A DNA stretch of 64,000 nt from Marmoricola sp. Leaf446 (GTDB lineage: Bacteria; Actinomycetota; Actinomycetes; Propionibacteriales; Nocardioidaceae): NCBI RefSeq assembly GCF_001424755.1, contig NZ_LMRF01000003.1:1-64000 (forward strand). The letters run 5' to 3'. The notes under the pieces were generated by a model. The model made no database searches, was not told where the DNA came from, and worked only from the letters and a program-made list of their open reading frames with translations. Below are positions 1 through 64,000 of this stretch, piece by piece. The stretch's first letter is position 1. Every line of letters starts with the position of its first letter. Made by a program: the position numbers and the translations under genes.

Positions 1-35
1 TGCCCGCCGGCGGGGGTCGCGACCTGCTCTTCCAT
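1..35 (-). CDS. 5' end of an unidentified gene running off the left edge
   Basis: An ATG at 33-35 on the minus strand opens a frame (MEEQVATPAGG) that continues out of the window. A purine-rich stretch (GGATGGAGG) lies directly upstream. Only eleven codons are visible, so no function can be given. An overlapping ATG six bases further upstream in another frame is a possible alternative start. Confidence 0.3.
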   Translation of the reverse strand, partial: MEEQVATPAGG

Positions 36-242
36 ACCTCCATCCAAGCACCGAGCACCGACAGAAACCGGCTCTGACCTGGGGTTTCGTCCGGAATGCG
101 GACGGCGTGCGGAAGTTTCTTGCGGGTGGTCGTCGACCGGGTTGCGGTGGGTCTCGTGACGGTCGCAGAGCGACCTCCTCGACCAGCCGGCGGCGTCGCA
201 TGCACCACCTCGTCCGACCGGCACACGCCACGCCACCGGACT

Positions 243-421
243 CGTCATACGTCCTGGCGGGCCCGACGACCACTCCGCATGACGCACCCCGCGACGTCAT
301 GCGAAGCGGTCACCTGGACGACGACGCCGTCTGACGCTCCACCGACCCGCCACCACTTCGTACGACGCACCCACGGGACGTCATACGAGCCGGCCGCCCG
401 GACGACGAGGACGTATGACGC
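243..421. repeat. three 43-base palindromic elements (243-285, 295-337, 379-421)
   Basis: Each unit is exactly 43 bases: CGTCATACG, a 24-base middle, then CGTATGACGC. Units at 243-285 and 295-337 are 52 bases apart start to start and have degenerate arms. Unit 379-421 has perfect arms. A lone right arm (CGTACGACGC) is at 359-368. The middle of 379-421 matches the reverse complement of unit 62282-62324 at 21 of 24 positions, so this is one dispersed family found in both orientations. Confidence 0.8.
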
Positions 422-425
422 TCGC

Positions 426-457
426 AGCGACCCAGCGACCCAGCGACCCAGCGACCC
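426..457. repeat. tandem AGCGACCC x4
   Basis: Four exact head-to-tail copies of AGCGACCC immediately after the palindromic array. It is a simple repeat with no visible coding role. Confidence 0.85.
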
Positions 458-540
458 ACCGGCCGGCGACCCACGCCCCGACCCATCACGGGCACCCCGA
501 CGGGCTCGACGGACAGGATCCCCGACGCAGGCGCCAGACG

Positions 541-1806
541 CTAGGTGGCCACGACCAGCCCGGCGACGGCGGCGTTGGCGAGGTTGGCCAGCGACCCGCC
601 CAGCAGCGCGAGCAGCCCGAGGCGGGCGACCTGGGCACGGCGCTCGGGCACCAGCGCGGAGTAGGTGCCGATCTGGATCGCGATCGAGGCCAGGTTGGCG
701 AAGCCGGCCAGGGCGAAGGTCACCACGACGACGGTCACCGGCGAGAGCGAGTCGACCTGGGCGCCGAAGTCGGCGTACGCCACGAACTCGTTGAGGATCG
801 TCTTCTGGCCGATGAAGGACCCCGCCTCCGGGGCCTCCGACCAGGGCACGCCGAGCAGCCAGGCGAGCGGCGCCAGCAGCCAGCCCAGGACGCCCTGGAA
901 GGTCAGGTCGTCGACCCCGACCCAGCTGCCCACTCGCGAGAGCACGGCGTTGAGCATCGCGATCAGCGCCACGAACGCGACGAGCAGCGCCCCGACGGTG
1001 ACCGCGATCCGGCCGCCCGCCAGCGCGCCCCGCCCGACCGCGTCGATCACGTTGGCCGACTCCTCGTCGCGCACGGTGCGCACGTCGAAGGCGGCCTCCT
1101 CGGAGTCGGCGGCCGCCTGCTCGATGGTCGACCAGTCCGGCTCGGGCGTGCTGTCGGGCCAGAGGATCTTGGCCATCAGCAGGCCCGCGGGCGCGTTCAT
1201 CACGGTGGCCGCGAGGAGGTACTCCAGCGGCGCGCCCAGCAGCGAGTAGCCGACCAGGGTCGAGCCCGCGGCGGCGGCGAAGCCCCCGGTCATCAGGGCG
1301 AACAGCTGCGCGGTGCGGATCCGGGCGAGGTACGGCGCCACCATCAGCGGGGCCTCGCTCTGGCCCAGGAAGATCACCGTGGCGGCGTACATCGACTCCA
1401 CCTTGGTGACGCGCAGCAGCCACGCGATCGCCCCGCCGACCCAGTGCGTCACCCACTGGATCACCCGCAGGTAGAACAGCAGGTAGACGAGCGCGCCGAG
1501 GAAGACGATGACCGGCAGCACCTTGAGCGCGAAGATCGGGCTGTCCTCGGGACCGACGTCGAGCAGCGACCCGAAGACGAACCTCGTGCCCTCCTCGGTG
1601 AACCCGATCAGCGCTTCCACGCGGCCCGAGACCCAGCGCAGGGCGGCCTCCCCCGGCCCCCACCGGAGCACCAGCAGCGCGAAGGCCACCTGCAGCGCGA
1701 GCGCCGCGACGACGGTGCGCACGCTGATCCCCCGGCGATGACGGGAGAACGCGACCGCGACCAGGAGCAGCAGGGCGAGTCCGAGGACCCCTCTGAGGTC
1801 GGCCAT
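541..1806 (-). CDS. CNT-family (NupC-like) nucleoside:cation symporter
   Basis: Predicted 421-residue inner-membrane protein that imports nucleosides with H+ or Na+. It is rich in hydrophobic helices and carries the concentrative-transporter signatures GQSEAPLMV in the middle and NEFVAY in the C-terminal third. The ATG at 1806 is preferred because MADLRGV leads straight into the first membrane helix; a longer frame to 1908 adds non-membrane sequence. It is divergent from the DUF4394 gene across about 120 bases. Family is clear; the exact substrate (purine or pyrimidine) cannot be read from sequence. Confidence 0.85.
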   Translation of the reverse strand: MADLRGVLGLALLLLVAVAFSRHRRGISVRTVVAALALQVAFALLVLRWGPGEAALRWVSGRVEALIGFTEEGTRFVFGSLLDVGPEDSPIFALKVLPVIVFLGALVYLLFYLRVIQWVTHWVGGAIAWLLRVTKVESMYAATVIFLGQSEAPLMVAPYLARIRTAQLFALMTGGFAAAAGSTLVGYSLLGAPLEYLLAATVMNAPAGLLMAKILWPDSTPEPDWSTIEQAAADSEEAAFDVRTVRDEESANVIDAVGRGALAGGRIAVTVGALLVAFVALIAMLNAVLSRVGSWVGVDDLTFQGVLGWLLAPLAWLLGVPWSEAPEAGSFIGQKTILNEFVAYADFGAQVDSLSPVTVVVVTFALAGFANLASIAIQIGTYSALVPERRAQVARLGLLALLGGSLANLANAAVAGLVVAT

Positions 1807-1928
1807 GGCGCCGATCGTCCCAGCCGTCGGGACTCCTGGGAAGAAAGTCGCCGTCTCGTTCAACGCGGGCGGCGACCGGGACGTAGGTACGGGTGCACGC
1901 ACCTCCACCGACCCGTAGGAGCCCCACG

Positions 1929-2759
1929 ATGAACCGCACCCGCACCGCAGTGATCACCGCCGGCCTCGTGGCCGCCCTCACCGTCCCGGTGGCCGCCACC
2001 AGCGCCGAGGCCGCCCGCAAGCCCCCGGCCCGGCAGGCGATCGGCCTCGTCGGCGGCACCACGCTGGTGCAGTTCCCGGTCTCGCGGGCGAGCAAGGTCA
2101 AGCGCCTGGGCTCGATCCAGGGCCTGGCCGGTGACACCGAGGTCGTCGGCATCGACTACCGCGTCCAGGACCGCAAGCTGTACGCCGTGGGCGACCAGGG
2201 CGGCATCTACACCCTGGACACCCGGGCCCGGGCCACCAAGGTCAGCCAGCTCAGCGTGGCCCTGTCCGGCACCGCCTTCGGCGTCGACTTCAACCCGGCC
2301 GCCGACCGGCTCCGCGTCGTCAGCAACACCGGTCAGAACCTGCGCCACAACCTCGCCGACGACACCACCGTCGTGGACGGCACGCTGACCTACCCGGCGA
2401 CGCCGACGGCTCCCGCCGCGACGGCGACCGGCGTCGTGGCAGCGGCGTACACCAACAACGACCTGGACCCCGACACGGCGACCACCCTCTACGACCTCGA
2501 CACCGCGCTCGACCAGGTCGTCACCCAGGTCCCCGCCAACGCCGGCACCCTGGCCGCCACGGGCAAGTTCGGCCTCAACGCCGGGGGCGACGCCGGGTTC
2601 GACATCGTCGGCAGCCAGAGCACCGGATACGCCACGATGTCCTTCGCCGGGTCCTACCGTCTGTACAGCGTGGACCTGATCAGCGGCGACGCCGACCGCC
2701 GGGGCACCTTCCCCCGGTCGCTGCAGGTCAGCGACATCGCCCTGCCGATCCCGCGCTGA
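1929..2759 (+). CDS. secreted DUF4394 protein
   Basis: Predicted 276 residues. A Sec-type signal peptide (MNRTRTAVITAG through an Ala-rich core ending near SAEAA) is followed by a beta-rich domain with the DUF4394 pattern (GIDYRVQDRKLYAVGDQG and GVDFNPAADRLRVVSNTGQN). DUF4394 proteins are predicted beta-propeller-like extracellular proteins of unknown function. AGGAG at 1917-1921 sets the ATG at 1929. It sits 21 bases before an ECF sigma gene in the same direction, so it is probably co-transcribed and may belong to that regulon. Confidence 0.85.
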   Translation: MNRTRTAVITAGLVAALTVPVAATSAEAARKPPARQAIGLVGGTTLVQFPVSRASKVKRLGSIQGLAGDTEVVGIDYRVQDRKLYAVGDQGGIYTLDTRARATKVSQLSVALSGTAFGVDFNPAADRLRVVSNTGQNLRHNLADDTTVVDGTLTYPATPTAPAATATGVVAAAYTNNDLDPDTATTLYDLDTALDQVVTQVPANAGTLAATGKFGLNAGGDAGFDIVGSQSTGYATMSFAGSYRLYSVDLISGDADRRGTFPRSLQVSDIALPIPR

Positions 2760-2780
2760 CCCCAGGAGCCCCCACCACCG

Positions 2781-3335
2781 ATGGCGTCGACCCGCCACAC
2801 CCCGCACACCCCCACCTTCTCCCGCGAGGAGGGGGTGCGCGAGGCGTACGCCGCCCACGGCGGCGAGCTCTACCGGTTCGCGCTGCGCGGGCTCGGTGAC
2901 GCGGGGCTCGCGCAGGACGCGGTGCAGGAGACCTTCCTGCGCGCCTGGCGCGCCCGGGAGCGCTACGACCCCCAGGTCGCCGCGCTGCGCACCTGGTTGT
3001 TCGGCATCGCGCGCAACGTCGTGGTCGACCTGCACCGCAACCGCGGCGCCCGCCCCTGGCTGCGCAGCCTGGCCGACCACGAGACGCTCGCCGGGTCGCC
3101 CGAGGTCGGGCCCGACGCGTGGGAGGGTCTGGTGCACCGCTGGCTGGTGGAGGAGGCGCTGCGGCGCCTGGGCGAGGACCACCGGGTGGCGCTGGAGCAG
3201 ACCTACCTGCTGGACCGCCCCTACGACGAGGTGGCGGCCGAGCTGGGCATCCCGGCGAGCACGCTGCGCAGCCGGGTCTTCTACGGCCTCAAGGCGCTGC
3301 GCGTGGTGATGGAGGAGATGGAGGTGTCACCGTGA
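2781..3335 (+). CDS. ECF-family RNA polymerase sigma factor
   Basis: 184 residues. Region 2 is visible at about residues 25-95 (AQDAVQETFLRAW, then RTWLFGIARNVVVDLHR), and the region 4 helix-turn-helix near the C-terminus (DRPYDEVAAELGIPASTLRS). It directs RNA polymerase to a small stress or envelope regulon. AGGAG lies upstream of the ATG. The stop overlaps the GTG start of the anti-sigma gene (GTGA), a normal arrangement for a sigma/anti-sigma pair. The inducing signal is not evident. Confidence 0.92.
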   Translation: MASTRHTPHTPTFSREEGVREAYAAHGGELYRFALRGLGDAGLAQDAVQETFLRAWRARERYDPQVAALRTWLFGIARNVVVDLHRNRGARPWLRSLADHETLAGSPEVGPDAWEGLVHRWLVEEALRRLGEDHRVALEQTYLLDRPYDEVAAELGIPASTLRSRVFYGLKALRVVMEEMEVSP

Positions 3336-4003
3336 ACGAGCACGAACGGCTGCGGACCGACCTGGGCGTCTACGTGCTGGGCCAGCTCGACGAGGCGTCC
3401 GCGGCCCGACTGGAGCAGCACCTCGACGGGTGTGCCTCCTGCACCGCAGAGCTCGGCGAGCTGACCCCCGTGGCGGCCGCCCTGGCCGACCTGCGCGTGC
3501 GCCCCGCCCCGGCGGCGGGCGACGTGCCCCCGGGTCTGGCCGACCGGGTGGTGGGGGCCGTCGAGCACGCGGCGCGGGCCGAGCGGCGTACGTCGTGGGC
3601 GCGGACGGCAGGCGTCGCGGGGGTCGCGGCCGCCCTGGCCCTGGTGCTCTCCCTGGGCGTGCAGAGCCTGCGCAACGACCCCACCCCGACGACGCCGGCA
3701 GTGCCCACCGAGGCGGTCGGCGTCCGCGACGAGGCGCCCGGGGTGCAGGCCTCCGCCGCGCTCGTGAACCACACCTGGGGCGTGGAGGTGAAGCTGCGCG
3801 CCAGCGGCTTCGAGGACGGCGGGCGCTACCGCGTCGACGTCCTCGGCAGGGGCGGCCGGCGCTACCCGGCCGGTGAGTTCGTGGGCACCGGCGCCCGGGA
3901 GATGGACTGCAACCTCAACAGCTCGGTGCTGCGCGACCAGGCGGCCGGCTTCGAGGTCACCGACAGCGACGGCCGGGTGGTCGCCGCCGCGACCTTCGGC
4001 TAG
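3332..4003 (+). CDS. membrane-anchored zinc-finger anti-sigma factor
   Basis: 223 residues starting at a GTG inside the sigma stop codon, with GGAGGAG-like sequence upstream. The N-terminus has the ZAS zinc motif H-x3-C-x2-C (HLDGCASC, about residues 30-37) that clamps sigma. A single membrane helix follows near residues 90-110 (AGVAGVAAALALVLSLGV), then an extracytoplasmic beta-rich domain of about 110 residues. The outer domain probably senses an envelope condition. Its stop overlaps the convergent gene by four bases. Confidence 0.9.
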   Translation: MNEHERLRTDLGVYVLGQLDEASAARLEQHLDGCASCTAELGELTPVAAALADLRVRPAPAAGDVPPGLADRVVGAVEHAARAERRTSWARTAGVAGVAAALALVLSLGVQSLRNDPTPTTPAVPTEAVGVRDEAPGVQASAALVNHTWGVEVKLRASGFEDGGRYRVDVLGRGGRRYPAGEFVGTGAREMDCNLNSSVLRDQAAGFEVTDSDGRVVAAATFG

Positions 4004-4596
4004 GTCACCCGGTCGACGTACGCCCGGAAGCGCGCCTCGTCCCAGCCGCGCGACTCGCGCAGCCCGGTGGCGAGCATCGCGAGGTAGTGCGGCGCCGGCT
4101 GCGTGTGCGGCACCGCGTCGATGCCGTGGGGCGAGGTGAAGACCAGCAGCGGCAGCCCCTCCAGCCGCCCCACCTCGAGCAGCGTCTCGTAGCGGCCGGG
4201 CCCGACCTCGTGACGACCCTCGAACCCGTCGAGCAGCACCTGCTCGACGGGGTCACCGGCCGCGGGCACGCGGTGCATCTCCTGCGCCGCCACGTCGGCG
4301 AACTGGGCGGCGGTCACGAGGTAGGCGCGCGCGGCGGTCGGGCCGCGGTCGGTCGCGTCGTGGTCGTAGAACGCCACTCCCCCGCCCCACTGCGGCGACT
4401 CGCCCGCGAAGTAGAGCGCGCCCGGGAGGTCGACCGGCTCGCTGCGCCGCGGCGGGGTGGCGTCGCGAGCGCCGGGGTTGACGCGGCGGCCGCCGGCCGG
4501 GACGCCGCCGGCCAGGTAGGCGGCGAGGCGGTCGGCGGCCATGTTGGAGCCGTAGCTGACGTACCAGACGAGGGGTGCTGCGGGCGTGACGGACAT
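4000..4596 (-). CDS. gamma-glutamylcyclotransferase-like (GGCT fold) protein
   Basis: 198 residues beginning MSVTPAAPLVWYVSYGSNM; the YGSN near the start is the GGCT-fold hallmark, and AGESPQWGGGVAF is also typical of the family. Family members cyclise gamma-glutamyl amines or act on related amides, but the substrate here is unknown. The start is supported by a TAGCCT box eight bases upstream, and this box overlaps that of the divergent gene at 4622. A much longer in-frame extension upstream overlaps that gene and is rejected. Confidence 0.75.
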   Translation of the reverse strand: MSVTPAAPLVWYVSYGSNMAADRLAAYLAGGVPAGGRRVNPGARDATPPRRSEPVDLPGALYFAGESPQWGGGVAFYDHDATDRGPTAARAYLVTAAQFADVAAQEMHRVPAAGDPVEQVLLDGFEGRHEVGPGRYETLLEVGRLEGLPLLVFTSPHGIDAVPHTQPAPHYLAMLATGLRESRGWDEARFRAYVDRVT

Positions 4597-4604
4597 CGGC
4601 GTCG

Positions 4605-4614
4605 AGGCTAGCGT
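4605..4614. promoter_or_regulatory. overlapping divergent -10 boxes (TAGCCT on minus, TAGCGT on plus)
   Basis: In the ten bases AGGCTAGCGT, the plus strand reads TAGCGT (4609-4614), seven bases before the ATG at 4622. The minus strand reads TAGCCT (4610-4605), eight bases before the ATG at 4596. Both fit leaderless -10 placement and they share TA, so RNA polymerase could use only one direction at a time. Confidence 0.65.
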
Positions 4615-4621
4615 CGGCGCC

Positions 4622-5194
4622 ATGGCGGTCCGGGACGGGGAGCAGCTCCACGTCGAGAGCGCCGAGCAGTGGCGCGACTGGCTCGCCGCCCACCACGACC
4701 GCGGCACGGGCGTGTGGGTGGTGTGGTGGAAGCGGTCGACGGGTCGCCCGGCTCCGTCGTACGACGACCTGGTGTGCGAGGCCCTGACCCAGGGCTGGAT
4801 CGACGCCACCTCGAAGGCCCTCGACGAGGAGCGCACGGCGATGTGGTTCACGCACCGCCGGCCGGGCAGCGGCTGGTCGCGGCCCAACAAGCAGCGCCTG
4901 TCCCGGTTGCAGGACGAGGGCCGGATGTGTCCGGCCGGTCAGGCGGTCGTCGACGCGGCGGTCGCCGACGGCTCGTGGACGCTCCTCGACGACGTGGAGG
5001 ACCTCGTCGTGCCCGACGACCTGGCGACGGCCCTGGCCGACCGGGCCGCCCGGCCGACCTGGGACGCGCTGAGCCGCTCGGCCCGCCGGGCCGCGCTGGT
5101 CCACCTCGTCGGCGCCAAGCGGCCCGACACCCGCGCCCGCCGCGTCACCGAGGTCGCCGACCGGACCGCGGCGGGCGAGCGTCCGGCGGGGTGA
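4622..5194 (+). CDS. YdeI/OmpD-associated family protein
   Basis: 190 residues. The first part (FxSAEQWRDWL-type region, then VWVVWWKRSTGRP and CEALTQGWIDA) is the YdeI/OmpD-associated pattern, as is RPGSGWSRPNKQR. The biochemical role of this family is unsettled; some members are annotated as bacteriocin-protection proteins, with thin evidence. The start is chosen from the leaderless TAGCGT box. The coding end is two bases before a long palindromic element. Confidence 0.75.
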   Translation: MAVRDGEQLHVESAEQWRDWLAAHHDRGTGVWVVWWKRSTGRPAPSYDDLVCEALTQGWIDATSKALDEERTAMWFTHRRPGSGWSRPNKQRLSRLQDEGRMCPAGQAVVDAAVADGSWTLLDDVEDLVVPDDLATALADRAARPTWDALSRSARRAALVHLVGAKRPDTRARRVTEVADRTAAGERPAG

Positions 5195-5195
5195 T

Positions 5196-5307
5196 CCGGT
5201 TTCCCAGGTGATGAAGGGAAGTCGCCTCCTCGCACACAGAACTGCCTCTCCACACACGACGTGCCGTGTGCGGAGAGGCAGCTCGGGTTCATCACCTGGG
5301 AAACCGG
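5196..5307. repeat. palindromic element A, copy 1
   Basis: Perfect 20-bp inverted arms (CCGGTTTCCCAGGTGATGAA at 5196-5215 and its reverse complement at 5288-5307) enclose a second hairpin (CTGCCTCTCC / GGAGAGGCAG with CACACG / CGTGTG inside). A homologous copy lies at 36455-36545. Both copies are between the ends of convergent genes, so it may also act as a bidirectional terminator. Confidence 0.85.
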
Positions 5308-5328
5308 CAGGCCCGGCCCCCGGACCGA

Positions 5329-6696
5329 TCAGTCGTGCGCACCCCGCACCACGCGGTCGTGGCGCAGCGAGGTGTTGCGGGTCTCCTTGGCGGCGAGCAC
5401 GGCGATGATCGTCAGCACCGAGGTGACGGTGATGTAGATGCCGACCGCGAAGGTGTTGGACTCCTCGACCGAGCCGAGCAGCCTCAGCGCCACGATCGGG
5501 GCGATCGCGCCGGCCAGGATCGAGGCGAGCTGGTAGCCCACCGAGGCGCCGGTGTAGCGCACCGAGGTGCCGAACAGCTCGGAGAAGAACGCCGCCTGCG
5601 GGGCGTACATCAGTCCGTGCAGCATCAGGCCGACGACCACGGCGATGATCAGGTTGCCCTGGGTGCCGCTCTCGACCAGCGGGAAGAAGAAGAACAGCGT
5701 CCACACGGCGACGCCGACGGCGCCGGCCAGGTAGAGCGGCTTGCGGCCGACCACGTCGGACACCCCGCCCACGATCGGGATCCACACGAAGTGCACGACC
5801 GAGCCGATCAGCAGCGCCTGCAGGATCGGGCCGCGCTCCTGCCCGTCGTACGTCGTGACGAAGGTGATGACGATGATCGTGAAGATGTAGTAGCTGGTGT
5901 TCTCGGCCAGGCGCATGCCCATCGCGGAGAAGACCTCGCGGGGGTAGTTCTTGAAGACCTCCAGGATCGGGATGTGGTTGGCCTCCTGCTTCTTCTCCAC
6001 GATCTCGGCGTGGGCCTCCTTGAAGACCGGGGACTCCTCGATCGACAGGCGCACCCACAGACCGATCAGCACGAGCACGGCGGAGAGCAGGAACGGGATC
6101 CGCCAGCCCCACGCCTCGAAGGCGGCGTCGCTCTGGAAGGCCGCGAGCACGAACAGCACGCCGGTGGCGAGCAGGTTGCCCAGCGCCACGCCGGCCTGGG
6201 GCCACGACGACCAGAAGCCGCGCTGGCTGTCCTTGCCGTGCTCGGCCGCCATCAGGACCGCGCCGCCCCACTCGCCGCCGACGGCGAAGCCCTGCACCAG
6301 CCGGCAGACCAGCAGCAGGATCGGCGCCGCGATGCCGATGGTGGCGTACGTCGGCAGCAGGCCGATCGCGAAGGTCGCGATGCCCATCATCAGCAGCGAG
6401 GTGACGAGCATCTTCTTGCGGCCGACCCGGTCGCCGAAGTGGCCGAACACGACGCCGCCGAGCGGTCGGGCGACGAAGCCGAGGGCGTAGGTGCCGAACG
6501 CGAGCAGCGTGCCGGTGACCTCGTCGCCCTCGGGGAAGAACAGCACCCCGAAGACGAGGGCGGCGGCGGAGCCGTAGAGGAAGAAGTCGTACCACTCGAC
6601 GGCCGTGCCGATCAGGCTGGCGAAGACGACCTTGACGATGCCCGGTCCGGGCTTCTCGGTCTGGGGGCTGGTGGCCCCGGTGGTGGGTGCTGACAT
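5329..6696 (-). CDS. MHS-family (ProP/citrate-like) MFS transporter
   Basis: 455 residues, 12 predicted membrane helices. Metabolite:H+ symporter signatures include GTAVEWYDFFLYG at the first helix and the loop motif GHFGDRVGRKKML between helices 2 and 3. It follows the 3-hydroxybutyrate dehydrogenase gene on the same strand (93-base gap), so import of 3-hydroxybutyrate or another small acid is a reasonable inference. AGGAGA precedes the ATG. Closely related proteins carry citrate, alpha-ketoglutarate, proline or shikimate, so the substrate is open. Confidence 0.85.
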   Translation of the reverse strand: MSAPTTGATSPQTEKPGPGIVKVVFASLIGTAVEWYDFFLYGSAAALVFGVLFFPEGDEVTGTLLAFGTYALGFVARPLGGVVFGHFGDRVGRKKMLVTSLLMMGIATFAIGLLPTYATIGIAAPILLLVCRLVQGFAVGGEWGGAVLMAAEHGKDSQRGFWSSWPQAGVALGNLLATGVLFVLAAFQSDAAFEAWGWRIPFLLSAVLVLIGLWVRLSIEESPVFKEAHAEIVEKKQEANHIPILEVFKNYPREVFSAMGMRLAENTSYYIFTIIVITFVTTYDGQERGPILQALLIGSVVHFVWIPIVGGVSDVVGRKPLYLAGAVGVAVWTLFFFFPLVESGTQGNLIIAVVVGLMLHGLMYAPQAAFFSELFGTSVRYTGASVGYQLASILAGAIAPIVALRLLGSVEESNTFAVGIYITVTSVLTIIAVLAAKETRNTSLRHDRVVRGAHD

Positions 6697-6789
6697 GGGT
6701 GGATCTCCTGTGGTGTGGGCGGTGGTGCGGTGCAGACGGGCGGTGCGGGGTGGGCGGGTCGTGCGGGTGCCGACGCGGGGCGGCCGGCG

Positions 6790-7566
6790 CTACTGCGCGG
6801 TCCAGCCGCCGTCCATGAGGAACGACGAGCCGTTGACCGACTGCGAGCCGGGCCCGCAGAGGTAGGCCACGGTGCGGGCGACCTCGTCGGGCTCGACGAG
6901 CCGCTTCACCGGCGTACGGGCGAGCAGGACGGAGTCGAGGACCTCGTCCTCGGGGATGCCGTGGCTGCGCGCCTGGTCGGCGATCTGGCCCTCGACCAGC
7001 GGGGTGCGGACGTAGCCGGGGCAGACGGTGTTGCTGGTGACGCCCTTCGCGGCGCCCTCGAGGGCGAGGACCTTGGACAGGCCCTCGAGGCCGTGCTTGG
7101 CGCTGACGTAGGCCGACTTGTACGCCGAGGCGCGGTGGCCGTGCACCGAGGAGACGTGGACCAGCCGACCCCACCCCGCGGCGTACATCCCGGGCAGGAC
7201 GGCACGGGCGAGCAGGAACGGCGCCTGCAGCATGATCCGGTGGATCAGCGCGAACCGGTCGGGGTCGAACTCCTCGACAGGTGCGACGTGTTGGATACCG
7301 GCGTTGTTGACGAGCACGTCGATGCCGCGCGAGCCCAGCTCGAGCGCGTCGATCGCGGCCCGGTCGGACAGGTCGGCCACGAGGGCCTCGCCACCGACGG
7401 CCTGCGCGGCCTCGGTGGCCTTGTCACCGTCGACGTCGAGCGCAAGGACGGTGGCGCCGTGCTCGGCCAGGGCCTGCGCCACGGCGCGGCCGATGCCGCT
7501 GCCCGCGCCGGTGACGAGGGCGGTCCGGCCGGCGAGGTCGGGCCCACCGGGTGTGAGGGAGGTCAT
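6790..7566 (-). CDS. bdhA: D-3-hydroxybutyrate dehydrogenase (short-chain dehydrogenase)
   Basis: 258 residues. The SDR cofactor motif TGAGSGIG is near residue 20, NNAGIQHVAPVEEF near residue 86, and the catalytic Ser and YxxxK (YVSAK) lie around 140-160. NNAGIQHVAP and the C-terminal SFLMDGGWTAQ resemble 3-hydroxybutyrate dehydrogenases, which oxidise 3-hydroxybutyrate to acetoacetate with NAD+. It sits with an MHS transporter under a GAF-PucR regulator, and a PHA synthase/depolymerase operon is elsewhere in the window. A TAGCGT box ends eight bases before the ATG. A generic SDR of other specificity remains possible. Confidence 0.8.
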   Translation of the reverse strand: MTSLTPGGPDLAGRTALVTGAGSGIGRAVAQALAEHGATVLALDVDGDKATEAAQAVGGEALVADLSDRAAIDALELGSRGIDVLVNNAGIQHVAPVEEFDPDRFALIHRIMLQAPFLLARAVLPGMYAAGWGRLVHVSSVHGHRASAYKSAYVSAKHGLEGLSKVLALEGAAKGVTSNTVCPGYVRTPLVEGQIADQARSHGIPEDEVLDSVLLARTPVKRLVEPDEVARTVAYLCGPGSQSVNGSSFLMDGGWTAQ

Positions 7567-7574
7567 GCCCCGGG

Positions 7575-7580
7575 ACGCTA
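7575..7580 (-). promoter_or_regulatory. leaderless -10 box TAGCGT for the 3-hydroxybutyrate dehydrogenase gene
   Basis: Minus-strand TAGCGT with eight bases to the ATG at 7566. Confidence 0.55.
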
Positions 7581-7606
7581 CGGCGGGTCACCGCCGCGTG
7601 GCGATG

Positions 7607-7621
7607 TGGTGAGGCACACCA
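7607..7621. promoter_or_regulatory. possible operator TGGTG-N5-CACCA
   Basis: A perfect 5+5 inverted repeat lies 41-55 bases upstream of the dehydrogenase start, in the gap after the PucR-type regulator gene. Position and symmetry fit a regulator site, but there is only one copy here and the identification is inference. Confidence 0.35.
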
Positions 7622-7645
7622 TCTGCGGCGATGTGTGTGCTCAGG

Positions 7646-9490
7646 TCACATCAGGTCGCGCAGCCGGTGCGTCTGTACCGCGAGGTGCACGTCGAGCCGG
7701 CGGGCGCCCTGGCGCCAGTCGGCGCCGAGCAGGCGGCCCACCCGGTCCAGCCGCTGGGTGACGGTGTTGGGGTGCACGTGGAGCCGCTCGGCGGTCTCGC
7801 GCAGGCCCCCGCTCGCGTCGAGCCAGACCGCCAGCGTCTCGACCAGCCGGGTGTCGCGCTCGGCGTCGTAGCGCAGCAGCGGGCCGATGGTGCGGTCGAC
7901 GAACTCGTCGACCTCCGCGGGCCCGTTGTCGCCGAGCAGCAGCCGGGCCAGCCCCAGTGCTGCCGGGTCGCCGACCTCGCCGGTGCGGCCCAGGCGGTAG
8001 AGCACGCCCAGGGTCCGCCGGGCCTCCCGCCACGCGGCGGCCACCCCGGTCAGCCCGCCCTCGACGTGGCTGACGCCGACCGTGGCACCTCCCAGCCGGT
8101 CGCGGAGCTGCTCCCCCAGCGCCACCGGCTCGGCGCGGGCGACGAGCACCACCTGGCCCTCGTGGACCGTCCCGAGCCCGCGCAGCTCGCGGGCGAGGCT
8201 GCCGACGACGCGCTGCCCCGCCCGCTCCGAGGCGTGCCGGGCGACGGCCACGGCCAGGTCGCCGTCGACCTCGGCCCCCTGCTGCCGCGCCCGCACCCGC
8301 AGCCGCTCCGGGTCCTGCGGCCGGGCCGCCAGCAGGTCGGCGACCAGCTCGCCGCGCACGCGGCTCTCGGCCTCGGCCTCGCTGCGACCGAAGAGCAGCA
8401 CCATCGCCGTCACCAGCGCCGCCCGCTCCAGGGTGCGCCGCTCGGGCAGCCCCATGGGGCCGTCGGTGCGCAGCACCAGGGTGGCGAGGTGCTCGTCGCC
8501 CGCGGTGGCGGCGGCCACCCAGGTGCCCGCGTCGTCGGTGCGGGTGCAGCGTCCGGACGTCCGGGCCCGGGCGACGGCCTCGGCCAGGCCCTCCGGCGGG
8601 GCGGCCGGCTGCCCGGCGAGCTGACGGCCGTCCTCGTCGTACGCCTCGACGTGGCCGCCGAGCACCTCGGCCAGCACCTGCCCGACCTCGACCACGCCGC
8701 CGCGGTGCAGCAGCACGTCGGTCAGCAGGTCGTGCGCGTGCGCGGCGCGCTCGGTGGCCGCGCCGCGCGCCCGCAGCTCCGCGCTCGCGGCGTCCGCCTC
8801 GGCCGCGGCGTCGCGGGCCTGCTGGAACAGCCGGGCGTTCTCGAGCGCCACCGCCGCGTGGGCGGCGAACGAGGTCAGCAGCGTCACCTCCTCGGCCGGG
8901 AAGGGCCGCACCCGGCGGTGCACCGCGAGCAGCGCTCCGATGACGGTGCCCTCGACCTCGAGCGGCACCCCGAGGATGGCCCGGATCTGCTCGCCGTCGA
9001 CGGCGGAGTCGATGTACTGCCGGTGCACGAACCGCTCGTCGGCCTGGTAGTCCTCGGTGAAGTACGGCGCCCCCGCCTGCGCCACCAGCCCGAGCAGCCC
9101 GGTCCCGAACGGCAGCCGCAGCGTGCGGAACTCCGGCGTGAGCGCCCCGTCGGTCACCTTCATGTACGACGCCCCGTCGGCCTCGTCGTTGAGCGAGAGG
9201 TAGGTCATGTCGGCGCCCAGCAGCTGCCGCGCCCGCCGCACGATCGCGGCCAGGATCGCGTCGAGGTCGCGGATCGCGGTCAGGTCGCGGGCGGTCTCGT
9301 AGAGGCCCGACAGCTCGGCCTCCCGGCTGCGTTGCCGCTCCATCTGGTCCCGCACCCGGGCGGCGAGGTCGCGCACCCGCGCCAGCTCGCGCGGCTCGAC
9401 CTCCCCCTCGGCGCGGGCGAGGGTGGCCTCGAGCTCCTCGCGACCGGCGCCGGCGAGCAGCTGCTCCAGGATGTCGCCGGCCACGTCCAC
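7646..9490 (-). CDS. GAF-domain PucR-type transcriptional regulator
   Basis: About 614 residues. A coiled N-terminal stretch (roughly 1-60) is followed by a GAF sensor domain (about 60-215; SASYMKVTDG and LGVPLEVEGTVIGALLAV regions), a central GGDEF-like/CdaR-like segment, and a C-terminal PucR helix-turn-helix (LRETAERLHVHPNTVTQRLDRV). It is directly upstream of the dehydrogenase and transporter genes and probably controls them in response to a small molecule bound by GAF. The GTG at 9490 is chosen because MDVAGDILEQLL begins recognisable sequence; the longer open frame overlaps the gene at 9558. An alternative GTG is six bases further in. Confidence 0.8.
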   Translation of the reverse strand: MDVAGDILEQLLAGAGREELEATLARAEGEVEPRELARVRDLAARVRDQMERQRSREAELSGLYETARDLTAIRDLDAILAAIVRRARQLLGADMTYLSLNDEADGASYMKVTDGALTPEFRTLRLPFGTGLLGLVAQAGAPYFTEDYQADERFVHRQYIDSAVDGEQIRAILGVPLEVEGTVIGALLAVHRRVRPFPAEEVTLLTSFAAHAAVALENARLFQQARDAAAEADAASAELRARGAATERAAHAHDLLTDVLLHRGGVVEVGQVLAEVLGGHVEAYDEDGRQLAGQPAAPPEGLAEAVARARTSGRCTRTDDAGTWVAAATAGDEHLATLVLRTDGPMGLPERRTLERAALVTAMVLLFGRSEAEAESRVRGELVADLLAARPQDPERLRVRARQQGAEVDGDLAVAVARHASERAGQRVVGSLARELRGLGTVHEGQVVLVARAEPVALGEQLRDRLGGATVGVSHVEGGLTGVAAAWREARRTLGVLYRLGRTGEVGDPAALGLARLLLGDNGPAEVDEFVDRTIGPLLRYDAERDTRLVETLAVWLDASGGLRETAERLHVHPNTVTQRLDRVGRLLGADWRQGARRLDVHLAVQTHRLRDLM

Positions 9491-9510
9491 GGCCCCGATC
9501 CTGCCAGCGA

Positions 9511-9538
9511 CGCTCGTGGGGCGACGACCCCACGAGCG
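9511..9538. promoter_or_regulatory. 11-bp inverted repeat between divergent genes
   Basis: Perfect arms CGCTCGTGGGG and CCCCACGAGCG are separated by six bases, between the PucR-type regulator (start 9490) and the gene at 9558, and seven bases from the latter's -10 box. It is a candidate operator for the regulator or for divergent control. Confidence 0.55.
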
Positions 9539-9544
9539 GGCCCG

Positions 9545-9550
9545 TAGAAT
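9545..9550 (+). promoter_or_regulatory. leaderless -10 box TAGAAT
   Basis: Ends seven bases before the ATG at 9558. Confidence 0.65.
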
Positions 9551-9557
9551 TCGACGG

Positions 9558-11720
9558 ATGTCCACCGCCGCCCCCCGCTCCCTCGCCGACCAGCTGCGCG
9601 GCTGGCCCGACGAGCGGCTGGCGGCGCTCCTGGTCGCCCGTCCCGACCTCGCCACCCCCGCGCCGCACGACTCCTCGCAGCTGGCCGCGCGGGTGGTGGT
9701 CCGCAGCTCGGTGCTGCGCGCCCTCGACGGCCTCGACCTGCTCGAGCTGACCGTGCTGCAGGCGCTGGTGCAGCAGACCGACCCCCACGACCTGCCCGCG
9801 TCCGCCGGGTCGGTCGACGCCGCGCTCGACCGGCTCGACCTGCTGGCGCTGGTGTGGGGCACGCCCCCGCGTCCGGTCACCGTGGTCGCCGACCTGCTCG
9901 CCGTGCCCCCCGGTCCGGACGTCGAGCGTGTCCCCGACCTGCTCGCCGACCTCGACCCGCAGGCGCGGGCGATCCTCGACCACCTCGTCACCACCCTGGC
10001 CGACGGCCGCTGGAGCGGGCGTCCCGGGCCGACCGCCGACCTCGTCGCCACCGGCCTGCTGGCCCGGCGCGACGAGCGCCACGTCGCGGTCCCGTGGACC
10101 GTCCGCCTGGGGTGGTACGCCTCCGCCGAGCACCCGCTCGACGTACCACCCGCCCTGGCGACCTCCGACCGGGGCGCGGCCCTCGTCGACCGGGCCGCCG
10201 CCGGCGCCGCCTTCGAGGCCGTACGCCGCACCGAGCTGCTCCTCGACCGCTGGGGGACCCACGCCCCGCCGGCGCTCAAGGGCGGCGGGCTCGGCGTCCG
10301 TGAGCTCAAGGCGACCACCGGGCTGCTCCACGTCGAGAGCGACGTCGCCGCCCTCGTCGTCGAGACCGCCGCCGCCGCCGGGCTGCTCGCCCAGGGCATG
10401 ACCGACGACCTCGACGGGGCCTGGCTGCCGACCGAGGCCTACGACGCCTGGCTGGTCGGCGACGCCGCCCACCGCTGGCTGCGGCTGGCCCGGGCCTGGC
10501 TCGACTCGCCACGGCTGGTCTCGCTCGTCGGCGCCCGCATGGCCGACAAGCCCGTCAACGCCCTCTCCCCCGACCTCGAGCGCAGCTGGCTGCGCGACCT
10601 GCGCCACGACGTGCTCGCCGAGCTGGCCTCACTGCCGCCGGGCGAGGTGCTGGCCCCGGTCACCGGCGTCCCGTCCCTGGTCGAGCGGCTGCGCTGGCGA
10701 CGGCCCCGCCGGCCTGCGTCCCGCTGGCAGCAGGTCGCCCCGCTGCTGGCGCAGGCGGCGCTGCTCGGCCTCACCGGGCTCGACGGCCCGCCCACCTACG
10801 CGCGCCGGCTGCTCGACGGCGACGAGCAGGGCGAGTTGGTCGACGCCCTCGCCGCGCTGCTGCCGACCCCGGTCGACCAGGTGCTGCTGCAGGCCGACCT
10901 CACCGCCGTCGCCCCCGGCCCGCTCGAGCACGACGTCGCCCGCCGGCTGGCGATGGTGGCCGACGTGGAGTCGCGCGGCGGTGCCACCGTCTACCGCTTC
11001 GCCGGCTCCTCCGTGCGTCGCGCCTTCGACGCGGGCTGGTCCGCGGCCGAGGTCCACGACTTCGTCGGCAGCGTCTCGCGCACTCCCGTCCCGCAGTCAC
11101 TGACCTACCTCGTCGACGACGTCTCGCGCCGGTTCGGCACGCTGCGCGCCGGTCGGGCCGAGTCGTTCCTGCGCAGCGACGACGAGACCGCACTCACCGA
11201 GCTGCTCCACGCCCCCGGCGCGGCGACGCTCCGGCTGCGCCGGCTCGCCCCCACGGTGCTGGTCTCCGACGTCGCGCTCGGCACGCTGCTCCCCCGGCTG
11301 CGCGAGCTCGGCCTGGCGCCGGTCGTCGAGGCCGCCGACGGCACCGTCCAAGTCGCCCGCCCCGACGTCTACCGCGCCCGCGCCCCGCGCCGCGGCTCCC
11401 CTCCGGCGGTCCGCACCGCCGCCCGCACCGGCGCCGTCGTCGCGGCCGTCCGCTCCGGCGACCGCACCACCCGCACCCGCGCCGAGCGCACCCTGAGCGC
11501 CTCCACCCCCGCCGAGGTGATCGCCCTGCTCCGCGAGGCCGTCGAGACCCGCGGCGAGCTGGTCATCGGCTACGTCGGCAACGACGGCACCGTCGCCGAG
11601 CGCGTCGTCACGCCGGTGCGCGTCGAGGGCGGCCAGCTCACGGCGTACGACGAGCGCAGCGACGCCGACCGCACCTTCGCCGTCCACCGCATCACCGCCG
11701 TCACCCGGCAGCCGGGGTAG
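9558..11720 (+). CDS. helicase-associated (XPB/Ssl2-like N-terminal) protein with WYL-like C-terminus
   Basis: 720 residues. It is Leu/Arg/Asp-rich with winged-helix-like stretches and a middle region (LTYLVDDVSRRFGTLR) found in actinobacterial 'helicase-associated' proteins. The last 65 residues (LVIGYVGNDGTVAERVVTPVRVE, DRTFAVHRITAV) look like a WYL-type beta domain that binds nucleic acid or ligand. No Walker motifs are present, so it is not a helicase itself. It is followed, after a TIGR03086 gene, by an XPB helicase on the same strand. A similar pair in mycobacteria (Rv0862c/Rv0861c, from memory) suggests it is a helicase partner. Confidence 0.75.
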   Translation: MSTAAPRSLADQLRGWPDERLAALLVARPDLATPAPHDSSQLAARVVVRSSVLRALDGLDLLELTVLQALVQQTDPHDLPASAGSVDAALDRLDLLALVWGTPPRPVTVVADLLAVPPGPDVERVPDLLADLDPQARAILDHLVTTLADGRWSGRPGPTADLVATGLLARRDERHVAVPWTVRLGWYASAEHPLDVPPALATSDRGAALVDRAAAGAAFEAVRRTELLLDRWGTHAPPALKGGGLGVRELKATTGLLHVESDVAALVVETAAAAGLLAQGMTDDLDGAWLPTEAYDAWLVGDAAHRWLRLARAWLDSPRLVSLVGARMADKPVNALSPDLERSWLRDLRHDVLAELASLPPGEVLAPVTGVPSLVERLRWRRPRRPASRWQQVAPLLAQAALLGLTGLDGPPTYARRLLDGDEQGELVDALAALLPTPVDQVLLQADLTAVAPGPLEHDVARRLAMVADVESRGGATVYRFAGSSVRRAFDAGWSAAEVHDFVGSVSRTPVPQSLTYLVDDVSRRFGTLRAGRAESFLRSDDETALTELLHAPGAATLRLRRLAPTVLVSDVALGTLLPRLRELGLAPVVEAADGTVQVARPDVYRARAPRRGSPPAVRTAARTGAVVAAVRSGDRTTRTRAERTLSASTPAEVIALLREAVETRGELVIGYVGNDGTVAERVVTPVRVEGGQLTAYDERSDADRTFAVHRITAVTRQPG

Positions 11721-11728
11721 GGGCTGCT

Positions 11729-11752
11729 GATTCCCCGGACGTCCGGGGAATC
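11729..11752. repeat. perfect 24-base palindrome
   Basis: GATTCCCCGGAC followed immediately by its reverse complement, eight bases after the stop of the helicase-associated gene. It is a candidate terminator stem or protein-binding site. No T-run follows. Confidence 0.7.
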
Positions 11753-11760
11753 TGGTGCTT

Positions 11761-11782
11761 GGCAGGCGTCGCGATGCCTGCC
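11761..11782 (+). terminator. hairpin GGCAGGC-N8-GCCTGCC
   Basis: A 7-bp stem with an eight-base loop after the stop at 11720, next to the palindrome at 11729-11752. It could end transcription of the upstream gene before the separate gene at 11844. Confidence 0.4.
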
Positions 11783-11843
11783 GAGGTGACGAAAAGCCTG
11801 CCCACCCCGATGAGTACGCCGACCCGCGCCGGTCGACACCACC

Positions 11844-12422
11844 ATGATCGACCTGACCCCCACCACCGACCGCACCGCTGCCGTGGCCACCGCGGTGGGT
11901 GACGAGCACCTCGACCGACCCACCCCCGCGGGGACCGTGCAGCAGGTGCTCAACCACCTGCTCGGCCTCGCGATCGCCTTCCGCGACGCCGCGGCCAAGC
12001 TGGACGGGCCGACGACGAGCACGCCCCCCGCCCCGGTCGACGACCCGCTGCCCGACGACTGGCGCGAGCAGGTGCCCGCCGCACTGGCCGGTCTCGCCGC
12101 CGCGTGGCGGGACCCGGCCTCCTGGACCGGGATGACCAGGGCCGGCGGGGTCGACCTGCCGGGCGAGGTGGCCGGGCTGGTGGCGCTCGACGAGGTGCTG
12201 CTGCACGGGCACGACCTCGCCGCCGCCACCGGGCAGGCCTACGAGCCGACCGACGCCGAGTGCGACGCCGTGCTGCCCATCGTCTCGCCGTCGGAGGGGG
12301 TCCCCGACGGGTCCGACCGGGGCGGGCTGTTCGGGCCGGTCGTCGCCGTGCCCGACGGGGCGGCGTACTTCGACCGCGTGCTGGGCCTCTCCGGTCGCAC
12401 GCCCCGCACGCCCCCTCCGTAG
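11844..12422 (+). CDS. TIGR03086-family DinB-like metal-binding protein
   Basis: 192 residues in the DinB/mycothiol-dependent maleylpyruvate isomerase N-terminal fold. Putative metal ligands are the His of VLNHLLG (about residue 37) and the HGHD of DEVLLHGHDLAAATG. GLFGPVVAVPDGAAYFDRVLG near the C-terminus is characteristic of the family. It is probably a thiol transferase-like or metal-binding enzyme of unknown substrate, consistent with a mycothiol-producing host. No good ribosome-binding site precedes the ATG. It ends just before the XPB gene, whose -10 box overlaps its stop. Confidence 0.75.
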   Translation: MIDLTPTTDRTAAVATAVGDEHLDRPTPAGTVQQVLNHLLGLAIAFRDAAAKLDGPTTSTPPAPVDDPLPDDWREQVPAALAGLAAAWRDPASWTGMTRAGGVDLPGEVAGLVALDEVLLHGHDLAAATGQAYEPTDAECDAVLPIVSPSEGVPDGSDRGGLFGPVVAVPDGAAYFDRVLGLSGRTPRTPPP

Positions 12423-12425
12423 GCT
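12420..12425 (+). promoter_or_regulatory. leaderless -10 box TAGGCT for the XPB helicase gene
   Basis: Ends six bases before the GTG at 12432. The box includes the stop codon (TAG) of the preceding gene. Confidence 0.6.
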
Positions 12426-12431
12426 CGAGCG

Positions 12432-14081
12432 GTGAACGACGGCCCCCTCATCGTCCAGTCGGACAAGACCCTCCTCCTCGAGGTCGACCACGAGCAGGCC
12501 GACGCCGCCCGCAAGGCGATCGCGCCGTTCGCCGAGCTCGAGCGCTCCCCCGAGCACATCCACACCTACCGGCTCACCCCGCTGGGGCTGTGGAACGCGC
12601 GCGCCGCCGGCCACGACGCCGAGCAGGTCGTCAACGTGCTGCTCACCTTCAGCCGCTACGCCGTGCCGCACGCGCTGCTCGTCGACGTCGCCGAGACGAT
12701 GGACCGCTACGGCCGGATCCGCCTCGACAAGCACCCGGTCCACGGCCTGGTGCTCTCCAGCTCCGACCGCGCGGTGTTCGAGGAGGTGATCCGCTCCAAG
12801 AAGGTCTCCGGCATGCTCGGCGAGCGGCTCGACCCCGAGAACGTCGCCGTCCACCCCAGCCAGCGCGGCAACCTCAAGCAGGCGCTGCTCAAGCTCGGCT
12901 GGCCGGCCGAGGACTTCGCGGGGTACGTCGACGGGGAGGCCCACCCGATCGAGCTCGACCAGGCCGACTGGCAGCTGCGGCCCTACCAGCGCGAGGCGGC
13001 CGAGTCGTTCTGGCACGGCGGCTCCGGCGTCGTGGTGCTGCCCTGCGGCGCCGGCAAGACCCTCGTCGGCGCGGCCGCGATGGCCCAGGCCAAGGCGACC
13101 ACGCTCATCCTGGTGACCAACACCGTCAGCGCGCGGCAGTGGAAGAGCGAGCTGGTGCGTCGTACGACGTTGACCGAGGACGAGATCGGCGAGTACTCCG
13201 GGGCCAAGAAGGAGGTCAAGCCGGTCACCATCGCGACGTACCAGGTGCTCACGATGCGCCGCAAGGGCGTCTACCCCCACCTCGAGCTGCTCGACGCCAA
13301 GGACTGGGGCCTGATCGTCTACGACGAGGTGCACCTGCTGCCCGCGCCGATCTTCCGGATGACCGCCGACCTCCAGGCCCGTCGCCGCGTCGGCCTGACC
13401 GCGACCCTGGTGCGCGAGGACGGCCGGGAGGGCGACGTGTTCAGCCTGATCGGCCCGAAGCGGTACGACGCCCCGTGGAAGGACATCGAGAGCCAGGGCT
13501 GGATCGCCCCCGCCGACTGCGTCGAGGTGCGGGTGACGCTGCCCGACTCCGAGCGGCTGGCCTACGCCACCGCCGAGCCCGAGGAGCGCTACCGCCTCGC
13601 CAGCTGCACCCACGAGAAGGTCAAGGTCGCCGCGCACCTCGTCTCCCAGCACCCGGGCGAGCCGACCCTGGTGATCGGCCAGTACCTCGACCAGCTCGAC
13701 GAGCTCGCCGAGCACCTCGACGCCCCCGTCATCAAGGGCGAGACCAGCGTCAAGGAGCGCGAGCGGCTCTTCGAGGGCTTCCGCCACGGCGAGATCCCGC
13801 TGCTCGTGGTCTCCAAGGTCGCGAACTTCTCCGTCGACCTGCCCGGTGCCGCTGTCGCGATCCAGGTCAGCGGCTCCTTCGGCTCCCGGCAGGAGGAGGC
13901 CCAGCGCCTGGGGCGGCTGCTGCGCCCCAAGGCCAAGGGCGCCGACGGCACCCAGAAGCCCGCCCGGTTCTACACGATCGTCTCCCGCGACACCGTCGAC
14001 GCCGACTTCGCCCAGAACCGCCAGCGCTTCCTCGCCGAGCAGGGCTACGCCTACCGGATCCTCGACGCCGCCGACCTCTGA
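12432..14081 (+). CDS. XPB/Rad25-type DNA repair helicase
   Basis: 549 residues, the usual size for bacterial XPB. An N-terminal damage-recognition-like domain is followed by superfamily 2 motifs: Walker A PCGAGKT (about residues 203-209), DEVH box YDEVHLLP (about 296-303), the XPB RED motif (VREDGREGD, about 334-342), and the C-terminal helicase lobe with VSKVANFSVDLPGA and QEEAQRLGRLLRPK. It is a 3'-5' ATP-dependent helicase expected to unwind DNA in repair or at promoters. Actinobacteria hold XPB in addition to UvrABC. The neighbour at 9558 is its likely partner. Confidence 0.93.
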   Translation: MNDGPLIVQSDKTLLLEVDHEQADAARKAIAPFAELERSPEHIHTYRLTPLGLWNARAAGHDAEQVVNVLLTFSRYAVPHALLVDVAETMDRYGRIRLDKHPVHGLVLSSSDRAVFEEVIRSKKVSGMLGERLDPENVAVHPSQRGNLKQALLKLGWPAEDFAGYVDGEAHPIELDQADWQLRPYQREAAESFWHGGSGVVVLPCGAGKTLVGAAAMAQAKATTLILVTNTVSARQWKSELVRRTTLTEDEIGEYSGAKKEVKPVTIATYQVLTMRRKGVYPHLELLDAKDWGLIVYDEVHLLPAPIFRMTADLQARRRVGLTATLVREDGREGDVFSLIGPKRYDAPWKDIESQGWIAPADCVEVRVTLPDSERLAYATAEPEERYRLASCTHEKVKVAAHLVSQHPGEPTLVIGQYLDQLDELAEHLDAPVIKGETSVKERERLFEGFRHGEIPLLVVSKVANFSVDLPGAAVAIQVSGSFGSRQEEAQRLGRLLRPKAKGADGTQKPARFYTIVSRDTVDADFAQNRQRFLAEQGYAYRILDAADL

Positions 14082-14098
14082 GGCGGCCGCTGCCCCGT

Positions 14099-14180
14099 AG
14101 ACGCGCGGACCCAAGTCCGCCGAGCGCCCGGACGAACCCGGACGAAGGCCGCGCTCGGCAGGACTTGTGTCCGCGCGTCT
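14099..14180. repeat. 82-base imperfect inverted repeat
   Basis: Outer arms AGACGCGCGGAC (14099-14110) and GTCCGCGCGTCT (14169-14180). Inner arms AAGTCC-gccgagcgc and gcgctcggc-a-GGACTT pair with a one-base bulge, giving nearly 30 bp of stem around a 23-base loop. It starts 18 bases after the XPB stop and ends about 90 bases before the serA -10 box. It could be a terminator or a mobile palindromic element; I saw no second copy in the window. Confidence 0.75.
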
Positions 14181-14272
14181 CCGTACGCCGGGCCGGTCAG
14201 CACCCCCGCGCGCACCCCCGCCCCCACCGTCTCGCGACAGACGGCGAGCACGGCCCCGGTCGGCCACCCTCG

Positions 14273-14278
14273 TAAACT
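14273..14278 (+). promoter_or_regulatory. leaderless -10 box TAAACT for serA
   Basis: Ends seven bases before the GTG at 14286. Confidence 0.65.
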
Positions 14279-14285
14279 CGGACCC

Positions 14286-15494
14286 GTGACCAAGCCCGAA
14301 GTCCTCCTGCTCGAGAACATCCACCCCGTCGCGACCGACGTGTTCGAGCGCAACGACGTCCTCGTGCACACCCGCCCCGGTTCGCTCGCCGAGGACGACC
14401 TGATCGAGGCGCTGCAGGGCAAGACGATGGTGGGGATCCGCTCCAACACCAAGGTCACCGAGCGCGTGCTGGACGCCTGCCCCGACCTGCGGGCGATCGG
14501 GGCCTTCTGCATCGGCACCAACCAGATCGACCTGGCGGCCGCGGCCGCGCGGGGCGTGGCGGCGTTCAACGCGCCGTACTCCAACACGCGCAGCGTCGTG
14601 GAGCTGGTGATCGGCGAGATCATCGCGCTGGCCCGCCGACTGCCGGAAAAGACCGAGAAGATGCACGCGGGCGTCTGGGACAAGTCGGCGCAGGGCAGCC
14701 ACGAGGTCCGCGGCCGCACGCTCGGCATCATCGGCTACGGCAACATCGGCACCCAGCTGTCCAACCTCGCGGAGTCGATGGGCCTGCGGGTGATCTTCTT
14801 CGACACCGCCGACCGGCTGGCCCACGGCAACGCCCGGCGCGTGGCCACCATGGAGCAGCTGCTCGAGGAGGCCGACGTGGTCTCGCTGCACGTCGACGGC
14901 CGCCCGGGCAACGCCGGCATGTTCGGTGCCGCGCAGTTCGCGCAGATGAAGCCGCGCTCGCTGTTCATCAACGCCGCCCGCGGCATGGTCGTCGACGACG
15001 TCGCGCTGCGCGAGCACATCCTCTCGGGCCACATCGCCGGCGCCGCGCTCGACGTCTTCCCCGTGGAGCCCAAGGCGCAGGGCGACGAGTTCGAGTCGGC
15101 GCTGCGCGGGCTGCCCAACGTCATCCTCACCCCCCACGTCGGCGGCTCGACGCAGGAGGCCCAGGAGGAGATCGGCTACTTCGTCTCCGGCAAGCTCACC
15201 CGCTACCACGCCGGCGGGAGCACCGAGCTGTCGGTCAACCTGCCCGAGGTGCCCGTCCCGGCACTGACCACCGGGTCGCGCGTCGCGCTGCTCCACCACA
15301 ACGTCCCGGGCGTCCTCGCCTCGGTCAACCAGGTGCTGGCCGAACAGGAGGCCAACGTGACCGCGCAGTACCTCTCCACGCGCGGCGAGCAGGGCTACGT
15401 CGTCACCGACGTCGAGACCGCCCTGTCGGACGCCGCCATCGCCGGGCTGCGCGACGCGGAGTCGACGATCTGGCTGCGCACCCACCACGCCTGA
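14286..15494 (+). CDS. serA: D-3-phosphoglycerate dehydrogenase
   Basis: 402 residues, E. coli-length short form. It makes 3-phosphohydroxypyruvate from 3-phosphoglycerate, the first step of serine synthesis. Visible features are GAFCIGTNQIDL, the NAD motif GYGNIG (about residue 154), RGMVVDD, and the C-terminal Glu/His pair with HVGGSTQEAQEEIG. A C-terminal ACT domain (about 325-402; NVPGVLASVNQVLAEQEANV) suggests feedback by serine. Leaderless start supported by TAAACT. No other serine genes are adjacent. Confidence 0.95.
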   Translation: MTKPEVLLLENIHPVATDVFERNDVLVHTRPGSLAEDDLIEALQGKTMVGIRSNTKVTERVLDACPDLRAIGAFCIGTNQIDLAAAAARGVAAFNAPYSNTRSVVELVIGEIIALARRLPEKTEKMHAGVWDKSAQGSHEVRGRTLGIIGYGNIGTQLSNLAESMGLRVIFFDTADRLAHGNARRVATMEQLLEEADVVSLHVDGRPGNAGMFGAAQFAQMKPRSLFINAARGMVVDDVALREHILSGHIAGAALDVFPVEPKAQGDEFESALRGLPNVILTPHVGGSTQEAQEEIGYFVSGKLTRYHAGGSTELSVNLPEVPVPALTTGSRVALLHHNVPGVLASVNQVLAEQEANVTAQYLSTRGEQGYVVTDVETALSDAAIAGLRDAESTIWLRTHHA

Positions 15495-15539
15495 GCCGTA
15501 CGCCGCCCGCGGCCGTCGTCGACGCGGCACCATGTCCGG

Positions 15540-16105
15540 GTGAGCGGTCCCTCCTACCGTGCCTCCGAGCCGCCCGAGCCGCTGCTGGTGAGGTCGCCCT
15601 CGGGCAGGACCTCGTCGCGGCCGCGGTCGGCCTCGCGACGGCCGCCGGACTGGTCTGGCTGGTCGCGAGCGGCTGGTTGACCGCGACCGGCAGCCCGCGG
15701 GCGGGAGCCGGGGTGGTCGCGGCGCTCGCCGCCGCCGCCCTCGCCGGACCGGCCGGGCTGTGGTTCCTGGCGCGAGGGCTGCTGCGGCTGCCGCTGCTCC
15801 GGGTCGACGAGCGCGGCATCACCACGACCTGGACCTGGGACGCCACCGGCCTCGTCCCCTGGGAGGAGGTGACCCGGATCAGGCTCGGCGGCGACTGCGT
15901 CGTCGTCCGGGTGCGCGAGCCGGAGGCGGTCGTGCGGCGGGTGCCGTCCCACCGACGTGGCTCGCTGCGCCGGCGGCAGCAGCGCCACGGGAGCCCGGTC
16001 ACGCTCCAGCTCGGCCCGCTGCGGCCGCGGGTCACCGAGACCGTGACCCTGCTGCACCACTGGCGCAGCCACGTCTCCTGGGCCCGCGGCGACCGGTCGG
16101 GCTGA
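15540..16105 (+). pseudogene. PH-like membrane protein gene, apparent -1 frameshift near 15592
   Basis: From 15677 to 16105 the frame encodes a membrane segment and a PH-like domain (LRVDERGITTTWTWDAT, GLVPWEEVTRIRLGG). Sequence between about 15590 and 15677 in that frame is also protein-like (ALGQDLVAAAVGLATAAGL), but it has no start codon back to 15533. A GTG at 15540 in another frame gives VSGPSYRASEPPEPLLVR, a plausible N-terminus that then loses sense. Restoring one G after GTGAGG (about 15592) joins the two into one protein of about 188 residues. If the sequence is right, the gene is broken or starts at a TTG at 15677 without its first helix. Confidence 0.6.
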
Positions 16106-16106
16106 G

Positions 16107-16838
16107 CTAGCCCGCGGGCACGCCCAGCGCGAGGTCGACGGCGTCGTCGAGCAGCATCCGCCAGGTGCGCACGCGCGTCGCGTCGACGGACGCGCGGTTC
16201 CACGAGCCGCCCTCGCGGGCCGAGGCGCCGACGGCGAAGCGGCGTACTCCGGCGCGCGCGAGCCACGGCACCAGCGCCGGCGTCAGCCCACCGCCCGCGA
16301 CGACCAGCGGAGCGAGCGCGGGGTCGGCGTGCAGCCGGGACAGCAGCTCCTCGGCGCCGTGCTCGAGCCCGCGGGTGGAGCCGGCGGTGACGACGCCGTC
16401 GAGCCCGGGCAGGTGGCGCACGTCGCGCCAGGCGGTGCGCTGCTCGAGCGTCGCGTCGAAGCCGTCGAAGAGCCACGGCACGTGGCCGAGCTCGCGCGAC
16501 ATCTCCGCGCAGGAGGCGCCGTCGACCTCGAGGTCGCGGTCGAGGAACCCGAAGGCGAGGCCGGCGGCCCCGAGCTCGAGGTACGTCGCCCCCAGCGCCA
16601 CCAGCCGGTGGAAGGGCAGCTCGTCATGGCGCAGCACCACCCACACCGGCAGGTCGGTCTCGCGCACGACGGTCGAGAGCAGAGCCGGCTCGGGCGAGTG
16701 GTGGCCCTGGTCGGGGGCCCCGCCGGGGAACGAGCCGAGCAGCAGCCGGTCGGCGCCGCCGGCCTGGGCGGGGGCCGCGTCGCGCCCGCGCGTGACGACG
16801 ACGTCGAGGCGTGCGGGGTCAGGGGTCACAATGGTCAT
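16107..16838 (-). CDS. cutC: CutC-family TIM-barrel protein
   Basis: 243 residues; ADRLLLGSFPGG, RETDLPVWVVLRHDE, LGATYLELGAAGLAFGFLD and VAGGGLTPAL follow the CutC barrel. The family was first linked to copper tolerance, but that role is disputed; a (beta/alpha)8 enzyme of unknown substrate is safer. The ATG at 16838 is used, and its coding start is interleaved with a plus-strand ATG at 16831. It faces the PH-like gene with only one base between stops. Confidence 0.8.
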   Translation of the reverse strand: MTIVTPDPARLDVVVTRGRDAAPAQAGGADRLLLGSFPGGAPDQGHHSPEPALLSTVVRETDLPVWVVLRHDELPFHRLVALGATYLELGAAGLAFGFLDRDLEVDGASCAEMSRELGHVPWLFDGFDATLEQRTAWRDVRHLPGLDGVVTAGSTRGLEHGAEELLSRLHADPALAPLVVAGGGLTPALVPWLARAGVRRFAVGASAREGGSWNRASVDATRVRTWRMLLDDAVDLALGVPAG

Positions 16839-17202
16839 CGTGACATCCCCCGACCCCGTCATGGCGGCACGCGCCCTGGTGTTGCACGACCTGGAGGCGA
16901 GCGGGGTGGCCGACGCGGCCTCGGTGTCGCTGCTCGAGTCCGCCCTGGCCGACCGCGGGTGGTGGCTGGAGCAGTGGGCCGAGGGCCGCGACTTCGTCGT
17001 GGGCCTGGTGGCGCAGGACGTGCAGGACGCGCTGCTCGACTCCCGCGGCCGGTGGCCGCTGTGCCACTGGTGCGACCACGCCGACCCCCACCCGGTGCAC
17101 GTGCAGCCCGACCTCGGCGGCCCCGAGCCGACCTGGGTCTGCGAGGTCTCCCAGACCGCCGTGGCCCCGGTCGGCGAGCTCCCGACGACCCGGGCCGGCT
17201 AG
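16831..17202 (+). CDS. small conserved protein of unknown function
   Basis: About 123 residues (113 if the ATG at 16861 is used, 120 from the GTG at 16840). The N-terminal half is helical and acidic (LEASGVADAASVSLLESALADRGWWLEQWAEG). The C-terminal half has a CHWC followed by DHADPHPVHVQPDLGG and a single further Cys (WVCEV), which could bind metal, though a full zinc-finger set is not obvious. AGGGG five bases before 16831 favours that start. It overlaps the divergent cutC start and its stop overlaps the convergent GntR gene. I do not recognise the family. Confidence 0.6.
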   Translation: MVIVTSPDPVMAARALVLHDLEASGVADAASVSLLESALADRGWWLEQWAEGRDFVVGLVAQDVQDALLDSRGRWPLCHWCDHADPHPVHVQPDLGGPEPTWVCEVSQTAVAPVGELPTTRAG

Positions 17203-17939
17203 CGCAGGTGCTCGGGCCGGAGCACCGGGACCCAGAGGGTGTAGCGGTCGGCTCGGTAGACGCTGCGGGTCACCTCGACGACGTTCTCGCGGCAGAACGC
17301 GCGCCGTGAGATGTGCAGCACCGGGGAGCCCGGCTCGAGCTCGAGGTGCTCGGTCTCGTCCTCGGTGGCGATGCCCGCCAGCACCGAGTCCTCGCCCCAG
17401 GTCGGCATCAGGTCACGCATCGCGAGCCAGAAGTAGAGGCTGCTGGGCAGCGCCTCGTCGAGGAAGGTCGGGAACAGGTCGAGGGAGAGGTAGACGTGCT
17501 GGATGGCCATCGGCACGCCGTCGGCCAGGCGCAGCCGCTGCCAGTGGACGATCGCGGAACCCTCGTCGATCTCCAGCGCGCGGGCCACGCCGGGCCCGGC
17601 GCTCTCGCGACGGGCCAGGAGGGTCCGGGACTCCGGCTTCTTGCCGCGCCGCTCCATCTCCTCGGTGTAGGCCGAGAGCCGCATCTGCATGTCGATGAGG
17701 GGCTTGGTCACGAAGGTGCCGCGACCGGCCACGCGCTCCAGCAGCCCCTGGGCCACCAACGCGTCGATGGCGTGGCGCACCGTCATCCGGGCGACGCCGA
17801 ACTGCTCGGCCAGGTCACGCTCGGACGGGGCGGGCGTGCCGGGCTCGGCGCTGACGATCACCGACCGGACGTACTCGCGGACGAGCACGTGCTTGCGGCC
17901 GCGGCGGCCGCCGCCGCGCGTCGAGCGCTCCTCTGTCAC
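17199..17939 (-). CDS. GntR/HutC-family transcriptional regulator
   Basis: 246 residues. The N-terminal winged helix-turn-helix (SERDLAEQFGVARMTVRHAIDALVAQG, about residues 40-65) and following GRGTFV are standard GntR. The C-terminal UTRA effector domain (about 90-240) contains QHVYLSLDLFP and RRAFCRENVVEV. It is similar in build to sugar-phosphate-responsive regulators such as DasR and NagR. GGAG lies eight bases before the GTG start. No sugar operon is adjacent, so the target genes are unknown. Confidence 0.88.
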   Translation of the reverse strand: MTEERSTRGGGRRGRKHVLVREYVRSVIVSAEPGTPAPSERDLAEQFGVARMTVRHAIDALVAQGLLERVAGRGTFVTKPLIDMQMRLSAYTEEMERRGKKPESRTLLARRESAGPGVARALEIDEGSAIVHWQRLRLADGVPMAIQHVYLSLDLFPTFLDEALPSSLYFWLAMRDLMPTWGEDSVLAGIATEDETEHLELEPGSPVLHISRRAFCRENVVEVTRSVYRADRYTLWVPVLRPEHLR

Positions 17940-18057
17940 GTCGGTGACTCCTTCTCCGGGTCGGGCCAGCGTGCCACCCGAGCAACCTAGCCGGGGTCGG
18001 TGCCGCCGTGGGACCTCGGGCCCGAAAATCTTGGGTCGAGGTGGGCGACCGGCGTCA

Positions 18058-20595
18058 TCACTCGCGGGAGACGGCGTCCAGGACGTCCAGCCGTGCCGCG
18101 CGGCGCGCCGGGAGCACCGCGGCGACCAGGCCGATGACGACCGCAGCGAGGAGGTAGCCCGCCAGGCTCCACCACGGCACCCGCGTCACCTCCAGGCCCT
18201 CGTCACGGAGCGACTGCATCAGCGCGAGCCCGAAGACCAGGCCGAGCCCCAGCCCGAGCAGGGCGCCCAGGACGGCGATGGCCACCGACTCCAGCCCGAT
18301 CATGCGGCGCAGCTGCCGGCGGTCGACGCCGATCGCGCGCAGCAGGCCGATCTCGCGGGTGCGCTCGACGACCGACAGGCCCAGGGTGTTCACCACCCCG
18401 AGGACGGCGATCACCAGGGCCAGGCCGAGCAGGGCGTAGATCATCAGCACGAGCCGGTCGATCGGCTCGCGTTGCTCCGCGGCGTACTCCACCTGGTCCT
18501 TGACGGTGAGGATCGGCAGGTCGGCGGTGACGTCCTCGATGCCGGTCTTCACGGCGGCGGCGTCGGCTCCCGGGGCGACGGCGACGAGCAGGGCGGAGTC
18601 CTCGGGCGGGTAGCCGCCCTCGCGCAGCACCTGCAGGGTCGTCAGGTAGCCCGCGACCGCGGCGTCGTGGATGCCCACGACCCGCAGCTCCCGCGGCCCG
18701 CTCGGGAAGCGGAAGGTGACCTCGTCGCCGACCGCCAGGCCGTCCTCGCGCGCCTTCTCCTCACCGACGAGCAGGGTGTCGCCACGCAGGTCCGACAGCG
18801 ACCCGGCGAGCAGGTCCAGCCGCAGCACGTCGGGCAGCGTCCGCGGGTCGGCCGCGGTGAGGAAGGCACGGCCGTCGGCGGTGCGGCTCTCCGCGGTCCG
18901 CAGCCGGGTCACCGACCCGACCCCCGCGACCCCCTCGACGCGGTCCGCGACCTCGGCGCTGAACGGCTGCCCGATCGCGTTGCTGACCACGACGTCGCCC
19001 AGGAAGCTGCGGGCCACGGTCCGGTCGACACTCGCCCCCGCCGAGCTGCCCGCGACCGACATCGTGGTGACCAGGGTGAGCCCGATCATCAGCGCCGACG
19101 CGGTGGCGGCGGTGCGGCGCGGGTTGCGCAGCGCGTTCTCGCCGGCCAGCCGACCGACGGTCCCGAAGCCCCGGGTGTACGCCGACACCACGACGCGCAG
19201 GAACGGCCGAGCCAGCACCGGGCTGGCCGCGGCGACCCCGAGGATCGCCAGCAGCGCGCCCACCCCGACCCAGTAGCCGGGCTGCGACACCGCGGCCAGC
19301 AGGCCCACCGCCCCGAGCGCCGCCCCGGCGAGCACCAGCAGCAGCCCGGCCCAGCCGCGCAGCCGCAGCGCCGACTCCGGCATCGCCACGTCGTCGCGCA
19401 GCGCGGCGACCGGGGCGATCCGCGCTGAGCGACGGGCGGGGAGGTAGGCCGCCACGACGGTGACCAGCACCCCGACGGCCAGCGCGGCCAGCGGCGTGCG
19501 CGCCTCGATGACCAGGGCCTGCGAGCTGAGGTCGAGGCCCAGCCGGGAGAACAGCGCCTGGATGCCGAGCGCCAGCAGCACGCCGAGCCCGAGCCCGACG
19601 GTGCTGCCGAGCAGCCCGACCACGAGCGCCTCGAACAGCACCGACCGGGTGACCTGGCCGCGCGAGGCGCCCAGCGCACGCAGCAGCGCCAGCTCGCGGC
19701 TGCGCTGCGCCACCAGCATCGAGAAGGTGTTGACGATGAGGAAGGAGCCGACCACCAGCGCGATGCCGGCGAAGACGAGCAGGAACACCGTGAGGAACGA
19801 GATCGCCTCGAGCAGCCCGCTGGCCGAGGCGGCGGCGGCCTTCTCCCCGGTCTGGGCGGTGAGCCCGTCGGGCAGCACCCGGGCCACCTGCGTGCGCAGC
19901 TCGTCCTGGCTGACCCCGGGACGCGCGGTGACCCAGACGCTGGTGAAGACCTCGCGGTCCTCGAGGAAGAGACGCTGGGTGGTCGCGGTGTCGAACAGCG
20001 CCACGCTGGCCCCGTTGAGCGAGCCGCCGTCGGGGAAGTCGGCCAGCCCGACCAGCGTCGGGGTGAGCAGCGCGCGCTCGCCGACGCTGACCAGCCGGAC
20101 GCGGTCGCCGAGGGCGTACCCGGCCCGCCGGGCGGTGGCGGTGTCGATCGCCACCTCCTGCTCACCACGGGGCGAGCGTCCCCGGAGCACCTGGAGCGGC
20201 TCGACGCCGCCGGCCGCGGGGGCGGTGGAGTCGTTGCGCCAGATGCCCGGGGCACCCTGGCCGCCGACCACCCGGCCGTTGGCGCCGACCACGAAGACGC
20301 CCGACCCCGAGGCCCGGCCGTCGGCGCGGGCGGCCCCCGGCAGCGCGGCCAGGTCGGCGACCACGGCGGCGGGCACGGTGAGCGTCGTACGGTCCGAGCC
20401 GCTGGTCGCCGCGCCGGTCGGCTCCACGACGACGTCGCCCACCGAGCTGTCGAAGATCGAGGTGAAGCTGCGGTCCAGGGTGTCGGTGAAGATCAGCGTG
20501 CCGGCGACGAAGGCGACGCCGAGCACGATGGCCAGGGTGCTGGTCAGCAGCCGGAGCCGGCGTCCGAGCAGGCTCCGCCACGCGGCGCGCAGCAC
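18058..20595 (-). CDS. MacB/FtsX-type ABC transporter permease
   Basis: 845 residues with two FtsX-like membrane units: an N-terminal helix, a periplasmic MacB-like domain, three helices at about 260-430, a second extracytoplasmic domain, and three more helices near the C-terminus. VNTFSMLVAQRSRELALLRALGASRGQV and VERTREIGLLRAIGVDRRQL are the paired FtsX signatures. It probably exports or releases a lipid, peptide or drug, or transmits a signal, with the ATPase encoded two bases upstream. The GTG at 20595 is chosen because TVLRAAWRSLL is the normal family start. Confidence 0.88.
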   Translation of the reverse strand: MLRAAWRSLLGRRLRLLTSTLAIVLGVAFVAGTLIFTDTLDRSFTSIFDSSVGDVVVEPTGAATSGSDRTTLTVPAAVVADLAALPGAARADGRASGSGVFVVGANGRVVGGQGAPGIWRNDSTAPAAGGVEPLQVLRGRSPRGEQEVAIDTATARRAGYALGDRVRLVSVGERALLTPTLVGLADFPDGGSLNGASVALFDTATTQRLFLEDREVFTSVWVTARPGVSQDELRTQVARVLPDGLTAQTGEKAAAASASGLLEAISFLTVFLLVFAGIALVVGSFLIVNTFSMLVAQRSRELALLRALGASRGQVTRSVLFEALVVGLLGSTVGLGLGVLLALGIQALFSRLGLDLSSQALVIEARTPLAALAVGVLVTVVAAYLPARRSARIAPVAALRDDVAMPESALRLRGWAGLLLVLAGAALGAVGLLAAVSQPGYWVGVGALLAILGVAAASPVLARPFLRVVVSAYTRGFGTVGRLAGENALRNPRRTAATASALMIGLTLVTTMSVAGSSAGASVDRTVARSFLGDVVVSNAIGQPFSAEVADRVEGVAGVGSVTRLRTAESRTADGRAFLTAADPRTLPDVLRLDLLAGSLSDLRGDTLLVGEEKAREDGLAVGDEVTFRFPSGPRELRVVGIHDAAVAGYLTTLQVLREGGYPPEDSALLVAVAPGADAAAVKTGIEDVTADLPILTVKDQVEYAAEQREPIDRLVLMIYALLGLALVIAVLGVVNTLGLSVVERTREIGLLRAIGVDRRQLRRMIGLESVAIAVLGALLGLGLGLVFGLALMQSLRDEGLEVTRVPWWSLAGYLLAAVVIGLVAAVLPARRAARLDVLDAVSRE

Positions 20596-20597
20596 GG

Positions 20598-21368
20598 TCA
20601 GGCGCCCCGCTCGTGGTCGGTCATCCGCGCCAGCACCGTCTCGCGGGTGGGCGAGCGCAGCTCCCCGGCGACTCGGCCGTCGGCCAGGAAGACCACGCGG
20701 TCGGTCCACGCCGCGGCGACCGGGTCGTGGGTGACCATCACGATCGACTGGCCGAACTCGTCGACGGCCCGCCGGAGCAGGGCCAGCACCTCCGCGCCCG
20801 ACCGGGAGTCGAGGTTGCCGGTGGGCTCGTCGGCGAAGACCACGGTGGGGCGGCTCATCAGCGCCCGGGCCACGGCCACCCGCTGCTGCTGCCCGCCGGA
20901 GAGCTGCTGCGGCCGGTGGGAGAGCCGGTCGGCGATCCCGACCGCCCCGACCACGAGCTCCCACCAGGCGGGGTCGGGCCGACGGCCCGCAATGGCGAGC
21001 GGCAGCGCGATGTTCTCCTGGGCCGACAGCGTCGGGACCAGGTTGAAGGACTGGAACACGAAGCCGATCCGGTCGCGCCGCAGCCGGGTCAGCCGGGTGT
21101 CGTCGAGCCGGGAGAGGTCGTCCTCGCCCAGCAGCACCCGGCCCGAGGTGGGCGTGTCGAGGGCCGCGCAGCAGTGCATCAGGGTCGACTTGCCCGATCC
21201 CGAGGGGCCCATCACGGCCGTGAACTCGGCCCCACCGAGGTCCAGGCTCACCCCGTCGAGCGCCCGCACCTCGCCGGCGCCCGTGCCGTAGACCTTGGTC
21301 AGGTCGCGGACCACCACCACCGGCTCCACCGCGCCCGCCGACACCGTGTCCGCCTCCCCCGCCACCAT
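20598..21368 (-). CDS. LolD/MacB-type ABC transporter ATP-binding protein
   Basis: 256 residues. Walker A GPSGSGKST (about residue 50), Q-loop FVFQSFNLVPTL, signature LSGGQQQRVAVARAL, Walker B VVFADEPTGNLDSRSG and the switch His in MVTHDP are all present. The DEPTGNLDS form is diagnostic of the MacB/LolD group and pairs with the FtsX-type permease immediately downstream. The ATG at 21368 starts MVAGEADTVS; upstream in-frame sequence is Arg/Pro noise. A CAGACT sequence seven bases before the ATG is close to the leaderless box but lacks its first T. Confidence 0.9.
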   Translation of the reverse strand: MVAGEADTVSAGAVEPVVVVRDLTKVYGTGAGEVRALDGVSLDLGGAEFTAVMGPSGSGKSTLMHCCAALDTPTSGRVLLGEDDLSRLDDTRLTRLRRDRIGFVFQSFNLVPTLSAQENIALPLAIAGRRPDPAWWELVVGAVGIADRLSHRPQQLSGGQQQRVAVARALMSRPTVVFADEPTGNLDSRSGAEVLALLRRAVDEFGQSIVMVTHDPVAAAWTDRVVFLADGRVAGELRSPTRETVLARMTDHERGA

Positions 21369-21485
21369 GCGGCCCAGTCTGCCCCGGTCCGCCACGCCCG
21401 CCCGCGGTCGACGACGCTCGGCCCCCGGTCCTTCCGGCGGCCCGTCCCCGCGAGCACGCGGGCGCGCCCGGGTTGGGGCCCTGGT

Positions 21486-21491
21486 TAGGGT
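21486..21491 (+). promoter_or_regulatory. candidate -10 box TAGGGT for the idi-crt operon
   Basis: Would give a leader of about 30 bases that includes AGGAG at 21513-21517, nine bases before the GTG at 21527. It is the only good TANNNT in the gap. Confidence 0.45.
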
Positions 21492-21526
21492 CGGGGTAGC
21501 CGCATCCCATCCAGGAGCCATCCCCC

Positions 21527-22120
21527 GTGACCGTGCGACCCGCGTCCACCTCGACGGCCGTCCCCGACGACGTCGTGCTGCTCGACGACGACGGCACCCC
21601 CACCGGCACCGCGCCGCGCCTCGCCGTGCACGACACCGACACGCCTCTCCACCTGGCGTTCTCGCTGCACCTCATCGACCCGCAGGGGCGCACCCTGCTG
21701 ACCCGGCGGGCCCTGCCCAAGCGCACCTGGCCCGGGGTCTGGACCAACTCCTGCTGCGGCCACCCCCGCCCCGGGGAGTCCCCGGCGGCCGCGGCCCGCC
21801 GTCGGGTCGCCGAGGAGCTCGGCGTCGACGTCGGGGAGCCGACCCTGGTGCTGCCCGACTTCCGCTACCGCGCCGTCGACGCCGGCGGCGTGGTGGAGAA
21901 CGAGATCTGCCCGGTCCACGCCGTGGCCGTCGAGCCCGACCTGGGGCTGCGGCCGGACCCCGCCGAGGTGGCCGAGACGGCATGGGTGCCCTGGGCCGAC
22001 CTGCACGAGGCGGTGACCCGCACCCCCATGGTCTTCAGCCCCTGGATGGTGCTGCAGGTCCGCGCCCTCGGTCCCGACCTCCCGCTCGGCTCGACACCCG
22101 AGGGCGGCGCACGACCGTGA
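21527..22120 (+). CDS. idi: isopentenyl-diphosphate delta-isomerase, type 1
   Basis: 197 residues, NUDIX fold. It interconverts IPP and DMAPP, supplying the primer for prenyl chains. The catalytic Cys sits in TNSCCGHPRPGE (about residue 77), the NUDIX helix AAARRRVAEELGV follows, and ENEICPVHAV carries the second catalytic acidic residue. First gene of the plus-strand carotenoid operon; its TGA overlaps the GTG of crtE. Good AGGAG upstream. Confidence 0.93.
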   Translation: MTVRPASTSTAVPDDVVLLDDDGTPTGTAPRLAVHDTDTPLHLAFSLHLIDPQGRTLLTRRALPKRTWPGVWTNSCCGHPRPGESPAAAARRRVAEELGVDVGEPTLVLPDFRYRAVDAGGVVENEICPVHAVAVEPDLGLRPDPAEVAETAWVPWADLHEAVTRTPMVFSPWMVLQVRALGPDLPLGSTPEGGARP

Positions 22121-23220
22121 ACGCCGCCCTGGCGCCCGTCCCGCACCCGGTCCCCGACGCGCAGGCGTCGCTGCGGGCCGTCGAGATGCTGCTGCTGGAG
22201 CGGCTGCGCGCGCTGCGCGAGGAGTGGCACGCCGGCGCCGAGGCCCGTGACACCGTGCTCGGCGACCAGGACGTGCCCGACCTGCTGACCGGCCTGGTGC
22301 TGGCCGGCGGCAAGCGGTTCCGCCCGCTGCTGTGTCACTGGGGCTGGGTCGCGGTGCCCGACGCTGCGCCCGCGACCCACGACGACATGGTCGCGGTGGG
22401 CGCGGCGCTCGAGCTGCTGCACGCCTTCGCCCTCGCGCAGGACGACGTGATGGACCGGTCGGGCACCCGGCGCGGCCGGCCGGCCGTCCACGTCCTCGCC
22501 ACCGAGCGGCACCGGGCGGCCCACGGCCACGACGACGCCGAGCGCTACGGCGACTCGATCGCGGTGCTGGCGGGCGACCTCGGCCACGCGGAGGCCGACG
22601 ACCTCGTGGGCGAGCTGCCGGCCGACGTACGCCGGCTGTGGCGACGCACCTGCGTGGAGCTGGTGCGCGGCCAGGCCCGCGACCTCGCCGACGCCGCCCG
22701 CGGCGGTGACGGCGACGCGCTGCGCCGAGCGCTCGAGGTGGCCCGGGCCAAGTCCGGCGCCTACACCATCCAGCGGCCGGTCGAGCTCGGCGCCACCGTC
22801 GCCGGCGCCGACGCCGCGACCCTGGCGCCGCTCGGCGACTACGGCCGCCACCTCGGCGAGGCGTTCGCGCTGCGCGACGACCTGCTCGGCGTGTGGGGCA
22901 GCCCCGAGGCCACCGGCAAGCCGGTCGGCGACGACCTGCGGCTCGGCAAGTCCACCGTCCTGCTCGCGATCGCCGAGCAGCGTCTCGGCGGCGCGGGCGC
23001 CGCCGCGCTGCGCCGCGTGCGCCGCCAGACCCACGACGAGGCCGACGTCGCCACCCTCGCCGAGGCGATGGTCCGCGACGGCGTCCGCGACGAGGTGGAG
23101 GAGATGGTCGAGCACCGCGTCGACCGCTCCCTCGCCGCCCTCGACCACCACCGGCTCAGCGACGAGGGTGTCGCCGGGCTGGCCGAGGTCGCCCGCCGTG
23201 TCGCCTGGCGACAGCGGTGA
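22117..23220 (+). CDS. crtE: geranylgeranyl-diphosphate synthase (polyprenyl synthetase)
   Basis: 367 residues. It condenses IPP units onto allylic primers. The first Asp-rich motif is DDVMD (about residue 109) with SGTRRGRPA after it, and the second is DDLLG in ALRDDLLGVWG; GGKRFRP near residue 67 binds IPP. Chain length is inferred from context (crtI, crtB follow) rather than from the residues before the first motif. The GTG at 22117 lies within the idi stop (GTGA). Confidence 0.9.
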   Translation: MNAALAPVPHPVPDAQASLRAVEMLLLERLRALREEWHAGAEARDTVLGDQDVPDLLTGLVLAGGKRFRPLLCHWGWVAVPDAAPATHDDMVAVGAALELLHAFALAQDDVMDRSGTRRGRPAVHVLATERHRAAHGHDDAERYGDSIAVLAGDLGHAEADDLVGELPADVRRLWRRTCVELVRGQARDLADAARGGDGDALRRALEVARAKSGAYTIQRPVELGATVAGADAATLAPLGDYGRHLGEAFALRDDLLGVWGSPEATGKPVGDDLRLGKSTVLLAIAEQRLGGAGAAALRRVRRQTHDEADVATLAEAMVRDGVRDEVEEMVEHRVDRSLAALDHHRLSDEGVAGLAEVARRVAWRQR

Positions 23221-23251
23221 GCGTCACCCCCCACCCCCCTGAGGACTCCCC

Positions 23252-24751
23252 ATGAGCACCGTCGTCGTCATCGGAGCCGGTCTCGCCGGCCTCGCCACCG
23301 CCTGTCACCTCGTCGGGAGCGGCCACGAGGTCGTCGTCGTCGAGCGCGGCACCATCCCGGGCGGCCGCGCCGGACGCGTCGAGCGCGACGGCTACACCTT
23401 CGACACCGGTCCCACCGTGATGACCATGCCGGGGCTGCTCGAGGACGCCACCCGCGCCGCCGGCAGCGACCTGTCCGACGTCATCACGCTGCGCCAGCTC
23501 GACCCGGCGTACCGCGCCCGCTTCGCCGACGGCAGCGAGATCCACGTCCGCGCCGGCCACGAGGCGATGCGGGCCGAGATCGAAGCCACCTGCGGCAGCA
23601 AGGACGCCGTCGCCTTCGACGGCTTCGTCGACTGGCTGCAGCGCCTCTACGCCATCGAGATGCCGCACTTCATCGACACCAACTTCGACTCCCCGCTCGA
23701 CCTGCTGCGCAACCCCGGGGCGGCGGCGCGCCTGGTCGCCATGGGGGGCTTCGGCAAGCTCGGCCCGGCCGTGCGCCGTCGATTCTCCGACGAGCGGCTG
23801 CGGCGGCTGTTCACGTTCCAGGCGATGTACGCCGGCCTGCCGCCCAGCTCCGCGCTGAGCCTGTACGCCGTGATCACCTACATGGACTGCATCGAGGGCG
23901 TCTACTTCCCCGAGGGCGGCATGAGCCAGGTGCCGCGCTCGCTGGAGCGGGCCGCCACCCGCGGCGGCGTCGACCTGCGCTACGGCCAGACCGTGACCCG
24001 GATCCTGCGCCGCGGCGTCGACGGCGGCGTGGCCGGCGTCGAGGTCGACGGCGGCGAGCAGCTGCGTGCCGACGCCGTGGTCTGCACCCTCGACCTGCCC
24101 GTCGCCTACGAGCGGCTGCTGCCCGACCTGCGACCGGGGCGCGTCGTGCGCAAGGGCACCTACTCCCCCTCCGCCGTGGTGTGGCACGTCGGAGCCCGGG
24201 GCCAGGTCGCGCCCGGCACCGACCACCACAACATCCACTTCGGCGAGGCCTGGGACAGCTCCTTCGACGCGCTGATCAACCAGGGCCGGCTGATGCCCGA
24301 CCCGTCGCGGCTGGTCACGGTGCCCTCGCTCAGCGACCCGTCGCTGGCCGCGCCCGGCGGCACCACGATGTACGTCCTGGAGCCGGTGCCCAACCTGGCC
24401 GGCAAGGTCGACTGGAAGGCCCAGCGCGCGCCGATGCGCGACTCGCTGCTGCGCTTCCTCGAGACCGAGGGCTACCCCACCGACATCGTCGCCGAGGAGC
24501 TGGTCGACCCGCTCGACTGGCAGGCCGACGGCATGGCCCAGGGCACGCCGTTCGCGCTCGCCCACACCTTCGCGCAGACCGGTCCGTTCCGGCCGCCCAA
24601 CGCGGAGAAGCGGGTGCCCGGGCTGTTCTTCGCCGGCTCCGGCACCACCCCCGGGGTGGGCGTCCCGATGGTGCTGGTCTCGGGCAAGCTCGCGGCGCAG
24701 CGCGCCACGGCGTACCTCCCGACGACGCGGCGCGAGGCGGTGGCCCGGTGA
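23252..24751 (+). CDS. crtI: phytoene desaturase
   Basis: 499 residues. N-terminal FAD-binding motif VIGAGLAGLATACHLVGSG, then GRAGRVERDGYTFDTGPTV, and the C-terminal carotenoid-oxidoreductase signature FFAGSGTTPGVGVPMVLVSG. It introduces the four double bonds that turn phytoene into lycopene. GAGGA precedes the ATG, and the stop overlaps the GTG of the next gene. The number of desaturation steps cannot be read from sequence, though the presence of lycopene cyclases implies lycopene. Confidence 0.93.
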   Translation: MSTVVVIGAGLAGLATACHLVGSGHEVVVVERGTIPGGRAGRVERDGYTFDTGPTVMTMPGLLEDATRAAGSDLSDVITLRQLDPAYRARFADGSEIHVRAGHEAMRAEIEATCGSKDAVAFDGFVDWLQRLYAIEMPHFIDTNFDSPLDLLRNPGAAARLVAMGGFGKLGPAVRRRFSDERLRRLFTFQAMYAGLPPSSALSLYAVITYMDCIEGVYFPEGGMSQVPRSLERAATRGGVDLRYGQTVTRILRRGVDGGVAGVEVDGGEQLRADAVVCTLDLPVAYERLLPDLRPGRVVRKGTYSPSAVVWHVGARGQVAPGTDHHNIHFGEAWDSSFDALINQGRLMPDPSRLVTVPSLSDPSLAAPGGTTMYVLEPVPNLAGKVDWKAQRAPMRDSLLRFLETEGYPTDIVAEELVDPLDWQADGMAQGTPFALAHTFAQTGPFRPPNAEKRVPGLFFAGSGTTPGVGVPMVLVSGKLAAQRATAYLPTTRREAVAR

Positions 24752-26622
24752 CCCTGCTCGACCCGACGCTCGAGGTCGGCTACCGCCAGGCGGCCGACCT
24801 GACCCGCAAGTACGGCACGACGTACTTCTGGGGCGCGGCGCTGCTGCCCGCCGCCCAGCGGCGCCACGTGCACGCCGTCTACGCCCTGTGCCGGCTGGCC
24901 GACGACATCGTCGACGACGCCGTCGCGCTGGGGCGCGACACCGCCCAGACCCGCGCCGAGCTGGCCTCGTTCCGCGCCCGCTTCGGCGAGGCCGTGGCCA
25001 CCGGCGGCAGCCCCGACCCGGTGCTGGCCGCCGTGGCGCGCAGCGTCGAGGAGTGCGGCATCGACCCCGGGTGCTTCGACCGGTTCTTCGACGCGATGGC
25101 GCAGGACCTCGACACCAGCAGCTACCGCAGCTGGGAGGACCTGCTCGGCTACATGGACGGCTCGGCCGCGGTGATCGGCGAGATGATGCTGCCGGTGCTG
25201 CAGCCGCGGAGCACGGCGGCCTTCGAGCCCGCCCGCGCGCTGGGCCTGGCCTTCCAGCTCACCAACTTCCTGCGCGACGTCGCCGAGGACCTCGACCGGG
25301 GCCGGGTCTACCTGCCCCAGGAGGACCTCGAGCGGTTCGGCGCCGACCCCGCCGCCCGCACCGTGACCGAGGACTGGCGTCGGTTGATGCGCTTCGAGAT
25401 CGAGCGCAACCGCGAGCTCTACGTCGAGGCCGACCGCGGCCTGGCCCACCTCGCCGGCGCCGCCGAGCGCTGCGTGCGCACCGCGCGCGTGCTCTACTCC
25501 GGCATCCTCGACAAGATCGAGGAGTCCGACTACGACGTGTTCAGCCAGCGGGCCCGGGTGCCCACCTGGCGCAAGGCCGGCACCGCCGCCCGCACCGTCG
25601 TGGCCCGCCGCCCGGCCACCTCACCTGCGGCTCCCGCTCCCGCCGCGCCGGCCCGCTCGCGGGTGCCGGTCGAGCTGCGCCGGATGCCGCCCCGCGACCG
25701 GCTCGCCCCCAGCTGGCGCGACGCCTCCCCCCGGCGCATCCGTCGGTCGCTCGACGCGGCGCTGGCCCAGGACCCCGGCGGCTGGTACGTCGTGGGCGCC
25801 AGCCGCGACCTGCGCGACCGCTCGATCGTGCGGATGCTCGGCGGCCGCGAGGTCACCCTGTGGCGCTCCTCCACCGGTGTCGTCGCCGGCCCCGGCAGCT
25901 GCCCCCACCTCGGCGCGCTGCTCGAGGACTGCGAGGTGCTCGGCGACCGGCTCCACTGCCGGTGGCACGGCCTGGCGATCGGCGCCGACGGGGCGCCCGG
26001 CTGGACGCCGTACACCGCCCACGACGACGGCGTGCTGCTCTGGGTGCAGCTGCCCACCCAGGGCGAGACCCCGCTGCCGCGGCCCCGCCTGACCGCGCGC
26101 CCGGAGACCTTCGACTCCGTCGCCGCCGTGATCGAGGTCGAGGGCACCTGCGAGCCGCGCGACATCATCGCCAACCGGCTCGACCCGTGGCACGGCTCGT
26201 GGTTCCACCCCTACTCCTTCAGCCACCTCGCGGTGGTCGAGGACCTGAGCGACGACCACGTGCTCACCGTCGACGTCACCTTCCGGCTCAGCCGCACCTG
26301 GGGGGTGCCGGTGCGCGCGGAGTTCGCCTGCCCCGACGCCCGCACCATCGTCATGACCATCACCGAGGGCGAGGGCGCCGGCAGCGTGGTCGAGACCCAC
26401 GCGACCCCGCTCGGCCCCGGCGCCGACGGCCGCCCGCGCACGATGATGACCGAGGCCACCATCGCCACCTCCGACCGCACCGGCTTCGCCGTCGCCCGCC
26501 ACCTCGCCCCGGCCCTCCGCCCGGCCATGAAGAAGGTCGCCCGCCGCCTCTGGGTCGACGACCTCACCTACGCCGAGCGCAGCTACGACCTCCGCTCCCG
26601 CGGCGAGCACTACGGCGTCTGA
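24748..26622 (+). CDS. crtB: phytoene synthase fused to a Rieske [2Fe-2S]/DUF5914-type domain
   Basis: 624 residues in one uninterrupted frame. Residues 1 to about 285 are a complete phytoene synthase: DDIVDD (52-57) and DVAED (177-181) are the two Mg-binding acidic motifs. An Ala/Pro-rich linker (about 285-315) leads to a second part with a full Rieske motif C385-x-H387 and C404-x2-H407, followed by about 210 residues resembling the DUF5914 region of actinobacterial Rieske proteins. The synthase makes phytoene from two GGPP. The Rieske half probably passes electrons for a later step, most simply ring aromatisation with the CrtU-like enzyme encoded opposite. Start GTG overlaps the crtI stop. 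Confidence 0.88.
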   Translation: MTLLDPTLEVGYRQAADLTRKYGTTYFWGAALLPAAQRRHVHAVYALCRLADDIVDDAVALGRDTAQTRAELASFRARFGEAVATGGSPDPVLAAVARSVEECGIDPGCFDRFFDAMAQDLDTSSYRSWEDLLGYMDGSAAVIGEMMLPVLQPRSTAAFEPARALGLAFQLTNFLRDVAEDLDRGRVYLPQEDLERFGADPAARTVTEDWRRLMRFEIERNRELYVEADRGLAHLAGAAERCVRTARVLYSGILDKIEESDYDVFSQRARVPTWRKAGTAARTVVARRPATSPAAPAPAAPARSRVPVELRRMPPRDRLAPSWRDASPRRIRRSLDAALAQDPGGWYVVGASRDLRDRSIVRMLGGREVTLWRSSTGVVAGPGSCPHLGALLEDCEVLGDRLHCRWHGLAIGADGAPGWTPYTAHDDGVLLWVQLPTQGETPLPRPRLTARPETFDSVAAVIEVEGTCEPRDIIANRLDPWHGSWFHPYSFSHLAVVEDLSDDHVLTVDVTFRLSRTWGVPVRAEFACPDARTIVMTITEGEGAGSVVETHATPLGPGADGRPRTMMTEATIATSDRTGFAVARHLAPALRPAMKKVARRLWVDDLTYAERSYDLRSRGEHYGV

Positions 26623-26636
26623 TCGGGCGTCACCAC

Positions 26637-26740
26637 CTCGATGTCAGGTCAGCGTCGTGGTGGGTGGGTGTCGAGGACCCTGCTCTGACATCGAGGGCCG
26701 GATTCACCGGTCGACCGGTGAATCCGGCTGTCGATGTCAG
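26637..26740. repeat. compound palindromic region between convergent carotenoid operons
   Basis: CTCGATGTCAG (26637-26647) is answered by CTGACATCGAG (26685-26695), and TCGATGTCAG recurs at 26731-26740. Between them is a perfect 30-base palindrome (26698-26727) with half-site CCGGATTCACCGGTC. The inner TTCACCGG/CCGGTGAA core is shared with the hairpin at 63018-63041. Position between two gene ends suggests a bidirectional terminator, but the repeated half-sites suggest a repeat element. Confidence 0.75.
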
Positions 26741-26793
26741 ACGGGCGTCGCAAGCGGACGCACATCACGACCGTGACCTGCCACCCCGGGCAC

Positions 26794-28338
26794 CTACCCC
26801 CGCTTGTCGAGGAAGCGCGCGAGGGTGGGGACGACGCGGTGGCGGTGCGAGGTGGGGACGGTCCAGACGCCGTGGCCCGTCACGCCGTACGACGCGAGCA
26901 GCCGGTCGGCGGCCTGAAAGCCGGTCGTGGCGGCGCGCTCCATCAGGGCGACGGGCAGCTCGCAGCGGACGCCGTCACCGGCCAGCACCACCCGGGGGTC
27001 GGGCGTGACGACGCCGGGGCGCGAGGCCCACGGCTCGGTGCCCACGAGCGGGCAGTCGTCACGCCAGAGCCACTCCTCGTGACGGATCCGGGCGCCGTCG
27101 AGCTCGGGGTGCAGCACCAGCAGCTCGCGCCAGAGCCGCTCCCGCAGCGCCTGCACGTCGGCGGCCGGCTCTAGGGCGTAGGCGTGGAGCTCGACGACCG
27201 AGCCGTCGTGCTCGCCGGTCCAGCGCGCGGCCCCCTCCTCGAGCAGCTCCAGCACCGAGACGTTGTCGAGCGGGCCGAAGCCGCTGGTGGCACGGAACGG
27301 CGCCGAGCCGGGCGCGACGCGACGGTCGAGCCACAGCCGCCACACCGCGAACGGCGGCGCCGAGCGCTGCGCCGCCAGCGACGCGCGCCAGGCGTCGTCG
27401 CCGAGCCCCGGCGAGGCGGAGACCAGCTGCTGCAGCGGCGCCCGGTCGAGGGCGAGCACGACCCCGTCGACGCGGGTGGAGCCGGCCCCGGTGAGCACGT
27501 CGAGGGCGCCGTCACCGGCCGAGGTGACCGACTCCACGGCCTCGCCGGTGCGGACCTCGGCCCCGAGGCCGTCGAGGTGCCGCCCCAGCGGCGCCCACAA
27601 CGCGGTGTCGTAGTCGTCGACCGGCACGTCGAAGAGCAGCCCCTCGGCCGAGCCGAGGAAGTAGGAGTGGAACATCGCGACCAGCTCGCCCGCGGAGAAG
27701 TCCCGGGCGTCGGCGAAGAAGCTGCGCGCGAACACCTCCAGCGCCAGGTGACGGGCCTGGTCGGGGAACCGCAGCCGGTCGAGGTACGCCGCGGCGCTGA
27801 CGCCGTCGTACCGCTCGAAGGTGGCCGGGAAGTCGACGTCGAGCAGCTCCATCGCCGCGCCCACGTCGACGGCCGCGAGGTCGCGCAGCCGGAAGGTCGG
27901 CGAGCGCAGCACGAAGGACACGATGTTCAGCGGCGGTGTCAGCGCGATGCCGGTGAAGGAGTCGGTCGGGCCGTCCTTGAGCGAGAGCGGGTAGTCCTCG
28001 ACCGCGTGCAGCCGCTCCAGCGCCGGGTCGGTGCGCCGGAGCAGCGAGCGCAGGTTGTAGTACTGCCGGAAGAAGGCGTGGAACCCGCGGCTCATCGCCG
28101 TCGTGGTGCCGTCCACCGTGACCGGCCACGACGCCACCCGGCCGCCCAGACGGTCGCCACGCTCGAGCAGCGTCACGCGGACACCGCGCTCGGCGAGCGC
28201 GGTGGCGGCGGACAGGCCGGCGATGCCGCCCCCGACGACGGCCACGTGGTGCCGCTGCCCGTCGTGGGCGGCGCCGCCCGCGGGCGCGTGCCACTCGGCG
28301 CGGGGGTCGCGGCCGGGGCGCCAGCCGGGTCCGCTCAC
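26794..28338 (-). CDS. crtU: CrtU-like FAD-dependent carotenoid ring desaturase/methyltransferase
   Basis: 514 residues. FAD motif VVGGGIAGLSAATALAERG near residue 30, then GGRVASW, SRGFHAFFRQYYNLRSLLRR, LFDVPVDDY and the C-terminal ALMERAATTGFQAADRLL. This pattern fits the actinobacterial CrtU group, which converts beta-carotene rings to aromatic phi-rings (isorenieratene). It is last in a minus-strand operon with the heterodimeric lycopene cyclase genes. GTG start overlaps the methyltransferase stop (GTGA). A less specific squalene/phytoene-type oxidoreductase is the alternative. Confidence 0.75.
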   Translation of the reverse strand: MSGPGWRPGRDPRAEWHAPAGGAAHDGQRHHVAVVGGGIAGLSAATALAERGVRVTLLERGDRLGGRVASWPVTVDGTTTAMSRGFHAFFRQYYNLRSLLRRTDPALERLHAVEDYPLSLKDGPTDSFTGIALTPPLNIVSFVLRSPTFRLRDLAAVDVGAAMELLDVDFPATFERYDGVSAAAYLDRLRFPDQARHLALEVFARSFFADARDFSAGELVAMFHSYFLGSAEGLLFDVPVDDYDTALWAPLGRHLDGLGAEVRTGEAVESVTSAGDGALDVLTGAGSTRVDGVVLALDRAPLQQLVSASPGLGDDAWRASLAAQRSAPPFAVWRLWLDRRVAPGSAPFRATSGFGPLDNVSVLELLEEGAARWTGEHDGSVVELHAYALEPAADVQALRERLWRELLVLHPELDGARIRHEEWLWRDDCPLVGTEPWASRPGVVTPDPRVVLAGDGVRCELPVALMERAATTGFQAADRLLASYGVTGHGVWTVPTSHRHRVVPTLARFLDKRG

Positions 28339-29090
28339 GCGGGCCGACGTCCGACGAAGGTGTGCAGCACGCCGCGCTGCCAGCCGCCGAAGCTGCGGCT
28401 GCGGACGTCGACGAGACCGGCGGCGACCATCCGGCTGCGGAGCAGGTGGGTGCTGTCGAAGTCGACGACGCTGCGCCACAGGTAGCGGTAGATCGGGCTG
28501 CGTGGGGCCGTGAGCAGACCGAGCGGCACGACCACGCCCCACGAGACGGCGTCCCAGACCCGCCGGCCGACGCGGCTCTCGACGACGCTGTACTCGTGGA
28601 CCACGACGGACCCGCCCGGCACGAGCAGCCGCACGATGCCGGCCAGCAGGGCGTCGCGGGCGGTCACGTTGCGCACGAGGTACGCCGCGAACACGCCGTC
28701 GACGGTGCCCTCGCCGTCGAGGTGGGCGCGCCCCCACGTGGCGAGGTCGAGGTGCTCGGCGTCGTCCTGCACGAAGTGCACCGGGCTGGTCCAGGTCTTG
28801 CGCCGCGCCTGCTCGAGCATGCCGGCGGAGCCGTCGACGCCGACGATCTCGTGCGGCACCCCGGCGGCCTGCAGCGCGGCCTCCAGGGCGCGGGTGGAGG
28901 CGCCCGAGCCGCAGCCGAGGTCGACGACGCGCAGCGGCCGGTCGGCGGGCCGCGGGAGCGCCGCCACCAGCACCTCGGCGGAGCGTCGCAGCTGGGCGTG
29001 GTAGCCGGGGTTGAGTGCCACCATCAGGTCGTACGTCGGGGCCACCCCGTCGAAGGTCTCGGGGACGCTGGGGGCGGTGGCGGTGGTCAT
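28335..29090 (-). CDS. class I SAM-dependent methyltransferase in the carotenoid operon
   Basis: 251 residues. SAM motif VVDLGCGSGASTRALE near residue 50, acidic loop IVGVDGSAGML, and a UbiE/COQ5-like C-terminus (LLVPGGSVVVHEYSVVES, SFGGWQRGVLHTFVGRRP). It lies between crtYd and crtU with ATGA and GTGA overlaps, so it is translationally coupled to them. Streptomyces crt clusters also carry a methyltransferase-like gene (crtV), which may be the counterpart. Its substrate is not known. Confidence 0.8.
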   Translation of the reverse strand: MTTATAPSVPETFDGVAPTYDLMVALNPGYHAQLRRSAEVLVAALPRPADRPLRVVDLGCGSGASTRALEAALQAAGVPHEIVGVDGSAGMLEQARRKTWTSPVHFVQDDAEHLDLATWGRAHLDGEGTVDGVFAAYLVRNVTARDALLAGIVRLLVPGGSVVVHEYSVVESRVGRRVWDAVSWGVVVPLGLLTAPRSPIYRYLWRSVVDFDSTHLLRSRMVAAGLVDVRSRSFGGWQRGVLHTFVGRRPA

Positions 29091-29443
29091 GGGGTCCTCT
29101 GCTCGGACGGGGTGGAGGTGGACGGTGGGGTCTCTGCCACCGGGCGTGGGCCCAGGCGCAGCCAGAGCAACATGGTCAGGGTGACCATGCTGAAACCGAA
29201 GGCGAAGTCCTCGACGGGGATGTCCCAGGGGATCCGCCACCCGGTCATCTCGCTCTCCTCGTAGAGCACGATCGGGTCGGAGAGCTTGGTCAGCCACCCG
29301 TCGACGGGCACCTGGAAGCCGAGCACGATCGCCATGGCGATCCAGTACTGCAGGGTGCGGAACACCCCGGTGCGGAACCACAGCAGCTCCAGCGCCACGA
29401 CCACGACGACCGAGAGCACCGCGAAGACGGTGTACTCCAGCAT
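29087..29443 (-). CDS. crtYd: lycopene cyclase subunit, CrtYd type
   Basis: 118 residues, three predicted membrane helices. It contains IPVEDFAFGFSMV, the CrtYd counterpart of the PxE-E/D cyclase motif, and a hydrophobic N-terminus (MLEYTVFAVLSVVVVVALELLWF). Together with CrtYc it should form the heterodimeric lycopene beta-cyclase in the membrane. Start overlaps the crtYc stop by one base and the stop overlaps the methyltransferase start. Confidence 0.85.
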   Translation of the reverse strand: MLEYTVFAVLSVVVVVALELLWFRTGVFRTLQYWIAMAIVLGFQVPVDGWLTKLSDPIVLYEESEMTGWRIPWDIPVEDFAFGFSMVTLTMLLWLRLGPRPVAETPPSTSTPSEQRTP

Positions 29444-29802
29444 CAGGCACCCCGCTCGACGGGTGCCGCCGCGGTCGTACGCCGCGCGCGCAGCCAGCCC
29501 AGCGTGTTGCCGACCGCCTCGTAGGTCAGCAGCCCGCAGATGGGGATGACGACGAAGAACACGAGCTCCTCGAGCGGCATCGCGAAGGGCAGCAGGATGC
29601 CGGTGGTGTAGCGCTCGCTGTAGTCCCAGGTGCCGCGGGCGATGGCCACGACGTCCCAGACGCCGTAGACGACGACGACGGGCAGCAGCGCGAGCAGCAG
29701 GCGGCGCGGCCGGCGCCACACCCGTGCCCCGAGGACGAACTCGAGGGGAAGGGTGAGCAGCAGGCAGCCCGCCATCAGCAGGAGGTACTGGTACTGGTCC
29801 AC
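29443..29802 (-). CDS. crtYc: lycopene cyclase subunit, CrtYc type
   Basis: 119 residues with three membrane helices. PLEFVLGARVWRR at the first helix and PLEELVFFVVIP near residue 78 match CrtYc; PLEE is thought to be part of the active site. First gene of the crtYc-crtYd-methyltransferase-crtU operon. The GTG start sits seven bases after a TAGGCT box, so translation is probably leaderless. Confidence 0.87.
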   Translation of the reverse strand: MDQYQYLLLMAGCLLLTLPLEFVLGARVWRRPRRLLLALLPVVVVYGVWDVVAIARGTWDYSERYTTGILLPFAMPLEELVFFVVIPICGLLTYEAVGNTLGWLRARRTTAAAPVERGA

Positions 29803-29809
29803 CGCGGAC

Positions 29810-29815
29810 AGCCTA
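29810..29815 (-). promoter_or_regulatory. leaderless -10 box TAGGCT for crtYc
   Basis: Ends seven bases before the GTG at 29802, close beside the terminator-like palindrome of the cox operon. Confidence 0.65.
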
Positions 29816-29818
29816 GGA

Positions 29819-29842
29819 GGCGGGTGGTCGTGACCACCCGCC
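29819..29842 (-). terminator. 24-base perfect palindrome after coxG
   Basis: GGCGGGTGGTC-GT-GACCACCCGCC begins nine bases past the coxG stop. It is a strong GC stem without a U-tract, placed where the cox operon should end and the crtYc promoter begins. Confidence 0.6.
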
Positions 29843-29850
29843 CCCCGTGA

Positions 29851-30609
29851 CTAGGACGACCGGCGACCCAGCAGCTTGGACAGGACCCACAGCACCACGA
29901 CACCGCCGAGGGCCTGCTTCCAGTACAGCCTGGCCAGCACCGGGAGCACCGTGGCCCCCAGGTCGAGGGCGTCGTCGTTGCTGCCCGAGCCCCCCGACGC
30001 CGCCGCCGGGGCCGCGGCCGTGCCCCCGTCGCTGGAGGCGAGCCGGCGGATGTTGCTGACCCGCTCCTCCTCGGGACGGTCGCCCGCACCGGCCGAGGCC
30101 GGCGTGGCCGGAGCGGGGTCGGCCGCACCTGCCGGCGGCTCCGGCTCGGAGACCGGGCCGGCGGGGGCGCCCACCTTCTGCTCGAGGCAGGCGGTGAACT
30201 GGCCGAGCAGCTTGTCGCTGACGTCCTGGATGACGCCGCGACCGAACTGCGCGGGCTTGCCGGTGATGTTGAGGTCGGTGGTGACCTCGACCCGGGTGGA
30301 CCCGCCGCCCACGTCGCTCATCCGGGCTAGCACGTCGGCGCCGGCGGTGCCGTTGCCGCGCTTGTCCTTGCCCTTGGCCTCGATCTTCATCGTGCGCGCC
30401 GACTCGTCCTTCTCCAGGAACGTGCCGGTGCCGCTGTAGACCAGGGCGATCGGGCCGAGCTTGACCTTGACCGTGCCCTTGAACGTGTCGCCCTCGACCG
30501 AGGTCACCTGCGCGCCGGGGAAGCACTCCCCCACGCTGGCGATGTCGTTGAAGGCGTCCCACGTCTCCTGGAGCGTGGCCGGGACCGTGAACTCGTGCTT
30601 GAGGTCCAT
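29851..30609 (-). CDS. coxG: CoxG/SRPBCC-family protein with C-terminal membrane anchor
   Basis: 252 residues. Residues 1 to about 150 are an SRPBCC (START-like) domain of the CoxG type (FTVPATLQETWDAFNDIASVGECFPGA). A Pro/Ala-rich linker follows, then a C-terminal hydrophobic helix (QALGGVVVLWVLSKLLGRR). CoxG is believed to tether the Mo-hydroxylase complex to the membrane and may carry quinone; the terminal helix fits that. It is last in coxS-coxL-coxM-coxG, one base after the coxM stop. Confidence 0.85.
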   Translation of the reverse strand: MDLKHEFTVPATLQETWDAFNDIASVGECFPGAQVTSVEGDTFKGTVKVKLGPIALVYSGTGTFLEKDESARTMKIEAKGKDKRGNGTAGADVLARMSDVGGGSTRVEVTTDLNITGKPAQFGRGVIQDVSDKLLGQFTACLEQKVGAPAGPVSEPEPPAGAADPAPATPASAGAGDRPEEERVSNIRRLASSDGGTAAAPAAASGGSGSNDDALDLGATVLPVLARLYWKQALGGVVVLWVLSKLLGRRSS

Positions 30610-30610
30610 G

Positions 30611-31468
30611 TCAGCTCGAGCCTGCCGCCTTGAGCACCGCACGGCGGGTGAGCACCGTGGCGAGGTGCGAGCGGTACGCCGCGTCGCCGTTGAGGTCCGA
30701 GGGCGGGTTGGTGCCCTCCGCCGCCAGGTCGCACGCGGCGCGGACGCCGTCCTCGGTCGCCGGCTGACCCACCAGCGCCTGCTCGGTCGCCGTGGCCCGC
30801 AGGGCGGTGGAGCCCATGTTGACCAGGCCGAGCCGGGCCTCGCTGATGGTGCCGCCCTCGACCTTGACCGAGGCGGCCACCGACACGATCGGCCACTGGT
30901 GGGCCACGCGCACGAACTTCTCGTAGTGCGAGCCCCAGCCGTCGTGCTTGCGGAACCGGATCGCGGTGAGGATCTCGTCCTCGCCGACGGCGGTGGTGAA
31001 GAGGTCCTCGAAGAACTCCGTCGCCGCCACCGTGCGCTCCCCGCCCGGGCCCTGGATGACCAGGTCGGCCTCCAGCGCCAGGGTGGGTGCCCCGCAGTCG
31101 CCCGCGGGGTCGGCGTGCACGAGCGCGCCACCGAGGGTGCCGCGGTGCCGGATCTGCGGGTCGGCCACCTCGGTGATGGCCTTGTGCAGCAGGCTCAGGC
31201 TGTCCCGTATGCCGGCGTCGCCCAGGATCTGTGCGTACGTCGCCATCGCGCCGATGCTGATCGTGTCGCCCTCGTCGCGGATCTCCCGCAGCGAGTCGAT
31301 CTTGCCGATGTCGATGACGACCTCGGGGGCGTTGAGGCGCATCCGGAGCACGGGGAGCAGCGACTGCCCCCCGGCCAGGATCTTGGCCTCGTCACCGTGC
31401 TCGGCCAGCGCCGCGAGGGCCTCCTCGACCGACGTGGGTGCCACGTAGGCGAACTGGGTGGGGATCAC
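30611..31468 (-). CDS. coxM: molybdenum hydroxylase FAD subunit (CoxM/XdhB-like)
   Basis: 285 residues. FAD-binding motifs AGGQSLLP (about residue 32) and RGTLGGALVHADPAGD (about 108-123, the TxGG-like segment) are clear. It takes electrons from the 2Fe-2S subunit and passes them to the membrane or another acceptor. GTG start overlaps the coxL stop (GTGA). Confidence 0.9.
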   Translation of the reverse strand: MIPTQFAYVAPTSVEEALAALAEHGDEAKILAGGQSLLPVLRMRLNAPEVVIDIGKIDSLREIRDEGDTISIGAMATYAQILGDAGIRDSLSLLHKAITEVADPQIRHRGTLGGALVHADPAGDCGAPTLALEADLVIQGPGGERTVAATEFFEDLFTTAVGEDEILTAIRFRKHDGWGSHYEKFVRVAHQWPIVSVAASVKVEGGTISEARLGLVNMGSTALRATATEQALVGQPATEDGVRAACDLAAEGTNPPSDLNGDAAYRSHLATVLTRRAVLKAAGSS

Positions 31469-33969
31469 TGACCTGCTCCTTCGCTGCTGTTGCCGTCGTG
31501 GCGCTGGGACTGGCCCTCACCGTCGGTGGCGGGGTCGAAGTGGGCGGCCGCGGCCCCCACGGTGTCCTCGGTGGCGCCGGCGGTGCCGTCCTGGATCGCC
31601 TTCCACACCCGCTCGGGCGTGCACGGCATCTGGATGTCCTTGACGCCGAACTGGCGGATCGCGTCGAGCACGGAGTTGACCACGGCCGGCGTCGAGGCGA
31701 TGGTGCCCGCCTCGCCGACGCCCTTGGTGCCCAGCGTGTTGGTCAGCGACGGCGTGGTGTTGTGGCCCACGTCGTAGTTGATCGTGTCGGCGGCCGTCGG
31801 CACGAGGTAGTCCACGAACGACGCGGAGACCAGGGTCCCGGAGTCGTCGTACACCGCCTCCTCCCACAGCGCCTGGGCGATGCCCTGCACGAGGCCGCCG
31901 TGGACCTGGCCCTCGACGATGAGCGGGTTGATGACGTTGCCGATGTCGTCCACGCAGGTGTACTTGCGCATCTTGACCTGACCGGTCTCGGTGTCCACCT
32001 CCATGGCGCACAGGTGCGTGCCGTGGGGGTAGTTGAAGTTGATCGGGTCGTAGGTCGCGTCGGAGTCCAGCGAGGGCTCCATGCCGTCGGGCAGGTTGTG
32101 CGCGACGAACACGGCGCCGGCGACGTCCTGGATGGAGACGGCGGCGTCGGTGCCGCGGACGCCGAAGCTGCCCGCCTTGAACTCGATGTCCTCGACGTTG
32201 GCCTCGAGCAGGTGGGCCGCGACCGGCTTGGCCTTCTCGACGACCTTGTCGGTGGCCTTGACCAGCGCCTCGCCGCCGACGACGAGCGAGCGCGAGCCGT
32301 AGGTGTCGAGGCCCTTGGCGGCCACCTGGGTGTCGCCGTGCAGCACCTCGACGTCCTCGAAGGGCACGCCGAGCCGGTCGGCGACGATCTGGCTGAACGC
32401 CGTCTCGTGGCCCTGGCCGTGGGCGCTGGCGCCGGTGACGATCTCGACCTTGCCGGTCGCGAGCATCCGCACCGAGGCGTGCTCCCAGCCGCCGGCCCCG
32501 TAGTCGAGCGAGCCGAGCACCCGGCTGGGGGCGAGGCCGCACATCTCGGTGAAGGTCGAGACGCCGATGCCGAGCTGCACCTTGTCGCCGGACTCGCGGC
32601 GCTGCTTCTGCTCGGCGCGGAGCTCGTCGTAGCCGAACATCTCCTTGGCCTTGGCGGTGGCGGCCTCGTAGTTGCCGGAGTCGTACTCCAGGCCGGCGAC
32701 CGTGGTGAAGGGGAACTCCTCGGCCTTGATCCAGTTCTTCTCGCGGACCTCGAGCGGGTCCACGCCGAGCTCGAGGGCGAGCTCGTCCATGATCCGCTCG
32801 ATGCCGAAGGTGGCCTCGGGCCGGCCGGCGCCGCGGTAGGCGTCGGTCCAGGTCTTGTTGGTCAGCACCGTCTGGCAGGCGAAGTGGTAGGCCGGGAACT
32901 TGTAGATCGCGTTGAACATGAACGCGCCGAGCACCGGGACGCCGCCGCCGACGAGGCTGACGTAGGAGCCGAGGTCGGCGAGCAGCTCGACCTTGAGGCC
33001 GGTGACGGTGCCGTCCTTCTCGGCGGCCAGGGTCAGCTTCTGCCACTGGTCGCGGCCGTGGTGGGCCGACATCAGCGACTCCGAGCGGGTCTCGGTGAAC
33101 TTCACCGGCTTGCCCGTGCGCCGCGCGACCGCGACGGTGATCCACTCCTCGGGGGTGGTCTGCAGCTTGCCGCCGAACCCGCCGCCCACGTCGGGGGCGA
33201 TGACGCGGATCTTCGACTCCGGCATGCCGGTGGTCGCGGCGAGCGCGAAGCGCAGGATGTGCGGGATCTGGGTCGCCGACCACATCGTCAGCTGCTCGCC
33301 GGTGGGGTCGACCACGGTCGAGCGGGGCTCCATGAAGGCGGGGATCAGGCGCTGCTGGCGGAACTCGCGCTCGATGACGACGCCGCCCTCGCGGGCCTTG
33401 CTGATCGCCTCCTCGACGTCGCCGCCGGTGCCGGCCTCGGCCGAGTCGAACTTCCACAGCGCCGACTTGTTGGTGCCGAGGTCGGGGTGGGCGAGCACGG
33501 TGTCGGCGGCCGCCTCCTTGAGGTCGAGCGCCGCGGGCAGCTCCTCGTAGTCGACGTCGACGAGCTCGGCGGCGTCACGGGCCTCGGCCTGCGAGCGCGC
33601 CACGACCACCGCCACGATCTCCCCGGCGAAGCTGACCCGGTCGGCCGGGACCGGCAGGTGGGTCGGGGTGACCTGGTCGGGGGTGATCGGCCAGGCGTTG
33701 ATGAGCACGCCCTGGGTCTCGGCCAGGTCGGCGCCGGTCAGCACGTCGACCACGTTGCGCGAGGCCTTGGCCTCCGAGACGTCGATGTTGGTGATCTTGG
33801 CGTGGGCGAAGGGGCTGCGCACCATCGCGAGGTGCAGCATGCCGTTGATCTGGATGTTGTCGGTCCACTTGGTGCGGCCGGTGATGAGGCGCTGGTCCTC
33901 CTTGCGGCGGCGGTCGCGACCGATCTCGAGGCGGGGCTCGGTGGTGGGGGCGTCCTGGGTGGCGGTCAT
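31465..33969 (-). CDS. coxL: form II CoxL-like molybdopterin large subunit
   Basis: 834 residues, full length. Mo-cofactor motifs include VGGGFGGK and GVGEAGTIAS, whose Glu is the catalytic base. The active-site loop reads AYRGAGR (377-383), the form II signature, not AYxCSFR of true aerobic CO dehydrogenase, so no Cys is present to hold Cu. It hydroxylates some substrate using Mo; CO oxidation is unproven for form II enzymes. Flanked by small and medium subunits. ATG begins MTATQDAPTTEPR. Confidence 0.88.
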   Translation of the reverse strand: MTATQDAPTTEPRLEIGRDRRRKEDQRLITGRTKWTDNIQINGMLHLAMVRSPFAHAKITNIDVSEAKASRNVVDVLTGADLAETQGVLINAWPITPDQVTPTHLPVPADRVSFAGEIVAVVVARSQAEARDAAELVDVDYEELPAALDLKEAAADTVLAHPDLGTNKSALWKFDSAEAGTGGDVEEAISKAREGGVVIEREFRQQRLIPAFMEPRSTVVDPTGEQLTMWSATQIPHILRFALAATTGMPESKIRVIAPDVGGGFGGKLQTTPEEWITVAVARRTGKPVKFTETRSESLMSAHHGRDQWQKLTLAAEKDGTVTGLKVELLADLGSYVSLVGGGVPVLGAFMFNAIYKFPAYHFACQTVLTNKTWTDAYRGAGRPEATFGIERIMDELALELGVDPLEVREKNWIKAEEFPFTTVAGLEYDSGNYEAATAKAKEMFGYDELRAEQKQRRESGDKVQLGIGVSTFTEMCGLAPSRVLGSLDYGAGGWEHASVRMLATGKVEIVTGASAHGQGHETAFSQIVADRLGVPFEDVEVLHGDTQVAAKGLDTYGSRSLVVGGEALVKATDKVVEKAKPVAAHLLEANVEDIEFKAGSFGVRGTDAAVSIQDVAGAVFVAHNLPDGMEPSLDSDATYDPINFNYPHGTHLCAMEVDTETGQVKMRKYTCVDDIGNVINPLIVEGQVHGGLVQGIAQALWEEAVYDDSGTLVSASFVDYLVPTAADTINYDVGHNTTPSLTNTLGTKGVGEAGTIASTPAVVNSVLDAIRQFGVKDIQMPCTPERVWKAIQDGTAGATEDTVGAAAAHFDPATDGEGQSQRHDGNSSEGAGQ

Positions 33970-33970
33970 C

Positions 33971-34441
33971 TCAGGCCTCCGTCTTCTGGCCGGCCGCGGT
34001 CTGCACGGCCTTGACGATGTTGTGGTAGCCGGTGCAGCGACACAGGTTGCCCTCGATGCCGACCCGGATCTCCGCCTCGGAGGGGTTCGGGTTGTCCTTG
34101 AGCAGGTCCACGGACTGCATGATCATGCCGGGGGTGCAGAAGCCGCACTGGAGCGCGTGGCACTCGTGGAAGGCCGCCTGCACGGGGTGGAGCTCGCCGT
34201 CGGTGGCGAGGCCCTCGATGGTGGTCACCTCGGCGCCGTCGGCCTGGACGGCGAGCACGTTGCACGACTTCACGCTGCGCCCGTCGAGGTGGACGGTGCA
34301 GGCACCGCAGTTGCTGGTGTCGCACCCGATGACGGTGCCGGTCTTGCCGAGCTTCTCGCGGAGGTACTGCACCAGCAGCATCCGCGGCTCGACGTCGTCG
34401 GAGACGGTCGCGCCGTCGACCTTGAGTTCGATCCTGGTCAT
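33971..34441 (-). CDS. coxS: molybdenum hydroxylase 2Fe-2S subunit (CoxS-like)
   Basis: 156 residues. Plant-type ferredoxin cluster [15 protein letters not shown] (with a fourth Cys in KSCNVL) in the N-terminal half and the second cluster [10 protein letters not shown] plus CRCTGYHNI in the C-terminal half. It carries electrons from the Mo site to FAD. The ATG at 34441 (MTRIELKV) follows a GAGGAG-type ribosome-binding site; an ATG 30 bases upstream is less likely. Confidence 0.92.
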
Positions 34442-34490
34442 GTGTGAGGACTCCTCGGGACAGGTGAGCACAGACGTCGTGTGACGGCGC

Positions 34491-34496
34491 TCACGC
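34491..34496 (-). promoter_or_regulatory. candidate -10 box TAGCGT for the cox operon
   Basis: Lies 49 bases upstream of the coxS ATG, leaving a leader of about 40 bases that contains the ribosome-binding site. Unlike its neighbours this gene would not be leaderless. Confidence 0.4.
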
Positions 34497-34531
34497 TAGG
34501 TCTCCGTGGTTGGACAAAGGTTGGTGGCCGG

Positions 34532-34537
34532 TAGCCT
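34532..34537 (+). promoter_or_regulatory. leaderless -10 box TAGCCT for dapD
   Basis: Ends seven bases before the ATG at 34545. Confidence 0.65.
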
Positions 34538-34544
34538 GGCGCGC

Positions 34545-35552
34545 ATGTCCCAGCACCCCGCCGACGGCCCCGACGACCACACCGGCGGGGCCCCCTCCGA
34601 CCCCGCCGCCGACACCTCCTGGGCCTGGGGCCACGGGGTCGCCACGGTCGCCGCCGACGGCACCGTCCTGGACACGTGGTACCCCTCCCCCGCCCTGGGC
34701 CGGGCACCCGCCGACGCCGCCTCCGAGGTGCCGGCCGCGCTGGCCGCGCTGGCCGGGGAGCACCCCGAGCGCCGGGTCCGCACCGAGGTCGTCACCACCG
34801 AGGTCGAGCTCGCGGCCGCCCCGGCCGACGCCGCCGACGCCTACCTGCGGCTCCACCTGCTCTCCCACCGCCTGGTCCGGCCCCACGGGCTGTCCTTCGA
34901 GGGCGTCTTCGGCAGGCTCGCCAACGTGGTGTGGACCAGCGCCGGGCCCTGTGCCGTCGAGGGCTTCGAGGACGTCCGGGTCGGCCTGCGCGCCCTCGGC
35001 CACGTCCAGGTGATCGGGATCGACAAGTTCCCCCGGATGACCGACTACGTCGTGCCCAGCGGCGTCCGCATCGCCGACGCCGACCGCGTCCGGCTCGGCG
35101 CCCACCTCGCCGCCGGCACCACCGTGATGCATGAGGGCTTCGTCAACTACAACGCCGGCACGCTCGGGTCCTCGATGGTCGAGGGCCGCATCAGCGCCGG
35201 CGTCGTGGTCGGCGACGGCTCCGACGTCGGGGGCGGCGCCTCGATCATGGGCACGCTCTCGGGCGGCGGCACCCAGGTGATCTCGTTGGGCGAGCGCTGC
35301 CTGCTCGGCGCCAACGCCGGCATCGGGATCTCGCTCGGCGACGACTGCGTCGTCGAGGCGGGCTGCTACGTCACCGCCGGCACCAAGGTCACGCTGGTCC
35401 GGCCCGGCGAGGAGCCGACCGTCGTCAAGGCGCTCGAGCTCTCCGGCAGCGACGGCGTGCTGTTCCGCCGCAACTCGGTCACCGGCGCCGTCGAGGCGGT
35501 GCCGCGCTCGGGGCACGGCATCACGCTCAACGACGCCCTCCACGCCAACTAG
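34545..35552 (+). CDS. dapD: tetrahydrodipicolinate N-succinyltransferase
   Basis: 335 residues, the longer actinobacterial type. The C-terminal half is a left-handed beta-helix of hexapeptide repeats ([44 protein letters not shown]). It succinylates tetrahydrodipicolinate in meso-DAP and lysine synthesis, the step before DapC, which is encoded 3 kb away. Leaderless start after TAGCCT. Confidence 0.92.
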
Positions 35553-35570
35553 CCCCTCCCTGCTCCCGTC

Positions 35571-36413
35571 GTGCGCCTGCCCACCCTGGTCCTCCTCGTG
35601 GTGCTCGCCGTCGTGGTGGGCGTCGGCGTGGCGACCTGGCGCGGCTCGGGGCCGCTTCCCGACCCCGAGGGCTGCGCCGCCGAGCTCGACGGCCTGCGCG
35701 TCGAGCTGTCACCGGAGCAGGCGCGCAACGCGACGCTGATCGCGGCGGTCGGCGTACGCCGTGGCCTCCCCGCCCGCGCGGTGTCGATCGCCCTGGCCAC
35801 GGCCTACCAGGAGAGCAAGATCGTCAACATCGACTACGGCGACCGCGACTCGCTCGGGCTGTTCCAGCAACGGCCCTCGCAGGGCTGGGGCACCGCCGAG
35901 CAGGTGCAGGACGAGTACTACGCGATCAACGCGTTCTACGACGCACTGGAGAAGATCGACGGCTACCAGCGGATGCGGATCACCGAGGCGGCGCAGCGGG
36001 TGCAGCGCTCCGGCTTCCCCGAGGCCTACCAGGACCACGCCGCGGACGCCCGCGCGCTGGCGTCCGTGCTGACCGGCTACAGCGGCGGCGGCCGGTTCAG
36101 CTGCGTGGTGCGCGAGCCCGAGTCCCCCGGCCGCGCGGCACGGGTGGTGCGCACCCTCGAGCAGGCCTTCGGCGGCCTGGACACCGCCGTCGGTCCCCGT
36201 CGCGACGTCACCGTGCGGGTCTCCGGCGACGAGGCGGGCGCCCGGCGCGGCTGGGCGGTGGCCCAGTTCGTCCTGGCCCACGCCGGCGACCTCGCACCGG
36301 TCGAGGTCGAGCACGGCGGACGCCGGTGGCGCAGCGGGGACGACTCCGAGGCCGGCTGGGTCGACGCCGACGGTGTCGCCGGCCCGCGCTCGGTCGTCGT
36401 GCGGCTGGGCTAG
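35571..36413 (+). CDS. membrane-anchored lysozyme-like protein of unknown function
   Basis: 280 residues. One N-terminal membrane helix (LPTLVLLVVLAVVVGVGVATW) is followed by an exported domain. AYQESKIVNIDYGDRDSLGLFQQRP (written in parts: AYQESKIVNI, DSLGLFQQRP) resembles the catalytic Glu region and FQ motif of transglycosylase/lysozyme folds. Later regions are not recognised. It starts 19 bases after dapD in the same direction and may act in the cell wall, which would fit a DAP-gene neighbour. The GTG start has no strong ribosome-binding site. Confidence 0.65.
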   Translation: MRLPTLVLLVVLAVVVGVGVATWRGSGPLPDPEGCAAELDGLRVELSPEQARNATLIAAVGVRRGLPARAVSIALATAYQESKIVNIDYGDRDSLGLFQQRPSQGWGTAEQVQDEYYAINAFYDALEKIDGYQRMRITEAAQRVQRSGFPEAYQDHAADARALASVLTGYSGGGRFSCVVREPESPGRAARVVRTLEQAFGGLDTAVGPRRDVTVRVSGDEAGARRGWAVAQFVLAHAGDLAPVEVEHGGRRWRSGDDSEAGWVDADGVAGPRSVVVRLG

Positions 36414-36454
36414 GCGCGGCGTACGTCTCGCTCTGGGTCGGCGGGTCGGCGCGT

Positions 36455-36545
36455 CCGGTTTCCCAGGTGATGAACCCGACCTGCCTCTTCACACACGACG
36501 CGCGGTGTGCGAGGACCCGGTTTCGGTTCATCACCTGGGAAACCG
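36455..36545. repeat. palindromic element A, copy 2
   Basis: Arms CCGGTTTCCCAGGTGATGAA (36455-36474) and GGTTCATCACCTGGGAAACC (36525-36544) match copy 1 at 5196-5307, as does the inner CTGCCTCT-CACACACGACG stretch. This copy has a shorter, degenerate inner hairpin. It again lies between the ends of two convergent genes. Confidence 0.85.
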
Positions 36546-36581
36546 CCACCGCCGTCGTACGCCGCGGCGTGCGGGCCGACC

Positions 36582-37112
36582 TCACCCGACCGGCGTGAGG
36601 TGCTCCCCGCGGCGGGTGAGGAGCACCCAGGCCCGGGAGCCGACGACGAAGGCGACGAGGGTCAGCACCCAGACGGTCACCGGGACGGACGCGGAGACCT
36701 GCAGCCCCCGACCGACCCGCGCCTCGACGGTGCCGCCCCACGGGAAGACCGAGCCGGTCACCGTGCCCGTCGCACCGGTGGCCTGCACGCCGTCGAGGAA
36801 CGCGAGCAGCGAGAGCGTCCACAGCAGCAGGAGCACCACGAAGGTGGCCACCGCCCACTGACCGCCTGCGGTCCAGTGCGGACGTGCCGGGCGGCCGGCT
36901 GCCTCACCGACGGTCTCGCGGGCCAGCGTGCGCGGCGAGCCGAGGTTGGCCACCGCCACGGCGGCGCCCACGTCGTGCGCGGCGTCGTGCAGGTTGGCGC
37001 GCAGCTCGTGTCGCAGCGCCCGGCGCCGGCGACGGCGTACGTCGGCGACGTCGAGCCAGAAGTCGTAGCGCTGGACGTAGAGGCCCAGGCGGGCACGGTC
37101 GAGGAGCTTCAT
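36582..37112 (-). CDS. HAAS/permease-prefix-like membrane protein
   Basis: 176 residues. The N-terminal basic segment (LDVADVRRRRRRALRHELRANLHDA) and GSPRTLARE helix pattern resemble the HAAS domain that often follows PadR regulators. Two membrane helices follow (WAVATFVVLLLLWTLSLLAFL and VTVWVLTLVAFVVGS). ATG overlaps the padR stop (ATGA), so the two are a coupled pair, as is common. Function unknown, probably signalling or transport control. Confidence 0.7.
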   Translation of the reverse strand: MKLLDRARLGLYVQRYDFWLDVADVRRRRRRALRHELRANLHDAAHDVGAAVAVANLGSPRTLARETVGEAAGRPARPHWTAGGQWAVATFVVLLLLWTLSLLAFLDGVQATGATGTVTGSVFPWGGTVEARVGRGLQVSASVPVTVWVLTLVAFVVGSRAWVLLTRRGEHLTPVG

Positions 37113-37450
37113 CGGAGGACCTCCGGATCGGGGACGGTGCCGACGCGGTCCACGGCGGCGCGGAGCAGCCGCCAGGACGCCTCGCGGGTCGCGAGCGCCT
37201 CCCGACCGGCCGGCGTGGTGCGGTAGTACTTCCGAGCAGGACCCGAGGTCGAGGCCACGAGCCGGGACTCGAGGTGGCCCGCCCCCTCCAACCGGGTGAG
37301 GGCGGGGTAGACCGTGCCCTCGGCGAGGCCGAGGACACCGGCCTCGCGCAGCCGCACCACCACGGCGTAGCCGTAGGACTCCTCGGCGTCGAGCAGCCGC
37401 AGCAGCAGCATGCCGAGCACTCCCTTGAGCATCTGCGGGTCGAGGTCCAC
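37109..37450 (-). CDS. PadR-family transcriptional repressor
   Basis: 113 residues from the GTG at 37450. Winged helix: MLKGVLGMLLLRLLDAEESYGYAVV then LGLAEGTVYPALTRLEGAGHLES and the wing RKYYRTTPAGREAL. The short C-terminal helix is for dimerisation. The start is fixed by a promoter whose -10 ends six bases upstream; the ATG at 37486 would start inside the -35. Coupled with the HAAS-like gene. The inducer is unknown. Confidence 0.85.
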   Translation of the reverse strand: MDLDPQMLKGVLGMLLLRLLDAEESYGYAVVVRLREAGVLGLAEGTVYPALTRLEGAGHLESRLVASTSGPARKYYRTTPAGREALATREASWRLLRAAVDRVGTVPDPEVLR

Positions 37451-37456
37451 CCGATG

Positions 37457-37486
37457 ATCATGATGCCGAGTACCTGGCATCGTCAA
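37457..37486 (-). promoter_or_regulatory. padR promoter with palindromic operator in the spacer
   Basis: -35 TTGACG (37486-37481), 18-base spacer, -10 CATGAT (37462-37457), then six bases to GTG at 37450. The spacer is exactly the inverted repeat ATGCC-N8-GGCAT (37463-37480). PadR proteins commonly repress their own gene through such sites, so autorepression is expected. Confidence 0.65.
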
Positions 37487-37603
37487 GTACCGGACGAAGC
37501 AGACCTCACCCGAGCAGGAGGGAGCAGATGTCCGGCGTGACCGGAGCGACCTCGAAGCCCGTCGACGCGACCAGCCGGTCGCCCTCCGGCGACCGCCACG
37601 GCG

Positions 37604-38710
37604 TCAGCCGCGGGCCAGCCGCTCGGCCGCTGCCGCGATGCGCTCGTCGGTGGCGGTGAAGGCGACCCGGACGTGCTGCTGCCCGGCGCGGCCGTAGAAG
37701 GAGCCGGGGGCGACCAGGATCCCGCGCTCGGCGAGCGAGGCGACGGTGTCCCAGCAGGACTCGTCACGGGTGGCCCAGAGGTAGAGCGAGGCCTCGGAGT
37801 GGCTGATCGCGAAGCCCGCGCCCTCCAACGCCTCCTTCAGCACGCCGCGGCGCGCGGCGTAGCGGGCGTGCTGCTCGCGGGCGTGGTCGTCGTCGTCGAG
37901 GGCGGCCACGATGGCGCGCTGCTGCGGGCCGGGCATCATCAGGCCGAGGTTCTTGCGGACGGCGAGCAGCTCGGCGACGACGACGGGGTCGCCGGCCACG
38001 AAGGCGCAGCGGTAGCCGGCCAGGTTGGACCGCTTGGACAGCGAGTGCACCGCCAGCAGCCCCTCGTGGGAGCCGCCGCAGATGTCGGGGTGGAGCACCG
38101 AGAGCGCCTCGCCCTCCCAGGTGCACTCGAGATAGCACTCGTCGCTGACCAGCAGCACCCCGCGCTCGCGGCACCACTGCACCACCTTGCGCAGGTGGTC
38201 GGGCGGCAGCACGCGACCCGTCGGGTTGGACGGGGAGTTCAGCCACAGCAGCGCCGGGGTGCGGGGACCGATCGCGGTCAGCGAGTCGGTGGCGAGGGTC
38301 TCGGCGCCGACCAGCGCGGCGCCGACCTCGTAGGTCGGGTAGGCGACCTCGGGCAGGACCACGAGGTCGCCGGCGCCCAGGCCGAGGTGGGTCGGCAGCC
38401 CGGCGATGAGCTCCTTGGAGCCGACCACGGGCAGCACGCCGTCCAGGCCGAGCCCGGTCACGCCGTGCGAGCGTGCCAGCCAGTCGACCGCCGCCTGGCG
38501 GGTCTCGGGCACCCCGAGGGTGGTCGGGTAGCCCGGCGAGTCCGCCGCGTCACGCAGCGCCTGCTGCACCACCTCGGGCGTCGGGTCGACCGGCGTGCCG
38601 ATCGAGAGGTCGACGACCCCGTCCGGGTGGGCGCGGGCCGTCGCGGCGTACGGCAGTAGCTGGTCCCAGGGGAAGTCCGGGAGCCGACGGGAGACGGGGC
38701 TGCGCGTCAC
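37604..38710 (-). CDS. dapC: N-succinyldiaminopimelate aminotransferase
   Basis: 368 residues, class I PLP aminotransferase. NSPSNPTG holds the substrate-binding Asn, SDECYLE the PLP Asp/Tyr, and SLSKRSNLAGYRCAF the PLP Lys. VVDLSIGTPVDPTP at the N-terminus is typical of the actinobacterial DapC. It forms N-succinyl-LL-DAP. The GTG start lies in the ferredoxin stop (GTGA), the same fdxA-dapC order as in mycobacteria. Works with DapD in this window. Confidence 0.9.
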   Translation of the reverse strand: MTRSPVSRRLPDFPWDQLLPYAATARAHPDGVVDLSIGTPVDPTPEVVQQALRDAADSPGYPTTLGVPETRQAAVDWLARSHGVTGLGLDGVLPVVGSKELIAGLPTHLGLGAGDLVVLPEVAYPTYEVGAALVGAETLATDSLTAIGPRTPALLWLNSPSNPTGRVLPPDHLRKVVQWCRERGVLLVSDECYLECTWEGEALSVLHPDICGGSHEGLLAVHSLSKRSNLAGYRCAFVAGDPVVVAELLAVRKNLGLMMPGPQQRAIVAALDDDDHAREQHARYAARRGVLKEALEGAGFAISHSEASLYLWATRDESCWDTVASLAERGILVAPGSFYGRAGQQHVRVAFTATDERIAAAAERLARG

Positions 38711-39030
38711 TCCTGGTTCTGGGGCGGCAGCGCGGCGACCAGGGCGTGGTCCTTGTCGATCTCGCCCATCTTGGCCGCACCACCGGGAGAGCCGAGGTCG
38801 TCGAAGAAGTGGACGTTGGCGTCGTAGTACTCCTTCCACTCCTCGGGGGTGTCGTCCTCGTAGTAGATGGCCTCGACCGGGCACACCGGCTCGCAGGCAC
38901 CGCAGTCGACGCACTCGTCGGGGTGGATGTAGAGCATCCGCTTGCCCTCGTAGATGCAGTCGACGGGGCACTCGTCGACGCACGCACGGTCCTTCAGGTC
39001 CACACAGGGCTGGGCGATGACGTAGGTCAC
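38707..39030 (-). CDS. fdxA: 7Fe (3Fe-4S/4Fe-4S) ferredoxin
   Basis: 107 residues. First cluster Cys residues in CVDLKDRACVDECPVDC (written in parts: CVDLKDRACV, DECPVDC); second set in ECVDCGACEPVCPVEAI. The Asp/Glu-rich tail is usual for FdxA/FdxC. It is a small electron carrier, possibly for P450s or other oxidoreductases. Strong AGGAGG precedes the GTG start. Translationally coupled to dapC, though no direct chemical link is known. Confidence 0.93.
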   Translation of the reverse strand: MTYVIAQPCVDLKDRACVDECPVDCIYEGKRMLYIHPDECVDCGACEPVCPVEAIYYEDDTPEEWKEYYDANVHFFDDLGSPGGAAKMGEIDKDHALVAALPPQNQE

Positions 39031-39079
39031 CTGGATCCTCCTACATGCGATGGGGTCCGGGATCGGACGGTGCTGAGCC

Positions 39080-39085
39080 TAGTAT
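39080..39085 (+). promoter_or_regulatory. leaderless -10 box TAGTAT
   Basis: Ends six bases before the GTG at 39092. Confidence 0.6.
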
Positions 39086-39091
39086 CCCCTC

Positions 39092-40099
39092 GTGCCTGGC
39101 TCGGACGGACCCTCTCGCGACACGTCGGACGATCCCGTCGGTGCCCACACCCTGGGACCCCACGTGGTCGGGACCCGCGTCGTGGTGCGGCGGCTGGTGC
39201 GCGGCGAGGCCGGCCCCTCGGGCGGCCCCGCGATGACCGACGTCCTGGGCGAGTGCGTCGCCTGGGGCGACGGCGTCGTGGCCGTACGCCGGGAGACCGG
39301 CGACGTCCTGCGAATCCCGCTGGCCGACCTCGTCGCCGGCAAGCCGGTGCCGCCGCGGCCGTCGGTCCACCACCGCCTCGACCCCGCCCGGGCCGACCAC
39401 CTGGCCGCCCCCGGCTGGCCGGCGGCCGAGCAGGAGCAGCTCGGGGGCTGGCTGCTGCGCGCGTCGGGCGGCTTCTCCTCGCGGGCCAACTCCGTGCTCG
39501 CGGTCTCCGACCCCGACCGCCCGCTCGACGACGCCGTCGCCCACGTCGAGCAGTGGTACGCCGCCCGCTCGCTCCGCCCCCGGGCGCACGTGCTGCCCGG
39601 ATCAGCCCAGATGCACGCGTTCGAGGACGCCGCGTGGGCGCCGTACGAGACGACGTCGCTGATGCTCGCCTCCCTCTCCCGCGTCGTACGCCGCCTCGAC
39701 GCGCCCGACGTCGTGGTCGCCGGGAGCACGCGCCTCGACGACGGCTGGCTCGCGACCGACGAGCGCGCCGCCCGCTTCGGCGACGCCGCCCGGGCCGTGA
39801 TGGAGGCCGGCGACGTCACCCTGGCGACCGTCCGCGACGAGGCCGGCGAGGTCGTGGCCCGGGGCCGCGGCACGGTGCACGGCGACTGGTGCGGCGTCTC
39901 CGGGCTCTGGACGCGCGAGGACCGCCGCGGGCAGGGCCTCTCCCGTGCCGTGCTGGCCACGCTGCTGGAGCGGGGCGCGGAGGCGGGCGCGACCACGGTC
40001 TACCTCCAGGTGGTGGAGTCCAACGAGGCGGCCCGCGGGCTCTACGAGGCGCTCGGCTGGGCCGAGCACCACCAGTACCTCTACCTCGCGGCTCCCTGA
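39092..40099 (+). CDS. GNAT-family N-acetyltransferase
   Basis: 335 residues. Only the C-terminal third (about 240-335) is a recognisable GNAT domain: SGLWTREDRRGQGLSRAVLATLLERG holds the acetyl-CoA loop, and VVESNEAARGLYEALGW the usual end. The first 75 residues (VVRRLVRGEAGPSGGP, DVLGECVAWGDG) form a small beta domain seen in related actinobacterial proteins. The acceptor is unknown. Its end overlaps the convergent gene by 19 bases. Confidence 0.8.
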   Translation: MPGSDGPSRDTSDDPVGAHTLGPHVVGTRVVVRRLVRGEAGPSGGPAMTDVLGECVAWGDGVVAVRRETGDVLRIPLADLVAGKPVPPRPSVHHRLDPARADHLAAPGWPAAEQEQLGGWLLRASGGFSSRANSVLAVSDPDRPLDDAVAHVEQWYAARSLRPRAHVLPGSAQMHAFEDAAWAPYETTSLMLASLSRVVRRLDAPDVVVAGSTRLDDGWLATDERAARFGDAARAVMEAGDVTLATVRDEAGEVVARGRGTVHGDWCGVSGLWTREDRRGQGLSRAVLATLLERGAEAGATTVYLQVVESNEAARGLYEALGWAEHHQYLYLAAP

Positions 40100-40635
40100 G
40101 GGCCCGGACCTCCACGCCCGGCGTCACCCAGCACCGCCACGGCGATCAGCCGGATCACCGTCAGCACCACGAGCATGACGAGCGCCATGCCGGTCATCAG
40201 CCACCGGTACGCAGCCGGCTGCGCCAGCCAGCCCGGCGTGCCCGCCAGGGTGGGACAGGTGACCCGGACCCCTGCGTCGGTGGACCCGAGGTGCCCGACG
40301 ACCTGGGTCTCCTCCCCCGCGATGGAACGCGGGAGGGCGATCGCGCTGCCCCCCTCGAGCGTGCCACCACCGGCACGGCAGGGCGATTCGTCCAGCGGGT
40401 CGAACGCGTCCTGGGACACGTAGACCGCACGACCCTCGCCCGCCTCGGGCAACACGAACGACCCGACGTCGTCGACCCGCACCGGGTCGGTCAGCTGGGC
40501 CACCAGGGCGGCGATGCCGAACCCCAGGACCATCGCGGCCAGGAACACCGCGGCGACGGGGTATCCGGCGCGCGCGAAGCCCGCCGGGTCGGAGGGCACG
40601 CCGGCGGGCCCGCCCGACCCGGAACGGCCGCTCAC
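40081..40635 (-). CDS. two-helix membrane protein of unknown function
   Basis: 184 residues from a GTG in the stop of the lipase gene (GTGA). Membrane helices at about 25-45 (PVAAVFLAAMVLGFGIAALVA) and 150-172 (LMTGMALVMLVVLTVIRLIAVAV) flank an extracytoplasmic loop with two Cys residues. It is likely co-translated with the lipase. No family recognised. Confidence 0.6.
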   Translation of the reverse strand: MSGRSGSGGPAGVPSDPAGFARAGYPVAAVFLAAMVLGFGIAALVAQLTDPVRVDDVGSFVLPEAGEGRAVYVSQDAFDPLDESPCRAGGGTLEGGSAIALPRSIAGEETQVVGHLGSTDAGVRVTCPTLAGTPGWLAQPAAYRWLMTGMALVMLVVLTVIRLIAVAVLGDAGRGGPGPQGAAR

Positions 40636-41468
40636 GGCAGGCACGACGGTTGGTACGTCGGGCTGGCCGGCCCACGACGGTCCAGCGCGTGCAGCACCAC
40701 CCGGACGGCCACCCCGTCCGAGGGCAGCAGCAGGTGGCCCGGGAGGTGCGCCCGGCACTTCTGCTGCACCACCACGTTGGTCGCACCGTCGAGGAAGCCC
40801 GAGGTGTAGGGCACCACCACCTCGTCGTACCGCGTCACGACCGTGGTGTAGCTGACCGCGCCCGGCGTCTCGTCACCGGCGTTGAGCCGCTGCAGGAACA
40901 CCGAGCCCGCGGCCTGCTGCCGACAGGCGGGGCAGAGCACCGACAGGCCCGGGGTGAGCAGCAGCGGGGTGCGGGTGCCGTGGTTGGACGGTGCCAGGCC
41001 GACGAGGTCGTCGACCTTGGCCGCACCGCCCAGGAAGCGCAGGTAGTAGCGCGGCATCATGCCGCCCTGGGAGTGGCCCACCAGCGAGACCTTGCGCGCC
41101 CCGGTGGCGGCGAGCACCCGGTCGACGACGTCGCGCAGCTCGGCCGCGGAGTCCTCGATCGGCGCGGTGGCCCGCTGGCCGTAGTTGATCGAGAACACGC
41201 AGTACCCCGCCGCCAGGAGCGAGCCGCGGAGCCGCCGCAGCAGGGTCGCGCTGTCACCGAAGGTGCCGTGGACCAGGACCACCGGCGTCGGCCGGGCGGC
41301 CGTCGGCCGGCAGGCCCAGTCGTTGACCGCCGCGGTGCGGACGGGCTGCGCGGTCGGCGCCGCCGCCGCGGCCGGCGACGCGGGGAGCGTCACGAGCATC
41401 CCGGCGAGCGCGACCGCCACGACCAGCAGGCCGCGCACCGCCCCGCTCGGCTTCGTCGGTCGGCGCAC
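40632..41468 (-). CDS. secreted triacylglycerol lipase/esterase
   Basis: 278 residues. Signal peptide (GLLVVAVALAGMLVTLPASPAAA), then an alpha/beta hydrolase: oxyanion motif VVLVHGTFGDS, nucleophile elbow GHSQGG, DEVVVPYTSG as acid region and a late His (GHLLLP or LHALD). Four Cys in the mature part may form disulfides. It resembles Propionibacterium/Streptomyces-type bacterial lipases. GTG start at 41468. Confidence 0.82.
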   Translation of the reverse strand: MRRPTKPSGAVRGLLVVAVALAGMLVTLPASPAAAAAPTAQPVRTAAVNDWACRPTAARPTPVVLVHGTFGDSATLLRRLRGSLLAAGYCVFSINYGQRATAPIEDSAAELRDVVDRVLAATGARKVSLVGHSQGGMMPRYYLRFLGGAAKVDDLVGLAPSNHGTRTPLLLTPGLSVLCPACRQQAAGSVFLQRLNAGDETPGAVSYTTVVTRYDEVVVPYTSGFLDGATNVVVQQKCRAHLPGHLLLPSDGVAVRVVLHALDRRGPASPTYQPSCLP

Positions 41469-41483
41469 GGCGGCCTCCAGGTC

Positions 41484-43211
41484 TCAGCCCGGCGGCTCGC
41501 AGACGACCGTGTCGGCCGGGATGTAGTCGGTGTGGAACTTCTCGGTGCGCAGCACTGTGGCAGAACCGGGCCGCTTGAAGTCGCGGAACACGTCGACGCT
41601 GAACCCGCTGGTGCCGGTCGCCTCCTCGCAGTCCTCGTCGTCCAGGGTGCGCGTCGCGGGCGAGGTGTAGGCGTAGCGGTCGCTGGTGCGGGACGTGATG
41701 TCCCACCGCTTGGTCGACCACATCTCCACCGTCGCCGACCCCTGGCTGCTGGGCGTGGACGGGGTCACCGAGGCCGTGACGAGCACGCCGTGGGGGCTGT
41801 CGTTCTCGAACGCCATGTCGAGCGTCGGCCAGGCCACGGTCGCCTCGCGGCCCTCGGGGTAGCGGTCGATGTAGACCGAGTGGGGCTTGTGCTCGACGTC
41901 CTCGAGCCCGGCGAAGAACATCGCGTTGAAGGTGGTGGTGGCGATCTGCGAGACGCCGCCGCCGAGGTCCTTGCGGAAGATGCCGTCGCTGACGACGTAG
42001 CCCTCGGTGAAACCGTTCTCGGCCGTCCGCTCCCCCACGATGCCGTTGAGGCTGAAGGTCTCCCCGGGCAGCAGCAGGGTGCCGTCGATCAGCTCGGCGG
42101 CCCGGGCGAGGTTGACGTTGCGGTACTCGGCGTAGGGGAAGTTGGTGGTGAAGCTGCTGACCTTGCGGCGCACCCCGAGCTCGCGTGCCTCGGCGGTGGT
42201 GAGGTCGGGCTTCGCGCGACGGCCGTCGACCTGCAGCCGGCGGGCCTCGCCGGTGGCCGTGGCGGCCTCGACGAAGCCCTCCTCGAGCTCGGCGGGGTCG
42301 AGCTCCAGCCCCGGCCGGGAGGGTACGACGCGCGGCCGGCCGTCGACGATCTCGACCGTCGCGTCCACGGGCGCCCGACCGACCTGGGCGACCACCGGGG
42401 CGAGCGCCTCGATCATGCGCTTCCCGTCGACCTCGGGCACGAGGTCGCCGTCGCGCTCGACCATCCGCAGGCCGCGGCCGAACAGCCGGGGCGGTGCCTG
42501 CAGCTCGCGGCCCTCGAGCACCAGCGTGACCGGGCCCGACATCGCCGGCCGGGCGACGTCGCGCATCGCGGCCCGCACCTCGGCGTCGGACACGTCGGGC
42601 TCCACCTCGACGACCGGCAGCGGCACCCGGCCGCCGCGCAGGAACCGCTCCTGCAGCAGCTGCTCTGTGGCGTCGCGGTCGACGGCAGTGCCGGCCCGAC
42701 CGAGCACGGGTCGCGCCTCGCCGTCGCGGAAGCGCACGGTGCCCTCCACGGCGGGACGTCGCAGCCCCTCGGTCAGCGTGTCGAGCGTGGCGTCGAGCCG
42801 CTCGCTGTCGAAGCGCACCGTCGGGGCGAGCTCGTCGCCGCCGACGACCAGCGCCCACACCCGCGTCGGCGCGAACCGGGCGCCGGCCGAGGCACGGTCG
42901 AGGGTGTCCTCGAGGTCGAGCCGTCCGCCCGCCTCGCGCAGGTCGACGGGCTCGGCGCGGCCGTCGGCGTAGGTGAGCCGGACCTGCCGCGCCGCGCGGT
43001 CGCCCAGCTCGGACTCCAGCCGGGCCCGTGCCTCGTCGCGGTCGAGACCGCCGACGGCGACCCCGGCCACCGAGGTGCCCCGGGGAAGCCGGTCGCCGCC
43101 CCACAGCCCCACGCCGAGCCACACCAGGGCCACGAGGCCGACCAGGCCGACGCCGCCCAGCGCAGCACGACGACGCCCGGAGGGCCCGCTCCGGGCCGTG
43201 TCATCGGCCAC
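41484..43211 (-). CDS. VanW-family cell-wall protein
   Basis: 575 residues. N-terminal membrane helix (AALGGVGLVGLVALVWLGVGLW), two peptidoglycan-binding-like YoaR domains (RLPRGTSVAGVAVGGLDRDEA; VEPDVSDAEVRAAM), then a VanW domain (SFTTNFPYAEYRNVNLARAA, LLPGETFSLNGIVGERT, GGGVSQIATTTFNA). Likely surface-anchored and active on or bound to peptidoglycan; name derives from a vancomycin cluster, but no resistance is implied. GTG start three bases after the mshB stop. Confidence 0.85.
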   Translation of the reverse strand: MADDTARSGPSGRRRAALGGVGLVGLVALVWLGVGLWGGDRLPRGTSVAGVAVGGLDRDEARARLESELGDRAARQVRLTYADGRAEPVDLREAGGRLDLEDTLDRASAGARFAPTRVWALVVGGDELAPTVRFDSERLDATLDTLTEGLRRPAVEGTVRFRDGEARPVLGRAGTAVDRDATEQLLQERFLRGGRVPLPVVEVEPDVSDAEVRAAMRDVARPAMSGPVTLVLEGRELQAPPRLFGRGLRMVERDGDLVPEVDGKRMIEALAPVVAQVGRAPVDATVEIVDGRPRVVPSRPGLELDPAELEEGFVEAATATGEARRLQVDGRRAKPDLTTAEARELGVRRKVSSFTTNFPYAEYRNVNLARAAELIDGTLLLPGETFSLNGIVGERTAENGFTEGYVVSDGIFRKDLGGGVSQIATTTFNAMFFAGLEDVEHKPHSVYIDRYPEGREATVAWPTLDMAFENDSPHGVLVTASVTPSTPSSQGSATVEMWSTKRWDITSRTSDRYAYTSPATRTLDDEDCEEATGTSGFSVDVFRDFKRPGSATVLRTEKFHTDYIPADTVVCEPPG

Positions 43212-43213
43212 GC

Positions 43214-44119
43214 TCAGACCAGCCCGGCGAAGAGGTCGTCCTCGAGCGCGCCCGCCTCGCCCGGGGCGGGGGCCCCCTTGGCGATGCGGAAGTACTCGGT
43301 GCCCCAGATGTTGGCGCCCTGGTTGTTGGACAGCGCGAAGAACGGGCCGTCCACGGCGATCTGGGTGCGGTGGGCCTTGAGCGCCTCGGTCTTGGCGGCG
43401 GCGTAGTCGGTCGCGTCGATCGCCGCGGTGAGCGCGGCGTCGGGGACCATGAACGCCGGCAGGTCGCCGTCGGGCTCCATGCCCTCGAAGGTGGTGGTGT
43501 CGCCCGCGTCGCGCAGCGCGCGCAGGCCCTCGCGCACCTTCTCGGCCGACATCGCGCCCCAGTAGACCTTGGCCACGTCGTGGTGCTCGCCGAGGTCGGG
43601 GCGGTAGGAGGGGACGGCGGCCAGCGCCACGGCGTACGTCGCGACGCGGTGGGCCTGCACGTGGTCGGGGTGGCCGTAGCCGCCGAACTCGTCGTAGGTG
43701 ACCAGCACCTGCGGGCGCACCTCGCGGATCACCTCGACGAGCAGCGTGGCCGCCTCGGTCAGGTCGGCGTGCCAGAACGCGTTGACCGGCACGTCGTCGG
43801 CGGCCACGGCGTGGCCGTCGGCGTGCCACTGCATGCCGGAGTCGCGGAACCGGCCGAAGCCGCCCAGGTAGCGGTGGTCGGTGACGCCGAGGGCTTTCAT
43901 CGCGTTGGCCAGCTCGCCGCGCCGGTGCTCGCCGAGGCCGTCGTCGCAGTCGGCCGCGAGGTGCTCCAGCTCGGGCACCAGGATCTCGCCCATCTCGCCA
44001 CCGGTGCAGGTCACCAGGGTGACGCCGACGCCCTCGGCGACGTAGCGCGCCATCGTGGCGCCCTGCCCGATGCTCTCGTCGTCGGGGTGGGCGTGCACGA
44101 GGAGCAGGTGCTTGTCCAT
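43214..44119 (-). CDS. mshB: mycothiol biosynthesis deacetylase MshB
   Basis: 301 residues. LLLVHAHPDDESIGQGAT holds the zinc His and Asp pair of LmbE-like enzymes. GGFGRFRDSGM and YGHPDHVQAH (the third zinc His) match MshB rather than the amidase Mca. It deacetylates GlcNAc-inositol in mycothiol synthesis. Start leaderless after TAGGCT. The proximity to fdxA-dapC also matches mycobacterial order. Confidence 0.88.
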   Translation of the reverse strand: MDKHLLLVHAHPDDESIGQGATMARYVAEGVGVTLVTCTGGEMGEILVPELEHLAADCDDGLGEHRRGELANAMKALGVTDHRYLGGFGRFRDSGMQWHADGHAVAADDVPVNAFWHADLTEAATLLVEVIREVRPQVLVTYDEFGGYGHPDHVQAHRVATYAVALAAVPSYRPDLGEHHDVAKVYWGAMSAEKVREGLRALRDAGDTTTFEGMEPDGDLPAFMVPDAALTAAIDATDYAAAKTEALKAHRTQIAVDGPFFALSNNQGANIWGTEYFRIAKGAPAPGEAGALEDDLFAGLV

Positions 44120-44123
44120 GCCC

Positions 44124-44435
44124 TCAGCCTAGGCGCGGGTCCCGACGGTCCTCCGGGGAGTCACGGTGCAGGCGCCGCGGGGCCCGCGGCAGCACGAGCG
44201 GCGCGGGCGGCGGCGGGGCGGCCGCCTCCTCCAGCCAGCCGTCGTGGGCCTCCACCAGCAGCTCGAGCATCACCACCGGGGCGTCGGTCACCACCACCCA
44301 CGGGTGGTCCTCGTCGTCGTCCTCGCCGGCCAGCGGCTGGCGGGCCACCTCGGCCTCGAAGCCGTCGCGGCGCAGCCGCTCGGCGGCCAGGCGGGCGTCG
44401 TCGCCGTCGAAGAAGACGCCGCGTGCCCCGGTCAC
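44124..44435 (-). CDS. small protein of unknown function
   Basis: 103 residues starting at a GTG placed directly after the NUDIX stop. Ribonuclease-inhibitor-like beta-alpha start (GVFFDGDDARLAAERLRRDGFEAEV) and PWVVVTDAPVVMLELLVEAHDGWLEE suggest a ferredoxin-like fold, ending in a Pro/Arg-rich tail. It ends four bases before mshB, so the NUDIX gene and this gene run into mshB, although mshB also has its own promoter box. Confidence 0.55.
   Translation of the reverse strand: MTGARGVFFDGDDARLAAERLRRDGFEAEVARQPLAGEDDDEDHPWVVVTDAPVVMLELLVEAHDGWLEEAAAPPPPAPLVLPRAPRRLHRDSPEDRRDPRLG
44126..44131 (-). promoter_or_regulatory. leaderless -10 box TAGGCT for mshB
   Basis: Ends six bases before the ATG at 44119, overlapping the end of the small gene upstream. 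Confidence 0.6.
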
Positions 44436-44810
44436 CTAGAGCCACCCCCGCACCAGATCGAGGAACGGCCGGTCGCCCTCGAGCCAGGCCACCTCGTGGA
44501 GCTGGTCGGCGGCCAGCCAGCGGACGGCGTCGTGCTCGCGGGGCTCCGGCTCGCCGTCGACGAGGTCGGCGACCACGACGTGCAACACCAGGGGCCAGTC
44601 GAGCGGCACCCGGCCCGGGAGCACGCCGACGCAGCGGACCTCGCAGCCGAGCTCCTCTCGCACCTCGCGGACGCCGGCCTGCTCCTGGGTCTCGCCCGGG
44701 GCGACCTTGCCGCCGGGGAGCTCCCAGCGACCGGCGAGCGCCACGGGCGCCGTACGCCGTGCGGCCAGGACCCGCCCGCCGGCCCGCACCGCCACTCCCA
44801 CCACGCTCAC
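44436..44810 (-). CDS. NUDIX hydrolase (MutT-like)
   Basis: 124 residues. Complete NUDIX box from GGKVAPGETQEQAGVREV to REELG (about residues 32-54). GRWELPGGKV just before it and the C-terminal WLEGDRPFLDL are MutT-like, so removal of 8-oxo-dGTP is possible. The GTG at 44810 is chosen because a TACGAT box ends seven bases before it. Divergent from the gene at 44847. Confidence 0.82.
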   Translation of the reverse strand: MSVVGVAVRAGGRVLAARRTAPVALAGRWELPGGKVAPGETQEQAGVREVREELGCEVRCVGVLPGRVPLDWPLVLHVVVADLVDGEPEPREHDAVRWLAADQLHEVAWLEGDRPFLDLVRGWL

Positions 44811-44817
44811 GCCGACG

Positions 44818-44823
44818 ATCGTA
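44818..44823 (-). promoter_or_regulatory. leaderless -10 box TACGAT for the NUDIX gene
   Basis: Ends seven bases before the GTG at 44810. The opposing box for 44847 is 10 bases away. Confidence 0.55.
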
Positions 44824-44833
44824 GGCGGGCTCC

Positions 44834-44839
44834 TAGATT
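44834..44839 (+). promoter_or_regulatory. leaderless -10 box TAGATT
   Basis: Ends seven bases before the GTG at 44847. Confidence 0.65.
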
Positions 44840-44846
44840 GGGGGCC

Positions 44847-45878
44847 GTGACCATCCACCTGCGCCGCACCGACGAGAACGTCGAGGAGATCGAGGCCGTC
44901 GCCTCCCAGCTCGGGCGCCGGGTGGGGGTCGCGGGGCTGCTGCCGCACCTGAACCGGCAGGCCGAGCTCGCGCGCGTCCCGGGGCGGGCCGTGGAGTGGG
45001 GCTGGACCTGGCAGCCCGGCGACGCGCGCAACCGCCGCTGGTGGCCGCAGGGCATCACCACCTCCGCCGACGCCGACGACCCGGCGGTGACCGCGGGGCA
45101 CCGGCTGGTGGTGGTGAGCTGGTACGCCCACGAGGTCGACGGGCAGAAGCACGGCAGCCGGATCACCGTGGTCGACCTCGACACGCTGCGCTACCGCCAC
45201 GTGCTCCTGGTCGAGCCGGTCGTGGACCGTCGTGGCCGGGCCCGGCTGAAGCCGGTGCAGGTGCACGCGGGCGGGCTGGTGTGGTGGGGCCCCTACCTGC
45301 ACGTGGCCGGCACGCGACGCGGCCTGGTCAGCTGCCGCCTCGACGACCTCGTGCGGGTCGACGACCTCGAGGACGCGCTGGGCTACCGCTACGTGCTCCC
45401 GGTGCGCTTCGCCTACCGGGCCGAGCACGACGACGACACCGAGGAGATGCGCTACTCGTTCTGCTCGCTCGACCGCGGCGCCGACCCGCCGGAGCTGCTG
45501 GCCGGCGAGTACGCCCACGGCAGCGACCAGACCCGGCGCATCGCGCACTTCCCCCTCGACCCCGAGACGCACCTGCTCAGCACCACCGAGGACGGTCGCT
45601 GCTCGGCGCTGCGGCTGCACGACAGCGGCCTGGGGCAGATGCAGGGCGCCGCGGTGGTCGGCGACACCTACTACGTCACCAGCAGCCGCGGCCGGTTCCG
45701 CCACGGCACGCTGTACGTCGGTCGGCCGGGCCGCTTCCGGGGCTTCCCGGGCGCGTTGCCGATCGGGCCCGAGGACATCGCCTACTGGCCCGAGCTCGAC
45801 CTGCTCTGGTCGGTCACCGAGCACCCGGGTCGGCGCTACGTCTACGCGATGCGCCGCGGCACGGTCGACATGGGCTGA
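44847..45878 (+). CDS. conserved protein of unknown function, beta-propeller-like
   Basis: 343 residues, no signal peptide. Trp/Tyr-rich with repeated strands (RLVVVSWYAHEVDG, ITVVDLDTLRYRHVLLVEPV, GGLVWWGPYLHVAGTRRG, LWSVTEHPGRRYVYAM), suggesting a beta-propeller. Similar proteins occur in actinomycetes without known role. Leaderless GTG start. Convergent with the transglycosylase gene across a hairpin. Confidence 0.65.
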   Translation: MTIHLRRTDENVEEIEAVASQLGRRVGVAGLLPHLNRQAELARVPGRAVEWGWTWQPGDARNRRWWPQGITTSADADDPAVTAGHRLVVVSWYAHEVDGQKHGSRITVVDLDTLRYRHVLLVEPVVDRRGRARLKPVQVHAGGLVWWGPYLHVAGTRRGLVSCRLDDLVRVDDLEDALGYRYVLPVRFAYRAEHDDDTEEMRYSFCSLDRGADPPELLAGEYAHGSDQTRRIAHFPLDPETHLLSTTEDGRCSALRLHDSGLGQMQGAAVVGDTYYVTSSRGRFRHGTLYVGRPGRFRGFPGALPIGPEDIAYWPELDLLWSVTEHPGRRYVYAMRRGTVDMG

Positions 45879-45889
45879 CCGGCGCGCTG

Positions 45890-45913
45890 CCGGTCGGACC
45901 CGGAGCCGACCGG
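45890..45913. terminator. bidirectional terminator-like hairpin
   Basis: CCGGTCGG-N8-CCGACCGG sits in the 46-base gap between two convergent genes. Confidence 0.55.
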
Positions 45914-45924
45914 GTCGGGTCGGG

Positions 45925-47313
45925 TCAGGCGGGCGGCGTGCCCTGGCAGAGCTGGTCGAGGGTCACGAGGGTCCCGTCGGGGAGCAGCACGGTGCCCTCG
46001 GTCTCCCCCAGCACCAGCTGCGGGTGGGTGACGGCGTCGACCGGCGCGGGCGCGGGGAGCGACGGATCGGCGGGCTCGAGGCAGACGGGGAGGTCGGCGA
46101 GCGCCGGGACGGCCGCCGGCACGGGGGTCGGCTCCGGGGTCGGGTCCGGGGTCGGCGTCGGGTCCGGGGTCGGGTCGGGCGTCGGGCTGCCCGGCTCCGC
46201 GGGGTCGGCGGGTGCCGTGGGGTCGGCGGGGTCCGCGGGCGCGGTGGGGTCGGCCGGGTCGACGGGCCCGCCCGGGGCCGGCGTGCCGCCCGGGGTGCCG
46301 GGGGTGGTCGGGGTGCCCGGGGTGACCGGCGTCGCGGGGTCGGTGGGGGTGGTGCCCGGACCGGGGGTCGGCCGGACCGGCGCGGTGCCGGTGCCACCGG
46401 TGCTCCCGGTGCTGACGGAGGTCGGCGTGCTCGACGGGCGCGGGGCGCGGGGGCCGACGGGCACGGGACGGACGGCCTCGGCGACGTCGACGCGGGGACC
46501 CTCGGGGCTCGCGGGGCCGGTGACAGCGGTGGCGACGGCCCACGAGGAGAAGGCGGGCAGCGAACTGAGCTGGTCGAGCTCGGCGGCGTCGAAGGTGGTC
46601 TTCCAGCGCAGCACCTGGGAGAGGTAGGCCTGCGAGCGGTTGTAGGACAGCACGGCGTCGCGGAGGTCGGCGTCCTGGGCCAGGTCGCGCCCCTCGCCGC
46701 ACAGGTAGACCATGGCACCGCCGGCGGCGTCGTAGATGCTCTGCGGGTCGCGGGTGCCGTCCGCGTCGAGGTCGACCCCGACCGAGCGCCAGGTGGACGG
46801 GAGGAACTGCAGCGGCCCGAGGGCCCGGTCGAACCTGCGGTCGCCGTCGAGCTGGCCCTTGTCGGTGTCGGCCACCGCCCTGAAGGCGCCGCCGTCCAGG
46901 CGCGGGCCGACGATGGCCGGGGTGGCGCGGTGGTCCGCGTCGAGCGCCCGGCCCACCATGTTGCCGCTCTCGACCTGGCCGATGGCGGCCAGCAGCGGGA
47001 CGGTCAGGTGGCAGCGCTCCGGAGCGAGCGCCGCGGCACGGGTGTAGGCGTCGAGGACGACGGAGGAGAGCCGGTCGGGTGCGACCCCGGTGGGGGCGGT
47101 GCCGGACGCCCAGGAGCGGGCGTCGGTGGACGCCGGGACGACCACGGCGTCGGGCAGCGGGACCTCGGTGGCACCGGTCGCGGCAGCGGCAGGGACGGAC
47201 TCGGCGGCGGCCCGCTCGGGCGCCAGCGCGGTGGGGCCCTGGCTGGAGGACGCCACGGGTGCGGCGAGCAGCGCGCACCCCAGCAGTCCGGCCACGGTCG
47301 TTCGTCGGCTCAT
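45925..47313 (-). CDS. secreted lytic transglycosylase with Pro/Thr/Asp-rich tail
   Basis: 462 residues. Signal peptide (RRTTVAGLLGCALLAAPVASS), then an SLT domain to about residue 240: LLAAIGQVESGN holds the catalytic Glu, and GPLQFLPSTWRSVGVDLDADG and YLCGEGRDL follow the SLT_2 type. Residues about 285-400 are low-complexity (TPTDPATPVTP, DPTPDPTPTPDP), probably a flexible wall-spanning linker, before a short C-terminal part with two Cys. ATG at 47313 has GGAG nine bases upstream; a GTG 15 bases further upstream is possible. It cleaves peptidoglycan glycan strands. Confidence 0.85.
   Translation of the reverse strand: MSRRTTVAGLLGCALLAAPVASSSQGPTALAPERAAAESVPAAAATGATEVPLPDAVVVPASTDARSWASGTAPTGVAPDRLSSVVLDAYTRAAALAPERCHLTVPLLAAIGQVESGNMVGRALDADHRATPAIVGPRLDGGAFRAVADTDKGQLDGDRRFDRALGPLQFLPSTWRSVGVDLDADGTRDPQSIYDAAGGAMVYLCGEGRDLAQDADLRDAVLSYNRSQAYLSQVLRWKTTFDAAELDQLSSLPAFSSWAVATAVTGPASPEGPRVDVAEAVRPVPVGPRAPRPSSTPTSVSTGSTGGTGTAPVRPTPGPGTTPTDPATPVTPGTPTTPGTPGGTPAPGGPVDPADPTAPADPADPTAPADPAEPGSPTPDPTPDPTPTPDPTPEPTPVPAAVPALADLPVCLEPADPSLPAPAPVDAVTHPQLVLGETEGTVLLPDGTLVTLDQLCQGTPPA
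46130..46330. repeat. low-complexity GC repeats inside the transglycosylase gene
   Basis: Imperfect repeats such as GGGGTCGG and GGGTCGGCGG encode the DPTP and ADP repeats of the linker. They are prone to length change. Confidence 0.6.
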
Positions 47314-47485
47314 GCCCCGAGTCTCCACCTTTGTCCGTATTTACGGGCCTTTTTGCCCGGGTTCGAGCCTCTATCTTGCGGCGCCCTGGGTCACAGCGGA
47401 ACACCCGGGCGACCAACTCCGGGCAAACAGAGACCGGATCGTGACGGGCGACTAGACCGGGCCTGGGACGGGTGTGACGCGAGGG
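47314..47485 (-). other. upstream region of the transglycosylase gene
   Basis: 172 bases that are more AT-rich near 47330-47350, with a small hairpin CCGTA-TT-TACGG at 47334-47345. I looked for a c-di-AMP (ydaO-type) riboswitch, which sits before some actinobacterial wall-hydrolase genes, and could not recognise one. Confidence 0.35.
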
Positions 47486-48349
47486 TCAGGAACGACCTCG
47501 CGGGGCGCGTGGGAGGAGCGCGAGCTGGCGCGACTGGGCCACGAGGTGGCCGGCCTCGTCCCAGACCTCGCAGTCCTCCTCGAAGCTCCCGCCGGCGACC
47601 GTCCGGGTGGCGTGGCGGACCCGCAGCCAGCCGTCGACCGGCCGCTGCCGCACGTGCACGGTGAGCTCCACCGTGGGTGCCCACCCGGGTAACCCCAGGT
47701 CGAAGCTGACCGGGGGCAGGGCGTCCACGACGACCAGCAACGACCAGGGGTCGGGCGGCCGGTGGTCGGCCAGGCGCATCCAGCCCTGCACCACCCCGGC
47801 CCGGCTCGGTCGCCCGACCGCCCATCCGGCGTACGCCGGGTCCAGGCGCAGGTCCAGCCGCTGCATCAGCGGCGGCGCGAGGCGTCCGCCGTCGGGGGCG
47901 TCGGAGGCGCTGACGCACTGCTCCACCGGCGGCAGGTCGACGGGCGCGGGCTGGCGTCGTACGGCCTCGACGGCGGCGTCGGACGCGGGCGCCCCGCCGT
48001 CCGCCACGGCGCCGAGGACCGCCAGCACGGTGAGCCGGTCGACCTCGACGCCGTCCTGCTCCTGGCTCAGCGTCGCGGCCACCGTCGAGCGGCGACCGCC
48101 GGTGCGCAGCACCCGGGTGCGGACCGTCGCCGCGCCGGGCACGCTCGGAGACAGGTAGTAGCCGCTGGCGCTCACCGGGTCGAGGTGGCCGACCTCGGCC
48201 AGCTCGGCGCGCAGCGCGGCCGTCGCCACGGCGAGCACGTAGCCGCCGTTGACACCGCCGCCGACCACCCAGCCCGCGTCGAGGTCGGCGGCGTACGCGC
48301 CCCCGCCCACGGGGGTCACGGCGGCGGTGCGGTCGAGCTCGAAGGTCAT
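47486..48349 (-). CDS. acyl-CoA thioesterase-like hotdog protein
   Basis: 287 residues, double hotdog of the TesB-like group: WVVGGGVNGGYVLAVATAAL with the helix at the start, TVRTRVLRTGGRRSTVAATLSQ in the first unit, and GWLRVRHATRTVAGGSFEEDCEVWDE in the second. Predicted to hydrolyse an acyl-CoA; chain length unknown. Leaderless ATG after TAGCCT. Confidence 0.82.
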   Translation of the reverse strand: MTFELDRTAAVTPVGGGAYAADLDAGWVVGGGVNGGYVLAVATAALRAELAEVGHLDPVSASGYYLSPSVPGAATVRTRVLRTGGRRSTVAATLSQEQDGVEVDRLTVLAVLGAVADGGAPASDAAVEAVRRQPAPVDLPPVEQCVSASDAPDGGRLAPPLMQRLDLRLDPAYAGWAVGRPSRAGVVQGWMRLADHRPPDPWSLLVVVDALPPVSFDLGLPGWAPTVELTVHVRQRPVDGWLRVRHATRTVAGGSFEEDCEVWDEAGHLVAQSRQLALLPRAPRGRS

Positions 48350-48355
48350 GGCGCC

Positions 48356-48361
48356 AGGCTA
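48356..48361 (-). promoter_or_regulatory. leaderless -10 box TAGCCT for the thioesterase gene
   Basis: Ends six bases before the ATG at 48349. Confidence 0.6.
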
Positions 48362-48486
48362 GGTGGGCGGCGGCACGGGGCTGCCTCCGGTCGCCCCCTT
48401 CACCTCGCGCCACGTGCCGCCTACATTGAGGGTGCTGGCCACCGGGCGTCGCGACGGGGGCCGACGGGTGCCACGGGGGTGGAGAG

Positions 48487-49710
48487 GTGGCGGCGATGGG
48501 CTCCTCAGGTGCTGCGCCGGCGGCGGTCGACGAGGTCCTCCGCGTGCTGGCCCGGGCCGACGACGTCGACTTCCAGGACCTGCTGCGACTCGCGGCGGGG
48601 CTGTGCGACGCGGAGGCCGCCGGGGTGACCATCCGCCGCGAGGAGATCTTCCACGTGCCGCTGACCTACGGCATCGAGCCGTTCGTGTGCCCGGCCGACG
48701 ACACCTTCTGCGCCACCGTGATGGACCGCGACGAGGTGGTCGTGGTCCGCGACGCGCAGGACCACGCGGCGTACCGCACCATCAGCTGGGTCGACGGCAC
48801 CCGCGCCAGCAGCCGGTTCTACGCCTCGGCCCCGCTGCACACCCCCGACGGCGTCTCGCTCGGCCGGTTGTGCGTCATCGACCCCCGGCCCCACGACCTG
48901 GGTCCGATGCAGCGACGCTCGCTCTCCACCCTCGCCGCCAGCGTGGCCCAGCTGATCGAGCTGCGGCTGCGGCGCGAGGCCGACCCGGGCATCACCCGGC
49001 CCGACGGCGAGGCGGCGACCACCGTCATCAGCCAGATCGCGGCCGAGCTGAGCCACGACATGCGAGTCCCCCTGGCGGCGCTCACGGCCGGCGTCGAGCT
49101 GCTCGAGGACCAGCTGGCCGGCCACCGCACCCCCGCGGTCGCCACCCTGCTCGACCGGATGCGCAGCTCGGCCGGCCGGCTGCTGCGGATGCTCGAGCAG
49201 AACCTCGACGTCGACCCCGTGGAGACCCGGCGCGGCAGCACCGACGTCGACCTCGGTCGGGTCGTCGAGCAGCTGGTCGCCGACTCCGCCCACGTGCTGG
49301 ACCCCGTCGGCGCGGTCGTGGAGACGCGCAACCTCCCGGTCGTGCGGGCCGATCCCGACGCGATGTACTCCGTGCTGCAGAACCTGCTGGGCAACGCGGT
49401 GAAGTTCGCCCGCCCCGACGTCGCGCCCTGGATCCGGGTGACCGCGCGACGCCGTCCCGGGGGCTACCGGATCGCGGTCCGCGACAACGGCGTCGGCATC
49501 CCCGACGAGCGCCGGGTGCAGGCGTTCGCGCTGTTCCAGCGCGGTGACCACGACGTCGAGGGGCACGGCATCGGGCTGGCGACCGTGTCCCGGCTGGTGC
49601 GTGCCCACGGCGGCCGCGCCGGGATCGAGTCGGTGCCCGAGGGCGGCACCGAGGTCTGGTTCGAGCTGCCCGACCAGACCGGACCCGCGGCGTCGCCGAC
49701 CACTGGCTAG
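48487..49710 (+). CDS. cytoplasmic GAF-domain sensor histidine kinase
   Basis: 407 residues, no membrane helix. A GAF domain (about 20-160; DDTFCATVMDRDEVVVVRDA, SRFYASAPLHTPDG) is followed by a HisKA H-box ELSHDMRVPL (about residue 190), N-box NLLGNAVKFA, G1 DNGVGIPD and G2 GHGIGLATV. It autophosphorylates on the His in response to a cytoplasmic signal. No response regulator is next to it, so it is an orphan kinase here. GGAGAG precedes the GTG start; a TACATT at 48422-48427 may be the -10. Confidence 0.87.
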   Translation: MAAMGSSGAAPAAVDEVLRVLARADDVDFQDLLRLAAGLCDAEAAGVTIRREEIFHVPLTYGIEPFVCPADDTFCATVMDRDEVVVVRDAQDHAAYRTISWVDGTRASSRFYASAPLHTPDGVSLGRLCVIDPRPHDLGPMQRRSLSTLAASVAQLIELRLRREADPGITRPDGEAATTVISQIAAELSHDMRVPLAALTAGVELLEDQLAGHRTPAVATLLDRMRSSAGRLLRMLEQNLDVDPVETRRGSTDVDLGRVVEQLVADSAHVLDPVGAVVETRNLPVVRADPDAMYSVLQNLLGNAVKFARPDVAPWIRVTARRRPGGYRIAVRDNGVGIPDERRVQAFALFQRGDHDVEGHGIGLATVSRLVRAHGGRAGIESVPEGGTEVWFELPDQTGPAASPTTG

Positions 49711-49713
49711 CGT
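49708..49713 (+). promoter_or_regulatory. leaderless -10 box TAGCGT
   Basis: Ends seven bases before the ATG at 49721 and includes the TAG stop of the kinase gene. Confidence 0.6.
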
Positions 49714-49720
49714 CGGGGGC

Positions 49721-50593
49721 ATGACGAACCCCGACCTCGGCACCCTCGGCTCCCTGCCCGTCCACCGCGTGGGCTACGGCGCGATGCAGCTGCCCGGCCC
49801 GGGCGTGATGGGTCCGCCGCGCGACCGCGACGAGGCGCTGGCCGTGCTGCGGCGAGCCGTCGAGCTGGGCGTCGACCACGTCGACACCTCGCAGTTCTAC
49901 GGCCCCGACGTCGCCAACGAGCTGATCCACGACGCCCTGCACCCCTACCCCGAGCCGCTCGTGCTGGTCTCCAAGGTCGGCGCCCGCCGCGACGCCGAGG
50001 GCGCCTGGCTCCCCGCCCAGCGGCCCGAGGAGCTGCGCCGCGGGGTCGAGGACAACCTGCGCACGCTCGACGTCGAGCGGCTCGGCGCGGTCAACCTGCG
50101 GCTGATGGACGCCGGCCACGACGTGCCGGCCGACCAGCTGGTGCCGCTGGAGGACCAGCTCGCCGAGATGGTGGCGCTGCGCGAGGAGGGCAAGATCGCC
50201 GGCGTCGGCCTCTCCAACGTGACGCTCGACCAGGTGCGGACGGCCGCGGAGACCACCGAGGTCGTCTGCGTGCAGAACCCCTTCAGCCTCGTCGACCAGC
50301 ACGACCTCGACGTGCTCGAGCTGTGCGCCGGGCTCGGCATCGCCTACGTGCCGTTCTTCCCGCTCGGCTCGGCCTTCCCCGGCATGCCCAAGGTGAGCGA
50401 GGACCCGCGGGTCCTCGCGGTGGCCGAGCGCCGCGGCGTCACGCCGGCCCAGGTCGGCCTCGCCTGGCTGCTCGCGCTGCGCGAGAACGTGCTGCTCATC
50501 CCGGGCACGTCGCGGGTGGCGCACCTCGAGGAGAACCTCGCCGTGCGCGACGTCGAGCTGACCGGGGAGGACCTGGCCGAGCTCGCCGGCTGA
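49721..50593 (+). CDS. aldo/keto reductase
   Basis: 290 residues. Catalytic Asp and Tyr in DHVDTSQFYGPD (about 50-60), Lys in LVSKVG (about 87), and NADPH-binding segments VPFFPLGS and LLIPGTSRVAHLEENL near the C-terminus. Reduces an aldehyde or ketone; substrate unknown. Terminator-like hairpin follows. Confidence 0.88.
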   Translation: MTNPDLGTLGSLPVHRVGYGAMQLPGPGVMGPPRDRDEALAVLRRAVELGVDHVDTSQFYGPDVANELIHDALHPYPEPLVLVSKVGARRDAEGAWLPAQRPEELRRGVEDNLRTLDVERLGAVNLRLMDAGHDVPADQLVPLEDQLAEMVALREEGKIAGVGLSNVTLDQVRTAAETTEVVCVQNPFSLVDQHDLDVLELCAGLGIAYVPFFPLGSAFPGMPKVSEDPRVLAVAERRGVTPAQVGLAWLLALRENVLLIPGTSRVAHLEENLAVRDVELTGEDLAELAG

Positions 50594-50602
50594 GCCCACC
50601 GG

Positions 50603-50627
50603 GCGCCCCCGTTGGGGTCAGGGGCGC
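50603..50627. terminator. bidirectional terminator-like hairpin
   Basis: GCGCCCC-N11-GGGGCGC in the gap between the convergent aldo/keto reductase and prfC genes. Confidence 0.55.
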
Positions 50628-52283
50628 TCAGCGCTCGCCGGCGAGCAGCGGCTCGAGGGTGAGGTCGGGGTGGTCCCGCTCCATCACGCTCATCCGCCAC
50701 TTGTCCGGCGCCAGCACCAGCAGGGTGCCGTCGTTGCGCTCGAGCACCTCCACCCCACGGACGCCCGCGAAGGTCGGCGCCGACGCCGCGTCGGTGCGCC
50801 GGGCCTGGCTGTAGCCGAGGGTCTCCAGGCGGATCGCCGCGCCGAACTCGTCGGCCATCCGGGCCGAGGCGACCTCGAACTGCATCGGGCCCACCGCAGC
50901 GAGCACCGGCGACTGGTTGCCGCGCAGGTCCGAGCGCAGCACCTGCACCACGCCCTCGCCGTCGAGCTGGTCGATGCCGCGCTGGAACTGCTTGAACCGA
51001 CCCCGGTCGACGGCCGTCGCCACCGCGAAGTGCTCGGGGGCGAAGGTCGCGATGGGCGGGAACTGCACCGGCTCGTCGACGTAGATGGTGTCGCCGATCT
51101 TGAGCGCGTTGGCGTTGACCAGGCCCACGATGTCGCCGGGGTACGCCGTGTCGAGGACCGCCCGGTCGCGGCCGAACACGCTCTGGGCGTACTTCGTCGC
51201 GAACGGCCGGCCGCTCTGCGCGTGCACCACGACCATGCCGCGCTCGAAGACGCCCGAGCAGACCCGGGCGAACGCCAGCCGGTCGCGGTGGTTGGTGTCC
51301 ATGCCGGCCTGCACCTTGAACACGAACGCGCTGAAGGGCGCGGTCACCTCGCGGACCTCGGCGAGGCGGCCGTCGGCGTCCTCCGTGCCGTGGTGGAACG
51401 GCGCCGCGGGGGGCGCCAGCTCGACCAGCGTCTCCAGGATGGTGGCCACGCCGAAGTTGAGGATGGCCGAGGCGAAGAGCACGGGCGTGGTGAACCCCGA
51501 CAGGAAGAGGTCCTGGTCGTGGTCGGCGCCGTCGGCCGCCAGCAGCTCGGACTCCTCGACGCTGGTCGTCCAGACGTCACCCTCGCGCTGCTCCGCCGTG
51601 CCGGCGTCCATCCGCTCCTCCGGGGCACGGGTGGCGCCGCCGGCGGTGCGGGTGTAGGCGACGTAGCCGCCGGTGCGCCGGTCGAGCACGCCGCGGAAGT
51701 CGCCCGCGATGCCGACCGGCCAGGTCAGGGGGGTCGGCACCAGCCCGATCTGGTCCTGGATCTCCTCCATCAGCGCGAGCGGGTCCAGGCCCGGCCGGTC
51801 CCACTTGTTGATGACGGTGATGACGGGGATGCCGCGGGCCTTGCAGACCCGGAAGAGCTTGAGCGTCTGCGGCTCCAGGCCCTTGGCCGCGTCGACCAGC
51901 ATCACCGCGGCGTCGACGGCCGAGAGCACGCGGTAGGTGTCCTCGGAGAAGTCGGAGTGGCCCGGGGTGTCGACGAGGTTGACGACGTGGTCGCCGTAGG
52001 CGAACTGCAGCGCCGCGGAGGTGATGGAGATGCCGCGGGCCTTCTCCATGTCCATCCAGTCCGAGACGGTCGCGCGGCGGCCGGCCTTGCCGTGGACCGC
52101 ACCCGCCTCGTTGATGACCTGCGCGTGCAGGGCCAGCGCCTCGGTCAGCGTCGACTTGCCCGCGTCGGGGTGGCTGATGACGGCGAACGTGCGGCGACGC
52201 AGCGCCTCCCGGCGTACGTCGTCGGTGGCGGGCTGCGAGGCGGTCTGCGAGGCGGGCGGCCTGGCGTCGGTGGGCGTGGAGAT
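50628..52283 (-). CDS. prfC: peptide chain release factor 3
   Basis: 551 residues if begun at the ATC at 52283. It is a translational GTPase that recycles RF1/RF2. P-loop SHPDAGKST (about residues 34-42), DWMDMEKARGISI, NLVDTPGHSDFSEDT and INKWDRPGLDP are the G motifs, with typical RF3 domains II-III after. The frame is open from the TAG at 52325, but the first ATG/GTG/TTG in it is at 52055, past the P-loop, so that cannot be the start. AGGA at 52293-52290, six bases before ATC at 52283, is the best ribosome-binding site. A CTG at 52313 placed six bases after the TAGCAT box is the alternative. Confidence 0.85.
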   Translation of the reverse strand: MSTPTDARPPASQTASQPATDDVRREALRRRTFAVISHPDAGKSTLTEALALHAQVINEAGAVHGKAGRRATVSDWMDMEKARGISITSAALQFAYGDHVVNLVDTPGHSDFSEDTYRVLSAVDAAVMLVDAAKGLEPQTLKLFRVCKARGIPVITVINKWDRPGLDPLALMEEIQDQIGLVPTPLTWPVGIAGDFRGVLDRRTGGYVAYTRTAGGATRAPEERMDAGTAEQREGDVWTTSVEESELLAADGADHDQDLFLSGFTTPVLFASAILNFGVATILETLVELAPPAAPFHHGTEDADGRLAEVREVTAPFSAFVFKVQAGMDTNHRDRLAFARVCSGVFERGMVVVHAQSGRPFATKYAQSVFGRDRAVLDTAYPGDIVGLVNANALKIGDTIYVDEPVQFPPIATFAPEHFAVATAVDRGRFKQFQRGIDQLDGEGVVQVLRSDLRGNQSPVLAAVGPMQFEVASARMADEFGAAIRLETLGYSQARRTDAASAPTFAGVRGVEVLERNDGTLLVLAPDKWRMSVMERDHPDLTLEPLLAGER

Positions 52284-52319
52284 GACGGGTCCTGGGTTCT
52301 CGTGGGCGGGCAGCCCCCC

Positions 52320-52325
52320 ATGCTA
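52320..52325 (-). promoter_or_regulatory. -10 box TAGCAT upstream of prfC
   Basis: Followed after six bases by an in-frame CTG (52313), and by the ATC candidate 42 bases from the box. It overlaps the in-frame TAG stop that limits the prfC frame. Confidence 0.5.
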
Positions 52326-52339
52326 CGTCGGCGGGCGGC

Positions 52340-53773
52340 TCACCCCGCCGGGCAGCGGGGGTAGAGCGCCCGGGTCGGGAACAGCCCCGGCGAGGCGTAC
52401 GCCGCGGGGTCGGTGAAGCGGCAGCCGTACGTCGGGGCGGCGACCGTCGACGCGGTCAGCACGTCGTCGCCGGCCGGACGCGCGACCGGGCGGCCCTTCG
52501 CGAGCCCGCGGCCGGGGCGCCGCGACTCCACCCAGCGGGTCAGGTCGTCCCAGGCGCGGCCCACCTCGGCGGGCGTGAACTCGCAGTGGCCGGCGGCGCG
52601 GACGGCCCGCTGCACCAGCAGGTCCGAGCGTCCCTGGCGGGCGACCTCACGGCGGTAGACCTGCTCCATCGAGAACGGCACGAACAGGTCGCCGAGGCCG
52701 TGCAGCGTCATCACCGGCACCCGCGGCCGGCCCTCGATGCGGGGCACCTGGGTGAGGCGGTGGGTGCGCCGGGACACCGGGTCGGTCGGCGCCACCCGCT
52801 GCACGCTTGCGTTGACGTCGACCGGGGTGTTGGGCGCGTAGGTGGTGCGGAGGTTCTGGGCGAGACGGCCGGCGTTCTCCGACAGCGGGCCGCCGTTGTC
52901 GGGCGTGTAGAGCGTGAACAGGAAGTCCTTCCAGACCGCGAAGGCCTGGTCGGCGCCGGGGCGCGGGCCGCCGGAGAGGTTCGTGGTGACCGCGCGCAGC
53001 TGCTTGCCGAGCTCGTTGGTGGTGTCCGGCCCGCCCGGCCGCAGCCCGGCCAACCCCAGCCGCTGCTGGATCACCGGCACGTCGGTAGTGAGGTAGTCGG
53101 CCGGCGGCGGGTAGACCTGGCGGTCGGCGAGGTCCTGGGCCACCAGGTTGTAGCCCAGGAAGTAGTCGAACAGCTCCTGGTCGCCCAGCACGCCGCACAT
53201 CGGCAGCGCGCCGTCGTACTCCCGGGGGTACTGCTCGAGCGAGCGGCCGATGACGTGGCCGCCCATCGAGACCCCGGCGAGGTAGGTGCGGCGCGGCTCG
53301 CGGCCGAGCTTCCTCGCCGCGAGGTCGGCCAGGCCCTTGGTCGTGGTGACGCCGGTGCGGACGTCGTAGGCGTTCTGGGCGTAGCTCGACGCGGCCCAGG
53401 CGTAGCCCTGGCGCAGCAGCCGCTCGCGCAGCCCGAACTGCGGCGCGTCGACAGTGAGGACCCGGCCGGTGCCGCGGTAGCCGTGGGCCCACATCACCAG
53501 CTCGCCGTTCCAGCGGGCGGGCACCTCGAGGTCGTACGCCGCGTGCTGGTGCACGCCCTGGACCACCCGGGTGGGGCGGCCGTCGACGACCAGCGGCGCC
53601 AGCGGCGGGTTGGCGATCGTGTAGCCCGGCAGCGGCTGGTCGCCGGGGACCGATGCCGGCCGACCCGCCTGCCGGACCTCGGCGACGCCGGTGCCCGGCA
53701 CCAGCGCCAGGGTGGTGGCCGCGGTGACGGCGGCGAGCGCGCCGGCGAGGGCGCGGCGGTGACGGACCAGCAT
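52340..53773 (-). CDS. secreted alpha/beta hydrolase
   Basis: 477 residues. Signal peptide (RRALAGALAAVTAATTLALVPGTGVA) and an alpha/beta hydrolase core: WNGELVMWAHGYRGTG near the oxyanion hole, nucleophile elbow AGVSMGGHVIG (Ser about 185), PVMTLHGLGDLFVPFS (acid) and AAGHCEFTP (catalytic His). A large insertion (about 215-310) may be a lid. Class could be esterase, PHB depolymerase-like or peptidase. ATG at 53773 with GGAGG upstream. Confidence 0.78.
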   Translation of the reverse strand: MLVRHRRALAGALAAVTAATTLALVPGTGVAEVRQAGRPASVPGDQPLPGYTIANPPLAPLVVDGRPTRVVQGVHQHAAYDLEVPARWNGELVMWAHGYRGTGRVLTVDAPQFGLRERLLRQGYAWAASSYAQNAYDVRTGVTTTKGLADLAARKLGREPRRTYLAGVSMGGHVIGRSLEQYPREYDGALPMCGVLGDQELFDYFLGYNLVAQDLADRQVYPPPADYLTTDVPVIQQRLGLAGLRPGGPDTTNELGKQLRAVTTNLSGGPRPGADQAFAVWKDFLFTLYTPDNGGPLSENAGRLAQNLRTTYAPNTPVDVNASVQRVAPTDPVSRRTHRLTQVPRIEGRPRVPVMTLHGLGDLFVPFSMEQVYRREVARQGRSDLLVQRAVRAAGHCEFTPAEVGRAWDDLTRWVESRRPGRGLAKGRPVARPAGDDVLTASTVAAPTYGCRFTDPAAYASPGLFPTRALYPRCPAG

Positions 53774-53866
53774 GACGGCCTCCGAGCAGGACGTGACGGG
53801 CGTCACAGTGGCGCCCGGCGCTCACCCTAGACCGGCAGGGCCGGGACGTCGCCCCTCGGCGGCCGG

Positions 53867-53872
53867 TAGCCT
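53867..53872 (+). promoter_or_regulatory. leaderless -10 box TAGCCT
   Basis: Ends seven bases before the GTG at 53880. Confidence 0.62.
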
Positions 53873-53879
53873 CCGCCGG

Positions 53880-54587
53880 GTGAACCGCAGCCGGGCCCTC
53901 TCCCCGTGGCTGCAGGTCCCCGTCGGCCTGGTGCTGCTCGCGGCCGGCCTCTACTCCCCCTGGCTCTTCGACGAGGACCGGCAGCGGGCCGAGGTCATGG
54001 CGTCCGACCGGGTCTGCGACCCCGGCACGGCCGTCGGCGCCGACGACTGCCTGGTGCCGGTGCCCGGGAGCCTCACCGACCGCCGCGGTCGCACCTCCCA
54101 GCGCTACCACTTCGAGCCGGACGACCCGGCGGTCGACGACGCCTGGGTGCGCTTCTCGGGTGACGAGACCAGCCGGGGCGGGGCGATGCCCACGCTGCTG
54201 GCGGGGGCTCCCGTGACGGCGTTGTACGCCGGGGACACGGTCGTGGCGTTCGACGTCGACGGCGAGCGGGTGGTCGAGATGTCGGGCGAGCCCGGCCGTG
54301 ACCGGACCACCCTGTGGGCCGGCCTCTGGCTCGGCTCGCTCGGCGCGTTGATGCTGCTCGGCGTCTGGCACCGCCGCACCTCCTGGGACGACTTCCCCCG
54401 GCGGGGGCGGACCGGCCTCGTCGGCGCGACCCTGACGACCGTCATGCTCGCGTCGTTCTGCGCCTTCTTCGCCGGCTCGCTGCGGGCCGAGCTCATCACG
54501 TTCGGCGTGGTCGCCGGCCCGGTGGCGCTGCTCGTGCTGTGGGGCCGGTGGCGGACGCGTCGCCGGACGCAGCGGTGGTCCGCCTAG
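53880..54587 (+). CDS. membrane protein of unknown function
   Basis: 235 residues. Four predicted helices: one near the N-terminus, then an extracytoplasmic domain of about 110 residues with two Cys, and three more helices (LWAGLWLGSLGALMLLGVW, LTTVMLASFCAFFAGSL, FGVVAGPVALLVLWG). The layout recalls DUF3592-type proteins, but I cannot assign it. Ends four bases into the convergent fetB-like gene. Confidence 0.62.
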   Translation: MNRSRALSPWLQVPVGLVLLAAGLYSPWLFDEDRQRAEVMASDRVCDPGTAVGADDCLVPVPGSLTDRRGRTSQRYHFEPDDPAVDDAWVRFSGDETSRGGAMPTLLAGAPVTALYAGDTVVAFDVDGERVVEMSGEPGRDRTTLWAGLWLGSLGALMLLGVWHRRTSWDDFPRRGRTGLVGATLTTVMLASFCAFFAGSLRAELITFGVVAGPVALLVLWGRWRTRRRTQRWSA

Positions 54588-55366
54588 CGCGGGAACGCTC
54601 CCGCCAGGTCCCGGCGCACGATCCGGGCGCGCGTCATCAGGCGCAGCATGACGGCGTTGGTCACGGCCTGCCCGGCCATCAGCCCGATCAGCACCAGCAC
54701 CTGGGCCGAGGCCGCCTCCAGGGGCGTCCCGCCGCCGAGCAGCACCCCGATGAAGGCGCCGGGCAGCGTCACCAGGCCGACGGTGCGGGTCTGGTCGATG
54801 CCGGGCACCAGCGCCTCCCGGGCCGAGGGCTGGACCACCAGGAAGGCCGCCTCGTGCTGCGGCAGCCCCAGGGCGAGGGCGGCCTCGTAGCGGCCGTGCT
54901 GCTGCACCAGCTCGTCGGAGGTACGCCGCCCGGTCAGCGTCGCCGCCGTCATGGTCCCGCCGACGACGATGCCGGCCACCGGCACGATCCCGGCGCCGGA
55001 GAAGGGGATGACGCCCGAGCCGAGGCTGAGCACCAACACGGGCAGCGCCCCCGCCGCCACGGCGAGGCCGACCCACCCGGCCTGTCGGGCCGGCACGTCG
55101 ACCCGCCTCGTCGCGGTGGCCACCGCCACGGCGTACATCACCAGGACGACCAGCAGCGACCACCAGACCGACGCGAGCGCGGCCGCGATCACGAGCGAGA
55201 CGGCCGCGAGCTGCACCACCGCCCGCACCGCCGCGACCAGCTGCTCGCGGGCCACGCCGGTGCGGGCGAGCACCGAGACGCCGACCGCCAGGGCGACGAG
55301 CAGCACCAGCACCACGGCCAGGCGCCAGTCGGGCGCCGGCGCGACGGACTCGACGAGCGGGATCAC
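54584..55366 (-). CDS. fetB: FetB/YbbM-like (UPF0014) membrane protein
   Basis: 260 residues, about seven helices. SGVIPFSGAGIVPVAGIVVGGTM, TLTGRRTSDEL and SAREALVPGIDQTRTVGLVTLPGAFIGVLLGGGTPLEAA segments match the UPF0014 family, of which E. coli FetB takes part in iron export with an ATPase (FetA). No ATPase gene is next to it here. Leaderless GTG start. Confidence 0.8.
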   Translation of the reverse strand: MIPLVESVAPAPDWRLAVVLVLLVALAVGVSVLARTGVAREQLVAAVRAVVQLAAVSLVIAAALASVWWSLLVVLVMYAVAVATATRRVDVPARQAGWVGLAVAAGALPVLVLSLGSGVIPFSGAGIVPVAGIVVGGTMTAATLTGRRTSDELVQQHGRYEAALALGLPQHEAAFLVVQPSAREALVPGIDQTRTVGLVTLPGAFIGVLLGGGTPLEAASAQVLVLIGLMAGQAVTNAVMLRLMTRARIVRRDLAGAFPR

Positions 55367-55373
55367 GCCGCTC

Positions 55374-55379
55374 AGGCTA
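55374..55379 (-). promoter_or_regulatory. leaderless -10 box TAGCCT for the fetB-like gene
   Basis: Ends seven bases before the GTG at 55366. Confidence 0.62.
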
Positions 55380-55413
55380 GGCGGGGGCGCTCGTCGCCGG
55401 GTCGCCGTGGCCG

Positions 55414-56490
55414 TCAGACGTTGAAGCGGAACTCCACGACGTCGCCGTCGGCCATGACGTAGTCCTTGCCCTCCATGCGCACCTTGCCGGCGCTCTTGGC
55501 GGCGGCCATGGAGCCGGCCTCGACGAGGTCGTCGAAGGAGACGATCTCGGCCTTGATGAAGCCCTTCTGGAAGTCGGTGTGGATGACGCCGGCGGCCTCG
55601 GGTGCGGTGGCGCCCTTGCGGACGGTCCAGGCGCGGGACTCCTTGGGGCCGGCGGTGAGGTAGGTCTGCAGGCCGAGGGTGTCGAAGCCGACCCGGGCCA
55701 GGACGTCGAGCCCGGGCTCGTCGACGCCGGTCTCGGCGAGCATCTCGCGGGCCTCGTCGTCGTCGCCGAGCTCGACCAGCTCGGCCTCGAACTTGGCGTC
55801 GAGGAAGATCGCCTCGGCCGGGGCGACGATGTCGCGCATCCGCTGCTTGAGCTCCTCGTCGCCGAGCTCGTCGGCGTCGCAGTTGAAGACGTAGATGTAG
55901 GGCTTGGCGGTCAGCAGCGACAGCTCGCGGACGAGGTCGCGGTCGATCTTCGTCGAGCTGATCGGTGTACCGGCCTCCAGGGCCTCGAGGGCCTCCCGAG
56001 CGGCGGCGAGGTTGGCGGCCCTGGCCTTGTCACCGCGGGCCTCCTTCTCCAGCCGGGGCACCGCCTTCTCGACCGTCTGCAGGTCGGCGAGGATCATCTC
56101 GGTCTGGATCGTGGAGATGTCCGAGGCGGGGTCGACCTTGCCGTCGACGTGGGTGACGTCCTCGTCGCGGAAGACGCGGGTGACCTGGCAGATGGCCGAG
56201 GACTCCCGGATGTGGGAGAGGAACTTGTTGCCCAGGCCCTCCCCCTGGGAGGCGCCGGCGACGATGCCGGCGATGTCGACGAACTCCACCGTGGCGGGCA
56301 GGACCTTGGCCGACGAGAAGATCCCGGCGAGCACGCCGAGGCGGCTGTCGGGGACCCCGACGACGCCGACGTTGGGCTCGATCGTCGCGAACGGGTAGTT
56401 CGCCGCGAGCACGTCGTTCTTGGTCAGCGCGTTGAAGAGGGTCGACTTGCCGGCGTTGGGGAGTCCGACGATCCCGATGGTGAGGGCCAC
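55414..56490 (-). CDS. ychF: ribosome-binding ATPase YchF
   Basis: 358 residues, usual length. G1 GLPNAGKSTLFN at the N-terminus, DIAGIVAGASQGEGLGNKFLSHIRE, the altered G4 region (NCDADEL) that favours ATP, and the C-terminal TGS domain (AAGVIHTDFQKGFIKAE). An OLA1-family translation and stress factor. GTG at 56490 chosen because ALTIGIVG begins the family consensus; TAGACT ends eight bases upstream. Confidence 0.93.
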   Translation of the reverse strand: MALTIGIVGLPNAGKSTLFNALTKNDVLAANYPFATIEPNVGVVGVPDSRLGVLAGIFSSAKVLPATVEFVDIAGIVAGASQGEGLGNKFLSHIRESSAICQVTRVFRDEDVTHVDGKVDPASDISTIQTEMILADLQTVEKAVPRLEKEARGDKARAANLAAAREALEALEAGTPISSTKIDRDLVRELSLLTAKPYIYVFNCDADELGDEELKQRMRDIVAPAEAIFLDAKFEAELVELGDDDEAREMLAETGVDEPGLDVLARVGFDTLGLQTYLTAGPKESRAWTVRKGATAPEAAGVIHTDFQKGFIKAEIVSFDDLVEAGSMAAAKSAGKVRMEGKDYVMADGDVVEFRFNV

Positions 56491-56498
56491 GGGCGGCG

Positions 56499-56504
56499 AG
56501 TCTA
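56499..56504 (-). promoter_or_regulatory. leaderless -10 box TAGACT for ychF
   Basis: Ends eight bases before the GTG at 56490. Confidence 0.55.
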
Positions 56505-56599
56505 CGAGCGCAGGCACCGGGTCGCCGAATCGTCGCCGTACGCCCGGACGAGTGGGCCCGACCGGTGTGGCGCGCGTCACGACGGGGTAGACAAGGGGC

Positions 56600-58096
56600 A
56601 TGACGAACCTGGCCGACAACCTGACCGCGACCGCCGAGCGGTTCCCCGACCGCCCCGCCATCAAGCTCGACGACCTGGTGCTGACGTGGTCCGACGTGCA
56701 GGCCGGGGCGCAGCGCGTCGCCGGGATGCTGCGCAGCAAGGGCATCGGCCCGGGCGACCGCGTCGGGATGGTGCTGCCCAACGTGCCGCCGTTCCCGGTC
56801 ATCTTCTACGGCGCGCTCACCGTCGGCGCGGTCGTGGTGCCGATGAACCCGCTGCTCAAGGGCCGCGAGGTGAAGTACTACCTCGAGGACTCCGGCGCCT
56901 CGATCGTCTTCGCCTGGAAGGACATGGCCGAGGAGGCCGGCAAGGGCGCCTCGGAGGTCGGCATCGAGTGCGTCGAGGTCGGCACCGACTTCGCCGACGT
57001 GCTGGCCCAGCACGAGCCCGTCACCGAGGTGGTCAGCCGCGAGGACGACGACGACGTGGTGCTGCTCTACACCTCCGGCACCACCGGGCAGCCCAAGGGC
57101 GCCCAGCTGACCCACCACAGCATGAGCACCAACGCCGCCACCAGCGCCGAGACGCTGATCGAGATCACCGAGGGCGACGTCGTGATGGGCTGCCTGCCCC
57201 TCTTCCACGTCTTCGGGCTCACCTGCGGCCTCAACGCCTCGGTGCTCAAGGGCTCCTGCCTCACCCTGGTCCCCCGCTTCGACCCCGAGAAGGCGCTCGA
57301 GGTCGTGGGCCGCGACAAGGTGACCGTCTTCGAGGGCGTCCCGACCATGTACGCCGCGCTGCTGCACGCCAAGGGCGCGGACGCGGCCGACATGTCGAGC
57401 CTGCGCACCTGCATCTCCGGCGGCTCGGCGATGCCGGTCGAGGTGATGAAGAGCTTCGAGAAGAAGTTCGACTGCATCGTGCTCGAGGGCTACGGCCTCT
57501 CCGAGACCTCGCCGGTCGCGTCCTTCAACCAGCCCGGGCAGGAGCGCAAGCCCGGCTCCATCGGCACCGAGGTCCGGGGCTGCGAGATGAAGGTCGTCGA
57601 CGACGACGGCAACGAGGTCCCCCAGGGCGAGAAGGGCGAGATCGTCATCAAGGGCGAGAACGTCATGAAGGGGTACTGGGGCCGCGACGAGGCGACCGCC
57701 GAGTCGATCAAGGACGGCTGGTTCTCCACCGGCGACGTCGCCACGCGAGACGAGGACGGCTACTTCTTCATCGTCGACCGCAAGAAGGACCTCATCATCC
57801 GCGGCGGCTACAACGTCTACCCGCGCGAGGTCGAGGAAGCGCTCTACGAGCACGAGGCCGTGCGGGAGGTGGCCGTGATCGGCATCAAGGACGACTCGCT
57901 CGGCGAGGAGGTCGGCGCCGCCGTCGCGCTCAAGGAGGGCGCCACGGTCGAGGTCGAGGAGCTCCAGGCGTTCGCCAAGGAGCGGCTCGCCGCCTACAAG
58001 TACCCCCGCGCGGTGTGGATCGTCGAGGAGCTCCCCAAGGGCCCCACCGGCAAGATCCTGCGCCGCGAGGTCAACGCACCCGAGGACGGATCCTGA
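56600..58096 (+). CDS. long-chain fatty-acid/acyl-CoA ligase
   Basis: 498 residues, ANL superfamily. AMP-binding P-loop [16 protein letters not shown] (about 157-172), GYGLSETSP (A5), [19 protein letters not shown] (A7-A8) and the C-terminal Lys [10 protein letters not shown] (A10). It activates a carboxylic acid to acyl-CoA via acyl-AMP. First of a four-gene operon with phaC, phaZ and an acyl-CoA dehydrogenase, so it likely supplies hydroxyacyl or fatty acyl-CoA for PHA metabolism. TAGACA six bases upstream of the ATG is an imperfect leaderless box, and AAGGGG is also there. Confidence 0.9.
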
Positions 58097-60048
58097 TGAC
58101 TGCCACGACCGAGAAGCCCGCCGTCGAGACACCCGCGCAGCGGGCCTCCGAGGAGCAGCCGGCCGAGAAGAAGCCGGCGGCGAAGAAGTCCTCGCCGACC
58201 AAGAAGGCAGCTGCGAGGAAGGCGAGCCCGAAGGGCACCACCGAGGCGAGCAAGAAGGCGCCGGCTGCGTCGTCGGCGTCGTCGGCGTCGTCGGACGCGG
58301 CGGAGCGTCGGATGCACCGCCAGGACGAGTCGCAGGAGCAGGCCGAGACCTCGGCCAGCACCCCGCTCGCCACCCCGCTCGACCTGCTGCTGGCCGACGC
58401 CGGGACCGGGCCGCTGCGACGGTTCGTGCCCGGGGTCTCCGGCATCAAGTTCACCGCCGGGCTGGTGCGCCACCCCGGCAAGGTCGTACGCCGCACCACC
58501 GGGCTCGCCGCCGAGCTGACCCGGGTCGGCCTGGGCCGATCCCGGCTCGCCCCGGCCGAGAAGGACCGCCGCTTCACCGAGGAGGCCTGGGCCCGCAACC
58601 CGCTGTTCAAGCGGACCCTCCAGGGCTACCTCGCGCTCGGCGAGGCCGCCCGCGGCCTGGTCGACGACGCCGCGCTGGAGTGGGGCGACGACCAGCGGAT
58701 CCGCTTCATCATGGACAACCTGGTCGAGGCGGCCGCGCCCAGCAACAACCCGTTCCTCAACCCCAAGGTCATCAAGCGGACGCTGGACACCGGGGGCGGC
58801 AACCTCGTCGAGGGCGGCCGTCGGCTGGTGCGCGACTTCGCGACCCCGCCGCGGGTGCCGTCGATGGTCGAGGCCGACGCCTTCGAGGTCGGCAAGGACA
58901 TCGCCGTCACCCCGGGTGCCGTCGTGTTCCGCACCGACGTCTTCGAGCTGATCCAGTACACCCCGCAGACGCCCAAGGTGCGCGAGGTGCCGGTGCTGAT
59001 CGTGCCGCCGACGATCAACAAGTACTACGTCATCGACCTCGCCGAGCAGCGCTCCCTCGTCGAGCACCTCGTGCAGTCCGGCCAGCAGGTGTTCTGCATC
59101 TCCTGGCGCAACCCCGACGTGCGTCACGCCGACTGGGGCCTGGACACCTACGGCCAGGCGATCCTCGAGGCGATGTCGGCCTGCGAGGACATCTCGCGCC
59201 AGGACAAGACCGCGATCTTCGGGATCTGCTCCGGCGGCATGATCGCCTCGATGGTGCTCGCGCACCTGGCCCGCACCGACCAGCTCGACCGCGTGGCGGC
59301 GTACAGCCTCGCGGTCACGGTGCTCGACCAGGAGCGCGCCGGCGTGACCAGCGCGCTGCTCTCGCACAAGTCGGCAGCCGCCTCGACGCAGGCGTCGAAG
59401 GAGAAGGGCTACCTCGACGGCCGCACGCTGGCGGAGATCTTCGCCTGGCTGCGGCCCAACGACCTGATCTGGAACTACTGGGTCAACAACTACCTGATGG
59501 GCCACGCCCCGAAGGCCTTCGACATCCTCTACTGGAACGCCGACCCGGTGCGGATGTCGGCGGCGATGCACCGCGACTTCATGGACCTCGCGATCCGCAA
59601 CGCCCTGGTCGAGCCCGACGCGGCGTCGATCCTCGACACCCCGGTCGACCTGTCCAAGGTCACCACCGACACCTACGTCGTGGCCGGCATCGCCGACCAC
59701 CTGTGCAAGTGGGAGTCGTGCTACCAGACCACCCAGCTGCTGGGCGGCGACACCAAGTTCGTGCTGTCGACCAGCGGCCACATCGCCGCCATGGTCAACC
59801 CGCCCGGCAACCCCAAGGCCAGCTTCCAGACCTCGCCCTCCGGCGGCGGCCAGCAGGGCACCGACAACCCGGCCGACGCCGCCGCGTGGCTCAGCCAGGC
59901 CGTCAAGGTCAAGGGCAGCTGGTGGGACGACTGGACCGGCTGGCTGGCCGAGCGCACCGGCGAGGAGAAGACCAAGCCCCGCCGCTTGGGCAACGCGTCC
60001 CACGAGCCGCTCGCGGACGCGCCCGGGACCTACGTCCATGACCGCTGA
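58096..60048 (+). CDS. phaC: class I polyhydroxyalkanoate synthase with Lys/Ala-rich N-terminal tail
   Basis: 650 residues. Residues about 20-75 are a disordered, basic Lys/Ala/Pro/Ser-rich tail (KKPAAKKSSPTKKAAARKAS). From about 95 on it is a PhaC: PxxNPxxxP-like start, nucleophile Cys378 in GICSGG (lipase-like box), Asp534 in GIADHL and His562 in STSGHIA form the catalytic triad. It polymerises hydroxyacyl-CoA to PHA. Class I is inferred from length and no PhaE partner. ATG overlaps the ligase stop (TGATG); the end overlaps phaZ by 11 bases. Confidence 0.9.
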   Translation: MTATTEKPAVETPAQRASEEQPAEKKPAAKKSSPTKKAAARKASPKGTTEASKKAPAASSASSASSDAAERRMHRQDESQEQAETSASTPLATPLDLLLADAGTGPLRRFVPGVSGIKFTAGLVRHPGKVVRRTTGLAAELTRVGLGRSRLAPAEKDRRFTEEAWARNPLFKRTLQGYLALGEAARGLVDDAALEWGDDQRIRFIMDNLVEAAAPSNNPFLNPKVIKRTLDTGGGNLVEGGRRLVRDFATPPRVPSMVEADAFEVGKDIAVTPGAVVFRTDVFELIQYTPQTPKVREVPVLIVPPTINKYYVIDLAEQRSLVEHLVQSGQQVFCISWRNPDVRHADWGLDTYGQAILEAMSACEDISRQDKTAIFGICSGGMIASMVLAHLARTDQLDRVAAYSLAVTVLDQERAGVTSALLSHKSAAASTQASKEKGYLDGRTLAEIFAWLRPNDLIWNYWVNNYLMGHAPKAFDILYWNADPVRMSAAMHRDFMDLAIRNALVEPDAASILDTPVDLSKVTTDTYVVAGIADHLCKWESCYQTTQLLGGDTKFVLSTSGHIAAMVNPPGNPKASFQTSPSGGGQQGTDNPADAAAWLSQAVKVKGSWWDDWTGWLAERTGEEKTKPRRLGNASHEPLADAPGTYVHDR

Positions 60049-60931
60049 GCCGCCCCGGGGCTCCTCGGACGAGGGTGACGTGATGACGCCGCGGCGCCGC
60101 GACGTCGTGCGCCAGCTCACGGTGCGCGGCATCACCGCGCGTGTCTCGGTGCGGCCGGGTGTGGGGTCCTACGCCGCCAAGCCGCCGCTGCTGCTGTGCA
60201 ACGGCATCGGGGTCAGCCTCGAGGCGCTGCAGCCGCTGGTCGACCAGCTCCACCCCGACCGCGGCCTGGTGCGCTTCGACGTGCCCGGCATCGGCGGGTC
60301 GGCGCTGCCGCCGACGCCGTACCCCATCGCCGCGCTGTCGTCGTGGGTCACCGCCCTGATGGCCAGGCTCGGCCACCGCCGCTTCGACGTCTTCGGGCTG
60401 TCGTGGGGCGGCGGGCTGGCGCAGCAGCTGGCGGTGCAGTCGCCGCGCAAGGTGCACCGCGTGGTGCTGGTCGCGACCGGCACGGGGTGCCTGATGGTGC
60501 CCGCCTCGCCGCGGGTGCTCGGCATCATGTCGACGCCGCGACGCCACCGCGACCCGGAGTACGCCGCCCGCGTGGCCCCCGAGATCTACGGCGGCTCGAT
60601 GCGCACCGACCCCGAGCGGGGTGCGGCGCTGCTGCACGCGGCGACCCGGTCGGGCCCCAAGCGCGGCTACTACTACCAGCTGGCCGCGATGGCCGGCTGG
60701 ACGAGCCTGCCGTTCCTCGGCCTGCTGCGGCAGCCGACGCTGGTGATGGGCGGCGACGACGACCCGATCATCCCGGCGGTCAACCCCCGGATGCAGGCGG
60801 CGATGATCCCCCGCGCCCGGCTGCACCTCTACCACGGCGGCCACCTCGGCATCCTGACCGAGGCCGACGAGCTGGCCCCGGTGATCGACGCCTTCCTGGA
60901 CGAGCCCGACACCCTGAGGAGACCCGCATGA
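60038..60931 (+). CDS. phaZ: intracellular PHA depolymerase (alpha/beta hydrolase)
   Basis: 297 residues. PPLLLCNGIGVSLEALQPLVD near the oxyanion site, nucleophile elbow GLSWGGGLAQQLAVQ (Ser about 126), LVMGGDDDPIIP (acid) and HLYHGGHLGIL (His). This is the PhaZ type found beside medium-chain PHA synthases in Pseudomonas. It mobilises stored polymer. ATG overlaps phaC. The GGH-containing end and the operon support the role over a general esterase. Confidence 0.85.
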   Translation: MTAEPPRGSSDEGDVMTPRRRDVVRQLTVRGITARVSVRPGVGSYAAKPPLLLCNGIGVSLEALQPLVDQLHPDRGLVRFDVPGIGGSALPPTPYPIAALSSWVTALMARLGHRRFDVFGLSWGGGLAQQLAVQSPRKVHRVVLVATGTGCLMVPASPRVLGIMSTPRRHRDPEYAARVAPEIYGGSMRTDPERGAALLHAATRSGPKRGYYYQLAAMAGWTSLPFLGLLRQPTLVMGGDDDPIIPAVNPRMQAAMIPRARLHLYHGGHLGILTEADELAPVIDAFLDEPDTLRRPA

Positions 60932-62124
60932 GCGAGCTCGACGGCCAGGTGGACGAGTCCCCCTTCTCCGACTTCCTGGGCTTCGAGCTGCTGCTCGAGG
61001 AGCAGGACCGCGAGCTGCTGAGCCGGGTGCGGGCGTGGATGACCCGCGAGGTCGAGCCGGTCATCAACCAGTACTGGACCCGGGCGGAGTTCCCCCACGA
61101 GCTGCTGCCCGGCATGGCCGAGCTCGGCATCGCCGGACTGGCGTACGACGGCCCGGGCTGCCCCGCCCGCGGCGCCCTCGTCGACGGGCTGGTCGCCATG
61201 GAGCTCGCACGCGTCGACCCCTCGATGGGCACCTTCATGGGCGTCCACGGCGGCCTGGCGATGGGCTCGATCCAGCTCGGCGGCTCCGACGAGCAGCGCG
61301 AGCGCTGGCTGCCCGCGATGGCACGGATGGAGCTGATCGGCGCCTTCGGCCTCACCGAGCCCGAGACCGGCTCGGCCATCTCGCAGGGCCTGGCCACCAC
61401 CGCGACCCGCGACGGCGACGAGTGGGTGCTCAACGGCGACAAGAAGTGGATCGGCAACGCCACCTTCGCCGACCTCATCGTCGTCTGGGCCCGCGACACC
61501 GACGACGGCCAGGTCAAGGGCTTCGTGGTGGAGAAGGACACCGAGGGCGTCGAGCTGGTCAAGCAGGAGGACAAGATCGCCCTCCGGGTCGTCCAGAACG
61601 CCGAGATCCACCTGCGCGACGCCCGCGTCCCCGAGGCCAACCGGCTGCAGCGCGCCGAGTCCTTCCGCACCACCTCCGACGTGCTGCGCGTGACCCGGAT
61701 GGGCGTGGCCTGGCAGGCCGCCGGGTGCGCCCGCGGCGCCTTCGAGCACGCCCTGCGCTACACCAAGCAGCGCGAGCAGTTCGGGCGCCCGATCGCCGGC
61801 TTCCAGATGGTGCAGGACCTGCTGGTCAAGATGCTCGCCAACGTCACCGCGTCCACCGCCATGAACGCCCGCGCCTCGCAGCTGCAGGACGCCGGCCAGC
61901 TGCGCGACGAGCACGCCTCGCTGTGCAAGGCCCACGCGACCGTGCGGATGCGCGAGGCGGTCGGCTGGGCCCGCGAGGTCCTCGGCGGCAACGGCATCCT
62001 GCTCGAGCACCACGTCGGCCGCTTCGTCGCCGACGCCGAGGCCATCTACTCCTACGAGGGCACCCGCGAGATCAACACCCTCATCGTCGGGCGGGCGATC
62101 ACGGGCGAGAGCGCGTTCGTCTAG
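60928..62124 (+). CDS. acyl-CoA dehydrogenase
   Basis: 398 residues. FAD and substrate motifs: FGLTEPETGSAISQ, KKWIGNATFADLIVVWAR, RQFGRPIAGFQ-type segment (REQFGRPIAGFQMVQD), and the C-terminal catalytic Glu in AIYSYEGTREINTLIVGRAI. The ending resembles the glutaryl-CoA/short-chain branch. It oxidises acyl-CoA to enoyl-CoA, feeding beta-oxidation or PHA precursors. ATG overlaps the phaZ stop (ATGA). Confidence 0.9.
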   Translation: MSELDGQVDESPFSDFLGFELLLEEQDRELLSRVRAWMTREVEPVINQYWTRAEFPHELLPGMAELGIAGLAYDGPGCPARGALVDGLVAMELARVDPSMGTFMGVHGGLAMGSIQLGGSDEQRERWLPAMARMELIGAFGLTEPETGSAISQGLATTATRDGDEWVLNGDKKWIGNATFADLIVVWARDTDDGQVKGFVVEKDTEGVELVKQEDKIALRVVQNAEIHLRDARVPEANRLQRAESFRTTSDVLRVTRMGVAWQAAGCARGAFEHALRYTKQREQFGRPIAGFQMVQDLLVKMLANVTASTAMNARASQLQDAGQLRDEHASLCKAHATVRMREAVGWAREVLGGNGILLEHHVGRFVADAEAIYSYEGTREINTLIVGRAITGESAFV

Positions 62125-62229
62125 GGCGTCCTCGCTGGCGGTGCGGGGTGCGCTGCCGGGTGCCGGGTGCGGCGGGTGCGTGCGCGTCGGCGGGTGCGGT
62201 GGCGCGTCCGGGGCGGCGGTGCGGTGGCG

Positions 62230-62324
62230 CGTCATACGAGCTCGTCGTCGGGGCGGCCACCTCGTATGACGCTCCGGGACGCGTCATACGTCCTCGTCGC
62301 CCTGGCGGCCCGCTCGTATGACGC
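62230..62324. repeat. two 43-base palindromic elements (62230-62272, 62282-62324)
   Basis: Both units have perfect CGTCATACG and CGTATGACGC ends and start 52 bases apart, the same spacing as the first two units at 243 and 295. They lie between two convergent genes. The middles are in mixed orientation. Confidence 0.85.
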
Positions 62325-62371
62325 ACCGACGTCGCGCCCCGGGCTCCCACCCCATCCACGCCGGGACGTCA

Positions 62372-62929
62372 TCAGGATCGTGGGCTGGAGGCCACGATCC
62401 CGATGACGTCCCGGGCACGGGCGGCCACGTCGACGGGGCCGGTGGTGTCGACCTCGAGCACCGGCCAGCCTCCGGCGAGCGGCTCGAGCGCCGAGGGCGG
62501 CCAGAGCTCGGACTCGGGGCGGTCGGCGTCGAAGTGACCGGGGCCCTTGGTGGCGGCGCGGGCGGCGTACCGCTGCCGCAGGATCGGTACGCCGACGCGG
62601 CAGTGCACCTCGACGTCGACCCCGAGCTCCGTCAGCTGCTCGACCGCCCGCGCCCGGTCGACCCACACGCTGTCGAGCACCCCCGACCGCGCCTCCCGCG
62701 CCACCGCCAGCAGCGCCACCACCGCGGCCCGTCCCAGCGTCCGCGACGCCTCGAGGTCCGCAGCCCCCAGGACGTCGACGAGGCCCCGCTTGAGGGTGTC
62801 CTTGGCCAGCAGGGGCAGCCCGAGCTCGACGGCCAGGGCAGCGGCGAGGGTGCTCTTGCCGGAGGCGGGCGGCCCGGTCAGGACGACGTACACGCGGCCA
62901 TCCCACCGCGACGGGAGGACTGCGTCCAC
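62372..62929 (-). CDS. P-loop kinase-like protein (AAA_33/zeta-like)
   Basis: 185 residues. Walker A LTGPPASGKSTL near residue 18-29, then LLAKDTLKRGLVD, VLDSVWVDRARAVEQL and HCRVGVPILRQRYAAR. It looks like a small-molecule kinase of the chloramphenicol phosphotransferase/gluconate kinase style; substrate unknown. Start may be the GTG at 62929 or the one at 62893 (VYVVLTGPP). Confidence 0.72.
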   Translation of the reverse strand: MDAVLPSRWDGRVYVVLTGPPASGKSTLAAALAVELGLPLLAKDTLKRGLVDVLGAADLEASRTLGRAAVVALLAVAREARSGVLDSVWVDRARAVEQLTELGVDVEVHCRVGVPILRQRYAARAATKGPGHFDADRPESELWPPSALEPLAGGWPVLEVDTTGPVDVAARARDVIGIVASSPRS

Positions 62930-63017
62930 CGCGCAGAGGCGCCGCCAGCGGACAAATCAGGCGACCGGTGTGTCAAAACTGCCCGCAGGCGCCCGTTTCC
63001 TCCCGGTTGCACGGACA

Positions 63018-63041
63018 GTTTCACCGGTTAGCCGGTGAAAC
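63018..63041 (-). terminator. hairpin GTTTCACCGG-N4-CCGGTGAAAC
   Basis: A 10-bp perfect stem five bases after the helicase stop, where its transcript should end. Its core matches the palindrome at 26698-26727. Confidence 0.6.
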
Positions 63042-63045
63042 CGCC

Positions 63046-64000
63046 CTACAGCCGCACCACCCCACCCACCCCCAGCACCAGCTCACCGGCGTCGTCGGAG
63101 GCGGGGAGGTCGACGGTGGCCGTGATCCGCCAGTCGTGGTGGCCCTCGGGGTCGGCGAGCACCTGCTGGACCTCCCAGGTCGTCGGCGTCTTCTCGACCT
63201 GGAACAGCAGCGGGCTGCGGGCGTCGGCGTCGGTGGCGATCCACGCATGCTCGTCGAAGTAGGCGACGAGGCCGGCCTCCCAGTCGACGTCCGCGTCCAG
63301 CGACTGCAGCTCGTCCAGCCGCCGTCGGGCGACCAGCTCGACGCGGCGGAACATCGCGTTGCGCACCAGCACCGTGAAGGCGCGGGTGTTGGCGGTGATC
63401 GCCGACGGCGCGGGCGGCAGCACGTCGGGGCCGACCTCGGCGAGCACGTGGTCGGGGTCGCTGAGCTGCTCCCACTCGTCGAGCAGGCTGGAGTCGGTCT
63501 GGCGCACCAGCAGGCCCAGCCACTCCACGATGTCGGTCAGCTCGTCGGTGCGCACGCGGTCGGGCACGGTCTGGCGCAGCGCGCGGTAGGTGTCGCCGAG
63601 GTAGCGCAGCACCAGTCCCTCGGAGCGGGTGAGGCCGTAGAAGGCGACGTACTCCCCGAACGACATCGCGCGCTCGTAGAGGTCGCGCACCACCGACTTC
63701 GGCGAGAGCGCGTCCTCGCCGACCCACGGGTGGTGGGCGCGGTAGAGGCCGAAGGTGTGCTCGAGCAGCTCCTGCAGCGGCTTCGGGTGGGTCACCTCCT
63801 CGAGCAGCTCCATCCGCTCGTCGTACTCGATGCCCTCGGCCTTCATCGCCCCGATCGCCTCGCCGCGCGCGAGGTGCTCCTGCGCGCGCAGCACCGGCCC
63901 GGGATCGTCGAGGGTGGCCTCGATGACCGACAGGATGTCCAGGGCGTACGTCGCGGACTCGGGGTCGAGGGTGTCCAGCACGTCCAGGGCGTACGCCGAG
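63046..64000 (-). CDS. C-terminal part of a DEAD/DEAH helicase with DUF3516
   Basis: About 318 residues of the C-terminus; the start lies beyond the right edge. DTLDPESATYALDILSVIEATLDDPG, GEAIGAMKAEGIEYDERMELLEEV, LYERAMSFGEYVAFYGLTRSEGLVLRYL and LVRNAMFRRVELVARRR segments are those of actinobacterial DUF3516 helicases (SKI2-like). The helicase motors themselves are not visible here. RNA or DNA target unknown. Confidence 0.85.
   Translation of the reverse strand, partial: SAYALDVLDTLDPESATYALDILSVIEATLDDPGPVLRAQEHLARGEAIGAMKAEGIEYDERMELLEEVTHPKPLQELLEHTFGLYRAHHPWVGEDALSPKSVVRDLYERAMSFGEYVAFYGLTRSEGLVLRYLGDTYRALRQTVPDRVRTDELTDIVEWLGLLVRQTDSSLLDEWEQLSDPDHVLAEVGPDVLPPAPSAITANTRAFTVLVRNAMFRRVELVARRRLDELQSLDADVDWEAGLVAYFDEHAWIATDADARSPLLFQVEKTPTTWEVQQVLADPEGHHDWRITATVDLPASDDAGELVLGVGGVVRL

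Follow-up and report, generated by a model that had tools for sequence, protein, structure and literature searches.

The carotenoid gene cluster considered here raises the question of why a phytoene synthase should run, within one reading frame, into a Rieske iron–sulfur protein, and which reaction the added half would serve. In the window, that is, the whole 64,000-nucleotide stretch of Marmoricola sp. Leaf446 DNA that was analysed, the GTG start of the fusion gene (24748) overlaps the stop codon of crtI (24748–24751), and an operon containing crtU converges on the gene from the other side. The cluster comprises the following genes:

21527–22120, forward strand: idi, isopentenyl diphosphate isomerase (NUDIX family), named by context
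22117–23220, forward strand: crtE, polyprenyl (GGPP) synthase, PF00348; start from a simple gene caller
23252–24751, forward strand: crtI, phytoene desaturase family, TIGR02734 at 469.9 bits against a cut-off of 238.1
24748–26622, forward strand: crtB::crtV fusion gene, 624 aa in one open frame, by Pfam architecture
26794–28338, reverse strand: crtU, desaturase/methyltransferase type, Amino_oxidase/FAD family, in the converging operon; gene-caller start
28335–29090, reverse strand: crtT, UbiE-type methyltransferase, PF01209; gene-caller start
29087–29443, reverse strand: crtYd-like lycopene cyclase subunit, PF18916/TIGR03462 in the longer frame 29087–29719; gene-caller start
29443–29802, reverse strand: probable crtYc-like lycopene cyclase subunit, by gene call and position

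The crtU gene is at least 50% identical to genes in crt clusters of other actinobacteria, and an unsystematic look at the genes of the cluster noticed no ferredoxin or reductase gene among them. Within the fusion gene, all on the forward strand, the following parts can be distinguished:

24805–25572: squalene/phytoene synthase domain, aa 20–275, PF00494 (SQS_PSY), E 4.1e-72
25606–25653: Ala/Pro linker, aa 287–302, predicted to be disordered (pLDDT <50 in the full-length model)
25660–26622: CrtV-like half, a predicted Rieske non-heme iron oxygenase, aa 305–624, from the predicted model and structural matches
25783–26019: Rieske [2Fe–2S] domain, aa 346–424, PF00355, E 4e-11
26059–26604: DUF5914, aa 438–619, apparently most of the oxygenase catalytic domain, PF19299, E 8.7e-88
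26182–26208: mononuclear-iron motif D479-P-W-H482-G-S-W-F-H487, read in the sequence
26557–26562: D604-D605, likely third (carboxylate) iron ligand, from conservation

The first-pass annotation had described a single-frame fusion of CrtB and a Rieske protein, and both the fusion and the motif positions given for it hold. A missed stop codon or frameshift between the halves, which would have undone that description, is very unlikely, because the CrtB and Rieske halves share one frame in 12 other genomes and because the two segments that flank the linker, the tail of CrtB and the leader of CrtV, can each be identified in relatives without the fusion. An assembly artefact was likewise rejected, as the join lies in one frame in 13 genomes, the window's included; three of these (L028, L029, and L034) have Rieske halves that are 98% alike.

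The first half contains the Asp-rich motifs DDIVDD (52–57) and DVAED (177–181). It passes the Pfam cut-off for SQS_PSY but scores below the cut-offs of all NCBIfam phytoene-synthase equivalog models, which are strict and partly lineage-named (174 of 550, 122 of 500, and 99.1 of 480 bits), and its best NCBIfam score is for HpnD (201.9 bits against a cut-off of 278.6). As the equivalog cut-offs are missed, its designation as the phytoene synthase CrtB rests on the motifs and on its place between crtE/crtI and crtU.

The second half looks like a complete Rieske non-heme iron oxygenase rather than a mere electron carrier, judging from its motifs and from its predicted structure (pLDDT 88.7, pTM 0.87). 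The 50 Foldseek matches listed for the modelled half are all Rieske oxygenases or their complexes, headed by the ketosteroid 9-alpha-hydroxylase KshA (E 3.2e-14), and VIA-align superimposes 264 residues on dicamba monooxygenase at 3.1 Å (Z 21.6). The Rieske ligands C385-P-H387 and C404-R-W-H407 are all invariant in 51 aligned sequences, the window's included, and so are D479, H482, and H487 of the pattern D-x2-H-x4-H, which we take to be the mononuclear-iron motif of Rieske oxygenases; in the same alignment D605 is invariant and D604 is found in at least 90%. The iron motif, which lies in the DUF5914 part, had been overlooked in the first-pass annotation. DUF5914 is still listed in Pfam as a domain of unknown function, and it is placed here as the catalytic part of a predicted Rieske oxygenase.

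The Rieske half corresponds to CrtV of Streptomyces, to whose loci it is 53–56% identical. Here, as there, the Rieske and DUF5914 domains stand beside crtB in a cluster that also contains crtU and crtT, and the fused state is a variant, since a separate gene is the usual but not the defining state of crtV. The order crtE-crtI-crtB-V converging on crtU-crtT recurs in many Streptomyces and Nocardiopsis loci, and has also been described for S. argillaceus (PMC5993118) and Streptomyces sp. VITGV38. In published lists, crtV appears as a methylesterase or as a ferredoxin; the S. argillaceus account already assigns CrtV to the Rieske non-heme iron oxygenases and proposes that it hydroxylates isorenieratene at C-3 ahead of the methylation by CrtT (Becerril et al. 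2018, PMC5993118). According to the same account, the S. argillaceus cluster yields 3-hydroxy- and 3,3′-dihydroxyleprotene and methylated derivatives in S. albus, the latter proposed from molecular formulae, and CrtaV is proposed to act before CrtaT. The title of a work cited there indicates that S. albus has a carotenoid cluster of its own, so that the hydroxylase could be the host's. The S. griseus cluster includes crtV and crtT, yet isorenieratene is described as its end product (PMC5993118), so that CrtV may be inactive in that species or have another function.

The genomic partners of the gene also point to an oxygenase. In a phylum sample of 396 genomes, all 18 that carry DUF5914 also have a CrtU match, none having DUF5914 without one (1e-30), and the suggestion of the first-pass annotation that the Rieske half belongs with CrtU is borne out to that extent. 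In a class sample of 394 genomes, 77 are CrtU-positive, and the DUF5914 search, confined to these 77 and leaving out the other 317, finds the domain in 72; CrtT is present in 70. The phylum, class, and family samples overlap, and the genome-wide DUF5914 search left out G834. Two of the 77 (G204 and G639) are included by a 44% match only and are probably not true CrtU genomes, and the only CrtU match of G656 (43%) is a distant one, its DUF5914 and CrtT genes lying in other places. Each of the 70 genomes with CrtT has either DUF5914 (67) or a P450 gene adjacent to crtU (3), a dependency that is weak as independent evidence because the three genes occur together in most CrtU genomes and the P450 genomes form a single clade. 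CrtT as an obligate partner of the oxygenase was not upheld, as DUF5914 occurs without a CrtT match at 1e-25 in 5 of the 77 genomes (G307, G706, G709, G713, and G717). In these five, tblastn at 1e-4 finds no CrtT in the 12.8–18 kb around crtU; G307 has a 32% match elsewhere (1e-14), and in G706, G713, and G717 the search scored only 35 of 36–60 first-look candidates, so that a CrtT elsewhere in the genome could be missed. Within the local stretch, no CrtT was found near the locus in Nocardia L094, L100, and L101 or in Amycolatopsis L068. As the simple gene caller misses genes (crtT in L173, for instance), key loci were rechecked by tblastn.

CrtU was found in 4 of the 49 genomes of the sister genus g2, each of which has a P450 gene directly 3′ of crtU, between it and the converging crtB; the Pfam p450 domain was confirmed in two, and the other two are 96–98% identical. 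No DUF5914 match was found in three of these assemblies, searched whole, or in the fourth, judged at the locus only, and the g2 CrtU falls inside the Rieske-associated CrtU clade in a quick tree with SH-aLRT support only. These data support the view that the P450 stands in place of the Rieske oxygenase beside crtU in g2, and this apparent replacement, together with the CrtT dependency, favours an oxygenase role for the CrtV half. A P450 is also said, going by the title of Dufosse & De Echanove 2005, to serve the last step of aryl carotenoid synthesis in Brevibacterium.

From sequence and structural models, it thus seems probable that the CrtB half makes phytoene and that the Rieske half hydroxylates a carotenoid end ring, which CrtT then O-methylates. 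The N-terminal half would convert two GGPP molecules into phytoene, and the C-terminal half would act as a monooxygenase, fed through its own [2Fe–2S] cluster by a separate, generic ferredoxin/reductase. With oxygen activated at its mononuclear iron, it would hydroxylate the end ring, whether already aromatic or still of the beta type. The most likely site is C-3, and the reaction would come after or around the CrtU step; CrtT would then methylate the new hydroxyl group. To our knowledge, outright mono-hydroxylation of an aromatic ring is uncommon among Rieske oxygenases, so that the target could equally well be C-3 of a beta ring on which CrtU has yet to act. The fusion would fix equal amounts of the two enzymes, for which relatives use abutting or overlapping genes, and the flexible linker would let both act on the same membrane. 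What we infer is the reaction, the ring position, whether it precedes or follows CrtU, the source of electrons, and any advantage that the fusion brings.

Two other roles for the Rieske half were weighed against ring hydroxylation. Oxidation of a ring or chain methyl group to an alcohol, aldehyde, or acid, after which CrtT would make a methyl ester, would resemble the action of CruH, which probably also bears a Rieske domain. In synechoxanthin synthesis, CruH is described as a hydroxylase/oxidase by which a methyl group on an aromatic carotenoid becomes a carboxyl group (PMC8342508). When the Rieske half is searched by itself, its sole NCBIfam match, far under the cut-off (16.8 of 600 bits), is to a 4beta-methylsterol monooxygenase; the corresponding Streptomyces cluster, however, gives 3-hydroxy derivatives (PMC5993118), and methyl oxidation appears improbable. 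The first-pass annotation had instead seen the Rieske half as an electron source for aromatisation or methyl migration by CrtU. The tight genomic tie described above agrees with such a carrier, as do clusters that keep crtV and crtU and show no crtT, which makes crtU the steadiest partner of crtV. However, the predicted fold is that of a full oxygenase catalytic domain with an invariant iron-site motif, CrtU persists without DUF5914 in three genomes of the class sample (and a fourth by its locus), each with a P450 beside crtU, and Becerril et al., citing Krugel 1999, state that S. griseus needs neither crtV nor crtT to make isorenieratene (PMC5993118). An electron shuttle for CrtU was rejected on these grounds and is very hard to credit; the link with CrtU stands, and mere electron supply is unsupported.

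The first-pass annotation had also held that the fusion would tether an early and a late step of the pathway in one complex, which is true of the polypeptide; a functional complex is a proposal beyond that. The fusion was found in 13 genomes. Among the best 80 of 238 loci, with the fused protein as query, which favours fused genes, 8 carry the fusion and 53 have the two genes side by side; the other 19, some of them at contig ends, show no adjacent crtB in the stretch covered. A single origin was not upheld for either half; both half-trees give two origins, in a Nocardioides clade and in Arsenicicoccus, whose row in the Rieske tree is long-branched and joins another long row. The trees of the analysis used 94, 40, and 47 chosen rows of loci. 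On sequence grounds, crtB::crtV arose by the joining of crtB and crtV, which are neighbours in the aromatic-carotenoid cluster of actinobacteria. The titles and abstract openings of the listed open-licence papers on phytoene synthase and Rieske proteins make no mention of a CrtB–Rieske fusion, and no mention of DUF5914 was found in the open-licence literature; either absence is weak evidence.

Whether the tether matters is a matter separate from, and compatible with, ring hydroxylation by the Rieske half. We lean slightly towards a neutral event, in which the crtB stop codon was lost, with or without a change of frame, and the two enzymes function independently, unaffected by the tether. In many unfused relatives crtB and crtV lie end to end, and 12 of the 53 adjacent pairs in the set of 80 loci have a 4-base overlap (counted from the start codon nearest the crtB stop; true starts may differ). 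Linker length varies widely among fused relatives, the full-length model has no fixed domain interface (pTM 0.53), and crtV lies away from crtB in Amycolatopsis loci and in the stretches covered of Pseudonocardiales MAGs. Against neutrality, the fusion arose twice, and throughout one clade, whose Rieske halves diverge to about 67% identity, it persists with its catalytic motifs unbroken, which is compatible with selection and does not show it. It seems unlikely that the fusion is a metabolon device that evolved twice under selection; in such a device CrtB would anchor the oxygenase at the place where the carotenoid is made, and the pigment would travel by way of CrtI, the cyclase, and CrtU to be oxygenated within one patch of membrane. 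Alternatively, though again improbably, the substrate of the oxygenase would be an early intermediate and not the completed aromatic carotenoid. The repeated fusion is nonetheless a natural construct for asking whether tethering profits carotenoid enzymes, and the placement of the Rieske oxygenase, with a P450 in its place in g2, makes the proposed aromatic-carotenoid hydroxylation directly testable with two unrelated enzymes.

Compared with other CrtB proteins of the SQS_PSY family, the fusion protein has both Asp-rich motifs and the same place between crtI and crtU, but a whole oxygenase is added at its C-terminus and the NCBIfam equivalog cut-offs are missed. With CrtV (crtaV) of the Streptomyces crtEIBV/crtYTU clusters it shares the PF00355 and PF19299 domains and the gene neighbours, whereas the Streptomyces crtV is a separate gene. 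Late oxygenation of an aromatic carotenoid would be common to this half and CruH of cyanobacterial synechoxanthin synthesis, a likeness by description only (PMC8342508). KshA, dicamba monooxygenase, and SxtT/GxtA share the predicted fold over nearly the whole half and the Rieske and iron motifs, at 12–18% identity among the VIA-align matches listed, and the substrate class proposed here is a different one. Finally, in fungal CrtYB a natural fusion joins phytoene synthase to lycopene cyclase, an enzyme that acts later in the pathway; a phytoene synthase is fused in both cases, and the partner here would be an oxygenase instead of a cyclase.

The crtB::crtV fusion gene is read in one uninterrupted frame, with the CrtB and Rieske motifs at the positions where the first-pass annotation had placed them, and the fusion reported there is present in 13 genomes, the window's included.

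Features of the fusion (residue numbers refer to the protein)
24748-26622, + strand, fusion gene, 624 aa, one open frame
aa 20-275, + strand, SQS_PSY domain (Pfam)
aa 346-424, + strand, Rieske domain (Pfam)
aa 438-619, + strand, DUF5914 domain (Pfam)

On the + strand, idi, crtE, and crtI lie 5' of the fusion, the crtI stop overlapping the fusion start at 24748-24751. From the opposite side, crtU, crtT, and two small genes past crtT converge on it; Pfam identifies one of the small genes as a lycopene-cyclase subunit, and the second is so named by position alone. The first half is identified as phytoene synthase from motif and context, and scores below all NCBIfam equivalog cut-offs. Beside the carotenoid cluster, genes at 29851-34441, named by sequence reading only, resemble a molybdenum hydroxylase (CO-dehydrogenase-like) cluster; genes whose sequences begin similarly are found on the same side of the cluster in G473, a fusion-bearing family member (L143:46-2095).

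The second half is predicted by modelling to be an oxygenase. Sequence searches alone recognise only its Rieske part, which may be why DUF5914 is still "unknown" in Pfam. As modelled, this half (pLDDT 88.7, pTM 0.87) matches, over almost its full length, ketosteroid 9-alpha-hydroxylase, dicamba monooxygenase, and the saxitoxin-pathway oxygenases SxtT/GxtA, which share its predicted fold, and all 50 Foldseek matches listed are Rieske non-heme oxygenases or complexes of these. In addition to the Rieske ligands, the DUF5914 part carries the motif D479-P-W-H482-G-S-W-F-H487; C385, H387, C404, H407, D479, H482, H487, and D605 are invariant among 51 aligned sequences including that of the window (alignment numbering plus 304 gives fusion numbering).

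CrtU occurs in 77 of the 394 class-sample genomes, accompanied by DUF5914 in 72 and by CrtT in 70. The five CrtU genomes lacking DUF5914 are G204 and G639, with just a 44% CrtU-like match, and three of one sister genus (G214, G442, and G480), in which a cytochrome P450 closes the crtT-crtU operon between crtU and crtB, the position of crtV in the window. A fourth CrtU genome, found among 49 searched in that genus, has the same P450 in the same position.

Cytochrome P450 genes directly after crtU (3' end overlapping convergent crtB)
L138:7055-8356
L139:9407-10741
L140:6994-8328
L177:6934-8268

Four other CrtU genomes give matches to this P450, but at no more than 43-45% identity and either on a different contig from crtU or about 59 kb or more away. 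Because the sister-genus CrtU is nested within the Rieske-associated CrtU clade (47-row quick tree), the Rieske enzyme was most likely displaced by the P450. This P450 is a candidate second type of aromatic-carotenoid hydroxylase. A swap between two O2-using hydroxylase types is readily understood, whereas a P450 replacing an electron carrier is not. The first-pass annotation had the Rieske half serving the CrtU step (aromatisation or methyl transfer); its interpretation is right in part, in that the fusion it described stands, but the electron-carrier role is disfavoured by the oxygenase fold and motif and by the P450 swap.

Three of the four P450-bearing genomes also have idi and crtE fused into one gene; in the L139 stretch examined, neither was found. 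The cyclase of these loci is an FAD-type Lycopene_cycl enzyme (Pfam, L138).

Fusions of idi and crtE
L138:1802-3457, NUDIX and polyprenyl synthase by Pfam
L140:1738-3408, by BLAST
L177:1693-3348, by BLAST

All 70 CrtT genomes of the class sample contain DUF5914 or the crtU-adjacent P450, and five genomes have DUF5914 without CrtT, an asymmetry that fits hydroxylation before methylation, although few exceptions underlie it. A second CrtU in G653 (L175:7761-9326, 62% identical to that of the window) stands beside a CrtI-like gene (33%), at a distance from the complete crt cluster of that genome and with no crtV among the genes called in that stretch. G656 retains crtT and crtV about 310 bases apart (L173:7013-8909) with no full CrtU in the stretch, and crtU seems to have been lost there. 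In-frame stops in CrtU of G023 and G648 and in DUF5914 of G717, and a split DUF5914 match in G193, possibly reflect pseudogenes or assembly errors.

The fusion is genuine, stable, and recurrent. Its 13 carriers are the window's genome, G399, G469, G473, and G481 of the same family, and eight named or MAG contigs; among 100 family-sample genomes, seven have DUF5914, fused in five and unfused in two (G416 and G433). Separate trees for the Rieske half (94 rows) and the CrtB half (40 rows) both require two changes, the fused groups in each being a clade of 12 (the window's and, where the genus is named, Nocardioides) and Arsenicicoccus piscis. In unfused Propionibacteriaceae, a CrtB tail (e.g. PTWRKA) and a CrtV leader (e.g. 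RIPIALRP) are recognisable flanking the gene boundary, and fused proteins retain both, separated by a variable linker. In the full-length model, a disordered linker joins two well-folded domains whose relative placement is not confident (pTM 0.53); a scaffold role for the fusion is hypothetical.

The Rieske and DUF5914 half corresponds to CrtV, which PMC8539372 lists as a "putative methylesterase" (S. coelicolor) and PMC11998277 as a "2Fe-2S ferredoxin" (Streptomyces sp. VITGV38). Its function is a prior published proposal, since Becerril et al. 2018 (PMC5993118) classed CrtV as a Rieske oxygenase, found that the cluster placed in S. albus gave leprotenes bearing hydroxylations and methylations, and proposed CrtaV as the hydroxylating and CrtaT as the methylating enzyme. 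Counting against this, in the same account, are the native crt cluster of the S. albus host and the reported S. griseus end product, isorenieratene. The authors also cite crtV and crtT as both dispensable for isorenieratene in S. griseus. The genomic distribution and the P450 swap lend new support to hydroxylation, and the swap is useful in opening the proposed function to testing. Across many loci of Streptomyces and Nocardiopsis, crtV is a gene of its own immediately 3' of crtB, opposite crtU-crtT, whereas in the window it is joined to crtB; the parts of the fusion protein are ordinary, and their joining is unusual.
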